This document shows positions 1 through 64,000 of a DNA stretch of 64,000 nt, piece by piece. A program made the translations under genes and the position numbers. This DNA comes from Verrucomicrobiota bacterium (GTDB taxonomy: Bacteria; Verrucomicrobiota; Verrucomicrobiia; Limisphaerales; UBA9464). The stretch is from the NCBI GenBank assembly GCA_947454705.1, contig CANGKZ010000001.1:186001-250000 (forward strand), read 5' to 3'. Positions within the stretch are counted from its first letter, which is position 1. The number at the start of each line of letters is the position of its first letter. The notes beneath the pieces are model-generated. The model ran no database searches. It saw only the letters and a program-made list of their open reading frames with translations, and had not been told where the DNA came from.

Positions 1-24
1 AGCGTTGAAGGGGACTCCATCAAC

Positions 25-195
25 TCAACCCACGCCGCCACCAGTGCGACGGGCCAACGGGTGGACTCCGCGACGGCACGCGTCCGAGCAATAAAGCACC
101 CGGTCCCAGTCCCGTTCCCACTTCTTGCGCCACACAAACGGACGGGCACACGCCACACACACTTTCGAGGGGAGATTCGCCTTCTTCATTCGCAT
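25..195 (-). CDS. DUF2256 zinc-finger-like small protein
   Basis: A 56-residue basic protein. It shows the DUF2256 signature: a lysine-rich start, then [14 protein letters not shown], a Trp-rich linker and YCSDACRR, so two Cys pairs probably bind a metal. I chose the start at 195, which gives the usual 50-60 residue family length; an upstream ATG at 243 would add 16 residues of no family character. Genes of this family are commonly found beside cryptochrome/photolyase-type flavoprotein genes, and here it lies downstream of an FAD oxidoreductase on the same strand with a photolyase-like gene 3 kb away. The molecular function of DUF2256 is not known; the neighbourhood suggests a link to light or DNA-damage physiology. 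Confidence 0.75.
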
Positions 196-376
196 CGGGC
201 CTTGAGCGTTTGTCTGAACGATCATCGTCCGATGCACCTTCACCCGGAATCATCCGGATGCCAACCGAGCCCGTAACTTCTCCGCAGCGTCCGGTGAGAG
301 ACGCTCCGGCCTGAGTTCGCAGGGCGCTCATCGGCTTGCCGCCGAGAGCACGCATGTTCTGAAAAAACCGATTAGA

Positions 377-1393
377 TCATTCCCCCGACATACCGCCTTT
401 TCTTCCATCGAGAATCGCCCTGGCCGCAGCCTGTCCCGACACGGCCGCTCCCTCAATGCCACCGGAACCGAAGGCATCACCCGCCAACACGAGCGTCGGA
501 CGCACACACGCGATCGCGCACGGGGAGGCATCGGGAATGCGGGGGCGGCTGTAACGCCAGCCGTGGACTTGGAATTCGCGGACTCCCGAGCCGATCCAAT
601 CGGAGGCGGCCTCGATCAGTCGAAGCCCGGTCTCCTTGCGATCGCGATCCCAGTTCTCAAGACTGAACGCCGCCGTCGCGTGAAGCGTCACCGCCGGCAC
701 CGGCGAGACACCCTTCGCCTGATCATCCGAAACCCAAGCCAACGGCCCCGACCGCGGAACCAATCCGCCCGGCGAAGGGATGCGCGAAGGTCCGTCGAGT
801 ACGGCCAGGACTGCGAGGCATCGATCGTACTCGACGGCGGCAAGGCGCGATCGGAGATCGGGCGACAACTCCACGGCACCTGCATCCAGCAGCGCGAGTG
901 ATTGCGGGACCGGTGGCGTGAGCACCACCGCATCGGCGCCGAGCTCCGTGCCTTCAACCGTGCGCGCGATCCATCGGGATCCTTCCAAACGCAGGGAGAC
1001 GAGTGCGGTTTCGGAGAGGACCTCCAACCCGCCGGCCAGATGCTTGGCCACGGCGGACATGCTCGGAGAACCGCGCCAGCGACACGGGACCCCCACCGCG
1101 GAATCTGCCGGGGACGGCCACCACTTCGCCCGCGCAGAACCGAGGCGCTCCTCCCACCAAGCATCGGTCAGCAGCGCCCGGTGAAGATCGAGACACGGCG
1201 CCCCGTGGTCGAAGACGGCATCGCCGATTCGCCGCGTGGCCATGCGACCTCCGACGCCGCGTCCCTTGTCGATCACCCGCACGGAGAGCCCGGCCTGTTG
1301 CAATTCGCGAGCGGCCACCAGCCCGGCAAGCCCCGCCCCCACCACCAGGACCTCCGTGAGCGAAGCAGAATGGGACGACACACTGGATGGCAC
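377..1393 (-). CDS. FAD-dependent oxidoreductase (renalase-like)
   Basis: About 338 residues. The N-terminus carries a dinucleotide-binding loop (VVGAGLAGLVAARELQQAG) followed by the acidic end of strand 2 (VIDKGRGVGGRMATRR), a pattern typical of renalase-like amine-oxidase-fold flavoproteins. The C-terminus has the second FAD-contact motif (LVLAGDAFGSGGIEGAAVSG). I chose the GTG at 1393 because a purine-rich TGGGAG lies just upstream and the next codons run straight into the Rossmann strand; extending to the ATG at 1573 would add 60 residues translated from a repeat. The photolyase-like gene at 3232-4515 also begins GTG-CCA-TCC behind a similar upstream block, so the two are probably co-regulated. 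The substrate cannot be told from sequence. Confidence 0.8.
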   Translation of the reverse strand: MPSSVSSHSASLTEVLVVGAGLAGLVAARELQQAGLSVRVIDKGRGVGGRMATRRIGDAVFDHGAPCLDLHRALLTDAWWEERLGSARAKWWPSPADSAVGVPCRWRGSPSMSAVAKHLAGGLEVLSETALVSLRLEGSRWIARTVEGTELGADAVVLTPPVPQSLALLDAGAVELSPDLRSRLAAVEYDRCLAVLAVLDGPSRIPSPGGLVPRSGPLAWVSDDQAKGVSPVPAVTLHATAAFSLENWDRDRKETGLRLIEAASDWIGSGVREFQVHGWRYSRPRIPDASPCAIACVRPTLVLAGDAFGSGGIEGAAVSGQAAARAILDGRKGGMSGE

Positions 1394-1433
1394 CCTCCCA
1401 GTCTGGACCGGACCCGCCGCAGCGCAACCCGCG
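1394..1433 (-). promoter_or_regulatory. Upstream block shared with photolyase-like gene
   Basis: The 40 bases upstream of the GTG start match the block upstream of the photolyase-like gene (4516-4554) at roughly three quarters of positions. On the coding strand both have GTTGCGC, then a GC-rich spacer, then GGTC(C)GGTCCAGA or close to it, then the GTG start. It could be a shared operator or promoter, or a duplicated leader. The repeat is seen directly; a regulatory role is inference. Confidence 0.35.
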
Positions 1434-1744
1434 GCGTTCAAACGAGACCCAAACGCTGACGTGGCGAGTGCCCCGCCCGCCCCCAAAGCACCAGCCCGTA
1501 TGCCGTCAAAAAAAGGCCATTCCTGGCTTCGAGAATAGCCCAGGGCTTCAGCCCTGGGTCTCCTCAACGCCACACCGCATCAGCCCCATCGGGGCGACAG
1601 AGACCTCCCCGCCTCTCTCTTCGATCCAATTCCGATCTCTTTCGTGCCTCTCGTGAGGACTCACGCCGTCTTCCTTCACCTGGGCGAGTTAGTTGCTCGG
1701 ACTGGTGTCGTGAATTGTCAGGAACTTGGCCGACCTGGACCAAG
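1434..1744. other. Intergenic gap holding a REP-like repeat
   Basis: No convincing gene is seen here. The gap holds the first copy of a 68-bp repeat (1536-1603) and otherwise unremarkable sequence between the oxidoreductase leader and the toxin gene. Confidence 0.6.
1536..1603. repeat. 68-bp repeat, copy 1 (left of TA module)
   Basis: It begins TAGCCCAGGGCTTCAGCCCT and ends GGGGCGACAGAGA. A second copy at 2467-2534 matches at about 64 of 68 positions, and two of the changes lie on opposite sides of the GGGCT-TC-AGCCC stem so the hairpin is kept. A looser relative lies at 42766-42900. It resembles the REP-like elements common in this group of bacteria. Confidence 0.8.
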
Positions 1745-2068
1745 CTACTTCACCCGCTTGGGCAGGTCGCGTTCACCACGGATTATATCAACCAGTTCGA
1801 GGGTCATCGGGTCGGGCTGTCGATAGAAGATCAACCAACCGTCAAAGGGCTTCTCGACCAGGGAAAACCGGTAGCCCGGGCGATGCGGCCAAACCACTCC
1901 CGAACTGGGCCGCCGCACCACTCTGTCGATGGTTTGGTCAACGGCGTGGGCAAAACGGTGAGCGAGTAGTTCTGCCGCCTCGGGGCCGTGCTCCTGCACC
2001 GCGGTGGAATACCAGAGGATTCCATTCCGTAATGCGGCGACGAATCCGTCACGGCGAACCAAGTTCAT
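1745..2068 (-). CDS. RelE/ParE-type toxin
   Basis: 107 residues. It has the layout of the RelE/ParE toxin fold: an N-terminal helical pair (DQTIDRVVRRP), a central strand region (RPGYRFSLVEKPFDGWLIFYR) and a C-terminal strand ending VDIIRGERDLPKRVK, the usual basic mRNA-binding or partner-binding tail. It overlaps the preceding antitoxin by four bases (ATGA), which is the standard translational coupling of type II toxin-antitoxin pairs. Family members cut ribosome-bound mRNA (RelE) or poison gyrase (ParE); which applies here is not clear. The pair sits between two copies of a 68-bp repeat inside an otherwise DNA-repair-like cluster. Confidence 0.75.
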   Translation of the reverse strand: MNLVRRDGFVAALRNGILWYSTAVQEHGPEAAELLAHRFAHAVDQTIDRVVRRPSSGVVWPHRPGYRFSLVEKPFDGWLIFYRQPDPMTLELVDIIRGERDLPKRVK

Positions 2069-2334
2069 CGAACGGGCTTGGTCCGGAGTACCTTCTTGGC
2101 CAGACGTGCTGCATCACCGCGAGCCCAAGGAGCAGAGGGAGTCTGTTCCGAAGTCGCCAACCGCCGGTTGATTTCCGGCACGTCGAGGTTCGAGATTTGG
2201 TCGTGCGTCGGACGGGCCGGAACGAGAGCGACCATGTCCTTGCCATTGAGCAGGTAGATGGTCTTGCCGGCAGAGGCCTGTTTAACCAGGGCTCCCAACT
2301 TCGGCTTGGCCTCGCTGATGATGTATATCGGCAT
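2065..2334 (-). CDS. Phd/YefM-type antitoxin
   Basis: 89 residues from the ATG at 2334. The N-terminal half (ISEAKPKLGALVKQAS, then KTIYLLNGKDMVALVPAR) matches the Phd/YefM DNA-binding fold, in which a dimer binds its own operator. The C-terminal part, low in hydrophobic residues, would be the disordered toxin-neutralising segment. An upstream in-frame ATG at 2397 would add 21 residues without family character. The stop overlaps the toxin start (ATGA). As in other such modules, the antitoxin alone and with toxin probably represses the promoter upstream of 2334. Confidence 0.75.
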   Translation of the reverse strand: MPIYIISEAKPKLGALVKQASAGKTIYLLNGKDMVALVPARPTHDQISNLDVPEINRRLATSEQTPSAPWARGDAARLAKKVLRTKPVR

Positions 2335-2466
2335 GTCCCAAAAGAGACCCGAACGAGACCCGGCGTCAACGGCGGAGCAAGGACATCCTGGATTCACCTA
2401 CCTACTCAGGGCGGCAGAGAATCGATCCTGCCAAGAGTGGAATCAGCGCCGTTCCTCTCCCGAAAC

Positions 2467-2534
2467 TAGCCGCGGGCTTCAGCCCGGGGTCTCCTCAACG
2501 CCACACCCCATCAGCCCCATCGGGGCGACAGAGA
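2467..2534. repeat. 68-bp repeat, copy 2 (right of TA module)
   Basis: Same orientation as the copy at 1536-1603 and about 94% identical by eye. Together the two copies bracket the toxin-antitoxin genes as direct repeats 930 bp apart, which would allow gain or loss of the module by homologous recombination. Confidence 0.8.
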
Positions 2535-2631
2535 TCTTGGTCATTGGGGTAAACGTCTCTCCCTCTCCCCAATAAATGTCGAAAAGCGCGGGCTCAGTTG
2601 CGCTCATCGACCTTAAGCGCCACGGTACGTC

Positions 2632-3171
2632 GTGAAGCTCTCCGCCCTTTCTGCAACATGCGCCGCACTGGTCGCGATGACGCTCGTTGGTTGCTCGCAT
2701 ATGAAGACGCCTCCCCTGCGTACCGTGGCCCATGTGGATCTGGATCGATACCTCGGGCGTTGGTACGTCATCGCGAACATCCCCTACTTTCTGGAGAAGG
2801 GGAAAGTCGCTTCCTACGACACGTACGCGAAGCGCCCCGACGGCAAACTCGATAACATTTTCACGTTCCGCAAAGGCAGCTTCGACGCTCCTGAGAAAAG
2901 CTGGCACGGAACTGCCTGGGTCACCAACCCATCCTCGAACGCAGAATGGAAGGTGCGCTTCCTCTGGCCGCTCACCAGCACCTATCTCGTTCTCGAACTG
3001 GACCCGGATTACCGGTGGGCCGTCGTCGGGACACCCGGACACGACTTGTTGTGGATCCTGGCGCGCGAGCGACACCTCTCTCCCGCCGACTATGAACACA
3101 TTCTCGGACTCATCGCCAAGCAGGGCTATGACCGCGCCGCGATCGTTCCAGTGCCACAGCCTGGGACCTAA
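2632..3171 (+). CDS. blc: Blc-type lipocalin lipoprotein
   Basis: 179 residues from a GTG start. A signal peptide ends in the lipobox LVGC (Cys 21), so the mature protein should be a lipid-anchored outer-membrane lipoprotein. The lipocalin signature follows: LDRYLGRWYVIANIPYF with the conserved GxW, then YDTYAKRPDGKLDNIFTFR, and YRWAVVGTPGHDLLWILAR, which matches the third conserved region of bacterial lipocalins. Blc binds fatty acids or lysophospholipids and is tied to envelope stress. Lipocalin genes often sit next to FAD oxidoreductase and photolyase genes, as here; the toxin-antitoxin pair has come between it and the oxidoreductase. Confidence 0.88.
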   Translation: MKLSALSATCAALVAMTLVGCSHMKTPPLRTVAHVDLDRYLGRWYVIANIPYFLEKGKVASYDTYAKRPDGKLDNIFTFRKGSFDAPEKSWHGTAWVTNPSSNAEWKVRFLWPLTSTYLVLELDPDYRWAVVGTPGHDLLWILARERHLSPADYEHILGLIAKQGYDRAAIVPVPQPGT

Positions 3172-3231
3172 ACGAACTGGTGGCCCACAAGACGACCCGG
3201 TTCGTCGCCCTCCGCAACGACGGCTCCGCGT

Positions 3232-4515
3232 TCACTGGGCCGGAATCATTCGAAGGTGACGGCTCATTTTTTCCCAAAACGGAAAGAAACCCGCAGACGA
3301 AAGCGAGAAGGCATGCGCATCGGAAGGCCGCCGAATGAGCGTGAGAACAACTCCGAGCGCGGCAAGTCGCTCGATAAGCTGCGGGACGAGATCACCCACC
3401 GGGCCAACACTGGGTGCGAACGCCACGACTTCCCTTAGCTGCTGCAATCGCGCCCACTCGACGATGCCGGAGACGGTGTCGTCTGCGTCGATGAGCTCTG
3501 CCCGACAACGATAGTGGGTCGCGGCCCGTGCGATGCCATCGGCGAGAACGGTGCGCAGAGCCTGGATGCGATTCTCGCTCAGGCGATAACGCTCGCGATA
3601 CGTCCGCTCACTCGTGAATGCGGCCACAGAATCGGGCGCAAGCCCCGCAAGCGGTCCCACCTCGGGCGCAAGATCGTCTGCATGCAGCCACAGGCCCACC
3701 CGTCCGGCCTGCGCGGGGAGCGAGGTTGGGTAATCGGCCTGCGGACGTTTGGAGGTATCGGCGTATTCTTTTTGAGCCGAAGGAGTGACCGCGCCATCGG
3801 CGATGCGATGGCTCCCGCGACGGTCGTGCAGCAAGTCGGCGTGCGCGTATTTCTCCAGATTCGAGAGACGCACAAGGTAGGTCTTCCCGGGTGTTTGCAG
3901 GCCCGCAACCCAGCGCCAGGAGAGGGTGTTGCTGGCCGGATCGGCATCGAGAAGATGGCGGAAGAAAAAATCTGCTCCCAATTCCCAAGGCAGACCCTCG
4001 GCATGAATCCAGAAACTCGCCCACCACATCCGCGCGTGATTGTGGAGGTAGCCGATCTCCATCAATTCACGCGCAAGGAGGTCCATGCACGCGACGCCGC
4101 TTTCCCCTGAAGCTACGCGATCCGCCTTCTCCAAGACCTCCGCGGGCAGCGTTGCGCGCAACTCCCGGACACGCTGTTGCCAACTTCTCCAGACCTGCGG
4201 ACGCAGTTCCAACCAGCCTTTCCAATAGCGACGCCAGCACACTTCCTGCAGCCATTTTTCCGCACTCGCAAAACTACAATGCGCGAGCGTGTCCCGAATC
4301 ACCTCGTCCTCGGTGAGCAGCCGATGCCGGATCGCAGCACTGAGCTGGGAGACATTCCCATGGCCGGACTCCAAATAATTTCTCTCTGCCGAATATCTCT
4401 TCACCCGAGGAAGAAACTTTTCCCACGCGTCCAAAGCATCCACGCGAGTCAGCGGAGCGGCCGAAGGAGGACGTGGCGAGGCGCGGTCGATGGGTGGCAA
4501 CTCTCGGGATGGCAC
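3232..4515 (-). CDS. Photolyase/cryptochrome-like protein, domains in swapped order
   Basis: About 427 residues from a GTG at 4515. Canonical photolyases begin with an alpha/beta antenna domain and end with the FAD-binding helical domain. Here the FAD-binding part comes first: residues ~25-235 carry WRRYWKGWLELRP, the HNHARMWWASFW helix and LDADPASNTLSWRWVAG, all photolyase FAD-domain landmarks. The last ~170 residues look like an alpha/beta domain resembling the antenna domain (RVGLWLHADDLAPE, then LREVVAFAPSVGPVGDLV). It lies in a cluster with an FAD oxidoreductase, a lipocalin and DUF2256. Repair or light-sensing activity is inferred. Starting at the upstream ATG (4572) would add residues from the shared leader block. 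Confidence 0.7.
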   Translation of the reverse strand: MPSRELPPIDRASPRPPSAAPLTRVDALDAWEKFLPRVKRYSAERNYLESGHGNVSQLSAAIRHRLLTEDEVIRDTLAHCSFASAEKWLQEVCWRRYWKGWLELRPQVWRSWQQRVRELRATLPAEVLEKADRVASGESGVACMDLLARELMEIGYLHNHARMWWASFWIHAEGLPWELGADFFFRHLLDADPASNTLSWRWVAGLQTPGKTYLVRLSNLEKYAHADLLHDRRGSHRIADGAVTPSAQKEYADTSKRPQADYPTSLPAQAGRVGLWLHADDLAPEVGPLAGLAPDSVAAFTSERTYRERYRLSENRIQALRTVLADGIARAATHYRCRAELIDADDTVSGIVEWARLQQLREVVAFAPSVGPVGDLVPQLIERLAALGVVLTLIRRPSDAHAFSLSSAGFFPFWEKMSRHLRMIPAQ

Positions 4516-4554
4516 TCTCGCAATCTGGACCCGACCCCCAGCCGCGCAACCCCC
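4516..4554 (-). promoter_or_regulatory. Upstream block shared with FAD oxidoreductase gene
   Basis: Partner of the block at 1394-1433. On the coding strand the order is GTTGCGC, a GC-rich spacer, GGTCCAGATTG, then the GTG start. It is a candidate shared operator or promoter for the photolyase-type cluster. Confidence 0.35.
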
Positions 4555-4759
4555 TCCACTCACCCCTCCCAAATTCGCCCGCTCTTCTGATTGCCGATGT
4601 AGCCGCCGCCGGAAGAAGGCGGATCACCCGCCCGAAGAAACTCAGCCGCCCCTCAATTGGTGGTTCCCTATTTCCGTCGGTATCCATCAGGACAGGAGGG
4701 CGGAAGCAACGCTTGCGATTCCAGGTTGATCCACAATCACGCTTCGCCATTCTGGATAG

Positions 4760-6307
4760 ATGAAAGGGGTTGCCAAGTGGATCGCTCGAGGAATCGGAGC
4801 CGCGCTCCTTCTCTTGGTTCTTGGACTTCTATGTGAACGCGTGCGGGGATGGTGGTCGCTCCGGAACTACACGCGACAGATCCTGACCGCTGGAGAGCGT
4901 CTGGACATTTCGCAGCTTGAGCCCTCCTCTCGCCCCCAACCCGACCAGAACGCGTTCGTCGCGCTGCTGGCGCTGACCAACGCAATCAAGCAGTGCCGCC
5001 CCATTCTTGACGAGGCACCCCCCTTGGGGCGTGTCATCACCCCGGGAGTCCTGGTCGGAACGCATCGCCTCAACCAGTGGCCTGTGGACGACCGCACCAA
5101 CACCTGGACGGCCTGGGCCCCGAAACTGGCCGCACACGCGGAACTCCTCGACAAGATCCATCAGGCCCTGTAGCGCCCCGGCTTCGATCTCGGCGTGGAC
5201 TACCGAGGAAGCTTTGACCAAGACCTCAGCAGCTTGGTCCGCATCAAGGATGCAGGCCGGTTGCTCGGCTTTGCTGCAATCGCCGAGCTTCGAGCCGGGC
5301 ACCTGACGAAGGCTCACCAACGGCTCCTGGATCTTTTGCGCCTCGGTGACTTGATGGCTTCGGAGCGATGGCTCATCACCCAGCTGGTTCGACGGGCGAT
5401 TCTGATCACCGCGTGGGACGTGCAGGTGGCCATGATCGCCGAAGGCGGGGGCAGCGAGTCCCAATTGGCCGAACAGCAGGCCGCCTGGCGGCGATTGGCA
5501 CCGATGCACGATCTCATCCTCGCCCTCGAAATGGAACGCGCCATGGGATCGCGGTCGATGCGACAGCTGGTCGCCAATCCCAAGGCACGGGCCGAGGCGT
5601 TTGCCGGGATAAATGGACTCCATCAGCTCTCGCACGGCGATGACGACGAGGATGAGGTCGCCAATGGATTCCTAAAGCGACTCGTGGCGCCCCTGCAGCA
5701 AGCCCTCTGGAGGTACGTTTGGCACGATGCGGATGAGCTGCGAAACCTTCGTCATTTCACCGGGGCAATCACCGATGCGCGGACTGCGGCAGTGAATGGG
5801 TTGCATGCCGTTTCCAGTGCCCATGCCCACGCCAAGGACCCCACTACCGAAATCCTCTTCCCAGGATCCAGCTCCGCCTCGTGGTGGGAGCGCTTCCGAT
5901 TTCCCTTCTCCTCCACGGATGGCTCCGTCGACGGCTCGCACCGCCCGATCTTAAACTTCGAAACTCAGATCGAGCTCGGGATCACTGCTCTAGCGGTGCA
6001 TCGCTATCGGCTGGCACATGGGGATTGGCCTCAATCGCTCCGCGATTTATCCGCGCAGGATCTGCCCTCGGAGCCGCACGATCCGGTGGGCGGCGGAACT
6101 TTGATCTACCGTCGCGATCCCAATCACGGGTTCGTGCTCTACTCCAAGGGCGAGAACGGTCAGGACGACGGCGGCGATGCGAGTATGCCCTCGGATTCCG
6201 GCGAATTCGGGAAACTCAGCCTCGGCAAGGACAGTGTGTGGCCGCGCAGTGCAACCGCGGAGGAATCGGAAGCGGCGTTGTTTCAGAAGCGCAGAGGGCG
6301 AAGGTAG
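4760..6307 (+). pseudogene. Membrane-anchored protein gene with in-frame amber stop
   Basis: One reading frame runs from ATG 4760 to 6307 and is broken only by a TAG at 5171-5173; the frame does not change. The first part has an N-terminal membrane anchor (ARGIGAALLLLVLGLLC), and the second continues the same helical repeat-like protein (LVRIKDAGRLLGFAAIAEL). The end carries SEPHDPVGGGTLIYRRD followed by FVLYSKGENGQDDGGD, a tail I associate with secreted or membrane proteins of Limisphaerales-type bacteria. Full length would be 515 residues. The function is unknown. It is either a recent nonsense mutation, a sequencing error, or read-through. Confidence 0.65.
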
Positions 6308-6672
6308 GCGAAGGGCGAACTTCCAAGGTCCAAGGTTCGGAGAGGCCCAGTTCAACAGGGTTCGGCGTTTGAGATCTAGGGCAGTTGCGCTTCCTAGCGG
6401 GTGGCAATGCCCCCGTTTCGTTCGTCGGTAGGGCGGCGTTGCGCGCCGCCGAAACTCCAAAAACGACCAGCGACAGCGCCGTCGTTTTCAGATTGGAAAC
6501 CGGGCGTCAGAAGGTGAAGACCGCTCGTGACTCACCCAGCAGGTGAGTGAATCTGAATCGGAAACGCATCCCCTTGCTCCTTCTCCCTGCCCATCCGTGT
6601 TTATCTGCGTCCATTGCGGTTTGAACGGTCGCGGTAGGGGCCGGGGGAAACCTCGGTCCCTACTGCGACCAC
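6308..6672. repeat. Intergenic gap with interspersed repeats
   Basis: No gene is seen. The gap holds an inverted-orientation copy of the GCCGCC/AACGAC repeat family (about 6429-6485: GGGCGGCGTTGCGCGCCGCC, then AACGACCAGCGACAG) and a copy of the CCATCCGTGTTTATCTGCGT family (about 6591-6625). Both recur elsewhere in the window (45.7-46.0, 48.5 and 52.2 kb; 38.2 and 45.9 kb). Confidence 0.6.
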
Positions 6673-7050
6673 TCAGCATGACTCCAGGCTCCGGAGGAGT
6701 TCGATCACCAGCGGCACCTGAGAGGAATGGGCGATCTGCATTCGAACGGATCGAGGGAGTTCCACGGTAAATGGCTCGGGCTTAGAACTGGGGATCACCG
6801 CCTCGATGAACTCCACGGGTTTGGTGCGCCGGCGGCCACGTATTCGAGAACGGTTCCCGCTCAAGCGCCTCCGCCGGAGCCAGCCGGCAAAGGTCGGGTA
6901 CTTAACGCCGATGTGCTTGGCGAACTCCACCCCGCTGGCTCCGCTACGGTCGAACTCAGCAAGAATCTCAGCCCGCTTCTCAGCCGGGGTTTGGACCCGC
7001 CCCACAGAATCCGACTTCAGCAACTGCGTATCCGAAGGTATAAACGTCAT
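6673..7050 (-). CDS. IS66-family accessory protein TnpA-like
   Basis: 125 residues. The middle has the helix-turn-helix pattern of IS66 orfA proteins: AEKRAEILAEFDRSGASGVE, then FAKHIGVKYPTFAGWLRRRR, where Trp-Leu-Arg-Arg ends the recognition helix. The C-terminus (PFTVELPRSVRMQIAHSSQV) resembles the strand-rich tail of these proteins. In complete elements it is followed by tnpB and the large transposase; neither is present. The protein is probably a stranded remnant with no transposition activity. Confidence 0.65.
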   Translation of the reverse strand: MTFIPSDTQLLKSDSVGRVQTPAEKRAEILAEFDRSGASGVEFAKHIGVKYPTFAGWLRRRRLSGNRSRIRGRRRTKPVEFIEAVIPSSKPEPFTVELPRSVRMQIAHSSQVPLVIELLRSLESC

Positions 7051-7105
7051 AATGCAACCACTATGACCTTTATGCTCCGCTCAGAATACCGGCGCTATGC
7101 GTTAC
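6673..7105 (-). mobile_element. IS66-family remnant
   Basis: Only the accessory tnpA-like ORF remains; the tnpB and transposase genes that normally follow are absent downstream. On the minus strand the left end begins GTAACGC at 7105, fitting the GTAA terminus of IS66 elements. The end abuts the broken RND pump coding sequence, so the element probably landed inside that gene and then decayed. Confidence 0.55.
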
Positions 7106-7106
7106 G

Positions 7107-7487
7107 CTTACGTTCCTTCATCAGCCTTTCGGCTTCAACGCCATCCTCGGCCTGATCGGCCTGTCGGGCATCTTGATGCGGAACACCCTCATCCTGATCG
7201 GGCAGATTCACTCCAACCAAGAGGAAGGTCTGGATCCCTACCACGCCATCATCGAGGCCACCGTCCAACGGTCGCGCCCCATTATCCTGACCGCGCTTGC
7301 CGCCGTGCTGGCATTCACTCCGCTCACCCATTCCGTGTTCTGGGGCTCGATGGCCTATGTGCTAATTGGAGGTACTGCCGTCGGCACGGTGTTGAAGCTG
7401 GCCTTCCTTCCCGCGCGCTACGCCATCTGGTTTCGCGTGAGTCATGTGGAGCTCCCTCGTACCACTCAGCCGACCTCGCCGAATTAA
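7107..7487 (+). pseudogene. C-terminal fragment of RND efflux pump
   Basis: The open frame enters directly from the IS66 end, with LHQPFGFNAILGLIGLSGIL, MRNTLILIGQIH, EATVQRSRPIILTALAAVLAF and GGTAVGTVLKLAFLPARYAI. These are the last transmembrane segments of an AcrB/MexB-type resistance-nodulation-division transporter, where about 1000 residues are expected and only about 126 remain. No upstream part is found in the window. Without its N-terminal two thirds it cannot form a pump. Confidence 0.75.
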
Positions 7488-7621
7488 GCTAGGAAAGGAG
7501 CACCAGCGAGGCGACATTCCGCACGATGCCGTGCGCAGTTCGAGCGGATGGGTAACCGAGCCCTTACGGATCAAAGGGCAGGATAGGAACGGAGGAACGA
7601 CGAGCTGAAGAGGAATTTGAA

Positions 7622-7651
7622 TGGAGCGGGTGAAGGGAATCGAACCCTCGT
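7622..7651. repeat. Attachment site copy A (tRNA-Gly 3' end)
   Basis: Thirty bases starting TGGAGCGGGTGAAGGGAATC, identical to the 3' end of the tRNA-Gly(CCC) gene at 36455-36484 and to the copy at 33260-33289. The rest of the tRNA is missing here. An integrase gene starts 270 bp to the right, as expected for the distal end of a tRNA-targeting element. Confidence 0.85.
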
Positions 7652-7723
7652 TTTTGTAGAAACAGGCCAAATTATCGAAAACAGGCGCAAAAACACGCGA
7701 TTTTATCGGCCACTGGGTACAGA

Positions 7724-7742
7724 CGTATGACACTGTATGACA
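7724..7742. repeat. Integrase arm-type repeats, left
   Basis: CGTATGACACTGTATGACA contains GTATGACA twice. The same pair in the same orientation, with one extra base, lies near the right end of the island (33203-33222). In the excised circle the two pairs would flank the attachment core, as arm-type integrase sites do. Confidence 0.6.
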
Positions 7743-7923
7743 ATCGGCCGACGCGTTTTTTCAGCGCGACCATGGAGTTCCATGGCGATTCCAAGGCCGT
7801 TTTATCGGCATCCAATGGAATCCCTGAGCAAGCGGTCGACGGATTATTTTCAGCCCCATTTCGCTTACCGGTTTCCGTGGGAAATGCGCAGGCCGTAAGG
7901 TGGCTGGTTGGCGAATCGTCACC

Positions 7924-8967
7924 ATGGCCAGCCTCATCAAACGCAAGGGAAGCCCCTTCTGGTTCATCCAGTACCGGCAGGGAGACAAGTGGAACAAACG
8001 CAGCACGGGCCTCAGGCACTCCGTCTCGGCCGAGACACGCAAGGCCAGGGAGGAATGTGCCAAGCAGACTCTCAAGGAACTGACAGTCAACAGGGTGGGT
8101 GGTGAAAGCCGCTGGGATGTGTGGGTGCTCAAGTTTCTTGAGGCACGCTATGTGGATCGCCCCAAGACCCTGGCCCGGTACAAGACCACGTGGCGGACGT
8201 GGATGCTGTACCTGGACAAACTGGGGCTGGAGCTGCCGATGCACGTCACACACGTCCACTGCCAGGACTTCATCGCATGGCGGCAGGACCCCAAGACCAA
8301 GGGCGTTTACCGGTGTGCCAGGAACACGGCCATCTATGACCTGAAGACCTTCGGCCTCATCATGAGTGAGGCGATGCGGCGTGGATTCATCACGACGAAT
8401 CCGGCTCGCGGACTGGGCTTGGTGAAGACACGACCCAGGGAGAAGCCGGAGATCAACGCCATCGAGGAGATGCGAATTCGAGCAGAGCTGCCCAACTGGC
8501 CAGAGTGGATGGGCACCGCCTTTGAAATCGCAATAGCCACTGGCTGTCGACTGAGGGAGACCGTCATCGACCTGCGCAATGTCGACGAACGAGCCGGGAC
8601 CATTTCCTTCATCCAAAAAGGTGGCAGGCCACACACCACTGCCCTCCCCCCTAAACTGTTGCCCCTGATTCAGCGGCTCAGAGCGGAGGGACGGCGGACC
8701 ACACTGGATATGCCTGACAGGCCTTCCAAGGAGTGGCGGCGGTTCTTTCGAAGCATCGGTTTGCCGCACCTGTCCTTTCATTGCACCCGCGTCTCAGTTG
8801 TGACTCGACTGGCCCGTGCAGGGGTTCCAGAGCGACACGCCATGCGGTACGTCGGCCACTCGGCGACAACGGTTCATCGGATCTACAGTAGGCTCTCAGT
8901 GGGTGATCTGAAGGTGTGTGTCCAGGCGTTGGAATCCAACCCCACGGTTCCGGCAACGGTGACGTGA
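7924..8967 (+). CDS. int: Tyrosine recombinase/integrase 1
   Basis: 347 residues from ATG 7924. The N-terminus (MASLIKRKGSPFWFIQY) and the core-binding domain (KTLARYKTTWRTWMLYLDKL) resemble the integrase at 8883-9977. Catalytic residues can be followed: Arg in GCRLRETVIDL, Lys in FIQKGG, His-x-x-Arg in HCTRVSVVTRL, His in YVGHSATTVH and the nucleophile Tyr in HRIYSRL. Its position right beside an attachment-site copy, pointing into the island, makes it a candidate integrase for the tRNA-Gly site. The last 85 bp overlap the opposite-strand integrase gene, with which it is paralogous. Confidence 0.88.
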   Translation: MASLIKRKGSPFWFIQYRQGDKWNKRSTGLRHSVSAETRKAREECAKQTLKELTVNRVGGESRWDVWVLKFLEARYVDRPKTLARYKTTWRTWMLYLDKLGLELPMHVTHVHCQDFIAWRQDPKTKGVYRCARNTAIYDLKTFGLIMSEAMRRGFITTNPARGLGLVKTRPREKPEINAIEEMRIRAELPNWPEWMGTAFEIAIATGCRLRETVIDLRNVDERAGTISFIQKGGRPHTTALPPKLLPLIQRLRAEGRRTTLDMPDRPSKEWRRFFRSIGLPHLSFHCTRVSVVTRLARAGVPERHAMRYVGHSATTVHRIYSRLSVGDLKVCVQALESNPTVPATVT

Positions 8968-9977
8968 CAGGTAACAAGATCACGGACTCCCAGCCGCTGA
9001 TATGAGCGATGGATTTCGGTGGAAGCGTGACCGACATAGCGAGTCGCCAAAGCCTCAGAGACACCGGCACGCGCGAGACGACTTACTGTCGTAACCCTGC
9101 AGCAGTGGAAGCAGAAATCCTTGCGACCCATGCGGTCGAAAAAGGACCGCCAAGCTTTTGAGGCACCACGCGGCAAGAGGCAGGCAAAGCGGTGGCCTTC
9201 GCGGTGCCGGCGTTCCAAGAGAGGCCGCAATTCAGGAGCGATCGGTACGGTGAGGGAACGGCTTCCCTTCTCATGCAGAGTCACCGTCCCTGCTGCCCAA
9301 TCGACATCGTTGTGGAGGTCCACCTGGGTCGCCTTCAACCGCGTGCCATGATGGATAGCGATTTCGAACGAAACCCGCATCCAATCTGGTTCACTTTCAA
9401 GTCGGCGGCGGATCTCAAGGATGTCCTCAGTGGTGAACTCAGGCTTCTGCTTGGGCTTCTCCTTTTTAAGGCTCAGATCACGGGCTACGTTGCGAGTGCA
9501 GTACCCACGGGCCTCGGCCTCAGCCAGAATCATCCCCAGCATCTTGATCTCATGGCGGGCAGTGTTGAACGAGCACGGTCGGACCCGCTCATTGCGTGTT
9601 GTCTTCCTCCACTCGATGTAGGCGAAGAGATCTTCGCGTTGAAGCTGACGTGGGAATCGAAGGCCTCGCTCTTCGAGGAAGGGCACGATGTTCCGCCAGC
9701 TCGTCTTGTAGCGCTCCAATGTTCGGAGCTGCGGGGCAGTGGAGTACCGGGCCACCAAGAAAGGTTCGACCCAGTGACTCCACGCCTCAGTGGCCACGAT
9801 GCGGCTTACGGCCAACTCCTTGGCGCTGATCTCAAGCATACGGGCATGGGCGAGGCGCGTCTCATTTCGATTCGACACCTTCAGGCCAGTACTCTCGCTG
9901 ACCCGCTTCCCTGTGATGGGATGCCGGTACGAGATCCAATGAAAGGGCGAACCCTTCCGCTGGTACAGGAACGCCAA
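8883..9977 (-). CDS. Tyrosine recombinase/integrase 2
   Basis: 364 residues. The start MAFLYQRKGSPFHWISY parallels integrase 1. The core-binding segment is LERYKTSWRNIVPFLEERGL. The catalytic set is Arg in HHGTRLKATQVDL, Lys in LHEKGS, His-x-x-Arg in HCCRVTTVSRL, His in YVGHASTEIH and Tyr in HRSYQRL. It lies 15 bp downstream of the primase-helicase stop and is probably the last gene of that minus-strand operon. Its 3' end overlaps integrase 1 by 85 bp, so about 28 C-terminal codons are read from both strands. Either protein could catalyse integration; the pair may act together or be left from two elements. Confidence 0.88.
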   Translation of the reverse strand: MAFLYQRKGSPFHWISYRHPITGKRVSESTGLKVSNRNETRLAHARMLEISAKELAVSRIVATEAWSHWVEPFLVARYSTAPQLRTLERYKTSWRNIVPFLEERGLRFPRQLQREDLFAYIEWRKTTRNERVRPCSFNTARHEIKMLGMILAEAEARGYCTRNVARDLSLKKEKPKQKPEFTTEDILEIRRRLESEPDWMRVSFEIAIHHGTRLKATQVDLHNDVDWAAGTVTLHEKGSRSLTVPIAPELRPLLERRHREGHRFACLLPRGASKAWRSFFDRMGRKDFCFHCCRVTTVSRLARAGVSEALATRYVGHASTEIHRSYQRLGVRDLVTCHVTVAGTVGLDSNAWTHTFRSPTESLL

Positions 9978-9992
9978 GGCAGGCCTCCGTGT

Positions 9993-12299
9993 TTACTCCG
10001 TGAGATCCACACCCGTGGACTCCTCTGGGGGTTGCGGAAGTTTCGGTTTCGGCCTCTCCTGAACCGTGGCTCCGTCCTGAGGAGGCGCAACAGGAGGCTC
10101 AATTCGCCAGTACCGACGACCTCGGATAGCAACCTGACGAATACGGTTCGGAAACTCCTTCTCAAGTCGCCGCAGGAAGGTCCCGGCCGCATTGTTAAAA
10201 GACAGGAGATTGCCGACCTCGCGCTCAAAATCAGACTTGAGAAGCCTACGTTCCAAGTCCAGCGCTGAACCCTGCCAAGGAAGATCGACAGCTGCACTAT
10301 CGACCTCCTGGAAGTCGTCCTTACCGTAACGAATCAGGACAGAGAAATCGTCCTCCCCGCTACGAAAGAGCACCGCATCGACAATCTCAAGGAACCGGAA
10401 CTCTGAGGCCAACTCACGAAGTGCGACCAGAATCCGGGGATGATGAAACTGGGTGACGCCGTACCGCTCATTTTGAATGTCAGCTGGTACGGACCAACCC
10501 TCCAGGTGAGCGAGAAACGCTGGCAACTCGTCGGCCAGTGCCGACCAAAGAGCTGCACGGTCCCCCAGGGTTTTTACCGGCCTAGGCGGAGGACCATAGT
10601 TAACCACGAGAAGGATTACCTTATCGCGGAACCCATCATCCATTGGTGGGAGTACAAGCAAGTCCTCAGGGGAGTCGTTCAGACTCAGGGTCACACGCCA
10701 ACAAGGGCGGAGGCCTACACCGTCGCACCTCATTCGACGACACCGCTGAATGGGATTCGCAACCACTGCCTTCAGGGACTGTCCGAATTGGCGCCTTGAC
10801 CTCATGTCCCTGGAGGCCAGCTCATCTTCCAGGATTAAATGCTCAGCCTGGAAGAGCTCAAAATTGAAGCCCGTTTGAGCTGACAGATAGGCATATGCTC
10901 GCTCGGACCGCCCTCCCAACATGGCCGTGACCAGTTGTTGAAACAGTGACTTGCCCGAACCCACGGGGCCGGCAAGGACCAGGACCTGCCCAGGACGACG
11001 CACTCCGCTCCTCAATGCCTCGACCGCGCACTTTAACCATCCAAACACGAAGGGGCGCTGATCAACCCCATCAACGACGAACATCCGTTCAAAAAATCCG
11101 CTAAGCAACGGCCAGTCGCCGGCCTTGGGTGTGATGAGGTTCGGCCCCTTTGTAATCAACAGACGCCGGTCACCGTCCTGGTGAAGACCCTCACTGTACC
11201 CGGCGAGAGGTCCAGCATAGATGACATCGTTCTGCTTTTGAATTCGGACCAAAGCGTGTTCCACCTCGGACCCACCACCATCCGATTTCCGACTAAGCCC
11301 ACGTTCTACGGCGAGTGACCTACTAACGGACTTCTCATCCACACTGATCCAGACGCCCCTCGAATTTCTCCTCCAATAAAGCCGGGTGCCGGAGTCGTAG
11401 AAAAAGTCCTCCTGATTGTTGGCCGGCTTGATTCGGGCCTCCTTGGCCTGGTGGACCAAGTTGTGAAGTATCTTGATCGCGTCACCGATATCCTCGTATG
11501 GCGCATCGGCCGGGCGCAGGTAGACCAAGGTTTGCGGGACTGTACCGGATACATCTGCACGGCGGGTGGCCCCAGCCAACCGGGTCAGGCGTCCTGGGTT
11601 GCGGCACGAGGTATCAAACCCAAGCTGCTTTAGCGGAGTCAGGATCTGTCCGACAACATCGGCGTAATCGGCGGCTGAATGGGCATTGACCTCGATGATG
11701 GCGTGGTACGATCTCCGGCCGCTTTTCGTGATTGAAAGGATCGGCAACGGCAGCACCCCAAGGACCTCAAGCTGTAGGTCCATCGGTAATGCGTCGTTCT
11801 CAACAAGAAGGTGACGGTGGGAAAGAACGTCGCCATCACCTAGCTCGCCTCGGTCCGTTGGGTTGACAACAAACCAAGCGCCGCCTGCTCCTTCTGGAAC
11901 CTTGGCCGAGGATGTAACCTCCTTCATCCACTCGTCCCTGCTTCGAGTGACCCCCATTCCGTCCGGACGCACTTTACCCCCTTCGCTCTTATAGTTCCGG
12001 ATGATCGTTACATTCTCACCTTCACGGAACAGTCGACCAAGTTGGGCCAAGAACTGCTGGTGCGGCTCGGCCGATGGCACGCCGTTTATCTTCAGGGTGG
12101 CTGGATCGATGCGGGGTTTCGCCATCGAGACCACGCACTTGGCAAAGGCGGTCAACTGATGGAGTTGGACCCTCTCGCGGGCGATCTTCGCCTGCTCGCT
12201 CGTACGGCGAGGACTTTTGACCTCACCCCCACCGGACTCGGTGGATGGCTGAACTGAGGGGCTATTGATGGGTTCCTGATCGGAATTCTGGTTGCTCAT
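9993..12299 (-). CDS. Primase-helicase (PrimPol-like N-terminus plus D5/VirE-like ATPase)
   Basis: 768 residues from ATG 12299; the longer frame to 12476 is not favoured because its extra residues look non-coding. Residues ~165-245 look like an archaeo-eukaryotic primase domain: LLVENDALP, SITKSGRRSYHAIIEV, and GFDTSCRNPGRLTRLAG. Residues ~400-600 form a P-loop ATPase with Walker A GPVGSGKS (444-451) and Walker B HLILEDE (487-493), as in phage and plasmid D5/VirE-type primase-helicases. Such proteins start replication of mobile elements. It is the third gene of a probable minus-strand operon (255 aa, 55 aa, this gene, integrase 2), pointing to replication of the excised island. Confidence 0.75.
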   Translation of the reverse strand: MSNQNSDQEPINSPSVQPSTESGGGEVKSPRRTSEQAKIARERVQLHQLTAFAKCVVSMAKPRIDPATLKINGVPSAEPHQQFLAQLGRLFREGENVTIIRNYKSEGGKVRPDGMGVTRSRDEWMKEVTSSAKVPEGAGGAWFVVNPTDRGELGDGDVLSHRHLLVENDALPMDLQLEVLGVLPLPILSITKSGRRSYHAIIEVNAHSAADYADVVGQILTPLKQLGFDTSCRNPGRLTRLAGATRRADVSGTVPQTLVYLRPADAPYEDIGDAIKILHNLVHQAKEARIKPANNQEDFFYDSGTRLYWRRNSRGVWISVDEKSVSRSLAVERGLSRKSDGGGSEVEHALVRIQKQNDVIYAGPLAGYSEGLHQDGDRRLLITKGPNLITPKAGDWPLLSGFFERMFVVDGVDQRPFVFGWLKCAVEALRSGVRRPGQVLVLAGPVGSGKSLFQQLVTAMLGGRSERAYAYLSAQTGFNFELFQAEHLILEDELASRDMRSRRQFGQSLKAVVANPIQRCRRMRCDGVGLRPCWRVTLSLNDSPEDLLVLPPMDDGFRDKVILLVVNYGPPPRPVKTLGDRAALWSALADELPAFLAHLEGWSVPADIQNERYGVTQFHHPRILVALRELASEFRFLEIVDAVLFRSGEDDFSVLIRYGKDDFQEVDSAAVDLPWQGSALDLERRLLKSDFEREVGNLLSFNNAAGTFLRRLEKEFPNRIRQVAIRGRRYWRIEPPVAPPQDGATVQERPKPKLPQPPEESTGVDLTE

Positions 12300-12405
12300 G
12301 GTGACTGGGGAAATGGGTGCTAAAAATGGATGATGTTCGCGGTGGGAGATGGGTGAAGGATGCAGGCCGAGAGGACATGGCCTCCCGGCCTGCTTGTTGC
12401 GCGGA

Positions 12406-12573
12406 CTACGCTGGCTGGACTTTATCGACCTCGGTCGACAGCGGGGTTTGTGGCTCGTCGCCACCAGTATGAGCACCCGTCACGACTTGGATTGCCTTGA
12501 GTCGGCTTTCGCAATCTCGCAAGTGACCGACAGAATGACCGTCCAGAATATCGAGGGCTTCCCACCAGGTCAT
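12406..12573 (-). CDS. 55-residue coupled small protein
   Basis: A short frame starting MTWWEALDILDGHSVGHLRD and ending EVDKVQPA. Its ATG overlaps the stop of the 255-aa gene (ATGA), so translation is likely coupled, and it is followed 106 bp later by the primase-helicase start. Composition is ordinary with no membrane segment; the N-terminal half could form an amphipathic helix. I do not recognise a family. The overlap and operon position support a real gene, but no independent evidence exists. Confidence 0.5.
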   Translation of the reverse strand: MTWWEALDILDGHSVGHLRDCESRLKAIQVVTGAHTGGDEPQTPLSTEVDKVQPA

Positions 12574-13337
12574 AGCTGGCCCTCCACGTTGAAGGGGTTC
12601 TGGCCGGCGGGAACTACGTGGAGGACGACGTAGTGGAAGGGCGTGTGCACTTGCACCCCGGCCTGTGCTAGGTCGCTCTTGCTGTAGTAGGCTGCTGCCT
12701 TCCGCGAAGCGCGGCCCGTCAGTTGGTAACAGGTGTCCCCATGCCCGATCTCGATCTGGACTAGCTCACCCCGGTTCAATCGCTCAATCCCAAAGACCGC
12801 AAGCCCGGCGGCCAGCGAGATCCCATACTTGGACGATTTGGGACTATCAATGTGGGCCTGCCCGATGGACCAGGGCTTTCCGTTAGTGGCCGCAACCTTG
12901 GCCTTGTTTTGCTCCGCCACCACAAGGGTCGCGTGGATCATCGATGCCCGGCGACTGAGCTTCGCTGTTGACTCGATGATGACGACCTTGCTCGCGGTGG
13001 GGAGCTTTTCTGCAGTCAGAACAACCGGCTCTTCGCCTGCGCTGATCGACTCGGTTTTTTGGGCGGCATGGCCCTCTACGAGGAGACCTGCAGCGGATTG
13101 CTCATCCGCCGAAGAAGTAACCTCGTTGGTTTTTGGAGGCGCGGCGTTGGCGCCGCCGCATTGGGATGACTCCTCAGGCTCGGTCCCAGCACCCCTGCGC
13201 TGATTTATCTCAGCGAGGGGGCCAGCTTGAGCTGGAGCTTCGTTGTTTGGGGCGTCAACCGGTCCGCTCTCGACTCCAGGAATGGAGCTGGCGTGGTTGG
13301 AGTTACTGCTAATATTGGGGCTCATTTTTCTGTTCAT
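12570..13337 (-). CDS. Unknown protein heading the replication operon
   Basis: 255 residues. The first ~105 are low-complexity and rich in Ala, Glu, Ser and Pro, probably disordered. The last ~150 look folded: VVIIESTAKLSRRASMIHAT, IGQAHIDSPKSSKYGISLAA and HGDTCYQLTGRASRKAAAYY. I recognise no family. It is the first gene of the minus-strand set leading through the 55-aa ORF to the primase-helicase and integrase 2, and it is divergent from the zinc-ribbon gene at 13583. That place suggests an accessory replication or DNA-binding role, which is inference only. Confidence 0.6.
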   Translation of the reverse strand: MNRKMSPNISSNSNHASSIPGVESGPVDAPNNEAPAQAGPLAEINQRRGAGTEPEESSQCGGANAAPPKTNEVTSSADEQSAAGLLVEGHAAQKTESISAGEEPVVLTAEKLPTASKVVIIESTAKLSRRASMIHATLVVAEQNKAKVAATNGKPWSIGQAHIDSPKSSKYGISLAAGLAVFGIERLNRGELVQIEIGHGDTCYQLTGRASRKAAAYYSKSDLAQAGVQVHTPFHYVVLHVVPAGQNPFNVEGQL

Positions 13338-13582
13338 TCCGTTTTACCGACATACAGCTGCTCGCTTTCACGAACGCACGTAGGTACGAACCGAAAAAAA
13401 GGCGGGCCTTCCCCAGGCAGTTGGACTTTTTTTCCAAAAACAGGTCGAAGGGCCACGAAACCCGCGATTTACGGGCTATTTCAGCGCTTTTTATTTTTGC
13501 GGGGGCTTTTTAGTGGCGCATTTTATTGTTGTTGGCGCGGATTTTTGTTGTTAGCCATGGCGAGCCGGAAAAAAGCCAAGCC
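13338..13582. promoter_or_regulatory. Divergent promoter region
   Basis: 245 bp between divergently read genes. It is AT-rich with T-tracts (for example around 13427-13440 and 13487-13512) against the high-GC surroundings. It probably holds promoters for both the replication operon and the zinc-ribbon gene. No clear operator was found. Confidence 0.35.
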
Positions 13583-14188
13583 ATGCCCCGATGCCCCCAC
13601 TGCGGTACAGAGACGAACCGGAAGTGGACCCAGTACCACGGAAGATCCGGCCAACGGTGGAGGTGCCAGGGACAGGGGTGCGGAAAAACCTTCTTGGACC
13701 TGGACGCCCGGAACGACGCGAAGGTTGAGGCGATTAAACTTCGAATGGTGAAGATCAGGCATCCCCTGCTCCTGCTGGGACTCCGCCTGAGTTGCAGGCA
13801 AATCGAGACGGCCACTCGGATCAGTTGGGACTCGTGCCGGAGAACCCTTTTCGCCAGCTTCAAACTGGGCCCCGAGTTCACGAAGGAGTTCATCGCGGAA
13901 ATCCAAGCCGCTTTGGACACCGTTGCTTCAGGCCACGTGCATGATCTCCTCGGGGACCTTGGAGATTGGTACTACCGCCATGACTTCATGAATCCGGACC
14001 TCTACGTGGCACCTATCCGGAATGCGAAGCGCATTACCCCAGCGCGGATTCGGAGGCTCAATCAATCAACCGCGGGCCGGAAACAGGTGACTCAATTACT
14101 TGAGGACGCCTGCCGACTTACCGGACCAGGGCTCTGGTTCAACGAGCGCGGAGAACTTCGGTGGAATGGGCCGGACGATAGGCCATAA
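13583..14188 (+). CDS. Zinc-ribbon DNA-binding protein (transposase-like N-terminus)
   Basis: 201 residues from ATG 13583. The N-terminus (MPRCPHCGTETNRKWTQYHG, then RWRCQGQGCGKTFLD) is a four-Cys zinc ribbon like those of IS1-type InsA and related transposase-associated proteins. A helix-turn-helix-like stretch follows (SCRQIETATRISWDSCRRTL). No DDE catalytic core is visible, so it is more likely a DNA-binding regulator than a transposase. It reads away from the replication operon and into the structured non-coding region. It could be a repressor or origin-binding protein of the island; this is speculation from position. Confidence 0.55.
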   Translation: MPRCPHCGTETNRKWTQYHGRSGQRWRCQGQGCGKTFLDLDARNDAKVEAIKLRMVKIRHPLLLLGLRLSCRQIETATRISWDSCRRTLFASFKLGPEFTKEFIAEIQAALDTVASGHVHDLLGDLGDWYYRHDFMNPDLYVAPIRNAKRITPARIRRLNQSTAGRKQVTQLLEDACRLTGPGLWFNERGELRWNGPDDRP

Positions 14189-14275
14189 AACGGAAGATGG
14201 ATGCAGCCCCTGATCGAAACTGATCTAGACGGCGAGAGCCCAACCCACCGCGTTAACCGGGGCCGAATCCCAATA

Positions 14276-14330
14276 CCAGCCCGTGTGGGAGCCCTCGGCG
14301 CTTTGCTCAGCGCACGTCCCCACGGGCTGG
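14276..14330. repeat. Long imperfect hairpin
   Basis: The left arm CCAGCCCGTGTGGGA pairs with TCCCCACGGGCTGG with one bulged T. The loop contains a second stem, GCGCT with AGCGC. Confidence 0.7.
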
Positions 14331-14612
14331 GAAACGCCTCTACCGGTCGCGGTGGGATTTAGGGCAGATGCCAGGGACGCCAGGGACAGGCCAATACCAA
14401 GGCCACCCTACCAGCATTACCGGGATACTCCCGGTGCTCATCCAGACACTTGGGCCAACACCACTATCACCACCCCAGGCTCATTTTCAGCCCGCAGCCT
14501 CGCCACTGCGTCCTCTCGGGCCGCCAGCTCCTCCGTCGCCGCCGCCACTCGAGCCCTTGTCGCCTCGGCAGCAGCCTTCAATTCGCCTCTTTTCAAATTC
14601 GTTAACGATACA

Positions 14613-14718
14613 GGGTGGCAGGGTGCATATACTTTTAGAAAATTAGAATTAGATTAATAAAAACAGATTGTTGTATCATTAGATACAAAGTCTTCTATTT
14701 CTATGCACCCTGCCACCC
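14613..14718. repeat. 17-bp perfect inverted repeat around AT-rich core
   Basis: GGGTGGCAGGGTGCATA (14613-14629) is repeated inverted at 14702-14718. The 72 bp between are almost all A or T and contain a perfect TTGTATC-ATTA-GATACAA hairpin (14671-14688). It is the clearest secondary-structure signal in the island. Confidence 0.85.
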
Positions 14719-14940
14719 AGGCGGGGGGTAAGCTCAAAGGGTCAAGGGGCCACCCGGCCCCCAAATGTTGGCACGCTCCCTGGTCACACCAAGCCACCGC
14801 GCTCCTCGGGCCAGCGGCTCCAAAGTCGCCACAGGCACCTCGGCACCCAGCAACTTGGTCTGGCCCTCAGCTAGACAGTGGCCACCCCTGACACCCTGCG
14901 CAGGCGGCAGGCCGTCAGAATCACAGGCAGGGGGTGCTGG

Positions 14941-14982
14941 CTGGTTATACTTTTATCAGTCATTAAGAATTAAAATAACCAG
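14941..14982. repeat. Second AT-rich inverted repeat
   Basis: CTGGTTAT and ATAACCAG flank 26 AT-rich bases. ATACTTTTA occurs both here and inside the first AT-rich core (14629-14637), hinting at a shared binding site. Confidence 0.6.
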
Positions 14983-15144
14983 AATGATCAGTCAGATATA
15001 ATTGAAGGGTGAAATCTGGGCCAACCCACCACCCCCCACACCGGGGAAAAGCGAATGAGGCAGCTTGCACCTCGCAGGAGGGTAAAGAGTCTGGTGACCC
15101 CAACACCCTTGCAGCTCTGGCAGAATCTCAGGGGAGACGCTGCC

Positions 15145-16365
15145 TCAAGGCACCTCAACCACGCGGAAGGCCTGTCCCGTGGTCTTCACGTCAAAGGTCA
15201 GAGTCATGGAGCTTTCCGTGGCCAAAAACGGGTCACTGGCGTCGGTCCATGTTCGAAGGTCCGTGGTGCTCTGGACCTTATAGTTGAAGCCCACCATCAG
15301 GTTCAATTGAACCTGCACCTGCTTGACTGAGATGCTCATCGACGGCACTCCAGGCGGCGCAGCAACCAGGACCCGCGGTGCTGACGTGTAGCCACTGCCC
15401 GTGGAAGTTATTTTGACCCCCGTCACGACGCCGTTTTGGACCGTGGCAACGCCTGCCGCCCCAGATCCACCGCCTCCGAGAAAATAGACCACGGGTGCAT
15501 TCGTATAGCCCCAACCAAGATCGGTCAGACTCACCCCCACGACAAATCCATTAACCACGGTGGCCGTGGCCACAGCGGGTCGAACCTGATGGCAGAGGGG
15601 GTCAGCGATACCTGAGTCAGGGTCCAAAACCACCGTGGCACCCCCCTCTCGTTTTCCATCGTGACCATGACCAGTCAGGTCACGCATCGTCCCATCATCG
15701 AAGTTCCAAAGGCCTGCCAACCCCTCCTCGGATCCGGTCAGACGGCAATACATTTGGCGTGAAACCTCGTCATCCTTCTTAACCCTCGACCAGACCCGAA
15801 GCTCGTCCACCGAACCTTTTGCGTAAAAGTAGGGCTCCACGTCATTTCTGCCCACCTGAAGTGGGTAACTTGTCTGACGTAGCGACCCTTTGATCTGGGC
15901 CTTGATCTTTGCCAGGACCCCATTGGTGTACAACTTGAGCTGACCGCTTGCAGCGGAGTAAGAAGCGGCCACATGGGTCCAGGTGTTAAGGGCCACGGGA
16001 GCATCCACGAGATGAAAGCCCCCGCCCTGCATGAACACGATGAACCGAACGCTCGATCCGGGACCTGCCCAATCTGCATCCCGTACCCATTGAAGCTCAT
16101 AGGAGCGCTGGGAATCCCCGTCCAACCCATCACCCTTTGTCAAAATAGGCACCCCGTTCTTCAATGGATCTTTGAGGAAAACCCACGTCTCCACTGTAAT
16201 CCCGGATGCTGTCTCAAGATCTGGGCTGTCCGGTATTGTCATGGCCCCAGTGATTCCATCCAAGGATAGAACCCGGTTTGTCTCAATCTGGGACCACAGC
16301 TGACTGCACGACCCCAGCAGGAGCACCGCTACGCTGAACAGCCTAAGAATCTTACGCATACCCAT
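15145..16365 (-). CDS. LamG-domain secreted lipoprotein
   Basis: 406 residues. The signal peptide ends in LLGSC, a likely lipobox, so the protein may be lipid-anchored. Residues ~30-210 form a LamG/concanavalin-like jellyroll: ITVETWVFLKDP, TWTHVAASYSAASGQLKLYT, and GSVDELRVWSRVKKDDEV followed by GLWNFDDGTMRDLTGHGHDG. The rest has repeated Gly-rich strands (VVGVSLTDLGWGYTNAPVVY and VTGVKITSTGSGYTSAPRVL) and a final domain ending in a VQSTTDLRTWTD motif common in Verrucomicrobia exported proteins. It probably binds glycans or surface partners. It is divergent from the ECF sigma gene, 84-93 bp apart, and could be a target of that system. The start could also be the ATG at 16359. Confidence 0.75.
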   Translation of the reverse strand: MGMRKILRLFSVAVLLLGSCSQLWSQIETNRVLSLDGITGAMTIPDSPDLETASGITVETWVFLKDPLKNGVPILTKGDGLDGDSQRSYELQWVRDADWAGPGSSVRFIVFMQGGGFHLVDAPVALNTWTHVAASYSAASGQLKLYTNGVLAKIKAQIKGSLRQTSYPLQVGRNDVEPYFYAKGSVDELRVWSRVKKDDEVSRQMYCRLTGSEEGLAGLWNFDDGTMRDLTGHGHDGKREGGATVVLDPDSGIADPLCHQVRPAVATATVVNGFVVGVSLTDLGWGYTNAPVVYFLGGGGSGAAGVATVQNGVVTGVKITSTGSGYTSAPRVLVAAPPGVPSMSISVKQVQVQLNLMVGFNYKVQSTTDLRTWTDASDPFLATESSMTLTFDVKTTGQAFRVVEVP

Positions 16366-16403
16366 CCCATCGCTGCAGGGCGGGCCGGCGTTACAAATTC
16401 CGT

Positions 16404-16419
16404 GAAACTTTTTTGAAAC
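16404..16419. promoter_or_regulatory. GAAAC direct repeat in LamG/sigma intergenic region
   Basis: GAAAC-TTTTTT-GAAAC lies 40 bp before the sigma gene and 40 bp before the divergent LamG gene. A close match (TGAAAAC-TTTTTT) lies upstream of the gene at 19227. AAC-containing -35 boxes are common for ECF sigma factors, so these may be promoters read by the island sigma factor. Confidence 0.35.
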
Positions 16420-16458
16420 AGTCGCCTTCAGCGGATCGATTGGATAAGTGTGACCATC

Positions 16459-17082
16459 ATGCCGTCCACCTTCGATGATTCGCTACCTACCCGGGTCAGC
16501 CTGCTGCTGAGGCTGCAGGATGTGGCGGACCACTCGTCTTGGAAGGAATTCTACGACCGGTACCGACGGTTCATTTTCAGGGCCGCCCTGCGAAAGGGCC
16601 TAAGTCAAGAGGACGCAGAGGAGGTGCTTCAGGACACCGTCATCTCCGTGGCCAAAGGTCTGCCGAAATTCACCTACACCACTGCCGGATCGTCGTTCAA
16701 GGGGTGGTTGATGACGATCACCCGCCGGAAGGTGGTGGACAAGTTGCGCAAACAGGGGCGGCAAGTGCCCACCACTGACCTCGACGGTGCCACGGTGGAA
16801 AAGATCGCGGACGACGACGGCTTCGAGCCTGCTTGGGAGTTGGAGTGGGAGGACAACCTCATTCAGGCCGCCACTGACCAACTCCGGTTGGCGGTTGCTC
16901 CTCGCAGCTTTCAGATCTTTGACTGGACCGTTCGAATGGGGCGATCCACTCGGGAAACAGCCAAGGCGTTTGGTATCTCCGTGGTGCTGGTTCGGGTGAC
17001 CAAGTTTAGGGTCACCCACAGATTCAAAAAGATCCTCCATCGCCTTGAGAAGGAACCCTGGCCCAAAGGGTGCAGACCATGA
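16459..17082 (+). CDS. ECF RNA polymerase sigma factor
   Basis: 207 residues from ATG 16459 (a GTG at 16450 is also possible). Region 2 is clear: TRVSLLLRLQDVADHSSWKE, FYDRYRRFIFRAALRKGLSQ, EDAEEVLQDTVISVAKGLPK and FKGWLMTITRRKVVDKLRKQ. Region 4 is at RSTRETAKAFGISVVLVRVT with a following basic helix. The opening resembles ECF factors of Planctomycetes and Verrucomicrobia that are paired with Ser/Thr kinases rather than anti-sigma factors. Its stop overlaps the next 55-aa ORF, which in turn overlaps the kinase gene (both ATGA), so the three are translationally coupled. The kinase may control sigma activity by phosphorylation. Confidence 0.88.
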   Translation: MPSTFDDSLPTRVSLLLRLQDVADHSSWKEFYDRYRRFIFRAALRKGLSQEDAEEVLQDTVISVAKGLPKFTYTTAGSSFKGWLMTITRRKVVDKLRKQGRQVPTTDLDGATVEKIADDDGFEPAWELEWEDNLIQAATDQLRLAVAPRSFQIFDWTVRMGRSTRETAKAFGISVVLVRVTKFRVTHRFKKILHRLEKEPWPKGCRP

Positions 17083-17246
17083 AATTACCGGCCTGGCTCG
17101 CCCGCCTTCTCGCGCGTGCTCCACAGGAGCAGTGGCAGGCTCGCTTGAGCGGGTGGCCACCCGACCTCGACCGCAACACGGAGCGCCGCATCCGGAAAGC
17201 CATTGAGAACCGGTTACGGGGGCGATCGGTTGGGAGGTCCACATGA
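17079..17246 (+). CDS. 55-residue coupled protein between sigma factor and kinase
   Basis: It starts MKLPAWLARLLARAPQEQWQ and ends RGRSVGRST. Both ends overlap neighbours by four bases (ATGA with the sigma stop, ATGA with the kinase start). A strong GGGAGG lies within its 3' end and serves the kinase gene. It is Arg-rich with a hydrophobic or amphipathic N-terminal helix. No known family is recognised. The tight packing makes it very likely to be translated. It might bind the sigma factor or the kinase, which is inference from position only. Confidence 0.65.
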   Translation: MKLPAWLARLLARAPQEQWQARLSGWPPDLDRNTERRIRKAIENRLRGRSVGRST

Positions 17247-18847
17247 GCGGCCCGCTCCAAATCCCCGGCTACACAGTCCTGTTTCCGATTGGCCGTGGTG
17301 CCTACGGTGACGTCTTTCTCGCCGAGGATTCCGCCGGCCGACGTGTGGCCCTCAAGGTGGTGACACCTCGTGGAGAACTGTCCGACAAGATGCTCCAGCG
17401 TGAGTTGGGTGGTCTGAAGCGCTTCCTCACCGTAGCAGAGAGCAGCCCCTACCTGGTTCGCATCCACGAGTTGATCGAGAACCTCCCCAGCGGTGGCTTT
17501 GCCTACGTCATGGAGTTAGCCGACTCCATCCACGCCCATGGTGTGGCCGACTACGCTCCATTGACCCTTCGGCACCGCCTCAAAACCGAGGGCCGTTTGC
17601 CTGTCGCCGAGGCGATCCGCATCACCGTTGGCCTGTGCGATGCCTTGGATCACCTGCATGGCCAGGGCTTGGTCCACCGCGACGTGAAGCCCGGCAACGT
17701 CATCTTTGTTCACGGCCACCCCAAGCTTGCTGATCTGGGCCTGATAAGCGGTGAGGGCGACTCAACCTCAGCCGTTGGGACCCAAGGATACCACGCCCCA
17801 GAGGGATCACGTGGCCCAAAGGCGGATCTCTTCTCGTTGGGGAAGGTCCTCTATGAAATGGCAACGGGTTGTGATCGCCAGGATTTCCCGGAACTGCCTC
17901 AGGATTTTCCCACCTTCAACGACGCCAAGGCTCTCTTGGCCTTGAACCCAGTACTGGCCAGGGCCTGTGCGGCAAACCCAGCCAACCGCTATCCCAGTGC
18001 TGCTCGTTTCAAGCGAGATCTGCTTCGCTTACAGGCCGGCAAAAGGAGTGGGGCCACGTTAGGAAGCTGGATTGGGGCTGGCGTCTTGACCGTGGGCTTG
18101 GGCTTGGGTCTGGGACGGGACTGGTGGCAGCAGCGACAAGAGCAACAATTCTGGGACCAGCTACCGCCGGTTGAACGTGTCAACCGAGCCTTCCAGCCTG
18201 AGACAGCCACTTCCTGGCGGAGGCACTTCATTCCCAGAAGGCCCCAGGGACTGGACCCCAGGCAGATTGACCTCACTGGCTTCTACAATGGGGCCCTCAG
18301 TCAGTCTCCCTTCATCACCCTGAACCCCAGTGAGGCCATTGAAAACAACTGGGGAACACTGCCTTCTGGGAGTGTGAACCTGGGGGGAGTCCCCTTCGAC
18401 ATCCGCGGAGTGGTTCACCTCAGCGGTCAGAATTTCGAGGCACGGATTCCCGGACGAATGCCGGCAGTCGTCACCAATATTCCCGTGGCTATGAAGTGCC
18501 AACGGATCCACTTCGTCGGTGCCACCCAATGGGGTGATCCTCCAGGCACCGTGGTCTGTCGTTACCGGATGCATTACGAGGACGGCAGCAGCGAATTGAT
18601 GTCCGTGGAGTTTGAATGGGATGTCCAGTCTTGGTGGCTCCGGCGTGAGGACAACCAAGGAGATCTCAAACGCGCCAAGCGGGTTGCCCAAGGCAGCAAT
18701 GCCCGGCTGGACTCCAACCGGTGGACGCTCTCTCTGTACCGGCAGACCTGGAACAATCCCAAGCCGCACCTCGAGGTCAGGTCCATTGACCTCGAGTCGG
18801 CGATGCTCAACAGCTCACCCTTTGTCGCCGGAATCACCGTGGAATGA
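17243..18847 (+). CDS. Transmembrane Ser/Thr protein kinase
   Basis: 534 residues. The kinase domain spans ~10-265: glycine loop IGRGAYGDVFLAED, catalytic Lys in VALKVV (38), HRDVKPGN with Asp 147, metal-binding loop ADLG (DLG instead of DFG, a common bacterial variant), and a region APEGSRGPKADLFSLG in place of the usual APE motif. One transmembrane helix follows (~274-292, AGVLTVGLGLGLG). The C-terminal ~240 residues should lie outside the membrane; they look strand-rich (SGSVNLGGVPFDIRGVVHLS) and could sense a ligand. Coupled upstream to a 55-aa ORF and an ECF sigma factor, it looks like the sensor of a sigma-based signalling module carried by the island. Confidence 0.88.
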   Translation: MSGPLQIPGYTVLFPIGRGAYGDVFLAEDSAGRRVALKVVTPRGELSDKMLQRELGGLKRFLTVAESSPYLVRIHELIENLPSGGFAYVMELADSIHAHGVADYAPLTLRHRLKTEGRLPVAEAIRITVGLCDALDHLHGQGLVHRDVKPGNVIFVHGHPKLADLGLISGEGDSTSAVGTQGYHAPEGSRGPKADLFSLGKVLYEMATGCDRQDFPELPQDFPTFNDAKALLALNPVLARACAANPANRYPSAARFKRDLLRLQAGKRSGATLGSWIGAGVLTVGLGLGLGRDWWQQRQEQQFWDQLPPVERVNRAFQPETATSWRRHFIPRRPQGLDPRQIDLTGFYNGALSQSPFITLNPSEAIENNWGTLPSGSVNLGGVPFDIRGVVHLSGQNFEARIPGRMPAVVTNIPVAMKCQRIHFVGATQWGDPPGTVVCRYRMHYEDGSSELMSVEFEWDVQSWWLRREDNQGDLKRAKRVAQGSNARLDSNRWTLSLYRQTWNNPKPHLEVRSIDLESAMLNSSPFVAGITVE

Positions 18848-19226
18848 TCCAAGCGCACGGTCTTCAAAACGGCCATCGATTGAACTGACTGGATCGGCTG
18901 GGAGAAGCGCCCGGTGACATCCAGACGCGCCAATTGCCTGCCCGGCTAGTTGGCACACGGCCCACCCAGATTCGGCATCTCCAGGCCCCATGATTCGGCT
19001 TTGGATGTCCCGTGGTACAAGCCACTGGCTGGCGAGAACAGGCCGGCAGAAATGACGCCAGCGCATCCGGTTCGCGACCGACCTGAAAACTTTTTTCAAA
19101 AAATGTTCGGTGGAGATTCTCCGCCCCGGCGTGGACTTGGAGACACCGTGGTCCGTCCAACCCGAACCAGTTCGTTATTTTCTGTGTCCGACGGCCAGCC
19201 GTGCCCAGTACTTGGCTGGGCTGTCT
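18848..19226. other. Intergenic gap with candidate sigma-dependent promoter
   Basis: No convincing gene is seen. The motif TGAAAACTTTTTTCAAAA (19084-19101) resembles the one upstream of the sigma operon and may drive the gene at 19227. Confidence 0.4.
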
Positions 19227-19586
19227 ATGAAAGACACCTCTGAAAACACCGCCCAAATCGAAGAGACCGAGGACACGTCCACGGTCGACAACGCAACCCC
19301 AACCATTGAGATCAGTGACGATCTACCCATCAGGGCGAGGCTCAGTCCCATCGGCTACGAGATCCTCCGGGCCGGTTCCAAAGCCTACACGCTGCTGATC
19401 GACAAACAGCCAGTCGCCAACATGGTCACCAAGAAGGACGCAGAAACCGTGGAAGCACTGTTCCGGTTCCTTACGAAGTACTCAGGGCGCAGGTACATGC
19501 GGGCGGCCCTGGAGGCTGTCCTCACGGAGCCTGAGCTGGCTGAGGCCACCAGCGAAGATGCCGGCAGTGACCCTGAGGAGAATTAA
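19227..19586 (+). CDS. Small acidic unknown protein
   Basis: 119 residues from ATG 19227. The first ~35 residues are acidic and Thr/Glu-rich, probably disordered. The rest looks folded: RARLSPIGYEILRAGSKAYT, LLIDKQPVANMVTKKDAETV and RFLTKYSGRRYMRAALEAVL. No family is recognised. A strong terminator follows at 19609, so it is probably a single-gene transcript. The upstream GAAAAC-T6 motif suggests control by the island sigma factor. Confidence 0.55.
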   Translation: MKDTSENTAQIEETEDTSTVDNATPTIEISDDLPIRARLSPIGYEILRAGSKAYTLLIDKQPVANMVTKKDAETVEALFRFLTKYSGRRYMRAALEAVLTEPELAEATSEDAGSDPEEN

Positions 19587-19608
19587 GCCAATCAACTAAT
19601 GACCCATA

Positions 19609-19648
19609 GGGAGGCCACGGCTTAAACCGTGGCCTCCCTTATTTTTTT
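19609..19648 (+). terminator. Rho-independent terminator
   Basis: A perfect 12-bp stem GGGAGGCCACGG / CCGTGGCCTCCC with loop CTTAAA, followed by a T-rich run. It ends the gene at 19227-19586. Confidence 0.92.
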
Positions 19649-19729
19649 GCAGGGTGCAACCCAGCCCTCAATGGCGTTGCGCCTTCAAAAGGCGTGTCAT
19701 TGGTTCATCGCAGGGAGGTAGAAGAGCCG

Positions 19730-19999
19730 GTGAATCCGCTCTTCCCGCTAGGCCAAGTCGTCGCCACCCCTGCCGCCCTCGAAGTGGTACCACGGGAGTT
19801 GCTGCACTCCTGGCTGCAACGCCACCAGACTGGGGATTGGGGAGCCGTCTGCCGGGAGGACTGGGCCGCCAATGACCGTGATCTCATCGAGGGCAACCGC
19901 CTCCTGTCGGCCTATCTCACGCCTGATGGCACCAAGGTCTGGATCATCACCGAGTGGGACAGGTCGGTGACCACGGTACTCCTGCCGGAGGAGTATTGA
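19730..19999 (+). CDS. Conserved small mobile-element protein
   Basis: 89 residues from GTG 19730 (a purine-rich GGGAGG lies upstream). The pattern LFPLGQVVATPAAL, LQRHQTGDWGAVCREDW, LLSAYLTPDGTKVWIITEWD and VTTVLLPEEY matches a short protein I know to be widespread on plasmids and genomic islands. That family is sometimes annotated, without good reason, as a type I restriction subunit. Its function is unknown. The conserved core argues for a real gene. The frame extends upstream to 19694 if an earlier start is used. Confidence 0.7.
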   Translation: MNPLFPLGQVVATPAALEVVPRELLHSWLQRHQTGDWGAVCREDWAANDRDLIEGNRLLSAYLTPDGTKVWIITEWDRSVTTVLLPEEY

Positions 20000-20074
20000 T
20001 TCCTCTCAACACACAATATCAAAACCTAATACCTGAATAGTCAGGGCACACAAAATCAAACAACCACCAATTCA

Positions 20075-20338
20075 ATGACAGACGTTAAAGGGGTCAACTG
20101 CGCCCCAAATATGGTGACGACCGTATTTTACGGGCGCACTCGTTTTAAGGGCATCTGGTACAGCACATCAGCCCCCACTAAAATTGTAATCAAAGATGGG
20201 TCAGTCACACTTTTTACTTTTGTGATAACCACACCTTCGTCGGACAACATCTTGATCCCAGGCGACGGCGTCCTCTGTTCCAGCGGTCTGATTGTCATCC
20301 TGGACAAACACGTTTTCGCTGTGGTGTTCCATGGCTGA
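20075..20338 (+). CDS. Unknown small protein, phage-structural-like
   Basis: 87 residues. The sequence is strand-rich with a Gly/Val pattern (FYGRTRFKGIWYSTSAPTKI, SSDNILIPGDGVLCSSGLIV). It reminds me of small phage or prophage structural proteins, in which a chemokine-like or fibre-like beta fold shows VxxGPxRxxG and IPGDGVLxxxGL patterns. No other phage structural genes are seen. The following 38-aa ORF overlaps its end. The match is a visual impression and could be wrong. Confidence 0.4.
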   Translation: MTDVKGVNCAPNMVTTVFYGRTRFKGIWYSTSAPTKIVIKDGSVTLFTFVITTPSSDNILIPGDGVLCSSGLIVILDKHVFAVVFHG

Positions 20339-20447
20339 TCCGGAGTTTATCACTGCTATCCTACACCCGCACCAATTTGCCCAAGTTGCTGCCCTGGAAC
20401 TGGAAGCCTCAGGCGGCCTGGGTGCAGCGTACTACGAAAAGCAGTGA
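20331..20447 (+). CDS. 38-residue ORF overlapping the previous gene
   Basis: It starts MADPEFITAILHPHQFAQVA and ends EASGGLGAAYYEKQ. It begins 8 bp before the stop of the 87-aa gene, in another frame. Overlapping pairs of this kind occur in phage structural operons. It is very short and unsupported by any recognised family. Confidence 0.3.
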   Translation: MADPEFITAILHPHQFAQVAALELEASGGLGAAYYEKQ

Positions 20448-20511
20448 TCAGCGGCCGGCGCACACGAACCCGAAATCATGTTCCCTGGGGGTAGATTGGG
20501 AACCACTGCAC

Positions 20512-21591
20512 TCACTGCACGCTTACGTTCGTCTGATCTGGTATCGAGAGCGATTCGCTCTTTTTCCAGACAGACGCAGAATCCGCGTCGAAATACTTTA
20601 CGTTTAACTGCCACTTGCCCCTGCGCAGGTTTGAAAGCGCTGTTGCCCTGCGGATGATTCCCTGGTTGGCCTCTGATGTTGGGTCGCCGTGCAAACTCAC
20701 ATACAACTGACTGGTTTTACCGTGGCGACCTATGCGATCCTGGAAAATATGATCGTCAGACGCATCTAGGGAGTGACCAAAGACCACGAGAGCACCCTTT
20801 ATTTCCGTGAAGGACCGATACATCTTGCAGAGATAGTCATTGTGGCGGATGCGCTCCACCTTCTCGTCACTTGTGCCTTCAGAAACAAACACAGGATAAA
20901 AATCTTGATTCAAGGCTGCGCGGATTTGCTTTATGAGTGGAACCTGTGTGTTAACCCACGTGAATTTCTTCATCTCTTTTCCAGTGTCAAACAGATGTAG
21001 TGCGCCATGGAGGTAACGTACGGTTGGAGTTTTAGAATTGTCAGGATCCCATGAAACATAATCAGCCATGGGATCCCCAGCCGGTTTTCGGAATCCGTCA
21101 TCGCAGGAGATTTTGTCATCGCCTAAATTATCCTGCATTAGCGCCCAATAGAGCAGCAGATCGTAGTTCAGAGTGTTGATGCTTTTGTAGCCGCGAATAA
21201 ACTCCCGGCACCTCAAGTATTCGGCCGATACGATGTCGTGTGGGCGGTCCGGGTGGGAGTTCGCAACTGCACCAACAAGAACTTCCCTCAACGCATCGGC
21301 GTCTCCGGCAGCTTTGGCGTTCGCTTCAGGGGCGCCGGGCGCATAGACGCTTGCGAGCATGGCAAAACTTCTCAATGCCCGAATCAAGGCCTCGAAGTTT
21401 TTCGTGCCAAGGACGTCGAAAGCCTCTCGTACGCGGGCGAGATTTCCAAAATCTGCCCGGTCAAAAAGCCTGCCATAGGTAAACACATTCGGACGGCATG
21501 ATATGCTGAAGCCATTTCCCAAAAGCAGGTGACGGCTCTCGTCGGTCTCGGCTAGGACCTCGCTATAGGAGAGTAGCGATGGCGGGGGCAT
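20512..21591 (-). CDS. DUF4917 (SIR2-like) protein in restriction locus
   Basis: 359 residues. RHLLLGNGFSISCRPNVFTY near the start is the Gly-rich nucleotide-binding loop seen in DUF4917/SIR2-like proteins. KSINTLNYDLLLYWALM in the middle and GALVVFGHSLDASDDHIFQD later fit the same fold, whose members probably bind NAD or a related nucleotide. SIR2-type proteins often act in anti-phage defence by draining NAD. It is the last gene after a type I restriction-modification operon on the same strand, supporting a defence role, but catalysis is not shown by sequence. Confidence 0.7.
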   Translation of the reverse strand: MPPPSLLSYSEVLAETDESRHLLLGNGFSISCRPNVFTYGRLFDRADFGNLARVREAFDVLGTKNFEALIRALRSFAMLASVYAPGAPEANAKAAGDADALREVLVGAVANSHPDRPHDIVSAEYLRCREFIRGYKSINTLNYDLLLYWALMQDNLGDDKISCDDGFRKPAGDPMADYVSWDPDNSKTPTVRYLHGALHLFDTGKEMKKFTWVNTQVPLIKQIRAALNQDFYPVFVSEGTSDEKVERIRHNDYLCKMYRSFTEIKGALVVFGHSLDASDDHIFQDRIGRHGKTSQLYVSLHGDPTSEANQGIIRRATALSNLRRGKWQLNVKYFDADSASVWKKSESLSIPDQTNVSVQ

Positions 21592-21771
21592 ATGATTTCT
21601 TACGAGGTTGCGTTTTCATCCGCGAATCAAGTTCGGGCGTTTCTTCGCCCCGGATACGGGCGAGAATTGACTTGGCCTCCTTGCTCGAAGCGGGCGAATA
21701 GCTCGCGGTCGGCCCCCACCAGCTCTTGCTCATTGATCGAGTTTTCGAGTGAGAAGCCAATACTTAACCCG

Positions 21772-23389
21772 TTAGGTTGGGAGCAACGGCAACCCCAGTT
21801 CCTTCAGAAACTCATTGTGCTTCTGGGCGGCCGTCTGGATGGACTGTTCGATGGACTTCAGTTCCTCATGGGTCGCCTGTAGGTCGATCTCCTCTTCGCC
21901 CACTGCCGTGCTGATGTAGCGGGAGATGTTCAGGTTGAAGTCGTTCTTCTCGATCTCGGCCATGCCCACCCGCCGCGAGTAGCGAGGCTCTTCGGTCCGG
22001 TGCTTGTAGGCGTCGATGATCTTCCGGATGTGCTCGGGCGCGAGTTGGTTCTGCTTCTTGCCCTTCACGAAGTGCTCGGCCGCGTTGATGAAGAGCACGT
22101 CGTCCGGCTTCTTGCACTTCTTGAGCACCAGGATGCAGACGGGAATGGCCGCCGAGTAGAAGAGGTTGGAGGGCATCCCAATCACCGTGTCGATGTTCCC
22201 GTCCTTCAGCAGCTTGGTGCGGATGCGCTCCTCGGCACCGCCACGGAACAGCACCCCATGGGGCATGGATGATCGCCATCACGCCCTCGTCCTTGAGGAA
22301 GTGGAAGCCGTGCAGCAGGAAGGCGAAGTCGGCCGCCGATTTGGGGGCGAGGCCGTGATTCTTGAACCGGACGTCATCGGCCGTGGCGTCGGTCGGCTCC
22401 CATTTGAGGCTGAAGGGAGGATTGGCCACAATGGCGTCAAAGGCGGGCCTCTTGGCCGGGTTCAATTCACGGAGGATGTCCCACTCGTTGAGCAGGGTGT
22501 CGCCGTGGAAGATCTCGAACTCCGTGTCCTTCACCCCATGCAGTAGCATGTTCATGCGGGCGAGGTTGTAGGTGGTGATGTTCTTCTCCTGGCCGAAGAT
22601 CTTCCCGATGGTGCCACCCGCCTGGTTCACCTTCTTGCGGACATTCAGGATCAGCGACCCGGAGCCACAGGCCATGTCCATCACGCTCTCCAGGCGCTGC
22701 TTGGATCCGGTCTTCGGCTCCTGGCTGTCCAGCGTCACGATGGCGGACAACACATCGGAGATCTGCTGTGGGGTGTAGAACTCACCCGCCTTCTTGCCTG
22801 CACCGGCGGCGAACTGACCGATCAGGTATTCGTAGGCATCACCCAGCGCATCGGTGTCGGTGGAGAATTCCGCCAGCCCTTCGGCGATTTTCTGGATGAT
22901 GGTGCAGAGCTTCAGGTTTCGTTCGGTGTAGCCCTTGCCCAGCTTTTCGGATCCCAGGTTGATCTCGGAGAAGAGCCCCTGGAAGGCGCTCTCGAACGAC
23001 TCGGTCTCGATGTATTTGAACCCCGCTTGGAGCGTGTGCAGCAGCGCGCCATCCTGGGTGCGTGCCATGTTGGCGATGCTGGCCCAGAGGTGCTGAGGCT
23101 GGATGACGTAATGCACCTTGCGGCGCATCTGCCGCTCGAATTCCGGCACGTCGCCCGGGTTGTTGGCGTACCACAGTGCCAGCGGCACCTGGCGGGCCTC
23201 ACCACCGACCTCGGGATAATCCCGGCCCAGCTCCTTCCTGGCCGCCGTCTCGTAGTTGTCGGACAGATAGCGCAAGAAGAGGAACGACAGCATATAGTCG
23301 CGGAAGTCGTCCGCATTCATCGAACCGCGCAGGTCGTCGGCGATCCTCCACAGGGTATTGCCCAGCTGCATTTGGTTGGTTTGTGTCAT
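21772..23389 (-). pseudogene. hsdM: Type I restriction methyltransferase HsdM, frameshifted
   Basis: Full length would be about 538 residues, but the frame breaks at ~22266. The first part (from ATG 23389) has the HsdM N-terminal helical domain, SAM motif DMACGSGSLILN and the catalytic NPPF in AFDAIVANPPFSLKW. After GVMAII the frame should continue with LPHGVLFRGGAEER but instead reads another frame; the true continuation lies in the frame that ends at 21772 (IDTVIGMPSNLFYSAAIPVC and beyond). One extra base near 22266 explains this. It is a real loss of methyltransferase, a phase-type switch, or a sequencing error. Loss of modification with an intact HsdR should be harmful unless the enzyme is dead. 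Confidence 0.85.
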
Positions 23390-23395
23390 CGGATT

Positions 23396-24184
23396 TCAGC
23401 GCAGAGCTGCTAGTTTCTCGTGAATTCGGTCGGTTTCGTCATAGCCGCAAAACAGAGCACACTCCGCCTCCCCGATATGGCGGCTGTAGGGATCAATGAT
23501 CTGGGTATTGCGGTCGTATAGCATGATCGGCGCTAACCTGGCGTAATTGGCCTTAAGTTCATGCCATCGGAAGCCCCACTTCTCCATTGTGCCGGAAAGA
23601 TCCGATTTCGTTTTCAGAATCTGGATGGCGGCAGGTTGATGTTGCTCGATGAAGTAGTCGACCGAGACCGTGCGGTCTTTCGTGATATTGAGCTTATGCT
23701 TTCGTTTGGCCGTCAGACCCGAGTCGCTCAGGATTCGCCGGACAGTCTTGTCGGCAACGTCCTCGTCGGCAACACGGTGCTCGTTCAGAATCTCAAGCCT
23801 TGAGATCGCTGCCAATCCCTCAGCGAAGACATGAATGTCGGTGGCATCCAGGGGTAATTCCAACCAGCGACAAAGCACACCATGTTCCTCGTGAAGATGA
23901 TGCTCGGAACACAGGCGAAGCAGATGTTGCTTGATGGATTCAGACTCGATGTTTTGCCCCTGCCCGGTCAACCAGGACAGCGTCATGCCACGGTCACTCA
24001 GACGGAGGCCTTTAGGTGTCTTCTGGCTCAGCTCCAGCACCACTTGCCACCCATCTGGAAATGATACCGGCATGGTGAAGACCAGGCCTCGCGGGGTGCT
24101 TTCGATCTCAAGCGTCTTATCCCAGAACGAGGTGAGTAGGGAACGTAGATCGTTGGATAAAAGAGACGATTCCACAATGCTCAC
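23396..24184 (-). CDS. DUF1828-like protein in type I R-M operon
   Basis: About 262 residues from GTG 24184, overlapping the upstream gene stop (GTGA). The N-terminal ~90 residues (VFTMPVSFPDGWQVVLELSQ, then GLRLSDRGMTLSWLTGQGQN) resemble DUF1828, a domain found with restriction and toxin loci. The middle (DKTVRRILSDSGLTAKRKHK) is helical. The C-terminus (EHQPAAIQILKTKSDLSGTM) has a QI-x-K pattern that could be part of a nuclease-like fold. It lies six bases upstream of hsdM. The role is unknown; it is presumably an accessory of the restriction system. Confidence 0.55.
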   Translation of the reverse strand: MSIVESSLLSNDLRSLLTSFWDKTLEIESTPRGLVFTMPVSFPDGWQVVLELSQKTPKGLRLSDRGMTLSWLTGQGQNIESESIKQHLLRLCSEHHLHEEHGVLCRWLELPLDATDIHVFAEGLAAISRLEILNEHRVADEDVADKTVRRILSDSGLTAKRKHKLNITKDRTVSVDYFIEQHQPAAIQILKTKSDLSGTMEKWGFRWHELKANYARLAPIMLYDRNTQIIDPYSRHIGEAECALFCGYDETDRIHEKLAALR

Positions 24185-24651
24185 AGCAGTTCCCCTTCCC
24201 ACTCCCAACCAAGATCAATGTTCCATAGCTTGGCGGTTTGGTTGATGAAGTCCCGAAAATCCGTGGGCTGGAAGCTGGCCAAAGGTTGGTGCACGTTTTG
24301 GGCGTCATCGTTTGTCGGCAAGTTCGGGTCACAGACATTCAGGTGCCAGCCTTTGGGAATCCGCTCCTTAAAGCGGAATCTGTGGCGACCCACCGGGTTA
24401 AACCCCACGCCTCGCACCCGCTGATTGGCGAGAAGAAACGTAGCATCGTAAGTCTCCGGATTGTCCACCTCGGGCGCCTTACCCAGATAGCGCATATCCG
24501 CGAATGGCCCATCCACCAGTTGCGGCCGGGTCTCGAAATGACGTCCTGCACTGTCGCTAATCTTCTTCAGCTCCAAGGTGTCACCCGAGGGGAGACACTT
24601 CGCCAGGCGCAGCAGCTCGTCGATCCGGTGAGGCTTGTAATGGTAACTCAT
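24181..24651 (-). CDS. Unknown accessory protein of type I R-M operon
   Basis: 156 residues. It contains HRIDELLRLAKCLPSGDTLE, RHFETRPQLVDGPFADMRYL and FRFKERIPKGWHLNVCDPNL, and ends ELL. It shows no signal peptide or membrane segment. Its ATG overlaps the hsdS stop (ATGA) and its stop overlaps the next start (GTGA), so it is fully embedded in the operon. I do not recognise a family. Its position with the DUF1828-like gene suggests the two form a pair, possibly a toxin-antitoxin-like or anti-restriction-control unit, which is inference. Confidence 0.6.
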   Translation of the reverse strand: MSYHYKPHRIDELLRLAKCLPSGDTLELKKISDSAGRHFETRPQLVDGPFADMRYLGKAPEVDNPETYDATFLLANQRVRGVGFNPVGRHRFRFKERIPKGWHLNVCDPNLPTNDDAQNVHQPLASFQPTDFRDFINQTAKLWNIDLGWEWEGELL

Positions 24652-25880
24652 TGCGATTTCTCTAGGGATGGGAAAAGCTGCTGCATCAGGCCTTTCTTGT
24701 GGGTCTTGAGGGCTTCGAGCTTTTGCGTCTCGGCGGTGATCCGGGCGTCGAGGCTGCTCAGGCAGTCGGCGATACGGTGTTGTTCAGGGAGCTTGGGAGA
24801 GAGAATCCGCACCGACGAAAACAGGCTCTTATTGATAATGGGGACCGCCTGCCTTCCAGCCAGTAATGAGATACGTTCCGAGGCAAACGAGAGTGCGAAG
24901 TACACAAACCCGGCCGAATGCTTGGAGTTGGGAACCACAGCGTTGATCTGCTGGTTCGTTGCACAGTCACGAGCGTTTTGGGCAACTTTTCCAATTGTGG
25001 AGCCAATGCACACGAAGAGGACGCTTCCAGCCTTGATGGGACGAGTTTCGGCAAAGCCGTCTTCGGTCAGAGTCGTCTTGGTCTGATCGACAAACCGGAG
25101 GTCCGAGATGTCCGCCGGAGAAACGAATGGAATTTCACCGTCATAGAACTTCGGCTGGTTAGTACTTGGCGTGCTTCCTGTCACCACTTGGCCGAAATCA
25201 CCAACCGACTGAATGCCCCACTCCCCGGCGTTTTGGAACTCGGGGAAGCGGAGGCGGGGTTGGGTTTCGCCTTCGCGGGGAAAAAGCTGCTGCATCAGAC
25301 CTTTTTTATGGGTCTTGAGCGCCTCCACTTTCCGGGCTTGGGCCGCCAGCAACTCGTCCAAGGAACTCAGGCACTCGGCGATCTTTTGTTGTTCGGCCTT
25401 TTGCGGCGGCAATGCCACTCTGAATTGCCCAAGCGTTGTCTTTTGAATGTTAGGGAGTCCGGAGCCAATTCGAAGCGCCATTATCTCCCGTTGTTTGGCT
25501 TGCAGCGCGAAGAAAAGGCAGAGCTTCTCTACCTGGGGCTTCACCGCCAATGAATAGCAGTGACCACCACTCCAAAAGGGGTCCCTGATGAACTGAACGT
25601 AACCACACGAATTCCCTCCCTCGCTAATGATGATCGTTTCGGCCTCTCTGTTGGCCTGATGGGTAAACGACGAGGGTTGAATTCCTCCGTTGTAGTGCGG
25701 GAAACGCCCAGATGCGTCCTTATCGGATGCAGCGAGCTGATCACCTTTTTTTAGAAAACAAAGCCCTATCAACGCATTGGAAGTCCACGGTTCCTCTTCT
25801 GCAAAAGCCGGAAACCGCAGCTTCGGCACCAGCACCGAAGCGGCTTCTTCCTCGATGGTGATGTTCGCTTTATTGCTCAT
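24648..25880 (-). CDS. hsdS: Type I restriction specificity subunit HsdS
   Basis: 410 residues from ATG 25880 (inside the 3' end of hsdR, 11-bp overlap). Two target-recognition domains are each followed by a conserved helical spacer: LSSLDELLAAQARKVEALKT, then HKKGLMQQLFP in the middle, and LSSLDARITAETQKLEALKT, then HKKGLMQQLFP at the end. That twofold repeat is the hallmark of HsdS, which sets the bipartite DNA target of the type I enzyme. The recognised sequence cannot be read from the protein. Confidence 0.92.
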   Translation of the reverse strand: MSNKANITIEEEAASVLVPKLRFPAFAEEEPWTSNALIGLCFLKKGDQLAASDKDASGRFPHYNGGIQPSSFTHQANREAETIIISEGGNSCGYVQFIRDPFWSGGHCYSLAVKPQVEKLCLFFALQAKQREIMALRIGSGLPNIQKTTLGQFRVALPPQKAEQQKIAECLSSLDELLAAQARKVEALKTHKKGLMQQLFPREGETQPRLRFPEFQNAGEWGIQSVGDFGQVVTGSTPSTNQPKFYDGEIPFVSPADISDLRFVDQTKTTLTEDGFAETRPIKAGSVLFVCIGSTIGKVAQNARDCATNQQINAVVPNSKHSAGFVYFALSFASERISLLAGRQAVPIINKSLFSSVRILSPKLPEQHRIADCLSSLDARITAETQKLEALKTHKKGLMQQLFPSLEKSQ

Positions 25881-28800
25881 ACGCGCTGAGTCCTGAAATC
25901 TCGCGGCCACCGGCCCGCTTGGTGAGGTAGGGGTGGAGGTCCTCCATGAGGACGAGCTCGGCCTGGGTGCGGGCTTTCCAGCCGAGGTCCCGCGGAGCCA
26001 TGAGGTCGCTCAGCCGCTCGCCATCGAAGATCATGCGGTCAAAGATGCCGTCCACGAAGGTTTGCAGGGCGGCGGTGGCGAGGCCGTTCTTTTGGGCGAT
26101 GGCGGCGAGTTCCCTGCTGTTCTTCTCGGCCTTGAAGCGGGTGTAGCCCTCACGGATCGCGGTCTCGCTCAGACCCTCGCCTGCTTGGAGCGTGCCGATG
26201 TATTCGGCGATGTCGTCACGCTCGTTCATGAACTTGGCATCCGCGCTGATGAGGCCGATGAGCTGTTCGCGGGTCATCTTCGATTTCTCCGGCCCCTTAG
26301 CGGAGAACTTCGCGATCAGCCCCATGATGTAGTCGTAATCGATGACGGCAGAGGCGAAGAGCACGAACTCAAAGTCGATCTGGTCGGCGGGAGCCTCCTT
26401 GTCTGGCTGATCGAGGTGCTTGCCTCGCTGCTCTTTGATGCGCTGGGCGGTCTCCAGATAGGCTCCGCGAAACCCACGCAGGTTCTCCTCGGGCAGGATG
26501 CTCTGGATGGTGCCTTTGTTCTCCTCGGTGAGGTCGGTGTATTGGTCGAGCTGGGTCTTGAGTCGCTGGACCTCCTTGAAGCGTTCGATGAAGACCGTCT
26601 TGGCGGCATCGCCCTTCAGATTGGCCACGGCGGACGGAGCGCAATCGAGCCCCTGGGACTGCATGAAGGCCTCCAACTTCTGCACGGCCACCTCTAGCTT
26701 CTGGATGACCACCGGTGCCTTGTCCACCAGCCAGATCTCCCGGGCCTGCTCGGCGGTCTTTTCGCCGGAGAAGAGCGCGATGGCGGCATCGACGGCGTCC
26801 TGCTGCTGACGGAAGTCGAGGATGTTGCCGTAGGGCTTGGTGCCATTGAGCACCCGATTGGTGCGAGAGAAGGCCTGGATGAGTCCGTGATGCCGCAGGT
26901 TCTTGTCGACGTAGAGCGTGTTGAGGTACTTCGAATCGAATCCGGTCAGCAGCATGTCCACCACGATCGTCAGGTCGATCTTCTGCGCAGCAGGGTAGTC
27001 GGCATTGGGCCACTGCTGGTCTTTGATGCGTTTCTGAACGTCCTGGTAGTAGAGGTCGAACTCGCCGATCCGGTGGTTGGTGCCATAGCGTGCATTGTAA
27101 TCGGCAAGGATGCCCTTCAGTGCGGCCTTCTTGCCTTCCGGGTCCACCTCGTTGTCCGACTGCTCCTGCGGCAGGTCTTCCTGGATCTGCCGTACATCGG
27201 GATCGCCCTCGGCGGGCGGAGAGAAGACGCAGGCGATGTTCAGCGGCTTGAAGTCGGGATCGGCGGCCTGCTTGTCCGCCTGCATCGTCTTGAACAGGGC
27301 GTGGTATTCGATGGCGTCATTGATCGACGCGGTCGCCAGGATGGCATTGAAGCGGCGACCTGCGGTGGCGGCATCGTGCTTGGCCAGGATGGCTTCGATG
27401 ACGGCCTTCTTGGCGATAGGTTCGCCGGGCTTGGGTGCGTTGTTGCCCTCGGGCTTGTAGTAGTCGATGTGGAACCGCAGGACGTTCCCATCCTCGATGG
27501 CGTGAGTGATGGTGTAGGCGTGGAGCTGCTTCTCGAAGAGGTCCACGGTGGTGCGCATGGAGGCCGTGGCGTCCTCGATCTTATGCAGGGAGGCGTTGGC
27601 CTCGAAGATGGGCGTGCCGGTGAACCCGAAGAGCTGGGCCTTGGGGAAGAACTCCTTGATGGCCTTGTGGTTCTCACCGAACTGCGAGCGGTGGCATTCG
27701 TCGAAGATGAAAACGAGGCGTTTGTCCTGAAGCGTTTCGAGCTGCTCTTTGTAGGTTGGCTGGTCGTTCTTCTTCCGCTGCGTGTTGCGTTTGCTGGTCT
27801 CATCCAAGGCCAGGCCGAGCTTCTGGATGGTGGTGACGATGACCTTGTCGGCGTAGTCCTCCGACAGGAGACGGCGGACGAGCGCAGCGGTGTTGGTGTT
27901 CTCCTCGACGCAGCGTTCCTGGAAGCGGTTGAACTCCTCGCGGGTCTGGCGGTCGAGGTCCTTGCGATCCACCACGAACACGCACTTGTGGATGTGGTCG
28001 TTGAGCTTGAGCAGGGTGGAGGCCTTGAAGGAGGTGAGCGTTTTGCCGCTGCCGGTGGTGTGCCAGACGTAGCCATTGCCTGAGTCCTCCTCGATGCACT
28101 TCACCATCTGCTGCACGGCATAGACCTGATAGGGCCGCATGATCATCAGCTTCTGCTCGCTGACGATGAGCACCATGTAGCGGCTGATGGTCCGGCCCAG
28201 GTCGCACTTCTTCAGGAAGCGATCGGCGAAGTCATCGAGGTGACGGATCTTGCGGTTGCCCTCGTCGGCGAACTCATAGACGGGCAGGAAGCGCTCATCG
28301 GCATTGAAAGCGAAGTGCCGGGCGTTGTTGTTGGCGAAGTAGAAGGTGTGGTCGCGATTGCTGACGATGAAGAGCTGGAGGAAGCAGAGCAGCGTCTTGG
28401 TGTAGCCGTTGCCCGGGTCGTTCTTGTACTCGACGATCTGCTCGATGGCCCGCCGGGGATTGACGCCCAGGGTCTTTAGCTCGATCTGCACGCAGGGCAC
28501 ACCGTTGATGAGGAGGAGCACATCGTAGCGGTGGTGGCTGTAGTCGGTGTTGATCCGGAGTTGGTTGACGACCTCGAAGTGGTTTTTGCACCAGTCCTTG
28601 ATGTTAACCAAGGTGTAGTTGAGCGGTGTGCCGTCATCGCGGGTGAAGGCGTTGCGCTCGCGGAGGGTGCGCGAGGCGGTGAAGACATCCGGGGTGACGA
28701 TCTCGTCCAAGAGCCGGGCAAACTCGGCATCCGTGAGGCGGACGTGGTTCAGCTCCTCGAACTTTTCCCGGAAGTTCCTCTCCAGCGAAGCCCGGTCGGT

Positions 28801-28929
28801 GATGTCCCGACGGTATTCGTACTTCAGCCCCTGAAGCCTGCCGATGAAGCCGTACTCGATGCCGTCTTCCCTGAGGACTGACCTCTGGGACTCTGTAGGC
28901 GGGTCATAGCTGGAATTGGAAGCAGGCAT
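25870..28929 (-). CDS. hsdR: Type I restriction endonuclease HsdR (EcoR124-like)
   Basis: 1019 residues. The PD-(D/E)xK nuclease is at ~136-152 (Asp in YDVLLLINGVPCVQIELK, then E-x-K). The motor has Walker A TTGSGKT (291-297), DECH box IFDECHRSQFGE (~410) and helicase motif FGFTGTPI. It has a C-terminal helical region as in EcoR124I-type enzymes, which translocate and cut DNA lacking the cognate methylation. It heads the minus-strand operon hsdR-hsdS-unknown-DUF1828-hsdM. The gene is intact although hsdM is frameshifted. Confidence 0.93.
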   Translation of the reverse strand: MPASNSSYDPPTESQRSVLREDGIEYGFIGRLQGLKYEYRRDITDRASLERNFREKFEELNHVRLTDAEFARLLDEIVTPDVFTASRTLRERNAFTRDDGTPLNYTLVNIKDWCKNHFEVVNQLRINTDYSHHRYDVLLLINGVPCVQIELKTLGVNPRRAIEQIVEYKNDPGNGYTKTLLCFLQLFIVSNRDHTFYFANNNARHFAFNADERFLPVYEFADEGNRKIRHLDDFADRFLKKCDLGRTISRYMVLIVSEQKLMIMRPYQVYAVQQMVKCIEEDSGNGYVWHTTGSGKTLTSFKASTLLKLNDHIHKCVFVVDRKDLDRQTREEFNRFQERCVEENTNTAALVRRLLSEDYADKVIVTTIQKLGLALDETSKRNTQRKKNDQPTYKEQLETLQDKRLVFIFDECHRSQFGENHKAIKEFFPKAQLFGFTGTPIFEANASLHKIEDATASMRTTVDLFEKQLHAYTITHAIEDGNVLRFHIDYYKPEGNNAPKPGEPIAKKAVIEAILAKHDAATAGRRFNAILATASINDAIEYHALFKTMQADKQAADPDFKPLNIACVFSPPAEGDPDVRQIQEDLPQEQSDNEVDPEGKKAALKGILADYNARYGTNHRIGEFDLYYQDVQKRIKDQQWPNADYPAAQKIDLTIVVDMLLTGFDSKYLNTLYVDKNLRHHGLIQAFSRTNRVLNGTKPYGNILDFRQQQDAVDAAIALFSGEKTAEQAREIWLVDKAPVVIQKLEVAVQKLEAFMQSQGLDCAPSAVANLKGDAAKTVFIERFKEVQRLKTQLDQYTDLTEENKGTIQSILPEENLRGFRGAYLETAQRIKEQRGKHLDQPDKEAPADQIDFEFVLFASAVIDYDYIMGLIAKFSAKGPEKSKMTREQLIGLISADAKFMNERDDIAEYIGTLQAGEGLSETAIREGYTRFKAEKNSRELAAIAQKNGLATAALQTFVDGIFDRMIFDGERLSDLMAPRDLGWKARTQAELVLMEDLHPYLTKRAGGREISGLSAYEQ

Positions 28930-29101
28930 TAGGGGAGGTGGAGATCCGATGGGTGCCTAATGTACTGCTGGAGTTGCCGGACACGGAGCACCTCCGACCC
29001 ACCAACCTGTTCACAAACCACCCCATCCAGACGGCTCGAAAAACCGTCGCCCAGACGCACTTCGCGGTGTCCGACGAGCCTGTTCACAATACAAATGGTT
29101 C

Positions 29102-29734
29102 GTGACCGCCTCAGCGACAGCACTTTACGTCAGGGTCTCCACCGCCGACCAAAGGACCGACTCCCAAACGGAGGAGTTGGAGGCTTTTTGTCAGACCAGA
29201 GGCTACTCAAGAATCAGGCTCTTCGTCGAGCGTGAGTCCGGTGCAAAAGTCACTCGGCCACAACTGGACGCCATGATGAGCGAGATCCGGGCCGGCAAGG
29301 TGGCCCGGGTGGTCGTGTACAAGCTGGACCGGCTGGGCCGCAGCCTCACCCACCTCGCCCTCATCCTGGACGAGCTTCAACGGCTGGGTGTCTCCCTCAT
29401 CTGTACCTCCCAAGGCATCGACACCAGCGGCGACAACCCAGCAGGACGGCTTCAACTGGGCGTCCTTATGGCCGTGGCCGAATTCGAGCGCAGTCTGATC
29501 CGGGAACGGGTCAACGCAGGCCTTCGGGCCGCCAAGGGCCGTGGCGTCAAGCTGGGCAGGCCGTCAACCCTGGCAGACCGGCGTGAGAAGATCCTCCAGT
29601 TGAAGGCCCAAGGAGTCGGCCTGCGGGAGACGGCTCGGCGACTGGAGATGCCTGCGTCTTCGGTGGCCAAGGTGATCAAGGCCAGCAGCGGCGGAGGCGA
29701 GAGCCTTTCCCAGGATTATCCCGGGTATCGATGA
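29102..29734 (+). CDS. Serine recombinase (resolvase family)
   Basis: 210 residues from GTG 29102. The catalytic Ser lies in LYVRVSTADQRTDSQ; the resolvase core continues with VVVYKLDRLGRSLTHLALIL and GVLMAVAEFERSLIRERV. The C-terminal helix-turn-helix is in GVGLRETARRLEMPASSVAK. Size fits small resolvases/invertases that act at paired short sites. CCTGTTCACAA occurs twice just upstream (29005 and 29080) and could be part of its target. It is convergent with the gene at 29866 and shares a terminator with it. A second, truncated copy of its 3' end lies at 31857-32045. Confidence 0.9.
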   Translation: MTASATALYVRVSTADQRTDSQTEELEAFCQTRGYSRIRLFVERESGAKVTRPQLDAMMSEIRAGKVARVVVYKLDRLGRSLTHLALILDELQRLGVSLICTSQGIDTSGDNPAGRLQLGVLMAVAEFERSLIRERVNAGLRAAKGRGVKLGRPSTLADRREKILQLKAQGVGLRETARRLEMPASSVAKVIKASSGGGESLSQDYPGYR

Positions 29735-29826
29735 CAGCATGGGCCTAAGCCAGCAAGCAAGCCACGGGGATACCTCTGGCTTACTGCCAACATGAAATGT
29801 CGGCGCGGACCTGTCTCCCAAGGAGG

Positions 29827-29857
29827 AAAACCCCGGTGGAATGCCACCGGGGTTTTT
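29827..29857. terminator. Bidirectional terminator
   Basis: Perfect stem AAAACCCCGGTGG / CCACCGGGGTTTT with loop AATG, with A-run and T-run on the two sides, between convergent genes. Confidence 0.9.
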
Positions 29858-29865
29858 GAACTTAC

Positions 29866-30840
29866 TCAATACAGGGCATAGGAGAGGTCGTTGATTGAGC
29901 CTGCCATTCCAAGTTCATGGGGATCGCGGCAAGCAAAAAGCAGGCGCCGACGATTGGCTTTTGAGTAACTTGAGCCCATTGGGAATGATCCGGGGATCAT
30001 CCAACGGGATTGCGGTTCAGTGATGATCCCATCAATGCCTGCATCGCGCATGGTATGCATGACGCTGTACTGGGCGTCTGAGTAGGAAGACCAAGATTCC
30101 CAGTCGGCCTTGACCCAGATTTCAAGCCCCTCCTCCAAGTCGCAAACGATAGCGATGATCGGAAGCTGGACTTCACGCAACGCCTTAAGTGCCAATGGTG
30201 TCGTCGATGCAGACACCTTGTAGATTACAACGGCCTCGTGCATCCCACACATCACCCGGCCATATGAACCATCCGGTCGGGTAACATCCTCGAGGCGGGC
30301 CTTGTAGGAGATGAAATCGCAAGAAAGACCGGAAGACTGACGAACAAATTTGTCCCAATCCGGAGAGATGCTACCCAAAGCAGAATCAACCGCGACAAAA
30401 GCCATAGGATCAAGTGCCACATGGTTGAAGACGCCGAAATCTCGTTCCGAGTCGTAAGCTCGAGACAGACTCTCCTCCTCGAGAAACTCCCGCACCGCCT
30501 CTTTATTGGCGCGCAATTGAGCAGTAGTGGCGATAGAAGCGTTGATGTCTGCAGCTTCATTGGCGGCAGCATCAGGGCGGTCAATCACGTGGCTTTCCCT
30601 GGTAGTGATGCCAGAGTGCTTCGAGGCTCCAGTTCTGGAAAATCCACGATCGGAGGGTTCCACATTACCAACTTCAGTTCTCAAACTAGCCGGTGAGTTT
30701 GGCGCAACACCGTCCACCGTACTTTGAGTGGGCGATGAATGGCCAGTAATCGACCCGTAATGCGGACGCCCCTCTGGCCCAGCCTGTTCCACACACGGCG
30801 GTCGGTTGTCGGTATCGTTATCCTTTTGACGTTTGCTCAT
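29866..30840 (-). CDS. PrimPol-like degenerate protein
   Basis: About 324 residues from ATG 30840. The first ~110 are low-complexity. The folded part runs through REVQLPIIAIVCDLEEGLEI, DAQYSVMHTMRDAGIDGIIT and EPQSRWMIPGSF. The spacing resembles the primase domain of the gene at 9993-12299 (LPILSITKSGRRSYHAIIEV, then GFDTSCRNPGRLTRLAG). The usual SG-x-SxH active-site stretch is replaced by VCDLEEGLEIWV, so it may have lost catalysis. This is visual inference; it could be an unrelated protein. It is convergent with the serine recombinase. Confidence 0.45.
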   Translation of the reverse strand: MSKRQKDNDTDNRPPCVEQAGPEGRPHYGSITGHSSPTQSTVDGVAPNSPASLRTEVGNVEPSDRGFSRTGASKHSGITTRESHVIDRPDAAANEAADINASIATTAQLRANKEAVREFLEEESLSRAYDSERDFGVFNHVALDPMAFVAVDSALGSISPDWDKFVRQSSGLSCDFISYKARLEDVTRPDGSYGRVMCGMHEAVVIYKVSASTTPLALKALREVQLPIIAIVCDLEEGLEIWVKADWESWSSYSDAQYSVMHTMRDAGIDGIITEPQSRWMIPGSFPMGSSYSKANRRRLLFACRDPHELGMAGSINDLSYALY

Positions 30841-31097
30841 ATTAACCATCGACCAACGAATACTCGGTCCAACCTCAGTTGTAGAGGCCATGCGCGAATA
30901 TCCGCTGCGTGCCTTAGTTTTGTGGAACAGTCACGGCAACCAGGGCCTAGTTCGGCGCTACCACCGGTGCGTATTCCCAAGGGAGGAGTACGTCCCCAAG
31001 TAGCGGCCGTGCAGCTTTGAAAGTTTCCGTGTTTTATTTTTGACACCGTTCTGAAGACCGTCTTTCAAAGAGCGAGCCCCCCCCCCTAAGCGCTTCT

Positions 31098-31757
31098 GTG
31101 AAACCAACCAACGAGCCGACCCAGCCCCACCCAAGCCCACCTCCGACTGGCCCAGTGAAGAAAACCAAATGGGTAGCGGGACTAACTTCTTATGACTTGG
31201 ACGTCCTGCGGCACGCCCCAACTGAGGTCAAATTAGTGGAATCTCCCGTCAACGAAGGAAAGCCACGGGCCATAAGGGTTAGCCCAGTCGAATTCGCCTC
31301 CCTGGCATCACAGCTGGCCCAGCAGTATTGCCGAGCCAACTCAGCCCAGCGGTATTTCCGTGCGGCGGATGAACTGATCCGCCTTGCTGATTTCTACCTC
31401 AAGCGCAACCGGCGCGTGAGCTCCGCCCAACTGGTGGCGGAAGCAGAGCGGGACATCAACGGGGGATACGTTGCAATTTGTGTCGCCCTCCAGACTATAC
31501 TGAAGGGGGCAGGTGAAAAAAAGGGCAGGACCCAACTCGGCAACATTTCCACCCGGAATGGCCTAATTAAGGCCATGAAACGACTCTACGGTGATAAGTA
31601 TCTGGACTACATCGTCCGGCGAACCTTTCGTATCAAAGGCAAAGAGCGCGAAGAGGATGCCATCCACCAGACGACTGTTGACCTGATTTTGAAGGATCAG
31701 CGGCAGGCCAACCAACGCCGTGGCCGGCGCAAACTGGATGCGAGTAAAACCAAATAA
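31098..31757 (+). CDS. Unknown protein, basic C-terminus
   Basis: 219 residues from GTG 31098. A Pro-rich N-terminus (PHPSPPPTGPVKKTKW) is followed by helical segments (FASLASQLAQQYCRANSAQR, RAADELIRLADFYLKRNRRV) and a basic tail (ANQRRGRRKLDASKTK). It has no membrane segment. No family is recognised. Codon use is like its neighbours. It sits at the right end of the island between the PrimPol-like gene and a resolvase remnant. A nucleic-acid-binding role is possible given the tail. Confidence 0.55.
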   Translation: MKPTNEPTQPHPSPPPTGPVKKTKWVAGLTSYDLDVLRHAPTEVKLVESPVNEGKPRAIRVSPVEFASLASQLAQQYCRANSAQRYFRAADELIRLADFYLKRNRRVSSAQLVAEAERDINGGYVAICVALQTILKGAGEKKGRTQLGNISTRNGLIKAMKRLYGDKYLDYIVRRTFRIKGKEREEDAIHQTTVDLILKDQRQANQRRGRRKLDASKTK

Positions 31758-31856
31758 CCATGGCCACACTCATCCACGCTGGGACAGACAAAGCGGGTGA
31801 TTTGGCCATTGCCACGCCCTTGCCCCGCATTGGGGTGGGGATTCTGACCCATGAGC

Positions 31857-32045
31857 AAGGGCTGTGGCGTTAAGCTGGGTAGGCCTTCAACCTTTCCAGA
31901 CCGGCGTGAGGAGATCCTCCAGTTGAAAGCCGAAGGTGTCGGCCAGCGAGAGACAGCACGGCGGCTGACGATGCCGGCGTCCTCAGTGGCCAAGGTTTTG
32001 AAGAAGGCCCAGACCCCACCTGCCACTATTTCTGCCAAGGAGTGA
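31857..32045 (+). pseudogene. Truncated copy of serine recombinase C-terminus
   Basis: It reads GCGVKLGRPSTFPDRREEIL, then LKAEGVGQRETARRLTMPAS before SVAKVLKK, matching the last ~65 residues of the recombinase at 29102-29734 at about 80%. The similarity starts abruptly at GCAAGGGC near 31855. The catalytic domain is missing. Confidence 0.75.
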
Positions 32046-32288
32046 CCGGAGGCCCACGTCGGATGACCTTCATCCCAAGACATCCAATCATACTGGGCCT
32101 CAGGCCAAGGCACGCCGGAGACACCACGACCAGCTTGCCGGCACCAACAATGGTGAAGCCGAGGAATCTAGGAAACTTCCACCACCCTGCACCCCTCCAA
32201 CGGACAAGGCGTGGAGGCACCATGTTTTGGGCGAAGGATGGTCCCAATCGAGGACCGGAAACCAAGTCGGCGTGTCCTTGGAGGGGAT

Positions 32289-32365
32289 TGGTAGGGGTGG
32301 TGGGCTTTGAACCCACAACCTGACCCTTATAAAGAGCCTGCTCTGACCAGTTGAGCTACACCCCC
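32289..32365 (-). tRNA. tRNA-Ile(UAU)
   Basis: 77 nt including an encoded CCA end (TGG at 32289-32291 on the plus strand). Acceptor GGGGGTG pairs with CACCCCT; the anticodon stem GGCTC/GGGTC encloses loop TTTATAA, giving anticodon UAU for the AUA codon; T-arm GTGGG-TTCAAAG-CCCAC. Most bacteria read AUA with a CAU/lysidine tRNA, so a UAU type on an island is notable. It may help translate AUA-containing island genes. Confidence 0.88.
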
Positions 32366-32549
32366 ACGGGAAATGCCCGGGGAACCCCAGGATGGGGTCA
32401 TATCAGGTGCAGCTTGGAGCAGGCGGAGATCATCGACTGACGACCACAAAATACTGAGACGGTGAAGGACCGTACACGGTGTTTTCGCAGAAAACCGGCC
32501 AAGGATGGACTTGGACCTCAATAAGCCTCGGAACCACCCGCTCCTGTGA

Positions 32550-32864
32550 TCATGGCAGCTGGACAATTTTGCAAAGGAGGCGGTCACCCTCAAGGCGCAC
32601 CTCCACGCATCGATCACGACGCCCGTCAGTGAAATGGACCCTTCCCCAATGGGTCTGCCCAAACTGTTCAAACCCGGTCCCTTTCACCACCTTCCATTTC
32701 CCCGGATCAAAACCAGCCCTGACCATCGATTCCCTTGCCTTCGCCATTGCCAGGTCTTCGTTTAGGGCCTTGGGAGGATCCGTGAGCTGGAATTCATAGA
32801 CTGGGCTGGAACAACCGAGCAACAACCCGAGGCAAGCGGACAAAGAGGCTCGAACTGCATTCAT
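32550..32864 (-). CDS. Small putative lipoprotein
   Basis: 104 residues. The signal peptide ends in the lipobox LLGC (Cys 18). The mature part (EFQLTDPPKALNEDLAMAKA, then RVHFTDGRRDRCVEVRLEGD) has no recognised domain. It is close to the right island end and on the opposite strand to the nearest genes. It is likely exported and lipid-anchored; its role is unknown. Confidence 0.55.
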   Translation of the reverse strand: MNAVRASLSACLGLLLGCSSPVYEFQLTDPPKALNEDLAMAKARESMVRAGFDPGKWKVVKGTGFEQFGQTHWGRVHFTDGRRDRCVEVRLEGDRLLCKIVQLP

Positions 32865-33259
32865 GGTCTGTTCAGGTCAAATGGAGCAATGTCGGTGGCC
32901 GCTTGGAACCTGGACGAATGCCTTGGCACTCGTCAGATCAAACCGACCTCCAAGCAAGGGTCGGTCGCCTCTCCGCAAGATCAACCCGGCGGCGACCCAA
33001 ACCAAGATCGGCCGGGATGATCGAATGTGGGAATCATGGGACTGGGCATCTTCGCGTACGGCTTATCGGTGAGGATTTTTTCGCGTCAGCGAAGAATCAA
33101 GAAAAGCGCCACCCCCCACCCCACGTGGGTGATTTGCCCCTGATCCTTAGGTTCGATTCCGGGCCTGGAAACCTCGAGAAACCGGGCCGATCGGGGCGGT
33201 GTCGTATGACACTCGTATGACAGTGACCGGGAAAACTGCGAAAATGCTGAGGAAAAGAT
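32865..33259. other. Right junction region of island 1
   Basis: No convincing gene is seen. It holds the right arm-type repeats (33203-33222) and leads into the central attachment copy. Confidence 0.5.
33203..33222. repeat. Integrase arm-type repeats, right
   Basis: CGTATGACACTCGTATGACA carries GTATGACA twice, in the same orientation as the pair at 7724-7742. It marks the right end of island 1, about 40 bp before the attachment copy. Confidence 0.6.
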
Positions 33260-33289
33260 TGGAGCGGGTGAAGGGAATCGAACCCTCGT
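33260..33289. repeat. Attachment site copy B (tRNA-Gly 3' end)
   Basis: Identical 30-bp tRNA-Gly 3' end. It is the right boundary of island 1 and the left boundary of the small second element. Confidence 0.85.
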
Positions 33290-33753
33290 GATGATTACCA
33301 AAGCGGTTCTGTGCGGAACTCCCTAAATCAAGGCCAGAATCGAGGAGAAACGCCGCCATTTCAGTCCACCGGCTGGACTTGGAGTGAACGCATCACCACC
33401 GGATACCACTCCCGGCCAGACCTTGGTGCGATCACCGGTGGCTGCATCGTCAAGTTTTGCGTTGCCGTTCGGGCTTATTCTTCCCAGCTTGAGTAAACAT
33501 GGTGTTGTTGGTTCACTTTGGAAACAGCTCATTGCCGACGCTGGCCATGATCGATGACCATGGCTGTAGAGTTTATGAACAAATGATACAAGCATCCTTC
33601 CTGTTCGATGAACCTCGCGGCTCTCTGGCGTTGGCGTCGTTGTGCTTGATCTCTATGGCAGACGCCCCGGTGGACTGTTCGCTCATAAACACCCGCTTCC
33701 TCATCAATCAGATGGCAAAATTCAAAAACTGCGACCGACCACGCCCCATCAAT
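33290..33753. other. Leader region of first DUF1593 gene
   Basis: An open frame runs through this stretch from 33499, but the residues before ATG 33754 have no domain or signal character and are probably untranslated. No other gene is seen. Confidence 0.45.
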
Positions 33754-34809
33754 ATGAGATGTAAAGCACTCACAATCGTCGCAGGAACCTGGTTGATGTT
33801 CGTCTTAATTGCAGTCACCGCACACGCGGCTGAAGCGAGCACCAACGTCACAGTGAATTCCAGCAACAACACCAAGCGACTGCGCGTGATTGTTACCTCC
33901 GACTTTCCTCCTTTTCCGGTAAGCAACAGCGATCCGGATGATGTGCAGTCGATGGTCCGATTTCTCCTGTATGCCAATGAATTCGACATAGAGGGGTTGA
34001 TCGCATCGGCGGGCACCTACGGCATGGTCGCCGAGAAGAGGAACATTCTGGCTGTCTTGGATGAGTATGACAAAGTGGATGAGAACTTAAGAAGGCACGA
34101 CCCCAAGTATCCCACGGCTGACGCCTTGCGTGGTGTCACCTTTGAGGGCAAGGGGAAAAACAATGGCATCAAAATTCAATGGGGTTGCGGCAAGCAGTCG
34201 TATTCAGAGATTATTGGGGAGGGCAAGGACAGCGAAGCTTCAAAAGCAATTATTGCCGCCGCAGACAAGCCTGATCCAAGACCGATTTATATCGGTGTCT
34301 GGGGTGGTCCACGGGAAGTTGCCCAAGCCATTTGGAAGGTGAAGAACACCCGGAGTGAAAAGGAGGTGAAGGCCTTCATTGGCAAGCTGCGTGTTTTTTT
34401 AATTGCCTGTCAGGACGCGACGCATGAATGGCTGATGGATAAGTTCCCGGACTTGTTCATCATTGAGTCTAAGGAGACCTACCGGGGTATGTTTGGCAGC
34501 GACAGTCGCGCGTGGGCTGAGGCAAACATCATCAAGAGCCATGGACCGCTTTGTGCGATTTATCCTCCCAACGGGGCCGCTGGACAGGGAGTAATTGAAG
34601 GGGATTCTCCTGCATTTCTTTATCTCGTCAGTGCAAATCGCGGAATCAATAATCCGGAAGACCCCACGCAGCCAAGTTGGGGCGGCGAATACAAGCGAAG
34701 GATAGGCACGAATCACTATGTAGATGGTCCCGGGGGAGCATCGATCCGCAGGTGGCGGGCCGAGTTCCAGGCCGAGTTCAAGGAACGAGCAAACTGGACC
34801 TTGCCTTGA
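33754..34809 (+). CDS. DUF1593 protein (Sde182 nucleoside-hydrolase-like), short form
   Basis: 351 residues from ATG 33754. A signal peptide (TWLMFVLIAVTAHAAEA) is followed by the DUF1593/Sde182 N-terminal domain: RLRVIVTSDF, then a short insert, DPDDVQSMVRFLLYANEFDI and EGLIASAG, resembling the Asp-rich metal site of nucleoside hydrolases. The next gene is a paralog that has DPDDEQSLVRLLVSANEFDI. This copy stops before the C-terminal beta-sandwich that the second one has. Family members are linked to polysaccharide use in marine bacteria, but the reaction is unsettled. An ATG at 33712 is an alternative start. Confidence 0.75.
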   Translation: MRCKALTIVAGTWLMFVLIAVTAHAAEASTNVTVNSSNNTKRLRVIVTSDFPPFPVSNSDPDDVQSMVRFLLYANEFDIEGLIASAGTYGMVAEKRNILAVLDEYDKVDENLRRHDPKYPTADALRGVTFEGKGKNNGIKIQWGCGKQSYSEIIGEGKDSEASKAIIAAADKPDPRPIYIGVWGGPREVAQAIWKVKNTRSEKEVKAFIGKLRVFLIACQDATHEWLMDKFPDLFIIESKETYRGMFGSDSRAWAEANIIKSHGPLCAIYPPNGAAGQGVIEGDSPAFLYLVSANRGINNPEDPTQPSWGGEYKRRIGTNHYVDGPGGASIRRWRAEFQAEFKERANWTLP

Positions 34810-34829
34810 CTGCGAACCTTTAAAAAACC

Positions 34830-36239
34830 ATGCATTCCAAACTGTTGCGAACAAAGGGCACTCGCTGCATCCGTCCAAAATCCTGGCGGACACTTTTGAT
34901 CGTCCTTGCGATGTTCGTTGTACCGCTGATGGCTCAACCTGAGCCCGCTGCTGCGGTTGGCGATTCGATCAACTACAGGCCGCGCATCATCGTCACTACC
35001 GATCTCGGTGCCGATCCTGACGACGAACAATCGCTTGTCCGGCTGCTGGTTTCCGCCAACGAATTCGACATCGAGGGCCTGATTGTCGCGACCAGCTGCT
35101 GGAAGAAGAGCCAGAACAACACGGCCATGCTCGACCAGATTGTCGATGCCTACGGCAAGGTCCTGCCCAATCTTCAGGTTCACGCAAAGGGCTACCCCTC
35201 CTATCAGTCTCTGAAATCCATCTCGGTCCTTGGCCAGACGCGCTACGGCATGAGTGACGTGGGCGATGGCAAGGACAGCAAGGGGTCGAACCTCATCATT
35301 GCCGCGGTCGATAAAAACGATCCGCGACCCGTGTGGATTCAATTCTGGGGCGGCGGAAACAATCTAGCCCAGGCCATCTGGAAAGTCCGGGCAACACGCT
35401 CCCAAAAGGACCTTGCAAGATTCCTCGGAAAGGTGCGCGTGTTTGACATTCTGGGCCAGGACGATGCCGGAGCGTGGATCGCCAGAAACTTTCCAGATGT
35501 TTTTTTCATTCGCGCCACCGAAGTTTACGGCTGGCAACCTCCGAAGAATGGTTCTTATCAACGCAACGACATCCAAAGCCACGGGCCGTTGGGAGCCATC
35601 TACCCAGATGCAAAATGGGCCACGGAGGGCGATACACTCGCCTTTCTGCATGTTTTTCCAAACGGATTGAACGATCCCGAAAAGATTGACCAGGGTGGTT
35701 GGGGCGGTCGCTTCAGCCTCGATAAGCAGGCGGGCATTCGCAGCATGTCGGAGGTCGCCAAGATCAACAATGTAGGAGAGTCACAGTATGATCCTTACCA
35801 CATGTTTGGAAACACCTCGGAGCCGGCTGGTGTAATCAGGCGTTGGAGCAAGGGATACGACAACGATTTCGCGGCGCGCATGAAATGGAGCATTACGGGG
35901 AAGTATCAGGACGCAAATCATCAGCCGATTGCCTGTGTGAACGGAGATAAGACCAGAAGGGTTTTAGAAATCACCGCTGCGCATGGTTCCACCCTTACGC
36001 TGGACGCCAGCAGTTCAACGGATCCAGATGATGATATTCTGAGTTTCGCCTGGTCCTTTTGCAAGGAACCGAGTTCCTATGACGGCGACGTGACGATTCA
36101 GAATGCCTCGTCATCCGCCGCCACGGTTTCCATCCCGTCGAACGCAGGCGGGAAGCACATCCATGTGATTCTGGAACTGCGCGACAACGGTTCACCTAAT
36201 TTGTACGCCTATCGCCGGATAATCATTCATGTGAAATGA
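34830..36239 (+). CDS. DUF1593 protein (Sde182-like), full length
   Basis: 469 residues. A signal peptide with a hydrophobic core (LLIVLAMFVVPLMAQP) precedes the nucleoside-hydrolase-like domain: PRIIVTTDLGADPDDEQSLV, RLLVSANEFDIEGLIVATSC, with conserved WIQFWGGGNNLAQAIWKVRA. The last ~95 residues (LTLDASSSTDPDDDILSFAW) form a beta-sandwich as in the Sde182 C-terminal domain. It starts 20 bp after the short paralog and is likely co-transcribed with it. Exported; probably acts on glycans or glycosides at the cell surface. Confidence 0.85.
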   Translation: MHSKLLRTKGTRCIRPKSWRTLLIVLAMFVVPLMAQPEPAAAVGDSINYRPRIIVTTDLGADPDDEQSLVRLLVSANEFDIEGLIVATSCWKKSQNNTAMLDQIVDAYGKVLPNLQVHAKGYPSYQSLKSISVLGQTRYGMSDVGDGKDSKGSNLIIAAVDKNDPRPVWIQFWGGGNNLAQAIWKVRATRSQKDLARFLGKVRVFDILGQDDAGAWIARNFPDVFFIRATEVYGWQPPKNGSYQRNDIQSHGPLGAIYPDAKWATEGDTLAFLHVFPNGLNDPEKIDQGGWGGRFSLDKQAGIRSMSEVAKINNVGESQYDPYHMFGNTSEPAGVIRRWSKGYDNDFAARMKWSITGKYQDANHQPIACVNGDKTRRVLEITAAHGSTLTLDASSSTDPDDDILSFAWSFCKEPSSYDGDVTIQNASSSAATVSIPSNAGGKHIHVILELRDNGSPNLYAYRRIIIHVK

Positions 36240-36408
36240 CCGACCAGGACCTACACCTTAAGGCCGTTGCGCCGCATGTCGCGTTCTGCGTGGACACGCC
36301 GGACATCCTGAACCATCGCAATCTCAATTCGGAGATCGAAATAAACACAGGGTGTCTGGTCTCGGCACGAGAAAGGTAGGCCTGAAAATCATTTCTGCGG
36401 TCGAAGCG

Positions 36409-36430
36409 TTTACTGCACTTTTACTGCAAT
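36409..36430. repeat. TTTACTGCA direct repeats
   Basis: Two copies, TTTACTGCA-CT-TTTACTGCA, about 25 bp from the tRNA-Gly end. A candidate arm-type site for the lost integrase of island 2. Confidence 0.45.
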
Positions 36431-36454
36431 CCGTCGTAAGTGCTTGATAATGAA

Positions 36455-36528
36455 TGGAGCGGGTGAAGGGAATCGAACCCTCGTCTCAGGCTTGGGAAGC
36501 CCACATTCTACCATTGAACCACACCCGC
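36455..36528 (-). tRNA. tRNA-Gly(CCC)
   Basis: 74 nt with encoded CCA. Acceptor GCGGGTG/CACCCGC; anticodon stem TGGGC/GCCTG around loop TTCCCAA gives anticodon CCC; T-arm GAGGG-TTCGATT-CCCTT. Its 3' 30 bases are the attachment site of both islands, and the gene stays intact on the side away from the islands. Confidence 0.92.
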
Positions 36529-36900
36529 TTCCGGAAAACGCAGGGACTTTCTACCCACCCACTCAGGACTTCGCAATCGGGAATCAGGGGAGATGCGGAG
36601 GAGATGGCAGTTGGAAGCTGGGAGATGGGGGAGTCGATGATCGGAGATCGGAGATGGGAGATCGATCGGAGGGAACCAGCGGGAAAATTCTGGATGCTTG
36701 ATGCCGGAGACGACACTGGACGACGAGGGCTATCCAGAGGTTTGAAATCAACCGGCTGTGTGCCTCGAGACAGGCCTACCCAAACCGTCTGAAGACGGGA
36801 CTCCAAACGAATGAGCAAACGCTCGGGGCAGCGTCGGATTCCCCTTCAACGCTTCAACTTTTCAGCCCTTCAACCGCCGGTTTCGGGCGAAACCGGCTGC
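36529..36900. repeat. Intergenic gap with interspersed repeats
   Basis: No gene is seen. It holds GGAGATCGGAGATGGGAGAT-type microrepeats (~36640-36665), an inverted copy of the TTCAGACGG/CCGTCTGAA family (~36780-36806) and a CTTCAACGCTTCAAC stretch (~36843-36880). Confidence 0.6.
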
Positions 36901-38112
36901 CTACTGCGCAATCGGGACGACGCGGGCGCGGAGGAAGCGCGTGGAACCGGCGCTTGATGGAGCAGCCACGGTCGTGGTCGCTCCACCCGCGATCACCGTC
37001 TTCACCGCGGTCCAATCACCGGCGTCCACCGCGGGACGCTCTTCCACGATGTAGGACCGACCCGAGATCGAATCGAAGGTCACCGACGACGAGCCATCGG
37101 CCGACACCACGCCCAGCGTTGCCACCGGAGCCGTACTGACTTTTAACACCGCGGCAGCCGGACTCACGTTCACACCGCCGGAACTCACCACCACCGTGTA
37201 GCTGCCGGCATCGCTGAGCTTCACTCCATTCAACGTGAGACTCGCGGTCGTACCTCCCGGAATTTGCGTTCCCGACTTCGACCACTGGTAGCTGATGGCG
37301 CCGGCGCCGGTGGCCTGCACGCTCAGCGTGAAGGCCTCCCCTTCATGCAGGCTCGCGCCGGCAGGAGGCACGGTCACCGTCGGACCGGATTGCTTGACGG
37401 TCAGTACGGCTTCGGTGCTGACAGCGGTACCGCCGGTATTCGTGATGCGGAGTTTGTATTTTCCGGCATCGGTCAGTTTTGCCGAGGCAATCACGTACGA
37501 CGCTGCCGTCCCAGCAGGTGCCGCGAGTTCAATGTCGTCCTTCAGCCAGCGGTAGGTCAGCCCTGTACCTGTGACGGTGGCGGTGAAGGTCACCGGATCC
37601 CCGACAGAGACCGAGGCACTCGCTGGAGGGGTCACGATGTTCGGGGCTTGATCCAGCACCGAGATCAGAAAGGTGGTCGAGTAATTGTCACCCCTTCCCC
37701 CGGCGTTCTGCCAGCCGGTCACGGTTGCGGTGAACGCACCGCTCGTGGTTGGGATTCCCGTGACCACTCCCTGCAGGCTTCCCGTCATTCCCGCAGGAAG
37801 ATTCCGAAAGGTGTACGAGGCTGCTGTGCCGTGAATGGAGCTAACGATCGACATCCGGAAGCCAGCGGCCTGCACTCCATTGGTGGCGCTGATTGCCGTC
37901 ACCTTCGTGGTGCCTTGGGTGATGGTGAGGCCGGTCGCGCCGGACACTCCGTGGAAAGCCCCGGCCACTGCCGCGGCGCCGGTCATCCATCGGATCACCG
38001 CCATCAGCGGCGACACCGCCACTGCGGATTCCGCCACAGCCACGCGCATCAACGGCGCGAGGTGAAGCATTGCCGACAGAACCAAGGTGGGGACACGCAA
38101 CCAATTCTTCAT
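36901..38112 (-). CDS. Exported Ig-like repeat protein
   Basis: 403 residues from ATG 38112. A signal peptide (MKNWLRVPTLVLSAMLHLAP) is followed by a putative strand-rich N-terminal domain and two Ig-like domains: VTFTATVTGTGLTYRWLKDD with KLTDAGKYKLRITNTGG, and FTLSVQATGAGAISYQWSKS with KLSDAGSYTVVVSSGG. A final domain follows (VTFDSISGRSYIVEERPAVD). The DAG-x-Y motif is typical of immunoglobulin folds in exported Verrucomicrobia proteins. It is likely a surface or adhesion protein; the ligand is unknown. An upstream ATG at 38220 would read through a repeat. Confidence 0.7.
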   Translation of the reverse strand: MKNWLRVPTLVLSAMLHLAPLMRVAVAESAVAVSPLMAVIRWMTGAAAVAGAFHGVSGATGLTITQGTTKVTAISATNGVQAAGFRMSIVSSIHGTAASYTFRNLPAGMTGSLQGVVTGIPTTSGAFTATVTGWQNAGGRGDNYSTTFLISVLDQAPNIVTPPASASVSVGDPVTFTATVTGTGLTYRWLKDDIELAAPAGTAASYVIASAKLTDAGKYKLRITNTGGTAVSTEAVLTVKQSGPTVTVPPAGASLHEGEAFTLSVQATGAGAISYQWSKSGTQIPGGTTASLTLNGVKLSDAGSYTVVVSSGGVNVSPAAAVLKVSTAPVATLGVVSADGSSSVTFDSISGRSYIVEERPAVDAGDWTAVKTVIAGGATTTVAAPSSAGSTRFLRARVVPIAQ

Positions 38113-38365
38113 ATCGATCTGATTTTCTAGCACTCGACGAGCCAGTCTTATTTTCGACCCGTGAAACGAGGATATTAAATAAAAACGAAGTTCAAACCAC
38201 AGATGGACACGGATGCACACAGATCAGCTGGAAATCCGGGAAAACCGAGCGACCGCCGGAGCGGAGTTTGTCCCGCGCGCGATGGGGAGGACGCGCAGGG
38301 TGCAGCGAAAGGGTTTACTATTATGGTTTGAAAGTGCCGGGATCTGAGTTCCTAGCACTTTGGTA

Positions 38366-38590
38366 TTAATTACATCCGCAACCGCCGCCGCCCACGCCGC
38401 GTCCGCCGGATGCGGCTTCTCGGCTGAAGTACACGTGCTCGGTCAGGGCGAGGCCCGCGGGGTCGCGGTCTGCACGCATGACGCGATCGGCCAGCATGCC
38501 ACGCTGCCAGGGTTTCACATTGGCGCATCCCTGCACCAAAGCCGACAGGATGCCCAAAAGGATCACGGAGATCAGGGGAGTTTTTTTCAC
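38366..38590 (-). CDS. DUF4266 lipoprotein
   Basis: 74 residues. The signal peptide ends in VQGC (Cys 22), a lipobox. The mature part (CANVKPWQRGMLADRVMRAD, then FSREAASGGRGVGGGGCGCN) is the DUF4266 signature with its Gly/Cys tail. In other bacteria this lipoprotein gene lies with a TlpA-like thioredoxin, an ApbE flavin transferase and a DUF3570 barrel; the same set is present here in one direction. Its exact role is unknown. It may carry the site modified by ApbE or act in extracytoplasmic electron transfer, which is inference. Confidence 0.85.
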   Translation of the reverse strand: MKKTPLISVILLGILSALVQGCANVKPWQRGMLADRVMRADRDPAGLALTEHVYFSREAASGGRGVGGGGCGCN

Positions 38591-38654
38591 GGAATGAAAT
38601 GGTCTGGGATTCTGAGAATTGCCGCGGATACAGGCTGGCTTCGTGACAGTCCGA

Positions 38655-39170
38655 TTATTTCTTCAACGCCGCCTCGATGGCCGCGATGTATTCCTTCTTG
38701 GTCTCATCGCCGCTGTAGCCGCTGTGGACCATCGTCACCTTCCCGCTGCGATCGATGAGGAACGAGCTGGGAACGGTCTGGATATCGAGCTTCTCGGCGA
38801 GCGTGCCCTTGGCGTCGCGCAGGATGATGAACGGCACGGAGTTCTTCTTCAGGAAGCCGTTCATGTCGTCTTTGCTTTCATCGATGCTCACCGCGACGAT
38901 GGCGAATCCCTGCGCGGCGTACTTGGCGTGAATCTCCTTCAACGCCGGGAACGAGGCCTTGCAGGGGCCGCACCACGAGGCCCAGAAATCGACGAGCACC
39001 ACCTTGTCCTTGAGGTCGGGCACCGTGCCTTCGAGGCGTTCCTTGGCCAGGTTCGGGAAGGTGTCGCCCACCTTCGGGGCCGCCGGTTTTTCAGCCTTGG
39101 CGGCACGCATGACCGGCGCGGTCAACGCAACGGCGAGCACGGACAGGGCGAGGAATTTAAGAGGTCGCAT
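38655..39170 (-). CDS. TlpA-type thioredoxin-fold protein
   Basis: 171 residues. A signal peptide (FLALSVLAVALTAPVMRAA) precedes a thioredoxin domain with the active-site WCGPC in VVLVDFWASWCGPCKASFPA, the helix FPALKEIHAKYAAQGFAIVA and the cis-Pro strand TVPSSFLIDRSGKV. It reduces or oxidises disulfides outside the cytoplasm. It overlaps the upstream ApbE gene by 14 bp and is followed by the DUF4266 gene, so it is part of that operon. Confidence 0.9.
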   Translation of the reverse strand: MRPLKFLALSVLAVALTAPVMRAAKAEKPAAPKVGDTFPNLAKERLEGTVPDLKDKVVLVDFWASWCGPCKASFPALKEIHAKYAAQGFAIVAVSIDESKDDMNGFLKKNSVPFIILRDAKGTLAEKLDIQTVPSSFLIDRSGKVTMVHSGYSGDETKKEYIAAIEAALKK

Positions 39171-40239
39171 ATTGATGGAAGGTTCGTGAATGGAAGGTGC
39201 CCGACTCAGTCACAATGGCTCCGGCCACGCCGATTGTCGAATCGAGCAGGCGAAGGCCTTCTTCGGGACCGAGGATAAAAATGGAAGTACTGAGCATACC
39301 CGCCTGGGTGCAGGAGGGGGCGAGAACGCTCACCGCGCGAACGCCATTCATCACCGGGCGGCCGGTGCGAACATCGAGGATGTGTCCGTAGCTGACCCCG
39401 TTAAGCTCGAAGCGGCGGAGGTAATCGCCCGAGGTCGCCACCGCTGCATCGCGCACGGCGAGGCCGGTCCAGCACGCGCCGGGCTTGCGGGGATCTTCCA
39501 ATCCGATGTGCCACGCGGGACGTCCATCGGCGGGCAATCCAAAGACCCGGAGATCGGCCCCGAAATCCACCAGCGCGCTACGAACCCCAAAGCTCCGCGC
39601 GAGCTGCGAGATTTGATCGACCGCGAATTCCTTACCCACCCCTCCGAGGTCCACGCTCATGCCGGGTTCGGGCAGGCGTATCTTTCCTGGGGCACGCTGG
39701 ACGCGTCGCCATCCCACGCGGGCACGGGCGGCCTCGATTTCCGCGTCGGTGGGAAGCGAGGTACGGGGTTCCTTCCAGTTCCACAGCTGGATGAGCGGGA
39801 GCGCTGTGGGATCGAGGATGCCGCGGGTGAGAAAGTGGAGTTCGTGGCAAAGGGCGAACAGCCGATCCGCCTCGGCATCGAGAACGGTCCAATCCGCGCC
39901 GGCGGCGCGATTGATGGCACTGACCAGCGAGTCGGGCCAGAAGCGGGAGTACTTGGCCTCGAAGTTGGCGATCCAATGAAGCGCCGAGGTGCGAAAGGCG
40001 GAGGCGAGTTGGGGATCGGCGAGGAAGGAGATCCGGCATTGGGTGCCGAGCGCGCGGAAGGTGAGTTCGTGCGCGCCCTCACGTACCGAAAACGATACGG
40101 ACTCCTGGATTCGACGCAGGATTCCCGCGGCGTTGAACCGGTCGGAGAGTTCCACCGGAACGGGACGCGCGGGCACAGCCGGCGGTCCCGCAGGACGCGG
40201 GAGGTCGGCCACCACTTTGTGTGGACTGCCTAGAACCAT
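39157..40239 (-). CDS. apbE: ApbE-family FAD:protein FMN transferase
   Basis: About 360 residues from ATG 40239, inside the end of the DUF3570 gene (10-bp overlap). The FAD-binding and catalytic features are present: VDLGGVGKEFAVDQISQLA, VDFGADLRVFGLPAD, TSGDYLRRFELNGVSYGHI and LDVRTGRPVMNGVRAVSVLA. ApbE enzymes use Mg and FAD to attach FMN to a threonine of target proteins. No lipobox is visible at this start. It is coupled to the TlpA-like gene downstream and to the DUF3570 barrel upstream. The flavinylated target is not obvious in the window. Confidence 0.85.
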   Translation of the reverse strand: MVLGSPHKVVADLPRPAGPPAVPARPVPVELSDRFNAAGILRRIQESVSFSVREGAHELTFRALGTQCRISFLADPQLASAFRTSALHWIANFEAKYSRFWPDSLVSAINRAAGADWTVLDAEADRLFALCHELHFLTRGILDPTALPLIQLWNWKEPRTSLPTDAEIEAARARVGWRRVQRAPGKIRLPEPGMSVDLGGVGKEFAVDQISQLARSFGVRSALVDFGADLRVFGLPADGRPAWHIGLEDPRKPGACWTGLAVRDAAVATSGDYLRRFELNGVSYGHILDVRTGRPVMNGVRAVSVLAPSCTQAGMLSTSIFILGPEEGLRLLDSTIGVAGAIVTESGTFHSRTFHQYATS

Positions 40240-41516
40240 AGTCCGAGTCCGACCGTGTACACGTGAGCACTCGGGTACGCGCTCGCGGGCGTGACGCCAT
40301 CGAGCCCCTGCATGATGTAGCGCTTGTACGCGAGTTCGACGCTGAGGTTGTCGTGGATCTTCCAGCTCAGCACCGCACCGGTGGTGAAGGTGTTGAGACG
40401 GGAGAGGCGGTAATCCGAGGAGTAGGCTCCAGGATGTCCGGGCACGGTGAACGTGGAAGTACCGTTGCCGGGGAAGCTCGGGTCGTCGTTGAAGAGGATG
40501 GTGAATCCGTCCTGCTGCAGGGATCCCTTGGCTCCATCGGGGAAGAGCGGATCGCCGGCGAATCGGACGGCATAGAATTCCGCAGCGGTCTGGTAGTGGT
40601 AGCGGAAGAACGGGGAGAGCAGCAGCTTGCGGCCGATTTTCTGATGCCAGCTGAGTTCGGCGGTGTGGGCGAAGATGCCCCAATCGTCGTGATGGAAACG
40701 GTAGCTGGCTTCGACGCTGCCGTTGAGTGCATCGATGAAGTGAGTGATGCCGACCTGCGCGACCTGGCGGAATTTGTGGTCAGGCCGTTTCTCCTCGTGG
40801 TTCACGTCGACACTCGCCGGATCGTAGGCGTCCACCGGATACGAGTACGTGAAGTTCACGCCCTTGTACGGATCGGTGAGGTAGCCGTTGGAGAGTCCGA
40901 GGGTGAGGTTGAGGGTGACGAAGGTGTGGGGCGAGAGCAGCTGATTGACGCCCACCAAAAGATCGGTGGTGTCCTTCGAGATGGCGTTGCGCTGATAGAA
41001 TCCGCTGACGCGATCGAAGTTGTGGGCCACGCCGAGATTGAGCGTGGTGTTGCGCTGGTTGAAGTCGATGGCTTCGTTGAGCGAGATGCCGAGGGATTGG
41101 TAATCGCTCTCCGAACTGTAGGCGAACCCGGGCGTGGTGGTGGTCCGACCGTACTTGAGGTCGGCACCGATGTTGCCGGAGTAGCGGCGGTCGTGGAGTT
41201 CCACGAGTGGCACCTGGCGATCGCCGGCTGCGGGAGGTCCGCCGGTGGGGGTGGCGCCGGAGATGGAGTCGTAAACGAACTGCCCCTTCACCGCCACCTT
41301 GGGATTCAGATCCGTCTCGAAGTACGCCGTCTGGGTCTGGACCTTCACGCGTCCCGAATCCTCGCGGTAATCCTCAAACCGGTATTCCACCCGATCCTCG
41401 GCCGAAGTCCGGATGGAACGGCCGAGATTCAGAATCACCATGAGTGCGAGCCCGAGGGCGCGAATCGACGATGAAGACGTTCGGGAGAGATCGGGGCTCG
41501 TGAGCTGGGTTCGCAT
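40230..41516 (-). CDS. DUF3570 outer-membrane barrel protein
   Basis: 428 residues. The N-terminal hydrophobic stretch (IRALGLALMVILNLG) is a signal peptide. The rest consists of alternating amphipathic strands with aromatic ends (YRFEDYREDSGRVKVQTQTA, TFVTLNLTLGLSNGYLTDPY, LSPFFRYHYQTAAEFYAVRF) and the sequence ends in a terminal Phe (YTVGLGLWF), all signs of an outer-membrane beta-barrel. The family is DUF3570. It is the first gene of the operon with ApbE, TlpA and DUF4266. The four together look like an exported redox or flavin module whose substrate is not known. Confidence 0.85.
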   Translation of the reverse strand: MRTQLTSPDLSRTSSSSIRALGLALMVILNLGRSIRTSAEDRVEYRFEDYREDSGRVKVQTQTAYFETDLNPKVAVKGQFVYDSISGATPTGGPPAAGDRQVPLVELHDRRYSGNIGADLKYGRTTTTPGFAYSSESDYQSLGISLNEAIDFNQRNTTLNLGVAHNFDRVSGFYQRNAISKDTTDLLVGVNQLLSPHTFVTLNLTLGLSNGYLTDPYKGVNFTYSYPVDAYDPASVDVNHEEKRPDHKFRQVAQVGITHFIDALNGSVEASYRFHHDDWGIFAHTAELSWHQKIGRKLLLSPFFRYHYQTAAEFYAVRFAGDPLFPDGAKGSLQQDGFTILFNDDPSFPGNGTSTFTVPGHPGAYSSDYRLSRLNTFTTGAVLSWKIHDNLSVELAYKRYIMQGLDGVTPASAYPSAHVYTVGLGLWF

Positions 41517-41632
41517 GTAGGCTGTTGGGTCGCCGGTTCAGGTGCAGGTGACCGACCGACCGGAAACTTGGTTGCAGGGTTGTTATCTCTGAGGGGAGGC
41601 AGCAGGAATTGGACCGAAAAACGTGCTTAGCG

Positions 41633-42562
41633 TTAACGTTTTCCCTTCGGGTCCATATTGGCCTGCATATCGGCATCCGACACGGTGGTTTCAACCCCAT
41701 TGGCGGGGATTTCGGCTTTCGCAATCCAGAGAAGGGCGTTGAGAAACACCTTCCGCTGGTTGGGATTTCCCCAATTGGCGTGGGTGTGTCCGCCCGTAAA
41801 TCCGAAGCCGCGTCCGCCGTCAGCACGCTCAAAGGCCCACATCATGGTCTCCTCGCGTCCCGAAGCAGCGATGATGTGAGGGTAGGGTCCGGGAGGATAG
41901 ACATAGGGTCCCTTGCGGACGGCGTCGGACGGCGTTGCGACGAGGATCGGAGTGATGTGGGACTTGGCCGAGGCATCGGGAACCCAGCGCATGTTGAAGT
42001 ACCATTCGTCGCGATTGCTGAAGGGTTTCACACCGCGGGAAATGGGGTGCTTGGGGAAGCGCTCGTAGTTGGGCGACCACATGGGGTTGACCGAGAACTG
42101 GTGCTCGTAGTGACCGCCGATCCAGCGCTGCAGTGCGGCGCCGGGTTCGCCGGCCGGGACTTCCACGCCGTAGTGGGCGAAGCCGAGTCCGACGCCCTTG
42201 GCGGCGAGTCCATCGAGGAACTTCATGCGCTCCGGCTTGATGGCGGGATGTCCACCGCCGCCGTCGGCATACACCACCACGGCGTCGGCTCCTTCGAGTT
42301 TGGAGAAGTCATCCACCCAGGTGCCGTCCATCTGTTTGACCGGCCAGCCGTTGGAATAGACGTCGATCACCACGCCGGGGTAATCGGCCATCGCCTTTTG
42401 GAGGAGCAGGCAGCCGGCGCGGAATTCGTGCATTCCGGGCGGATGGCTGGGTTTGCCGGCGATGAGAACGATGTGCTTGGGAGCGGCGGGTTTGGAGGTG
42501 GCGCAGCCGGCGAGGAACGCGACAACGGTCAGTGCCAGGAGCCCTTGCACGAGCCATCGCAT
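41633..42562 (-). CDS. ThuA-domain lipoprotein
   Basis: 309 residues from ATG 42562. The lipobox is LAGC (Cys 20). The ThuA-like (glutamine-amidotransferase fold) features are HIVLIAGKPSHPPGMHEFRA, ADAVVVYADGGGGHPAI and GFGFTGGHTHANWGN. In Planctomycetes and Verrucomicrobia such proteins accompany sugar-degrading enzymes; trehalose-utilisation ThuA gives the family its name, but the reaction is not certain. An ATG at 42629 would put 22 extra residues before the signal peptide, so the shorter start is preferred. Confidence 0.8.
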   Translation of the reverse strand: MRWLVQGLLALTVVAFLAGCATSKPAAPKHIVLIAGKPSHPPGMHEFRAGCLLLQKAMADYPGVVIDVYSNGWPVKQMDGTWVDDFSKLEGADAVVVYADGGGGHPAIKPERMKFLDGLAAKGVGLGFAHYGVEVPAGEPGAALQRWIGGHYEHQFSVNPMWSPNYERFPKHPISRGVKPFSNRDEWYFNMRWVPDASAKSHITPILVATPSDAVRKGPYVYPPGPYPHIIAASGREETMMWAFERADGGRGFGFTGGHTHANWGNPNQRKVFLNALLWIAKAEIPANGVETTVSDADMQANMDPKGKR

Positions 42563-43014
42563 GGCGTGAAAGGGAGTGCGGGACTCGGAAAGATCAGGCC
42601 GGATCGAAGCAACGTCGGGGGATCGCATGGTAATAAGAAATGACCGTGGCGAGGGCGCCCGCGAGCTGCAAGTTGATTTCGGGCCGGGGACGGAATGGAG
42701 CCGGCGAGAAATGATGGGGATTCGCCTCTGGATGAGATTCGAATTGGTGGACGGAGGATAATAGCCCAGGGCTTGAGCCCTGGGATTCGGCGTAAATATG
42801 GAACCAGTCCCGCAGGGATGACAGAAACGTCTCTCTGCCGTCCCTCCCGGGACTCGAAGGCACCGATCGATTTTGAACCCTGGACTGAAGTCCTGGGCTA
42901 TTCTCGTTTCTAATCCCAAGTTCAGAAGTGTTCGTTCGCGCGCCTGTTCCATTTTCATCCGTTCAGCATTTCAACTCTTCAACCCCATTCGATTACAGTT
43001 GTAATCGATTGTGC
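42563..43014. repeat. Intergenic gap with REP-like repeat and palindrome
   Basis: No gene is seen. A copy of the TAGCCCAGGGCTTGAGCCCT element (42766 onward) and its inverted partner (CTGAAGTCCTGGGCTATTCT near 42884-42903) enclose ~115 bp. A perfect 18-bp palindrome CGATTACAGTTGTAATCG lies at 42990-43007. Confidence 0.65.
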
Positions 43015-43016
43015 CT

Positions 43017-43062
43017 AAAAACAGACCGGGTGCGGGTTCCGATTCGGAACTCCGCACCCGGT
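43017..43062 (-). terminator. Rho-independent terminator
   Basis: 11-bp stem ACCGGGTGCGG / CCGCACCCGGT with a smaller inner stem, followed on the minus strand by a T-run. It ends the DUF1080 gene. Confidence 0.88.
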
Positions 43063-43102
43063 GGAAGGGGATCAGCTTGGGGGAATCACTTCCCCGGCTG
43101 GA

Positions 43103-43852
43103 TCAGGGCAGTTTCTTGATCCGGATGTCCTTGAACTGAACCAGCATCGGCGGACCGGCGTGGATCTGCAATGCGAGGACACCGCTGCGGGCGGCCTTCG
43201 AGGGCTGATCGTCGACGACGTCGATGGTCATGCGACCATTGATGAAGTGATTGAGATGGTTGCCATCGGCCACGATCACGTAGTCGTTCCAATCGTTGGC
43301 CTTGATGTTGGCCTGGAGCTCGGCGGACGGGGAGAGATCGCCAACCTTGGTGATCTTGGTCTGTCCGTTGACTTCCGTGATGCGGGTGCGTTGACCGCGT
43401 TCCGCGAGGATGCCGCGTCCGCGTTCCTCATACAGAATGCCACTGTAGGTCTTGCCGGCTTCGAAGTCGGCCTGATACCCACCGACCACAAACCCACCGG
43501 CGTCCACAACCTTGCTGCGGTACTGGATGCCCGAGTTGCCGAAGCCGACATCGTTCACGGGAATGATGCGGTACTTGGCGCGGAGTTCGAAGTTGGCCAC
43601 GGTACCGTTGGTCCACACGAGGAAGGTGTTTCCCTTGAGCGGGCTTTCCTTCTCGGTGTAGCCGGTGATGGCGCCGTCCTGAACCTTCCAATGATTGGGA
43701 AGACCGTCCCAACCGGTAAGGGTCTTGCCATCGAACAGGGAGACGAATCCGGGCTCGGTCTGCTCGAGTCCCAGCGTCTTGCAGCCAGACTGGCTGAGGG
43801 CGAGGAGACCGACGACGGCCGGCAGGAGGAGCGCTGCGAGTTTTTTCTTCAT
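43103..43852 (-). CDS. DUF1080 lipoprotein (glycoside-hydrolase-like)
   Basis: 249 residues from ATG 43852. The lipobox is SQSGC near residue 24. The DUF1080 fold is clear: GFVSLFDGKTLTGWDGLPNH, VQDGAITGYTEKESPLKGNT, GNSGIQYRSKVVDAGGFVVG and ILYEERGRGILAERGQRTRI. The concanavalin-like domain ends with LQIHAGPPMLVQFKDIRIKK. Members act on disaccharide derivatives (3-keto-glycoside hydrolase activity has been described for relatives). It lies just downstream of an epimerase gene with 38 bp between, so the two likely form one operon for sugar processing. Confidence 0.88.
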   Translation of the reverse strand: MKKKLAALLLPAVVGLLALSQSGCKTLGLEQTEPGFVSLFDGKTLTGWDGLPNHWKVQDGAITGYTEKESPLKGNTFLVWTNGTVANFELRAKYRIIPVNDVGFGNSGIQYRSKVVDAGGFVVGGYQADFEAGKTYSGILYEERGRGILAERGQRTRITEVNGQTKITKVGDLSPSAELQANIKANDWNDYVIVADGNHLNHFINGRMTIDVVDDQPSKAARSGVLALQIHAGPPMLVQFKDIRIKKLP

Positions 43853-43890
43853 GGGAATTTGAATCGATTCGGAGGGTTTCAGCGATCGAC

Positions 43891-44739
43891 TCAACGGCCG
43901 AATGCCTTGCGGAGATTCTTGATGCCCTTGGTCGCGATTTCGTCGCGGGTGGGCTCGATGCGACGCCAGATGGCGGCCGCGCGGGCGATGACCTTCACGT
44001 CGGTGGTGAAGGATTCGATCACCACGTCGCCCTTGTACTTGATCGACTTGAGCGCCTTGACGATCGGCTCCCACTGCAAGGAGTCGTTGCCCGGGGTGCC
44101 GCGATCCGTACCGCAGGCGTGGAAGTGCGCCAGGAGCTTGCCGGCCTTCTTGATGGCGGCGGCCTGATTCTTTTCCTCGATGTTCATGTGGAACGTGTCG
44201 AGGTGGAGCTTGAGCGCCGGGGATCCGACATCCGCGATGAGCTTGAGGCCCTGATCGGTGGTGTTGAGGAAGTCGGTCTCGAAACGGTTCAGCGGTTCCA
44301 CGCAGATCTGCACGCCCTTCTTCTGCGCGTACTTGGCGAGCACCTTGAGGTTCTTCACCACGAGGGCCCATTCCTTCTTCTGCTGCGCGGGTTCCACGGC
44401 ATCGGCCTTGCCGACGACGCTGTACACCGGGCCGATCAGCGAAGGGCAGCCGAGGATGACGGCTTGGTCGATGAGGGCCTTGCAGTAATCCATGGCGGTC
44501 TTCTGTTCCTCGGCGGTGCCGCGGAAGTCGCGGCCGGGTCCCATGCAGGCGCAGATGGAACCGCAGGCGAGACCGGCCTTGTCGAGCGCGGCGCGAACAG
44601 CAACCGGATCGATGTGCGACGGATCCTCGATGGGAATCTCAACGGTATCGAAGCCCCACTTCTTGAACGTGGGGAACAGGGAGGCGCTTTCCGTGGTGAA
44701 CGGAGAGGTGAACAGGAATGAATTGATGCCGAATCTCAT
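43891..44739 (-). CDS. Sugar phosphate isomerase/epimerase (xylose-isomerase-like TIM barrel)
   Basis: 282 residues. The AP-endonuclease-2/xylose-isomerase barrel is visible: FKKWGFDTVEIPIEDPSH, VQICVEPLNRFETDFLNTTD with a metal-binding Glu in VEPLNR, LKLHLDTFHMNIEE with Asp and His, HFHACGTDRGTPGNDSLQW, and GDVVIESFTTD with the last Glu. These are the metal ligands of D-tagatose/D-psicose 3-epimerase relatives. It is followed by a DUF1080 gene on the same strand, fitting conversion of keto-sugars. Confidence 0.88.
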   Translation of the reverse strand: MRFGINSFLFTSPFTTESASLFPTFKKWGFDTVEIPIEDPSHIDPVAVRAALDKAGLACGSICACMGPGRDFRGTAEEQKTAMDYCKALIDQAVILGCPSLIGPVYSVVGKADAVEPAQQKKEWALVVKNLKVLAKYAQKKGVQICVEPLNRFETDFLNTTDQGLKLIADVGSPALKLHLDTFHMNIEEKNQAAAIKKAGKLLAHFHACGTDRGTPGNDSLQWEPIVKALKSIKYKGDVVIESFTTDVKVIARAAAIWRRIEPTRDEIATKGIKNLRKAFGR

Positions 44740-44820
44740 GGAATCGTAGGGATAAAAAGGAGATGCGATGAACTGGGACGAAGCTTTTCAGGAAGACTCC
44801 GACTGCGTCCATCATTACTG

Positions 44821-45579
44821 CTACTGCTTGATGGCGATGGTCGGTGCGAGTTTGTCGAAGTCACGGTCCGTGGGCTTCTGAGCCGGAGCATCGTAGTTGT
44901 GCTTGCCGGTTTGGGGCTCGAGCCATTTGTAGATCTGCGAGTGGCCGTCCGCGAAATTGATGTTGGCTCCGCGGCCGTGGCGATCCGAGGGATCGTTCTG
45001 CCAGATGCGATTGTCCACCTGGATGGCGAAGTAGCCGTCCTCGAGCGTCTTGCTGCTCTCATCGATGAACACCAGCGCGCCCGAGGGATCGGGGTTGATG
45101 ATGTCGGAGGTCTTCTTGCGCAGCGGATAACGGGCATTCACGCCCGGGACGTCGCTGTTCATCTGGCCCGACATCGAGTAGCTGCGGACGCGGTTGATCT
45201 TCGTCTTGTTGTTCCGCTTGTAGTCGTCGGAAGGGCAGACGTAGATGCCGAGCGAAGTGTTGTAGCGCCACAACAGCCCGTTCTTAATGTTCATGACGTT
45301 CGTGTCGCCCGGCTGGGAGTTTACATCGCCGAGAATCCACGCATTGGTATCGCCCACGTGATTCGGAACCAGTTCCTCGCGGAAATCGCCGCTGTAGAGA
45401 ATCCAGGCGAGCCCGAGCTGCTTGGTGTTGCTCATGCAGGCAATGGAGGTGGCCTTGCTCTTCGCCTTGGAAAGCGCCGGCAAAAGCATGCCGGCCAGGA
45501 TGGCGATGATGGCGATGACGACGAGCAGCTCGATGAGCGTGAAGCCGCGTCGGCAGCGAAGGATGGGGGCTGGATTCAT
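44821..45579 (-). CDS. Pilin-like protein with N-terminal methylation motif
   Basis: 252 residues from ATG 45579. The prepilin signal [20 protein letters not shown] is at the start, with cleavage expected before Phe and the conserved Glu at +5. The body contains [20 protein letters not shown] and [20 protein letters not shown], the H-X9-DG type C-terminal pattern of PVC-group pilin-like proteins. These are very numerous in Verrucomicrobia and Planctomycetes and are processed by a prepilin peptidase. Their role is uncertain; they may be secretion-system substrates or surface proteins. Confidence 0.88.
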
Positions 45580-46095
45580 GGCCTGTTGGGAGATTTGAAG
45601 TCTTGGGACTAAGTGAGTTCTACCGTTCCTGTGGTCCGCTGCCAGCCAAAATCTCGTGAGCGGTAGATTGAAACGGGTCTTCGGAAGCGGGAAATCCGGC
45701 GGAGGGTTTCGGTGTTTCGGGCATTTCCCCGTGAGGCTTCCAAGCAGGCAACGACGGCGCAGTCGCTGGTCATTGTGAAGGATCGGCGGCGTGCAGCGCC
45801 GCCCTACCAACCAATTAAACGGAGGCGTTGCCCCGCCGCGGGGCCGATTTCCCCTTCAACCCTTCAACCTAAAAACGGCAGTTACAGAAGAGTTCAACCA
45901 CAGATGGACACGGATGAACACAGATGGAACTGAGCGGAGCGGAGGGATTCATAGATCACCCAGAAGGTGAAACCGTTCAAGCCCGGTCGAACCACCCATC
46001 TCCTTCTCTATCTGTGTGAATCTGTGTCCATCTGTGGTTTCAACTGCCGTTTCCAGGTTCACCCCTATAACCGCGGGCTGAGCCCACCGGGGCAC
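45580..46095. repeat. Intergenic gap with inverted copies of a repeat
   Basis: No gene is seen. ACCACAGATGGACACGGATG (45898-45917) and its inverse (TGTGTCCATCTGTGGT, 46023-46038) face each other about 100 bp apart. A GCAACGACGGCGCAGTCGCT copy of the AACGAC/GCCGCC family lies at ~45749-45812, and a CTTCAACCCTTCAACC stretch at ~45853-45870. Confidence 0.65.
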
Positions 46096-46146
46096 AAAAA
46101 AGCGGGCTTGGGGGTGGCACACGGAAATTGCACCGCCCAAGCCCGC
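46096..46146 (-). terminator. Rho-independent terminator of mnmG
   Basis: Stem GCGGGCTTGGG / CCCAAGCCCGC (46102-46112 with 46136-46146), followed on the minus strand by TTTTTT. It lies 160 bp beyond the mnmG stop. Confidence 0.8.
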
Positions 46147-46305
46147 CAATCCCCCCACTCGGAGGGATTCAAAAAGGAGAAGGACGCATTAGAAGGGCCA
46201 ATCTCGGAATTTCAAGCGGTTTCAAACCCGAGTTGCCCGCCGGTTGTTGACACCCCGATTTCCTCGATTTCACCGACACCGGCGAATATTGTTTACGATT
46301 GTAAA

Positions 46306-48276
46306 TTAAATGGGGTTACCGCAGGAGGGATGAATGGGCGATTCGGGTGCCGTGGAGGTGTTGGTGGGCTGGCTTCGACGCTTGAGCCACACCAACAGGA
46401 GGGCCACATCGGCAGGTGAAACGCCGGAAATCCGGTTGGCCTGGGCGATGGTGGTGGGCTGGATGCGCATGAGTTTCTGACGCGATTCTTCCCGGATTCC
46501 GGGCACCGAGGCGAAGTCGAACCCTGCGGGAATGGCCCGTTCTTCCAGATCCCGGAAGCGCGCCACTTCGAATTCCTGACGCGTGATATAGCCCTCGTAC
46601 TTGATGGAGATCTCCACCTGTTGGGTGATTTCCTCGGACAAAACGGGGCGTTCGCCTGGCAGCGTGTCGTAGGTGACCTCGGGACGACGCAGGAGCTGGG
46701 CGAGGGAATCCTGACCGATCCGCGTGCGTTCCAGCCGTTCGCGCTCGGCTTTTACCGCCTCGGCCTTCGCTTGGTAGCGCTTCAACAGACGCTCCGGGAG
46801 TAGGCCGATCTCGTGTCCCAGCGGGCTCAGTCGCTCGTCGGCGTTGTCCTGCCGCAGCAGCAATCGGTACTCCGCGCGTGAGGTGAACATGCGGTACGGC
46901 TCCTGGGTGCCCTTGGTGACCAAGTCATCGATCAGCACACCGATGTACGCCTGGTCGCGTCGGAGAACGATCGGTTCCTTCCCCTGCACGCGCCGAACGG
47001 CATTGATCCCGGCGACCAGACCCTGAGCCCCTGCTTCTTCGTATCCGGACGTTCCATTGATCTGACCGGCGAGGAACAGGTTCCGACACACCTTGGTCTC
47101 CAGGCTCGGGAGGAGCTGCGTGGGCTGGCAGAAGTCATACTCTACGGCGTAGGCCGGTCGCATGATCTCCGCCTTCTCGCATCCGATGATGCTTCGAACC
47201 ATTTCGATCTGTACCTCGAAGGGCAGGCAGGTGGAGAAGCCGTTGACGTAGATCTCGTCCGTGTTGATCCCTTCGGGTTCGAGGAAGATCTGGTGATCCT
47301 CCTTCTCGGCAAAGCGGACGAACTTGTCCTCGATGCTCGGGCAGTAGCGCGGTCCCACCCCCTCGATCACGCCGGAGTACATCGGGGAGCGATGGAGGTT
47401 CGCGGTGACCAAGTCGCGGGTCTTGGGAGACGTCCGGGTGAGATAACACGGAAGCTGGGTCCCGATGCGGCTGAGGATGGAACCCGGGGGGTACCGGAGA
47501 TTCGAGGCGCCGGGGTCCGCGGTGCGGGGTCCGGCGTACGATTGTTCCACGTGGAACAGTTCGTCGTTCCACAGGTCTTCCTTCCAATAGGTGAACCAGG
47601 GAACCGGCTCGTCGCCGCCCTGAGGTTCGCATTGGGTGAAATCGATGGATTGTCGAACGAGCCTCGGTGGGGTGCCGGTCTTAAGCCGTCCGAGTTCGAG
47701 CCCCACTTCCTTGAGCGAACCCGACAGCCCCATGGCGGCCGCCTCACCGGCCCGACCGCCGGTCTGCTGGTTCGCCCCCACGTGCATGAGTCCGCGGAGG
47801 AAGGTGCCGGTGGTGACCACCACGGTGGTGCTCAGGAACTGGACTTCGAGGCTGGTCTCAACTCCGTACACCGCGCCGTCCTTGTGGAGGAGTCGCACGG
47901 TCTGGCCCTGCTTGCAGTCGAGATTGGGTTGGCGTTCGCAGACCCATTTGAGTCGGAACTGATACGCCTTCTTGTCGCATTGCGCCCGGGGAGCCCAGAC
48001 GGCGGGTCCCTTCTTGGTGTTGAGCATCCGGAACTGCAGCCCGGACATATCGGTCGCCCGACCCATCTCGCCACCCAGGGCGTCGATCTCCCGCGCGAGG
48101 TGTCCCTTGGCCAAGCCGCCGATGGCGGGGTTGCAGGACATCTGCCCGATGGTGTCGAGGTTGATGGTGAGCAGAAGCGTCTGACACCCCATACGAGCCG
48201 AGGCCAGGGCCGCCTCGACCCCGGCATGGCCGGCCCCGACGACAATCACGTCGTATCGCTTCGGATAGACAAACAT
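46306..48276 (-). CDS. mnmG: tRNA uridine-5-carboxymethylaminomethyl modification enzyme MnmG (GidA)
   Basis: 656 residues from ATG 48276 (48288 also possible). The FAD loop VIVVGAGHAGVEAALAS, the CNPAIGGLAKGHLAREID box, TGTPPRLVRQSIDF, and the GidA block FLAGQINGTSGYEEAGAQG are all present. A C-terminal helical domain follows (ERAIPAGFDFASVPGIREES). With MnmE the enzyme modifies the wobble uridine of certain tRNAs. In many bacteria mnmG lies near the origin beside rsmG, parA and parB; here neither is seen, but a parS-like palindrome occurs inside the coding sequence (47543) and two more upstream. Confidence 0.96.
   Translation of the reverse strand: MFVYPKRYDVIVVGAGHAGVEAALASARMGCQTLLLTINLDTIGQMSCNPAIGGLAKGHLAREIDALGGEMGRATDMSGLQFRMLNTKKGPAVWAPRAQCDKKAYQFRLKWVCERQPNLDCKQGQTVRLLHKDGAVYGVETSLEVQFLSTTVVVTTGTFLRGLMHVGANQQTGGRAGEAAAMGLSGSLKEVGLELGRLKTGTPPRLVRQSIDFTQCEPQGGDEPVPWFTYWKEDLWNDELFHVEQSYAGPRTADPGASNLRYPPGSILSRIGTQLPCYLTRTSPKTRDLVTANLHRSPMYSGVIEGVGPRYCPSIEDKFVRFAEKEDHQIFLEPEGINTDEIYVNGFSTCLPFEVQIEMVRSIIGCEKAEIMRPAYAVEYDFCQPTQLLPSLETKVCRNLFLAGQINGTSGYEEAGAQGLVAGINAVRRVQGKEPIVLRRDQAYIGVLIDDLVTKGTQEPYRMFTSRAEYRLLLRQDNADERLSPLGHEIGLLPERLLKRYQAKAEAVKAERERLERTRIGQDSLAQLLRRPEVTYDTLPGERPVLSEEITQQVEISIKYEGYITRQEFEVARFRDLEERAIPAGFDFASVPGIREESRQKLMRIQPTTIAQANRISGVSPADVALLLVWLKRRSQPTNTSTAPESPIHPSCGNPI
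47543..47558. promoter_or_regulatory. parS-like site 1 (inside mnmG)
   Basis: TGTTCCACGTGGAACA, a perfect 16-bp palindrome differing from the common parS TGTTTCACGTGAAACA at two paired positions. ParB loads at such sites to organise the origin region for segregation. Confidence 0.75.
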
Positions 48277-48414
48277 CGGACGAAGCATGAACGGTCGTCG
48301 GATTTTCGCCAGTCCGGGTGCATGTTTGAGATGCCGGCAAATGAATGGAACCGCAGAGACGCGGAGGCGCAGAGAGGAGAATGAATGGTGGGGCGAGGAA
48401 AGGGGTGTTCGAAA

Positions 48415-48430
48415 TGTTCCACGTGGAACA
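48415..48430. promoter_or_regulatory. parS-like site 2
   Basis: TGTTCCACGTGGAACA, identical to the other two copies; intergenic, upstream of mnmG. Confidence 0.8.
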
Positions 48431-48994
48431 ATGGTGGGAATCGGTGTGGTTGAGGCGGGGGAATCGCGGATTCGAAGCGCTAGGGCAGCCTAGACTGAGG
48501 AACGACGACGCTAGCGCTGGTCGTTTTGAAGCGTCGGCAGCGCGGCAGCGCTGCCCTACCCCGGGATGGAAGGGCGGAACTGCCGCGAGGATATTCCCAT
48601 CCAATTGGAGTCCTCTCTTCAGACGGTTCGGGGAGGCGTGTCTCGAGGTATGCAGGTGGTTGGTATCCAAACTTTCGATGGCCTCCGAGTCTAACAGCAG
48701 CGCCGCGTAAACGCGGAACTCCAAACGTGTGAGGAACTCCGCAGCCAGTCGGAAGAAGGCGAAATACCCGGAATGCCGATGGGCTCCGTACGTCCATCGG
48801 GTTTCGCGCGAAGATGGCGACGACGGGACTCATGCGGGTCGCTTTGAAGTTTCGGCAGAACCACAGCTCTGCCCAACCGCCTAAAGGGTGAGGCGGCATT
48901 ACTGCACCGCCGTGACTGGATTCCCCTTCAACCCTTCATCATTTCAACCCTTTAACCACGAGCTCCACCCCACGGGGTCGCGTCCGGGAGCAAA

Positions 48995-49010
48995 TGTTCC
49001 ACGTGGAACA
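48995..49010. promoter_or_regulatory. parS-like site 3
   Basis: TGTTCCACGTGGAACA, 18 bp beyond the stop of the gene for a membrane protein with a ParB-like N-terminal peptide. Confidence 0.8.
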
Positions 49011-49028
49011 TTCGACCGTCCGAGGAAC

Positions 49029-49499
49029 TTATCGGCGGCGGTCGAGGGTAGCAATCAGACCAAGGGTGGTTGCGAGGGCCATCAGGACCACTCCGAGGAC
49101 CACCCCTTCGCGATGACCCCGCCAGGCGGGATTCATCAGAATCCAACCCGCGAGCGCCACGAGTATGGCGTCAGCTCCGAGGAGAATCCGCGGAATTGGG
49201 CTGTTCTTGCCGATTTCCGCAGTCTTGGGCTCCAACGCAACGCCAGGCGCACGGGCCCCGACTGAGCTCGGACCAGTGGGCGCTTGAGCCAATCCTGGGG
49301 TCAAGACACTGGGGACGCCACCCGAGGCCGAGGGCACCGGAGATGGAACCGTCCCGGGCTTCGTAGCGGAATCAGCCGGGGTAGAAGCGGAATCCCCGAT
49401 AAGCACGCCAAAGCCACGGGAGGTGGGACGCTTGGCGTCCTTCCCGTTCTTCGGCTCCATCAGCGACCCGAGGCCCCGACCCAGTCCAGAGGTTGACAT
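49029..49499 (-). CDS. Small membrane protein with ParB-type GLGRGL boxes
   Basis: 156 residues from ATG 49499. It starts MSTSGLGRGLGSLM, very like the N-terminal ParA-contacting box of ParB proteins (GLGRGL followed by small and hydrophobic residues). A second, weaker copy, RGFGVLIG, lies at 28-35. A Pro/Ser/Ala-rich linker of ~65 residues follows, then two transmembrane helices (about 105-122 and 132-151) and a basic tail DRRR. There is no ParB DNA-binding domain. Three parS-like sites lie within 2 kb. It might tether a ParA-type ATPase at the membrane; this is inference. A longer frame upstream (to 49724) overlaps the leader of the divergent gene and is not favoured. Confidence 0.65.
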   Translation of the reverse strand: MSTSGLGRGLGSLMEPKNGKDAKRPTSRGFGVLIGDSASTPADSATKPGTVPSPVPSASGGVPSVLTPGLAQAPTGPSSVGARAPGVALEPKTAEIGKNSPIPRILLGADAILVALAGWILMNPAWRGHREGVVLGVVLMALATTLGLIATLDRRR

Positions 49500-49674
49500 T
49501 GAGGCCCAAGCTTTTGGCCAAGCACCCCCCGGGAACAATGCTGAACTTCCACGACTTATGCCCAAATCACTCACAGGTTGTTCCCGACAACATTGGTGCA
49601 GTTCCAAACAACTGCCGGGTTGCCGCATCGCCTTGGGCGCGGCTATGGTATCCCCACTGAGTTCACAGAGATTT

Positions 49675-50811
49675 ATGGATGTTACCAAGACCGCGTTCGG
49701 CACCTGGAATGGTGGCCGTTTCATGCATTTCGGCGAATCCCTCGACGAAGCCCGCTGGATCCAATCGGCCCAAAGAGCCTACGAAAAAGGCATTCGGACC
49801 TTCGTTACGGCGGACGTTTACGGTAACGGACAGGCTGATGAGCTGCTGGGGAAGGCGCTGAAGGGGATCCCTCGTGATACCTATTGTTTGGTAGGCGCGG
49901 TGGGTCATGACTTCTACACCGGCAAGCGGGATGGATCGAAGGGATTCCCCCGGTTCACCAATCCTGAGCTGCGTGGACCTGCGGGGTATCGCGACTATTT
50001 GAAGATGGCGACCGAGAAGTCGCTGGCCCGCTGCGGATCGGACCGGTTTGACCTGGTCATGCTGCACAACCCGGATTCCATCGGGTACACCGATTCCCGG
50101 GTCTGGGACGCGATGCAGGGGTTGGTGGACGACTCTCTGACCTCGATGCTCGGGGTCGCTCCCGGACCCGCCAACGGATTCACCCTCGATCTGATCCAGT
50201 GCTTCGAGCGCTTCGGATCCAAGATCGATTGGGCCATGATCATCCTCAACCCGTTCGAACCCTGGCCGGGCGCGCTGTTGCTGCCGGCGGCGGTGAAGAA
50301 TGAGATTCGGCTGATGACCCGCGTGGTGGATTACGGTGGGTTGTTCCACGACGACGTCCGTCCGGGCCACGAATTCGGCTACGGCGATCACCGCACCTTC
50401 CGTCCGGGCAACTGGGTGGAGGCGGGAACCGAGAAGCTCGATAAGATCCGCTCCATCGCTGAACGCCACGGCATCACCATGCTGCAGCTCGCCTGCGCGT
50501 GGAATCTGTCGCATCAACCGGTGGAATCGGTGATTCCTACGCTGATCCAGGAAGTCGGCGCCCAAGCGAAGTCGATCGAAACCAAGGTCGACGAGCTCGC
50601 CGCGCTGCCCGAGGTCAAACTTACCGCCGAAGAAATCGAGTTCATCGGCAAGATTGGCGACAACCGCGGCTGCATGCACCTGAAGGGGGCAAACCGCTCG
50701 CACACCGCTGCACCGGTGGCGGATCAGTGGGGTTTGACGCCCGAGTTGGAAGAAGTGGGCCGGCGCTGGGGCATCGATGCCGACCGCGACTTGGTCTGCA
50801 CCCACGGCTGA
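49675..50811 (+). CDS. Aldo/keto reductase-like protein
   Basis: 378 residues from ATG 49675; upstream in-frame residues to 49423 lie in the divergent promoter. The barrel pattern of the superfamily is present: FGTWNGGRFMHFGESLDEAR, EKGIRTFVTADVYGNGQADE, SLARCGSDRFDLVMLHNP (the strand with the HxxD-type dyad region), and NLSHQPVESVIPTLIQEVGA near the end for NADP binding. The usual catalytic Tyr fits DVYGNGQADELLGKAL. The substrate is unknown. Confidence 0.82.
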   Translation: MDVTKTAFGTWNGGRFMHFGESLDEARWIQSAQRAYEKGIRTFVTADVYGNGQADELLGKALKGIPRDTYCLVGAVGHDFYTGKRDGSKGFPRFTNPELRGPAGYRDYLKMATEKSLARCGSDRFDLVMLHNPDSIGYTDSRVWDAMQGLVDDSLTSMLGVAPGPANGFTLDLIQCFERFGSKIDWAMIILNPFEPWPGALLLPAAVKNEIRLMTRVVDYGGLFHDDVRPGHEFGYGDHRTFRPGNWVEAGTEKLDKIRSIAERHGITMLQLACAWNLSHQPVESVIPTLIQEVGAQAKSIETKVDELAALPEVKLTAEEIEFIGKIGDNRGCMHLKGANRSHTAAPVADQWGLTPELEEVGRRWGIDADRDLVCTHG

Positions 50812-50850
50812 TCGGAGTTACTCAACGCACTTGATCCCAGGGCTTTAGAA

Positions 50851-51363
50851 ATGTCTGCCCCCGAGGTCACCGGATTCCTGCTGGCTCTGGTCCTCATGCT
50901 TCTGGGGCTGGTCGGAGCGGTGCTGCCTGGTTTGCCCGGGCCACCGCTGGTGTTCATTGCGGCGCTGGCTCATCGGCTCTACTTCGGTGATCGCGGCGCT
51001 TCCTGGTGGGTGATCCTGGTGCTTGGGGTGCTGACCGTGGTCTCCATCGCGACGGATTTCCTGGCGACGACCTACGGTGCCAAACGCATGGGCGCCACTT
51101 GGCGCGGAATTTTCGGGGCCGGGTTGGGTGCCTTGGTGGGACTTTTCGTTTTTCCGCCCTTCGGATTGGTGCTCGGACCGCTGGTGGGGGCCTTTCTGGC
51201 GGAGTATTTGTCGGGTCGGGAATGGAAAAGTGCCGGCAAGGCGGGCGTGGGAGCCGTGCTGGGATTGATCGCTGGAACCGCGGCCAAGGTGGCTGCCTGC
51301 CTGGCGATGATCATCCTGTTCGCCCTGAATGTGCTCTTGAGGTCTCCGATTTCCGGGAACTGA
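50851..51363 (+). CDS. DUF456 membrane protein
   Basis: 170 residues with four or five hydrophobic segments: LLALVLMLLGLVGAVLPGLP, WVILVLGVLTVVSIATDFLA, GALVGLFVFPPFGLVLGPLV and AGTAAKVAACLAMIILFALN. The GAVLPGLPGPPLVFIAAL motif and the cytoplasmic GAKRMGATWRGIFGAGLG loop are DUF456 features. Its function is unknown. It starts 39 bp after the aldo/keto reductase gene. Confidence 0.85.
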   Translation: MSAPEVTGFLLALVLMLLGLVGAVLPGLPGPPLVFIAALAHRLYFGDRGASWWVILVLGVLTVVSIATDFLATTYGAKRMGATWRGIFGAGLGALVGLFVFPPFGLVLGPLVGAFLAEYLSGREWKSAGKAGVGAVLGLIAGTAAKVAACLAMIILFALNVLLRSPISGN

Positions 51364-51406
51364 AGCTTTACCTCCACGCCGCTCTGTGGCAGGCATCCCG
51401 GTCCAG

Positions 51407-51823
51407 ATGGAACGCACTCTCATTCTCTGCAAGCCCGACTGTGTTGAAAAAAACCTGATCGGCACTGTCCTCGCTCGGTTCGAAGCCGCCGGCCTCCGGG
51501 TCAGCGCTGCGAAGATGCTTCGCCTCACTCCCGCGCTGCTCGCCGAGCACTACAGCCACATCAAGGATCGCCCGTTTTTCCCGGAAATCGTGGAGTTCAT
51601 GAGCTCCCGTCCGGTCCTGGCCGCCATCCTCACCGGACCCAATGCGGTCGCCGAGGTCCGCCAGATCCTCGGACCCACCGATTCCCGCAAGGCCCCGAAG
51701 GGCACGCTGCGTGGGGATCTCGGCACCGACAGCATGCGAAACATTGCTCATGCCTCGGACTCCGTGGAAAACGCCGAACTCGAAGTTCGCCGGTTCTTCC
51801 GCGCTGACGAGCTGCTGAGCTGA
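51407..51823 (+). CDS. ndk: Nucleoside-diphosphate kinase
   Basis: 138 residues from ATG 51407 (an in-frame start at 51386 adds seven residues). The family start MERTLILCKPDCVEKNLIG is followed by Arg in RFEAAGLRV, KDRPFFPEIVEFMSS, the active-site His in MRNIAHASDSVENAELEV, and TLRGDLG before it. It transfers phosphate between nucleoside tri- and diphosphates through a phospho-His. It lies 43 bp after the DUF456 gene on the same strand. Confidence 0.95.
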   Translation: MERTLILCKPDCVEKNLIGTVLARFEAAGLRVSAAKMLRLTPALLAEHYSHIKDRPFFPEIVEFMSSRPVLAAILTGPNAVAEVRQILGPTDSRKAPKGTLRGDLGTDSMRNIAHASDSVENAELEVRRFFRADELLS

Positions 51824-52328
51824 CCCACTTTTGATCCAGCGTCCGGCGGGACTCCAACGGCGGGAGGATTCATCGGCCTCCACGAGGGGGTTGAAAAAAC
51901 GAAGGGTTGAAGGGAAACCCCGGCGGCACACACACCGCACCGGGAATCTCTTCAACCCTTTGGGTTTTGGAGAGGGGTTGAAGGGTTGAACCTAGAAGCG
52001 GCAGTTAAAGGGTTGAAAAGTTGAAGCGTTGAAGGGGGATCCGACGCTGCAGCGACGGTTTTCGCAGACGTTTGGAGTCCGTCTTCAGACGGTTCGGGGA
52101 GGCGCGTCTCGGGTCATCCAACCGGTAGATTCTCAACCTTTCAGTGGCACCGGGTCCAACAGCAGAGCCGCGTGAAGGCGATCCTCAAGCTCGGCAAAGC
52201 AGACCGAGCAGAAGTTCAGCGTTTGAACCCGGCGGGCAACGACCTCGCTTGCGCGGGTCGTTTTGCAGTATCTGCAGAGCGGCAGCTCTGCCCTACAGGG
52301 GAACGAACGATGAGGACGCAGGACCGGA
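51824..52328. repeat. Intergenic gap filled with interspersed repeats
   Basis: No gene is seen. It holds stacked GGGTTGAAGGGTTGAA-type heptads (51960-52040), a copy of the TTCAGACGGTTCGGGGAGGC family (52070-52190) and one of the AACGACC/GCAGAGCGGCAGC family (52240-52300). Confidence 0.7.
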
Positions 52329-53318
52329 TCAGCCCTGGCCGGGGAAGCGGATGAAGGCTTTCGCGCGGAGGCGGTTGATCCACTGTTTGCGGAGACGCTC
52401 GCGCTCCACGGACTTCAGCGTGGATTCCACATCCCCACGCACTTCGGACAGCGGACGCACCCGGCTGTCCTCGCGTCCTTCCACCTTCACGATGAACAGC
52501 GCGCCTTCGGTTTCAATCACCGGGCTGAGATCCCCGGCCTTGGCTTTGAAGGCGAATTCACGGAGCTCTTTGCGCAGGTCGCTGTCCTTGTTCTCGACCC
52601 AGCCCTGGTCGCCACGGAGACCGCCCTTGAATCGGCGTGCGTCGTCCGAGAATTCATCGGCAAGCTTTCCGAAATCCTCGCCGGCAGCGGCGCGGCCATG
52701 CACCGAATCCGCGATTTTACGGGGTTCGCCGATGGCGTGACGGCTCTTGTCGATGAGGATCATCCGCACCTTCGCACGATCTCCGATGGTGTAGCGCTCC
52801 TTGTTCTCCGAGTAGTAGCGCTCGATCTTCTTGGGCGAGATGAAGAGGTTCTGATTGATGTTCTTGATCGTCATCTGCGCGACGATGAACGCGTCGCGCT
52901 CGTCCTTGCGGAAGCTTTCGTAGGTCTGGTTGCGCAGGTGCAGCGTCTTGGTAAGCGTCAATCGATCGCCGAATTCCTCCTTCACACGGGAATTGACGAC
53001 GTCATCGATGATCGACTCCGGCAGGTTGTATCCGGCGGTCTTGAACTCGTGGAGAATCAGTTCGCGCTCGACCAATTGATCGAGTCCATCGCGAAGAATG
53101 GTCTGGCGACGGCGCTCGAATTCCGCGGCGCGGCCGAGGGGAATGAGCTGCTGATAAGCCGCACGGACGGCACGATCGGTGTAGAGCTCCACATCGGCCA
53201 CGGTGATGACCGACTCGTTCACGATGGCGGCCACGCCGTTGAGCAGATCGACAGCCAGGATCTGACCCGCCAGCATCCAAGCCATCGAGAGGGCGACCAA
53301 CGTGCGCTTCCAGTTCAT
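52329..53318 (-). CDS. SurA-like periplasmic peptidyl-prolyl isomerase
   Basis: 329 residues from ATG 53318. A signal peptide (LVALSMAWMLAGQILAVD) precedes a SurA-type N-terminal chaperone domain: LNGVAAIVNESVITVADVEL and LDQLVERELILHEFKTAGYN. The parvulin domain follows (VRMILIDKSRHAIGEPRKIA, EDFGKLADEFSDDARRFKGG, LRGDQGWVE). It assists outer-membrane protein folding. It is divergent from the glycosyltransferase gene with 192 bp between. Confidence 0.88.
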   Translation of the reverse strand: MNWKRTLVALSMAWMLAGQILAVDLLNGVAAIVNESVITVADVELYTDRAVRAAYQQLIPLGRAAEFERRRQTILRDGLDQLVERELILHEFKTAGYNLPESIIDDVVNSRVKEEFGDRLTLTKTLHLRNQTYESFRKDERDAFIVAQMTIKNINQNLFISPKKIERYYSENKERYTIGDRAKVRMILIDKSRHAIGEPRKIADSVHGRAAAGEDFGKLADEFSDDARRFKGGLRGDQGWVENKDSDLRKELREFAFKAKAGDLSPVIETEGALFIVKVEGREDSRVRPLSEVRGDVESTLKSVERERLRKQWINRLRAKAFIRFPGQG

Positions 53319-53510
53319 CTCGACCAACGGTAGCGGGGGCAGGACTACGTTCAAGATCCAAGGTGCCCCACGTGAAAGGGGTTGAGTCGGCGGAAGCGGC
53401 CCGGAGATGGAAGATCGAAGATGGTGGGGACGATGCTGGATGCTGGATTTAGAAGATCGGTGGTTCCAGCCGCGGACGATTCGCTCCAGAGAACCCCGCG
53501 CCAACACTTG

Positions 53511-54374
53511 ATGGGCGACGTCGAAACACCGACGCTCTCCTCACACGTGTCCACGTCAGCCCCCAGTGTTGTCCTGCTGATCCCCGCCTACAACGAGGAG
53601 CATCGGATCGGCCCTGTCCTGGAACGTTACGCCACCCAGTTGCCCGCTGGCCATGCGGGACCGGTGAACATTGTGGTGATCCTGAATGGATGCCGCGACA
53701 ACACCATCGGCGTCGTCGAAGCCGCCGAGAAGCGCCATTCCTGCATCACGCATCTCGTCTTCCCAGGTCCGATTGGCAAGGGCGGCGCGTTGATCGAAGG
53801 GTTGAAGCTCGCGCCCACTGCCGACCTCATCGGCTATGTGGATGCCGATGGGGCCACCCCTCCGGAGGCGTTTCTCGATCTCGTACGCCGGGCCTCGTCG
53901 GGTCAGGTCGACGCCGTGATTGCCTCCCGCTGGCTCCCGGGCGCGCGCATCACGCACGCGCAGCCGGGCAAGCGCCAGTTCGCGAGCCGGTTGTTTCATC
54001 TCTTCGTGGAGGGATTCTTCTGGATGGGCATTCGCGACACGCAATGCGGCGCGAAGATTTTCCGCCGACGTGCCATCGAGGCGGTTCACAAATACCTGTG
54101 TCTCGCCGATCTCGCGTTTGATGTGAACCTGCTCTACTCGCTGAAAAGGGCCGGATTCAGCATCGAGGAAGTCCCCACCGACTGGCACGATCAGACCGGG
54201 TCCAAGGTGGTCTTCAACTCCCGCACCTCGCTCAACATGCTGTTGTCGTTGATCCGGCTGCGGCTCCTCTATTCGCCCATTTATCCATGGCTCAAGCCGC
54301 TCCGGCCGCTGGAGAAGTGGATCTACCAAAAGCTCAACGCCCCGCCCCCGCTGCCACGTCAGCTGAAGCCCTGA
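53511..54374 (+). CDS. Family 2 glycosyltransferase
   Basis: 287 residues from ATG 53511. GT-A features: VVLLIPAYNEEHRIGPVLER, NIVVILNGCRDNTIGVVEAA, GKGGALIEGLKLAPTADLIG, YVDADGATPPEAFLDL (DxD motif) and DTQCGAKIFRRRAIEAVHKY. That layout is typical of dolichyl-phosphate-mannose-synthase-like and ALG5-like enzymes that transfer a sugar to a lipid carrier. No long membrane segment is seen at the end. The acceptor is unknown. Confidence 0.88.
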   Translation: MGDVETPTLSSHVSTSAPSVVLLIPAYNEEHRIGPVLERYATQLPAGHAGPVNIVVILNGCRDNTIGVVEAAEKRHSCITHLVFPGPIGKGGALIEGLKLAPTADLIGYVDADGATPPEAFLDLVRRASSGQVDAVIASRWLPGARITHAQPGKRQFASRLFHLFVEGFFWMGIRDTQCGAKIFRRRAIEAVHKYLCLADLAFDVNLLYSLKRAGFSIEEVPTDWHDQTGSKVVFNSRTSLNMLLSLIRLRLLYSPIYPWLKPLRPLEKWIYQKLNAPPPLPRQLKP

Positions 54375-54555
54375 ATCGGTGCTGGTGAAGGATCCTTCGG
54401 ATTTATCGAGACCCCATCTTCGAACTCCGATCTCCGACTCTCCCACCCCATTCCGTAGCGGTTCGAACTGCCTCTTACCCCCATCCGTGGTGTTTTTTCG
54501 CAATTGTTGCTGAAAACGGCTTGTTTCCATCCACTTCCTTCGCAACCGTGTTGAC

Positions 54556-55980
54556 GTGCTCGACAACGTGCTGGAATCGACCGGTGCCGCACAGCCTCCC
54601 GTGACGGCAAAAACCCGCAAATCCAACCGTTCCGCAGCTTCCCCAGCTGCCACCAAGGTGAAGAACTACGTGCTCGACACGAATGTTCTCATCCACGATC
54701 CGGACGCCGTCTTCAATTTTAAGGACAACCACGTCTTGCTCCCCATCGAGGTCCTCGAGGAAATCGACAAGTTCAAGCGCGAGACCTCCGAACGAGGCCA
54801 GAATGCCCGTTCGATCTCCCGCATTCTCGACCAACTCCGCAAGCACGGCTCGCTGAGCGACGGCGTGCCGCTCGAAAGCGGCGGGATGCTGCGTATCATT
54901 TTTGGTCAACGCCTGAACCTCGATCCCAACCTCACCGGTTCGGGATCCCAGGCCATTCCGGGATCGGTGGACAACCGCATCCTCGCCCTCGCCCTCGCGG
55001 TGCGGAAGAGCGAGCCGGCGACGCCGACGATTCTGGTCACCAAGGACATCAATCTCCGGTTGAAGGCCGACGTGTACGGGCTCCCGGCCGAGGACTACGA
55101 GACCGATCGGGTCAACCTCCAGGACCTCTACACCGGGATGTTTGATCTCCCGTGTTCCGCGGCAAAGCTGAGTGAATTCCGTTCCGCCGGAATGCTGCCG
55201 CTGCCTGCGGGGCCGAAGCGGTCGCCGAACGAATACTGCACCATTTCGAGCGAGGCTGAACCCAAGCGCACGATGCTTGGCCGAGTGGATGCCACCGGCA
55301 AACAGGTCGTGCCGCTGCACGATTGTCAGAACATCTGGGGCATCAAGCCGCGCAACAAAGAGCAGCACTTCGCCCTCGACGCGTTGCTCGATGAAAAAAT
55401 CAAGCTGGTCACCCTCATGGGCAAGGCCGGCACCGGTAAGACGCTGCTGGCGCTGGCGGCCGGATTGAAGCGCACGGTGAGCGACCGTGAATTCCGCCGC
55501 CTGGTGGTGGCGCGTCCCACCATCTCGATGGGCAAGGAACTCGGATTCCTTCCCGGATCGCTTGAGGAAAAGCTCGGCCCGTGGATGCAGCCGATTCACG
55601 ACGCGCTGGAAATGTTGGGCGATCTCAACATGGGCCGCGACGGCGCGCGCAGCACCGACTTGCTCCGCAGCGGCACGCTGGTGGTCGAGGCGTTGAGCTA
55701 CATCCGCGGACGCAGCATCGCGAATCAGTTCGTGATCGTGGACGAAGCCCAGAACCTCACGCCGCTCGAGGCCAAGACGATCCTCACGCGCGTGGGCCAC
55801 GGCGCGAAGATCATCCTCACCGGCGATCCGTACCAGATCGACAATCCCTACGTGGATGCCGCATCGAACGGATTCATCTACGTGGTAAACCGCTTCCGCG
55901 ATCAGGCCATTGCGGCGCACGTGGAATTGTCGCGCGGCGAACGCAGCGAACTCGCCGAGCTCGCCGCCAACATCCTGTAA
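54556..55980 (+). CDS. PhoH-family protein with PIN domain
   Basis: 474 residues from a GTG start. The N-terminal PIN nuclease-like domain (NYVLDTNVLIHDPDAVFNFK, then LPIEVLEEIDKFKRETSERG) is joined to a PhoH ATPase domain with Walker A MGKAGTGKT (~residue 290), ARPTISMGKELGFLPGSLEE and Walker B FVIVDEAQNLTPLEAKTILT. PhoH2-type proteins with this architecture are RNA helicase/nucleases in related systems. The start is read from the local frame; no clear Shine-Dalgarno is seen. Confidence 0.93.
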   Translation: MLDNVLESTGAAQPPVTAKTRKSNRSAASPAATKVKNYVLDTNVLIHDPDAVFNFKDNHVLLPIEVLEEIDKFKRETSERGQNARSISRILDQLRKHGSLSDGVPLESGGMLRIIFGQRLNLDPNLTGSGSQAIPGSVDNRILALALAVRKSEPATPTILVTKDINLRLKADVYGLPAEDYETDRVNLQDLYTGMFDLPCSAAKLSEFRSAGMLPLPAGPKRSPNEYCTISSEAEPKRTMLGRVDATGKQVVPLHDCQNIWGIKPRNKEQHFALDALLDEKIKLVTLMGKAGTGKTLLALAAGLKRTVSDREFRRLVVARPTISMGKELGFLPGSLEEKLGPWMQPIHDALEMLGDLNMGRDGARSTDLLRSGTLVVEALSYIRGRSIANQFVIVDEAQNLTPLEAKTILTRVGHGAKIILTGDPYQIDNPYVDAASNGFIYVVNRFRDQAIAAHVELSRGERSELAELAANIL

Positions 55981-56030
55981 TCGACGAATCACGGCGGACA
56001 TCGCTGCCGACTCATGGCATGCTCGTCCGC

Positions 56031-57284
56031 ATGGATTCCGCTGCTCCAGCCAGGCCCGCCCCGCGTCTTCGGATGCGGGTGAGTTCCACCGCGGAATCGA
56101 TCGTTCGCGGCGGACATCCCTGGGTCTATTCCGATTCCATCCGCGACCAAAACCGCGAAGGCACCGCAGGCGAGCTGGCGATCATTTACGATCGTAATGA
56201 TCGCTTCCTCGCGGTGGGCCTGTACGACCCGGATTCGCCCATCCGCGTGCGGGTGCTCCACTCGGGAAAGCCCGCAACGCTGGATGAAACCTGGTGGCGA
56301 ACGCGTCTGCAAACCGCGCTCGCACTCCGCACTCCGGAACTCATCGGTCCCAACACCAACGGATACCGGTGCATCAACGGCGAGGGAGACGGATGGCCCG
56401 GACTCGTGCTCGATCGCTACGCCGACCGCTGCGTGCTCAAGGTCTATTCCGCCTCGTGGCTTCCGCATCTGCCGCTTGTATCCAAATTGATCCACGAAGC
56501 CCTTCGCCCTGCGCAGCTAGTGTTCCGCATGAGCCGCAACATGGAGGCTGACGCCGCCCGCATGGGCGTGGCCGATGCGACCGTGTTGGATGAACACGGC
56601 GTGGCGTCCGCGCCCCTCGCATCTTCCGATTCCGACCGCGTGGTGTTCGAGGAGTCGGGAATTCGTTTTGAGGCCGACGTCTTTCGCGGACAGAAGACCG
56701 GCTTCTTCCTCGATCAACGCGAAAACCGCCGCCGCGTGGGGCAGCTCTCACCGGGCCGCGACGTGCTCAATGCCTTCAGCTTCTCGGGAGGGTTCAGCCT
56801 GTACGCCGCCACTGCGGGGGCGCGCTCGGTGCTGGATCTCGATCTGTCGGCGCACGCTCTGGAATCGGGAGAACGGAACTTCGCTCTGAACCACTCCAAC
56901 GCCGCGGTCGCCGCCTGCCAGTATGACCAAGTGCAGGGCGATGCCTTCGGCTGGCTGGCGGATTCGCCGCCGCGCGAATTCGATGTGGTGGTGGTGGATC
57001 CGCCCTCGCTTGCCAAGCGCGAGGTGGAACGCGAACGCGCGATCGAAGCCTACGGGCGTCTCGCCTCGTCGGCCATTCGACGCGTACGCCCGGGCGGCGT
57101 TCTGGTGTCGGCCTCGTGCAGCGCGCACGTGAGCGAGGAGGAATTCTTCACCGCGGTCCGAACCGCAGCCCGGACGAGCCGGCGTCCTTTCACAGAGATC
57201 GCCACAACCGGCCCGGCCGGAGATCATCCGCCGCGGATTCCGGAGCTTCGGTATCTCAAAGCGATTTACCTTTCGCTTTCCTGA
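56031..57284 (+). CDS. RlmI/RlmK-like rRNA methyltransferase
   Basis: 417 residues from ATG 56031. The N-terminal PUA-like segment (MRVSSTAESIVRGGHPWVYS) and the Rossmann methyltransferase (DVLNAFSFSGGFSLYAATAG, then VLDLDLSAHALESGERNFAL, and VVVVDPPSLAKREVERERAI) match class I SAM-dependent 23S rRNA (cytosine-C5) methyltransferases of the RlmI type. The last strands (GGVLVSASCSAHVSEEEFF) carry the SCS motif. It starts 50 bp after phoH. Confidence 0.88.
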   Translation: MDSAAPARPAPRLRMRVSSTAESIVRGGHPWVYSDSIRDQNREGTAGELAIIYDRNDRFLAVGLYDPDSPIRVRVLHSGKPATLDETWWRTRLQTALALRTPELIGPNTNGYRCINGEGDGWPGLVLDRYADRCVLKVYSASWLPHLPLVSKLIHEALRPAQLVFRMSRNMEADAARMGVADATVLDEHGVASAPLASSDSDRVVFEESGIRFEADVFRGQKTGFFLDQRENRRRVGQLSPGRDVLNAFSFSGGFSLYAATAGARSVLDLDLSAHALESGERNFALNHSNAAVAACQYDQVQGDAFGWLADSPPREFDVVVVDPPSLAKREVERERAIEAYGRLASSAIRRVRPGGVLVSASCSAHVSEEEFFTAVRTAARTSRRPFTEIATTGPAGDHPPRIPELRYLKAIYLSLS

Positions 57285-57322
57285 CCCTGTAATCGACCGC
57301 CGACGTTTTTCGATTCTCCACG

Positions 57323-58120
57323 ATGCAACCCTACCTCGATCTTCTGCGACAGGTGCTGGACCACGGACGGTTCAAGGCGGATCGAACCGGCACCGGTACC
57401 TGGTCCCTGTTTGGTGCGCAGACCCGCTATTCGCTCAAGGAAGGATTCCCGCTGGTCACAACCAAGAAAGTCCACCTCAAGTCGATCATCTACGAACTGC
57501 TGTGGTTCATCCGCGGCGACACCAACGTTCGCTGGCTTCAGGAGCATGGCGTCACAATTTGGAATGAGTGGGCCGATCCCCAGACCGGCGATCTCGGCCG
57601 CGTGTACGGCGCGCAGTGGTGTGATTGGCGGACTGCCGACGGACGCAGCATCCACCAGCTCGATCAGGTGATCGCTCAGATCCGCAAAAATCCGGATTCG
57701 CGTCGTTTGATTGTGTCGGCGTGGAATCCCGGTGAGGTGGATTCCATGGCGCTCCCGCCGTGTCACTCGCTGTTTCAATTCTACGTGAGCGACGGCGAAC
57801 TGAGCTGCCAGCTGTATCAACGCAGCGCGGACCTGTTCCTCGGCGTGCCGTTCAACATTGCGAGCTACGCGTTGCTGACGCTGATGGTCGCGCAGGTGAC
57901 CGGGTTGAAGCCCGGGGATTTCATCCACACGTTCGGCGACCTGCACATATACTCGAATCACCTCGAGCAGGTGCGTCTGCAGCTGAGTCGCGAGCCGCGT
58001 CCGCTGCCGGTGATGAAGATCAATCCGGCGGTCACCGACATTCACCAATTCCGGTACGAGGATTTCGAGCTCGTGGGCTACGACCCGCATCCCGCGATCA
58101 AGGCTCCGGTGGCGGTTTGA
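57323..58120 (+). CDS. thyA: Thymidylate synthase ThyA
   Basis: 265 residues, the standard length. The signature strings are all present: [60 protein letters not shown], the catalytic Cys in [33 protein letters not shown] and [19 protein letters not shown]. It makes dTMP from dUMP with methylene-tetrahydrofolate. It lies 38 bp after the methyltransferase gene. Confidence 0.97.
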
Positions 58121-58139
58121 ACCCGGGCGACTTTTCAAC

Positions 58140-58703
58140 ATGCATCCCGTGAGCCATCCGATTTCGGTCCGTCCCGCAATTCGCGAGGACTGCCCGGGAA
58201 TCCTCGCGATCTACAACGAGGCGGTTCTCACCACGACGGCGACGTACGACTACGAACCGCGTTCGCTCGAACATCGGCAGCAGTGGTTCGATGATCATGT
58301 CCGCGGCGGATTCGCGGTGTTCGTGGCGGTGGAGACCGCGTCCGATGGGACCGAATCGATCGTGGGATGGAGCGCGCTGAACCGGTATCACGACCGCATG
58401 GGCTTCCGCTTCACCACGGAGAATTCGGTGTACGTAGCCGCGTCGCACCGCGGTCGCGGCGTTGGAAAACTGCTCCTCGCTCCTCTGATTCCCGCCGCGC
58501 AGGCTCGGAACCTTCACTCGATCATTGCTGCGATCGACGCCTCCAACACGGCGAGTCTGCGTCTGCACGAGAGGTTCGGATTCGTGCAGGTGGGGCTGTT
58601 CCGCAAGGTGGGATACAAGTTCGATCGATGGCTCGATGTGGCGTACCTCGAACTGGAGTTGCCCAACGAATCGACGGTGGTGGCCGCGAGCGAGGGGCGT
58701 TGA
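58140..58703 (+). CDS. GNAT N-acetyltransferase (phosphinothricin-type)
   Basis: 187 residues. IRPAIREDCPGILAIYNEAV is not read here; the actual opening is ISVRPAIREDCPGILAIYNE, matching PAT/bar-type acetyltransferases. The acetyl-CoA loop is in YVAASHRGRGVGKLLLAPLI. The later region (SIIAAIDASNTASLRLHERF, then GFVQVGLFRKVGYKFDRWLD) is typical of this group. It follows thyA by 19 bp. The substrate, possibly an amino acid or an antibiotic-like amine, is not determined. Confidence 0.9.
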   Translation: MHPVSHPISVRPAIREDCPGILAIYNEAVLTTTATYDYEPRSLEHRQQWFDDHVRGGFAVFVAVETASDGTESIVGWSALNRYHDRMGFRFTTENSVYVAASHRGRGVGKLLLAPLIPAAQARNLHSIIAAIDASNTASLRLHERFGFVQVGLFRKVGYKFDRWLDVAYLELELPNESTVVAASEGR

Positions 58704-58737
58704 ATCCTGCCGCGGAGGATAACCGCGGAGGCCGCAA

Positions 58738-58880
58738 TCCTCGTTTGGAGTCCCGTCTTCAGATGGTTCGGGGAGGCGTGTGTTAGGTCGTCCGGGGATT
58801 TGAATTCACCCGTCCGATTCATTCACCGTCCAACAGCAGAGCCGCGTGAACGCGGTACTCCATGCGTGTGAGCAGAACCG
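58738..58880. repeat. TTCAGACGG-family interspersed repeat
   Basis: GTTTGGAGTCCCGTCTTCAG, then GGTTCGGGGAGGCGTG, and later CCAACAGCAGAGCCGCGTGA, matching copies at 48607, 52070 and, inverted, 36780. Confidence 0.75.
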
Positions 58881-58934
58881 TCGTCCCCTCTTCAACCCTT
58901 CAGCGTTTCAACCGTTCAACTGCCGCCCTCGGCA

Positions 58935-59432
58935 TCACCGAAAGCTTCCGCCGAACACCACCGCACTCGCTTCGTGCGAATTCGGATCCTGGAAGGTCCT
59001 CGGCAACGGAGCCTGGCCAGGACCGAGCATCGGATTCCACGACCACTTGTCGCCGGGTGTTCCGGTTCCGCCGAATTCCTTCGGAGCTGCAGGGTTGATG
59101 AGCTGAAGCGGATTGACGCGCTTGGGCCGGGAAAACAAAGCGCCCACGAAGCCGTGTCGCTCGATCAATTTGTCCGGCGTTGAAGGCGTGAGCCGCTCCT
59201 GCACGATGGCCTCCGAGGCCTTGCCGACTTTATGCGCCTGCGAAGTGGGAGTGGCCAGCTCGCTGGCGCCAGCCTTTGCCGGGGCATTGGTCTGCACCGT
59301 CTCGGCTGCGCTCACGTTGAGGCTGGTGATTCCCAGCACCAGCGTCGTGAGACAACCCCACCGCATCACCTGCCGGTTGAAAGCAGGCCGTTCGAAAACT
59401 CGCAGTGCGACGGCGGCGGTGGTGGAGGTCAT
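58935..59432 (-). CDS. Unknown exported protein
   Basis: 165 residues from ATG 59432, which overlaps the upstream MBL gene stop (ATGA). A signal-peptide-like core (CLTTLVLGITSLNVSAAETV) starts at residue ~26, so an internal ATG at 59366 could be the real start. The mature part is Ala/Pro/Ser-rich with RLTPSTPDKLIERHGFVGAL and RPKRVNPLQLINPAAPKEFG. No family is recognised. Coupling to the MBL gene suggests a shared role. Confidence 0.55.
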   Translation of the reverse strand: MTSTTAAVALRVFERPAFNRQVMRWGCLTTLVLGITSLNVSAAETVQTNAPAKAGASELATPTSQAHKVGKASEAIVQERLTPSTPDKLIERHGFVGALFSRPKRVNPLQLINPAAPKEFGGTGTPGDKWSWNPMLGPGQAPLPRTFQDPNSHEASAVVFGGSFR

Positions 59433-60247
59433 GGGAACCAGGGATTGTTCTGCTTTTCTTCTCCGACGGTGGTGAGCGGGCCGTGACCCGAACACACGAG
59501 GGTGTCGGCCGGCAGGGAGAAGATCTGCTCACGGACCTTCGACCGCGCAAGGGTCAATTGATCGCGGGCGCCGCCAATCGATCCGGCAAAAATCGCATCG
59601 CCGACGATGGCCACGAACGGACCGTCCTCGGGCCAGTTGCCCACGACGTAGGTGATGCCGTCTTCGGCGTGTCCGGGAGTGTCGCGATTGGTGACGCGCA
59701 GGCTTCCCAGCATGATGAAATCGTTGGCGCGAATCCGTTGATCCACCGGAGCGTTCTTCGATCCGGAGTGCACGCGCACCTTGGTCCAGCGTTCGCGAAT
59801 GGCCGCGAGGGCGGCGATGTGGTCGGGATGCGAGTGGGTGATGAAGATGTGTTTGAGGGTGAGTTGGTTTTCCTCAATGAGCTTGAGCACGGCAGCGGCA
59901 TCGAAGCCGGTGTCGAACAGCGCGGCCTCGCGGGTGACTTCGTCCCAAACCAGGTACGCGTTCACCGACATGCCATCGCCCTGCGACGTGATCACGCGCA
60001 ATTCGCGCCAGAGGCTCACATCGACCGGTGCGGGCTTCCATCCCTGCGCCTGCTTTTCCAACCGGGCTCCGTCGAGCGTCAGAAGGGTTCCCAAGGCGGC
60101 CCAGCGGCAGCCAGCGGCCTTGCCGGTTTCCTCGAGTTGTCCGTAGGCCGACTCACTGAGTCCGGCGGCAGCAGCGGCTGCGGCGGGAGTCACACCGGTC
60201 GAGTTGCGGGCCTTGCGCAGAATGTCACCAATCGAATCTTCAAGCAT
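59429..60247 (-). CDS. HTH-MBL-fold hydrolase fusion
   Basis: 272 residues from ATG 60247. The first ~60 residues look like a small helical, HTH-like domain (IGDILRKARNSTGVTPAAAA, then LSESAYGQLEETGKAAG). The rest is a metallo-beta-lactamase fold: VNAYLVWDEVTREAALFDTG, then FITHSHPDHIAALAAI (the HxHxDH metal site), RDTPGHAEDGITYVVG, AIVGDAIFAGSIGGARDQLT and CSGHGPLTTVGEEKQ. That is typical of glyoxalase II-like and persulfide-dioxygenase-like hydrolases. The fused helical domain is unusual. The substrate is unknown. Confidence 0.8.
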   Translation of the reverse strand: MLEDSIGDILRKARNSTGVTPAAAAAAAGLSESAYGQLEETGKAAGCRWAALGTLLTLDGARLEKQAQGWKPAPVDVSLWRELRVITSQGDGMSVNAYLVWDEVTREAALFDTGFDAAAVLKLIEENQLTLKHIFITHSHPDHIAALAAIRERWTKVRVHSGSKNAPVDQRIRANDFIMLGSLRVTNRDTPGHAEDGITYVVGNWPEDGPFVAIVGDAIFAGSIGGARDQLTLARSKVREQIFSLPADTLVCSGHGPLTTVGEEKQNNPWFP

Positions 60248-60259
60248 CACGCCGAACAC

Positions 60260-60492
60260 CCTAGACCGAGTCTCCGTCCGCGCGCAACCAGCCGGCGCGA
60301 AATCGTCGCGAGGCGGGTTTCGGAGATCGGAGATCGGAGTTCGAAGATCGCGGAGGAGATGCCCAGTGCCCGATGCTGGATGCTGGATGCTGAATGCTGG
60401 GGTCCCGGGTCGTCCGACAACAGAGCGGCGCGCTAAACGGGTCTTTCCCCTTCAACGCTTCAACTTTTCAACCCTTCAACCACCGCAACGCC
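60260..60492. repeat. Intergenic microrepeats
   Basis: GGAGATCGGAGATCGGAGTT units (~60320-60340) and GATGCTGGATGCTGGATGCT units (~60372-60395), then CTTCAACGCTTCAACTTTTC. The same kinds of units recur at 36.6, 53.4 and 54.4 kb. Confidence 0.65.
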
Positions 60493-62334
60493 TCACTCCC
60501 ACCCGATGGTGCGTCCCTTGTTCTGCTCCTCGAGCCACTTGGTGAGGGGTTGGAAGTAGTCGCGCATCGCGCGGGTGCTGAGTTCTTCGCCGGTCGTTTC
60601 CTTCAACAGGGCCCGCCAGTCGCGCGTGGCACCGACGGACAGGAATTTCTTCAGGAACTCGCCGACTTCTCGATTTCCCCCGTAATTGCAGGACTGCGGC
60701 GGCTGCTTGAGGATGTTCCGCGCGATGTAGTCGTGGATCTGGAACTTCTGCACCGTGGCGAGCGCGTAGCTGTAGTAGTAGGCGGGATTGTCGGTGATGT
60801 GGGTCTTGGTGGCCGCGTCGCAGTACTCCTCGCCGCGGGTTCCATCGCCCAACGGCGGCTCGATTCCCTGGAAGGCAGAGGCGTACTTCCACCAGCGGGC
60901 GTTGAATTCCTCGGGCTTCAGATCGTTGGCGTACAGGTCGTATTCCCAGTGCGTCATGGTGCCGCTGGCAAAGAAGAGGAACGGAACCGCGTGGCTCAAC
61001 GCGGTCTCCAGCAGCGTGGCGATTTGGTCCTCCTGGTAATCCGCGGGAAGAATTCCGACGGACTTCAGATACGGAATCTGCCCGGCAGCGAGCGAGATCT
61101 GTTCGCCAATTCCTTCATGAAAGGCCGGATTCGCGCCGTTTCGGAGCAGCGGCGGCACTTCGGGACGGGTGTAGGAAATAAAGTAGTAGCCGTGGCCGAG
61201 CTCATGATGCGCGGTGTAGAACCACCAGGGATTCGATTCCACACTCATGAGCGACCGGATGTCGTGGTCGAGATCCACGTGCCAGCACGAGGCATGGGAA
61301 TTCTTCAGCCGGCCCGAACCGGGCTTGGCAGGAAACAGATCCGAACGCGCCCAGAAGGTCTCAGGGAGCTTCTCGAACCCGAGGCCCACATAGAACTGCT
61401 CGGCCGTCTTCGTGATGCTCTCCGGAGTGCGGTTGGTGAAGTAGCGGTCGAGCGAGGCCGCCTCGACCAAACCGCCCCATTCCTGGGCCCAGCGGTTGTT
61501 GATCCAGTGGGCGGGTATCTTTTTTGGTACCGGCTGATGGTAGCGCCGGGCGAGCTCGTGCTTGGCCCAGGTGTGGAGTTGGAGGTAGAGGGGCCGGAGG
61601 TCTCGGAGGAAGCCCTCGTTCATGGCCACCATTTCCTGCGGCGTCATGCCGTAGCCAGCCACCTGGAGGGCGAAGTAGTTGGAGTGTCCGAGCTCCTGCG
61701 CGACGCCGTTGCGGAGGGATTGGAGGCGTACCAATCCTGGTTTCAACGCCGGGCCGGTGCGCTTGGAGGCCTCCCAGGCGGCCCTCCGATCGTCCAAATC
61801 ACGGGATTTGGTGAGGATTCGATCGAGGTCGTTGGCCACCACGTTGGATCCGCCGAGCTTAAACTGGAACCCGTTGAGAACCGATTGGAGTGCGGTTTCG
61901 GCACCGATTCGGGTTTCAACGAGCTTGGGGTTGGTCATCGGACCTTCGGCGGCGTTCAGCAGCACGCGCTTGAGCTGCAGGACCTGAATCGGGGTCAGTT
62001 CCGCGGATTGCGCCAGCAACGCGCGGGCTTCGGTGATGAGGGCGGGGTTGCCGTTGAAGGCGGCATAGGCGCGTCCGGCGGTCTCGCTGGCGGCGTCGTG
62101 CTCGGCGTTGACGTCGGTCGCTGCGGCCCATTGGGCGATGCTGTTGACGCGGTAGAGGGCTTGATAGCCAGCGTTCACCAGCGAGAGAAAACGCTCGGCG
62201 CGTTCCTGAACGGATGTGGACGACGTCTGGGCCGAAGCGTTGCCAAGGAAACCGAGGCTGCCCAGCAGCAGGGTCGCGAAGACAACGAACGACCGCATCC
62301 AGAGGGCGGCAAAGGAATGGGACCTTTGAGTCAT
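60493..62334 (-). CDS. M2-family (ACE-like) zinc metallopeptidase
   Basis: 613 residues. A signal peptide (SFVVFATLLLGSLGFLGNAS) leads to a large helical domain. The zinc site is HHELGH at ~376-381 in FYTAHHELGHGYYFISYTRP, with the third ligand Glu probably in FHEGIGEQISLAAGQIPYLK. That is the HExxH + EGxGE arrangement of angiotensin-converting-enzyme-type dipeptidyl carboxypeptidases. It is exported. The length matches bacterial members. It is divergent from dnaN. Confidence 0.9.
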   Translation of the reverse strand: MTQRSHSFAALWMRSFVVFATLLLGSLGFLGNASAQTSSTSVQERAERFLSLVNAGYQALYRVNSIAQWAAATDVNAEHDAASETAGRAYAAFNGNPALITEARALLAQSAELTPIQVLQLKRVLLNAAEGPMTNPKLVETRIGAETALQSVLNGFQFKLGGSNVVANDLDRILTKSRDLDDRRAAWEASKRTGPALKPGLVRLQSLRNGVAQELGHSNYFALQVAGYGMTPQEMVAMNEGFLRDLRPLYLQLHTWAKHELARRYHQPVPKKIPAHWINNRWAQEWGGLVEAASLDRYFTNRTPESITKTAEQFYVGLGFEKLPETFWARSDLFPAKPGSGRLKNSHASCWHVDLDHDIRSLMSVESNPWWFYTAHHELGHGYYFISYTRPEVPPLLRNGANPAFHEGIGEQISLAAGQIPYLKSVGILPADYQEDQIATLLETALSHAVPFLFFASGTMTHWEYDLYANDLKPEEFNARWWKYASAFQGIEPPLGDGTRGEEYCDAATKTHITDNPAYYYSYALATVQKFQIHDYIARNILKQPPQSCNYGGNREVGEFLKKFLSVGATRDWRALLKETTGEELSTRAMRDYFQPLTKWLEEQNKGRTIGWE

Positions 62335-62479
62335 GGGTTGAGATTACGAGGAATCGGTCGGGGTGCGAGTCCGAGTTGTGCGCAACGAATTGGGAGCAAC
62401 CCGGGAAATGACTGTGAGTTGGAGTCGAGAATCTCGGTCGGTCCCTGAACCGATGGGGTTATGCAGAGCCCTTCCCAGA

Positions 62480-62553
62480 CTGTTCACAATCCGAAACCCG
62501 CTTGAGAGGGCCGTGGAATGGACCACTACCGGCTGTTGTACGTGTTGTTCACA
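62480..62553. promoter_or_regulatory. DnaA-box-like sites upstream of dnaN
   Basis: TTGTTCACA (62545-62553) is one change from TTATNCACA, and CTGTTCACA (62480-62488) is weaker. Both lie in the M2/dnaN divergent region. They may regulate dnaN; no dnaA gene is seen. Confidence 0.35.
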
Positions 62554-62605
62554 CCCCCTACTAATGGCTTTCTTCTTTCAAAGAACAATCAATACTAGGC
62601 ACCCG

Positions 62606-63715
62606 ATGAAACTCACAATTGCCAAGGAGCAGCTCCTGACCGGCCTTCAGGCAGTTCAAAATGTTGTCGGTACCCGGACGACGCTGCCCATCCTCTCGAA
62701 CGTGCTCTTGTCGGCCGCCGACGGTCGCCTCGAGCTGACAGCCACGGACTTGGATGTCACAATTTCCAGCAACGCCGCCGCGACCGTCACAGAACCCGGC
62801 CGGGCCACGTTGCCGGTCAAGAAGCTCTTCGGCATCGCCCGCGAGCTTCCGGCCTCCGAGATCGAAATCGAGATCGACGAGAAGGCGGTCTGCTCGCTGC
62901 GGGCCGGCGCCTCGTTCTACAAGATCAACGGCCTCCCCGCCGATGAATTTCCGCCGATGCCGACCTTCAAGCAGGCTCGCGCGGTGACGGTGCCGCAGGA
63001 CAAGCTCCGTTTGATGCTGAAAAAGACGAGCTTCGCGGTATCCACCGACGAGACCCGTTATGTGCTCAACGGCATCTTCTTTAGCCTTAAAGAACACAAA
63101 GTAACGCTCGTGGCGACCGATGGACGTCGTCTGGCGATGACCGATGAGGAAGCCGATGTGCCGGCGGAAAGTCAGGCCGACTTTATCGTTCCGACCAAGG
63201 CGATCAACGAGCTGAACCGCCTTCTCGCCGGAACGGGAACGGTGGAAATGAAGTTCTCGGACAACCAGGTGGCGTTCACCACGAAGGCCGACAATGGGTC
63301 GGGCGTACTGATCATCAGCAAGCTGGTGGATGGCAACTACCCGAACTATCGCCAGGTGATCCCGGGCGAATGTCAGGAGCGCGTGGCCCTGCCCCGCGAA
63401 GAGTTCCTCGGGGCGCTGCGTCGTGCCGAACTGATGACCAGCGACAAGAGCAACTCGGTGAAGCTGACCCTCAGCCGCAACCAGCTGGCCATCACCGCCA
63501 ACACCCCGGAAGTGGGCGAAGCGCGCGAAGGTCTGGCCATCAACTACAAGGGAAAGGACTTCGCCATCGCCTTCAACCCGGGCTACCTGATGGACCCGCT
63601 GAAGGCGCTCGACACCGAGGAAGTCTTCTTCGAGTTGATCGATGAATTGAGCCCGGGCGTGGTGAAGACCAACACGCCGTTCCTGTACGTGATCATGCCG
63701 ATGCGCATGAGCTGA
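62606..63715 (+). CDS. dnaN: DNA polymerase III beta clamp DnaN
   Basis: 369 residues from ATG 62606. The three-domain clamp pattern is clear: MKLTIAKEQLLTGLQAVQNV, TLPILSNVLLSAADGRLELT, ATDLDVTISSNAAATV; then YVLNGIFFSLKEHKVTLVAT, DGRRLAMTDEEADV; and the end TPFLYVIMPMRMS, the canonical P-M-R tail. It forms the sliding ring for replication. A terminator follows at 63742. The upstream in-frame extension to 62363 is not real. Confidence 0.98.
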   Translation: MKLTIAKEQLLTGLQAVQNVVGTRTTLPILSNVLLSAADGRLELTATDLDVTISSNAAATVTEPGRATLPVKKLFGIARELPASEIEIEIDEKAVCSLRAGASFYKINGLPADEFPPMPTFKQARAVTVPQDKLRLMLKKTSFAVSTDETRYVLNGIFFSLKEHKVTLVATDGRRLAMTDEEADVPAESQADFIVPTKAINELNRLLAGTGTVEMKFSDNQVAFTTKADNGSGVLIISKLVDGNYPNYRQVIPGECQERVALPREEFLGALRRAELMTSDKSNSVKLTLSRNQLAITANTPEVGEAREGLAINYKGKDFAIAFNPGYLMDPLKALDTEEVFFELIDELSPGVVKTNTPFLYVIMPMRMS

Positions 63716-63741
63716 TCCGATCGGGATCGAATTGGATTTCA

Positions 63742-63778
63742 AGCCCCCCGTGGAACACCTCGTTCCCGGGGGCTTTTT
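63742..63778 (+). terminator. Rho-independent terminator of dnaN
   Basis: AGCCCCC paired with GGGGGCT, an inner GGAAC/GTTCC stem, then a T-run. Confidence 0.88.
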
Positions 63779-63820
63779 CGTGGCGGAACACGATCGAAGG
63801 TTGGACAGGAAAACGGCACG

Positions 63821-63859
63821 AAAAAACCCCCGAGGTCCGGAGTGGACCCACGGGGGTTT
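63821..63859 (-). terminator. Rho-independent terminator of the convergent gene
   Basis: AAACCCCCG/CGGGGGTTT with an inner GGTCC/GGACC stem; the A-run at 63821-63826 is a T-run on the minus strand. It ends the gene at 63900. Confidence 0.88.
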
Positions 63860-63899
63860 GAAGAAACGTTAGCGCTACCTTAATTCCAATCTAAAGGAA

Positions 63900-64000
63900 T
63901 CAGGCGGCCGGAGCAGCAGGAATGCCTTCTTCGATCGAAGCGTTGAGCTCGATGAAGTCCAGCACCTTGCCGGTGAGGATGTCCTGCTGGATTTCGGGGA
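63900..64000 (-). CDS. C-terminal end of a trigger-factor-like protein (partial)
   Basis: The last 33 codons are visible, with IQQDILTGKVLDFIELNASI and EEGIPAAPAA before the stop. KVLDF followed by a helix end resembles the C-terminus of trigger factor, the ribosome-associated chaperone (Tig). The rest lies outside the window, so the call rests on few residues. Confidence 0.4.
   Translation of the reverse strand, partial: PEIQQDILTGKVLDFIELNASIEEGIPAAPAA

Follow-up and report, generated by a model that had tools for sequence, protein, structure and literature searches.

The window, i.e., the whole 64,000-nucleotide stretch of DNA analyzed here, belongs to the genome assembly GCA_947454705.1 of a Verrucomicrobiota bacterium of the order Limisphaerales (hereafter the order). 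On its reverse strand, a gene for a protein of 156 residues was found together with mnmG and three predicted parS sites (Table 1). The translation of this gene (MSTSGLGRGLGSLMEPKNGKDAKRPTSRGFGVLIGD...DRRR*) confirmed the coordinates and the reading proposed in the first-pass annotation, and the start codon is supported because the orthologues align from that Met. In the protein, MSTSGLGRGLGSLM...RGFGVLIG... is succeeded by a linker and then by two hydrophobic helices. In the AlphaFold prediction, which was made with six sequences, regular structure was absent before residue 102 and the helices spanned residues 102–122 and 130–155; the model had a mean pLDDT of 56.5 and a pTM of 0.25, the helix blocks being at a pLDDT of 73–83. 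Two adjacent hydrophobic helices of this kind correspond to a predicted integral-membrane helical hairpin. The divergently oriented upstream neighbor looks, by eye, like an aldo/keto reductase gene. A frame at 62363–63715, which we presume by eye to be dnaN, lies approximately 13–15 kb from the parS cluster.

Table 1. Features of the locus, in positions of the window.
Feature	Position	Strand	Basis
Gene for the 156-residue protein (with stop codon)	49029..49499	-	Orthologues align from Met; purifying selection
Box 1, residues 5-14 (GLGRGLGSLM), ParB-type ParA-binding motif	49458..49487	-	LG-R/K-GL kept in the nine nearest relatives; profile as ParB N-termini
Box 2, residues 28-35 (RGFGVLIG), often xGVxxLLxG in the family	49395..49418	-	Counts versus shuffled linkers
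Predicted membrane helix 1, residues 102-122; its Asp110 does not vary among 45 members	49134..49196	-	Alignment and model
Predicted membrane helix 2, residues 130-155	49035..49112	-	Model
Predicted parS site, 18 bp past the stop codon	48995..49010		Pattern search
Predicted parS site, intergenic between the 156-residue gene and mnmG	48415..48430		Pattern search
Predicted parS site inside mnmG, encoding ...LFHVEQ...	47543..47558		Pattern search; mnmG loci
mnmG (gidA), downstream of the 156-residue gene on the same strand	46306..48288	-	Reading frame; relatives

A Pfam scan of the window protein returned no family at an E value of 1, and the Pfam and NCBIfam scans of 45 members of its family gave only weak hits, each to one or two members and none to a ParB family. 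The ParB_N (PF02195) CTPase fold, the helix-turn-helix for parS and the C-terminal dimerization domain were all sought in the 156-residue protein and none was found, the linker and the hairpin being all that follows the boxes. The window protein is thus no member of the ParB family in any domain, the motif alone excepted, which bears out the earlier proposal of a ParA-contact motif detached from a DNA-binding domain and placed on two membrane helices. No Pfam or NCBIfam family covers the protein, and the family is an unnamed one.

The ParA-binding motif of the ParB family is defined as LG-R/K-GL, or (L/F/I)G(K/R)G(L/F/I), in the accessible part of a published account (PMC12704722), and box 1 fits this definition, as the first-pass annotation had supposed for GLGRGL. 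Conservation of the motif in orthologues had been named there as a check, and the N-terminal box turned out to be present in all of the 62 members read (45/45 aligned and 17/17 fetched afterwards), with the strict LG-R/K-GL in 50 of them (38/45 and 12/17). In the other 12, either the first Leu is replaced with Met (two members) or the second Gly is replaced with Ser, Asp, Asn or Lys (ten members). The alignment of 45 excludes L150, which nearly duplicates L145, as well as L155 and L159, which were set aside as ParB. The N-terminus of the family is mostly M(S/A)K(P/S)(A/G)LG(R/K)GLGSL(L/M), with MSKxxLGRGLGSLL as its short form. We compared it with the ParB sequences of 26 genomes (26 loci from 29 matches; L222, L223 and L224 were left out, and G004 and G007 had no ParB match). 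The ParB N-terminus in the order is MSKPALGRGLGALL, in which L, G, R, G, L, A and L are invariant at positions +0 to +4, +6 and +7, and the box of the 45 members and the ParB sequences have L0, G1, R/K2, G3, L4, L7 and L/M8 in common. A steady difference lies at +6, which is Ala in 26/26 ParBs versus Ser in 23/45 and Ala in 2/45 family members; at +2, the family has Arg in 35/45 and Lys in 10/45. In a six-frame search of the whole genome, the family profile matched the N-terminus of the ParB of the same genome with an E value of 1.2e-5. The DNA motif of the box alone is not special, as a degenerate DNA pattern matched the genome 33 times versus 30 times for its reversed control; special are its N-terminal place and its conservation. 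In the M. xanthus motif, according to the accessible part of the source, large hydrophobic residues are needed for ParA binding and the central Arg for activation, Lys occurs in about half of ParBs, and an Arg-to-Lys change retains most of the binding and lowers activation (PMC12462528). Judging from the alignment, the family retains the residues needed in the M. xanthus motif, with the Arg/Lys variation likewise.

The second box, RGFGVLIG, which had been noticed at the outset in the window protein, is a family-wide feature and more important than was then thought. The pattern G-(VLFMIA)-x-x-hydrophobic-hydrophobic, often xGVxxLLxG, was found in the linkers of 38/45 members versus 2.1 expected from shuffled linkers. 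This rule was drawn up with the first 45 sequences in view, and the fair test is provided by the 17 members read later: with the rule unchanged, 16/17 matched versus 0.62 expected. No recognizable box 2 was found in G003 and G005. Box 2 is similar to GLGSLL, the latter half of box 1, and the doubling would fit with each chain serving both sites of a ParA dimer with its two peptides.

Searches with a profile of nine and then of 45 members detected full-length matches (model start at most 4 and end at least 118; counted by hand, with the 45 modelled sequences included) in at least 99 of the 320 genomes of the order, representing 27 of its families; of the 54 members outside the 45, 17 were read. 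About two-thirds of the 320 genomes have no full-length match among the matches listed, and ParABS can therefore do without the gene. In a sample of 387 genomes of the phylum, no full-length match was found except in the genome of the window itself, at the sensitivity of a search that scored at most 10 first-look candidates per genome; the other matches in this sample were N-terminal parts of ParB-size frames or hairpins in mostly longer frames. All of the eight genomes of the genus g1 (G000–G007) possess the gene. Among the nine nearest relatives, M1, L6, G7, G9, L10, L13, D110, L113, W119 and L146 are invariant, even though the identity of the other eight to the first is 23–49%. Whole-gene dN/dS was approximately 0.19–0.34 in four pairs of genus relatives, two of which are near saturation in dS. 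In the 14 box codons, G000 and G001 differ by six synonymous changes and one replacement change; the pair of G004 and G002 is uninformative for the box, since it has no synonymous change and one replacement. The members at L142 and L148 bear an extra C-terminal stretch past the hairpin, ...RFVVHLQ... or ...HFVMHLQ....

The hairpin is homologous to that of larger Verrucomicrobia proteins of approximately 280–400 residues (L195:4723–5601; L190:5334–6230; L118; L106), with which it has the two helices and the conserved Asp in common. In contrast to the window protein, the larger proteins carry the hairpin at the N-terminus, have another C-terminal part and lack the ParA box. L195, from within the order, comprises an N-terminal hairpin, coiled-coil-like sequence and a GrpE-like end (a Pfam match to GrpE); L190, encoded in the window's own genome, and L118 and L106 are of the same type by eye. 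Outside the order, the hairpin proteins read in three genomes, L192–L194 (390–540 residues), have an N-terminal hairpin and coiled-coil-like sequence followed by a different C-terminal domain. A conserved C-terminal stretch, ...IGIGNKxYxRGxGxGLSW...GKWRW..., was seen in L192–L194. For hairpin matches in frames of at least 260 residues, our reading covered the loci named here. When a hairpin-only profile was applied to frames shorter than 260 residues, 61 of 64 among the matches listed (a hand count, in which the 27 family hairpins included in the profile match by construction) fell at the places of box carriers, and the remaining three were two of the larger hairpin proteins, truncated at contig ends, and a short hairpin protein without the box. 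In G141, one hairpin match lies approximately 20 kb from parS.

In the genome of the window (G000), ParB_N had a single match, on contig C29 (L001), and the search with AAA_31 found one canonical ParA, on contig C18 (L156); parA (C18), parB (C29) and parS (C1, the contig of the window) are therein located on three separate contigs. We aligned this ParA with 8ray_B, which we take, together with the numbering of the pocket, to be M. xanthus ParA on our own reading of the D60A change. Of the four residues of the pocket for the motif's arginine, Tyr, Asp and Glu are kept and the fourth (Glu82) is Arg. The same genome contains four further frames of 737–785 residues matching AAA_31, two of which were read and begin with membrane-like segments, as well as what we presume to be an Mrp-like ATPase and an Ffh-like GTPase. 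A ParB was identified in 26 of the 28 genomes searched, whereas parA was located in the window's own genome only. In 26/26 genomes compared, parB and the family gene are on different contigs or separated by more than 1 Mb, and no ParA- or ParB-like frame was found in the 35 neighborhoods of the family gene scanned.

The three perfect palindromes TGTTCCACGTGGAACA lie within 1.5 kb of the gene, in accordance with the initial report of three parS-like sites within 2 kb. This sequence has one mismatch to the parS consensus. Apart from these three sites, the 5.4-Mb assembly has no match to TGTTNCACGTGNAACA, and the reversed pattern has none at all; as expected from the sequence of a chromosomal parS, the sites are 16-bp palindromes in few copies, all at mnmG. 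Exact 16-bp palindromes of the form TGTTNCACGTGNAACA were found, one to three per genome, in 26/28 relatives, with none for the reversed control in 28/28; no exact parS site was found in G059 and G085. The exact site was on the contig of mnmG in 23 of the 26 genomes, the look-up of mnmG having covered all but the other three (G141, G123 and G180). Furthermore, 35/40 other mnmG loci read (L052–L091) have a parS site inside the coding sequence of mnmG in the same context, at +691 or +706 from the estimated start and in the same frame, where the local sequence is mostly ...W..xLFHVE(Q/H). By sequence, this internal site is likely a conserved centromere inside a protein gene.

The family gene is directly upstream of mnmG and parS in 7/8 of the g1 genomes; in the eighth, G007, the region is broken by contig ends, the gene being close to the end of one contig and parS and mnmG opening a second. 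The gene is also adjacent to parS in both g8 genomes (G014 and G020) and in the g9 genome G023. As a property of the family, however, the closeness to parS put forward in the first-pass annotation fails: in 16/16 genomes outside g1, g8 and G023 in which both places are known (G009, G010, G011, G012, G013, G016, G018, G024, G030, G037, G055, G098, G112, G123, G141 and G180), the gene and parS are on different contigs or no less than 64 kb apart. The single-contig genome G141 has the family gene at 1.94 Mb, parS at 3.73 Mb and parB at 4.14 Mb, i.e., 0.4 Mb between parB and parS and 1.79 Mb between the gene and parS; in G123, also a single contig, parS (2.75 Mb) is followed by the family gene (2.81 Mb) and then by parB (4.04 Mb), 1.3 Mb from parS. 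The refutation by non-adjacency is a weak one, since in the genomes compared parB is not near parS either, and synteny has little power as a test here. In the tree (159 columns; 14 open forks among 42 inner branches), ten of the parS-adjacent members form one supported group (95/94), the long-branch sequence of G023 is placed elsewhere, and the parS-adjacent members thus need two changes; the simplest account would be one move to parS, perhaps two. Among the 35 loci away from mnmG that were compared, the neighbor genes differ and no pointer to function was obtained from them. The most recurrent neighbor there is a frame of 1,088–1,111 residues located 0–125 bp upstream on the same strand in 6/35 loci (L122, L123, L129, L130, L139 and L154), and the two of those six frames that were scanned have SNF2 and helicase C domains.

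On the basis of the conserved boxes and the hairpin, we favor, with reasonable though far from full confidence, the reading in which the window protein is a membrane-anchored partner of ParA, with ParA itself as the target. The anchored protein probably activates ParA: activation is favored because the Arg is retained and the box is doubled. The disordered N-terminus, with both ends of the protein presumably in the cytoplasm, carries the ParA-binding motif of ParB and, some 15–30 residues further on, the shorter hydrophobic box, and the two-helix hairpin with its conserved Asp would anchor the protein, probably dimeric or oligomeric, in the inner membrane. ATP-bound ParA dimers near the membrane would dock their ParB-binding pockets on the boxes. 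In the case of ParB, strong activation of ParA needs two juxtaposed N-termini. The two boxes of a chain, or neighboring chains, may supply such juxtaposed peptides, upon which ParA would hydrolyze ATP and release DNA, or else stay held at the envelope. In this way, the protein would act at the membrane as a sink or anchor for ParA, competing with ParB and shaping the ParA gradient.

Among the alternatives, the one that survives best, albeit an unlikely one, is that the box occupies the ParA pocket without triggering hydrolysis, leaving ParA stored or blocked at the membrane. The departure from the invariant Ala of ParB at +6 would agree with such a decoy, as would the Lys found at +2 in a minority of members, given the behavior of the Arg-to-Lys change in M. 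xanthus, but the Arg is kept in most members and two boxes per chain suit activation. A little less likely still is another partner, either a different P-loop ATPase or the larger hairpin proteins, with the likeness to ParB stemming from a shared ancestral peptide or from convergence. The hairpin also occurs in larger proteins of the order, including one with a GrpE match, and the genome also encodes the long AAA_31-matching frames and the presumed Mrp-like and Ffh-like proteins; on the other hand, motifs of this type belong, in the accessible parts of the published accounts, to chromosomal ParABS systems, the pocket being largely missing in MinD, and only one canonical ParA was found in the genome. 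We regard as improbable a tether of the origin by location, in which the nascent membrane protein would tie the parS region to the membrane during translation and the box would be secondary: the gene is directly beside the only parS cluster in g1 and g8, but in other lineages, such as G141, it lies elsewhere and the box is still kept. The least credible alternative is that there is nothing special in the box, for although its DNA pattern is about as common as the reversed control, a chance motif is contradicted by conservation in every member read across the order and by purifying selection, and a truncated parB by the absence of any ParB-domain trace and by a hairpin related to other proteins.

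Returning to the membrane-anchored ParA partner, we tentatively put forward a broader proposal, which we hold to be rather less probable than its opposite. The protein could be a fourth component of ParABS in the order, namely an activator of ParA at the envelope that mimics, with two boxes per chain, the closed ParB clamp and has moved beside parS in one clade; its hairpin may pair with the membrane hairpin of the GrpE-like proteins and so link segregation to a chaperone. The setting-up of the ParA gradient and the holding of the origin near the envelope are known in a few model bacteria, where they operate via polar scaffolds. Altogether, our analysis suggests an unrecognized link between chromosome segregation and the cell membrane in one Verrucomicrobia order. 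A small membrane protein with the ParA-binding peptide of ParB would link the membrane and the segregation motor directly in this little-studied order and extend the known uses of the motif past the ParB-CTPase fold, and motif searches outside ParB domains can yield new candidate partners of ParA.

In the literature covered on ParA/ParB, the ParA-binding motif, membrane proteins and Verrucomicrobia, with subscription papers mostly outside its scope, no protein of this kind was recognized. The chromosomal ParB (ParB/Srx CTPase) bears the LG-R/K-GL peptide at the same N-terminal place, whereas the window protein lacks ParB_N, the helix-turn-helix and the dimerization domain, has the membrane hairpin and box 2, and in its family mostly has Ser instead of Ala at +6. 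PomX, PomY and McdB, partners of ParA/MinD ATPases, have a short, charged and disordered N-terminus presumed to contact the ATPase (PMC10241942), to which the N-terminal peptide of the window protein, with its predicted disorder, may correspond; they serve other cargoes, however, and none of them is described in the literature covered as carrying a ParB motif on a membrane hairpin. The closest functional likeness, by analogy, appears to be PadC of Myxococcus xanthus, which in the accessible parts of its descriptions recruits ParA on bactofilins and has a ParB-like CTPase domain (PMC5703909; PMC12704722). Like the window protein, PadC is distinct from ParB and reportedly has a ParA-binding motif; it recruits ParA to a cell structure, as the window protein may do. 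In contrast to PadC, with its ParB-like CTPase domain and its binding to the cytoskeleton, the window protein lacks a domain of this type and is predicted to be a membrane protein itself. Thus, the best explanation of the features described here would be a ParA partner of the kind of ParB and PadC but without a ParB domain.
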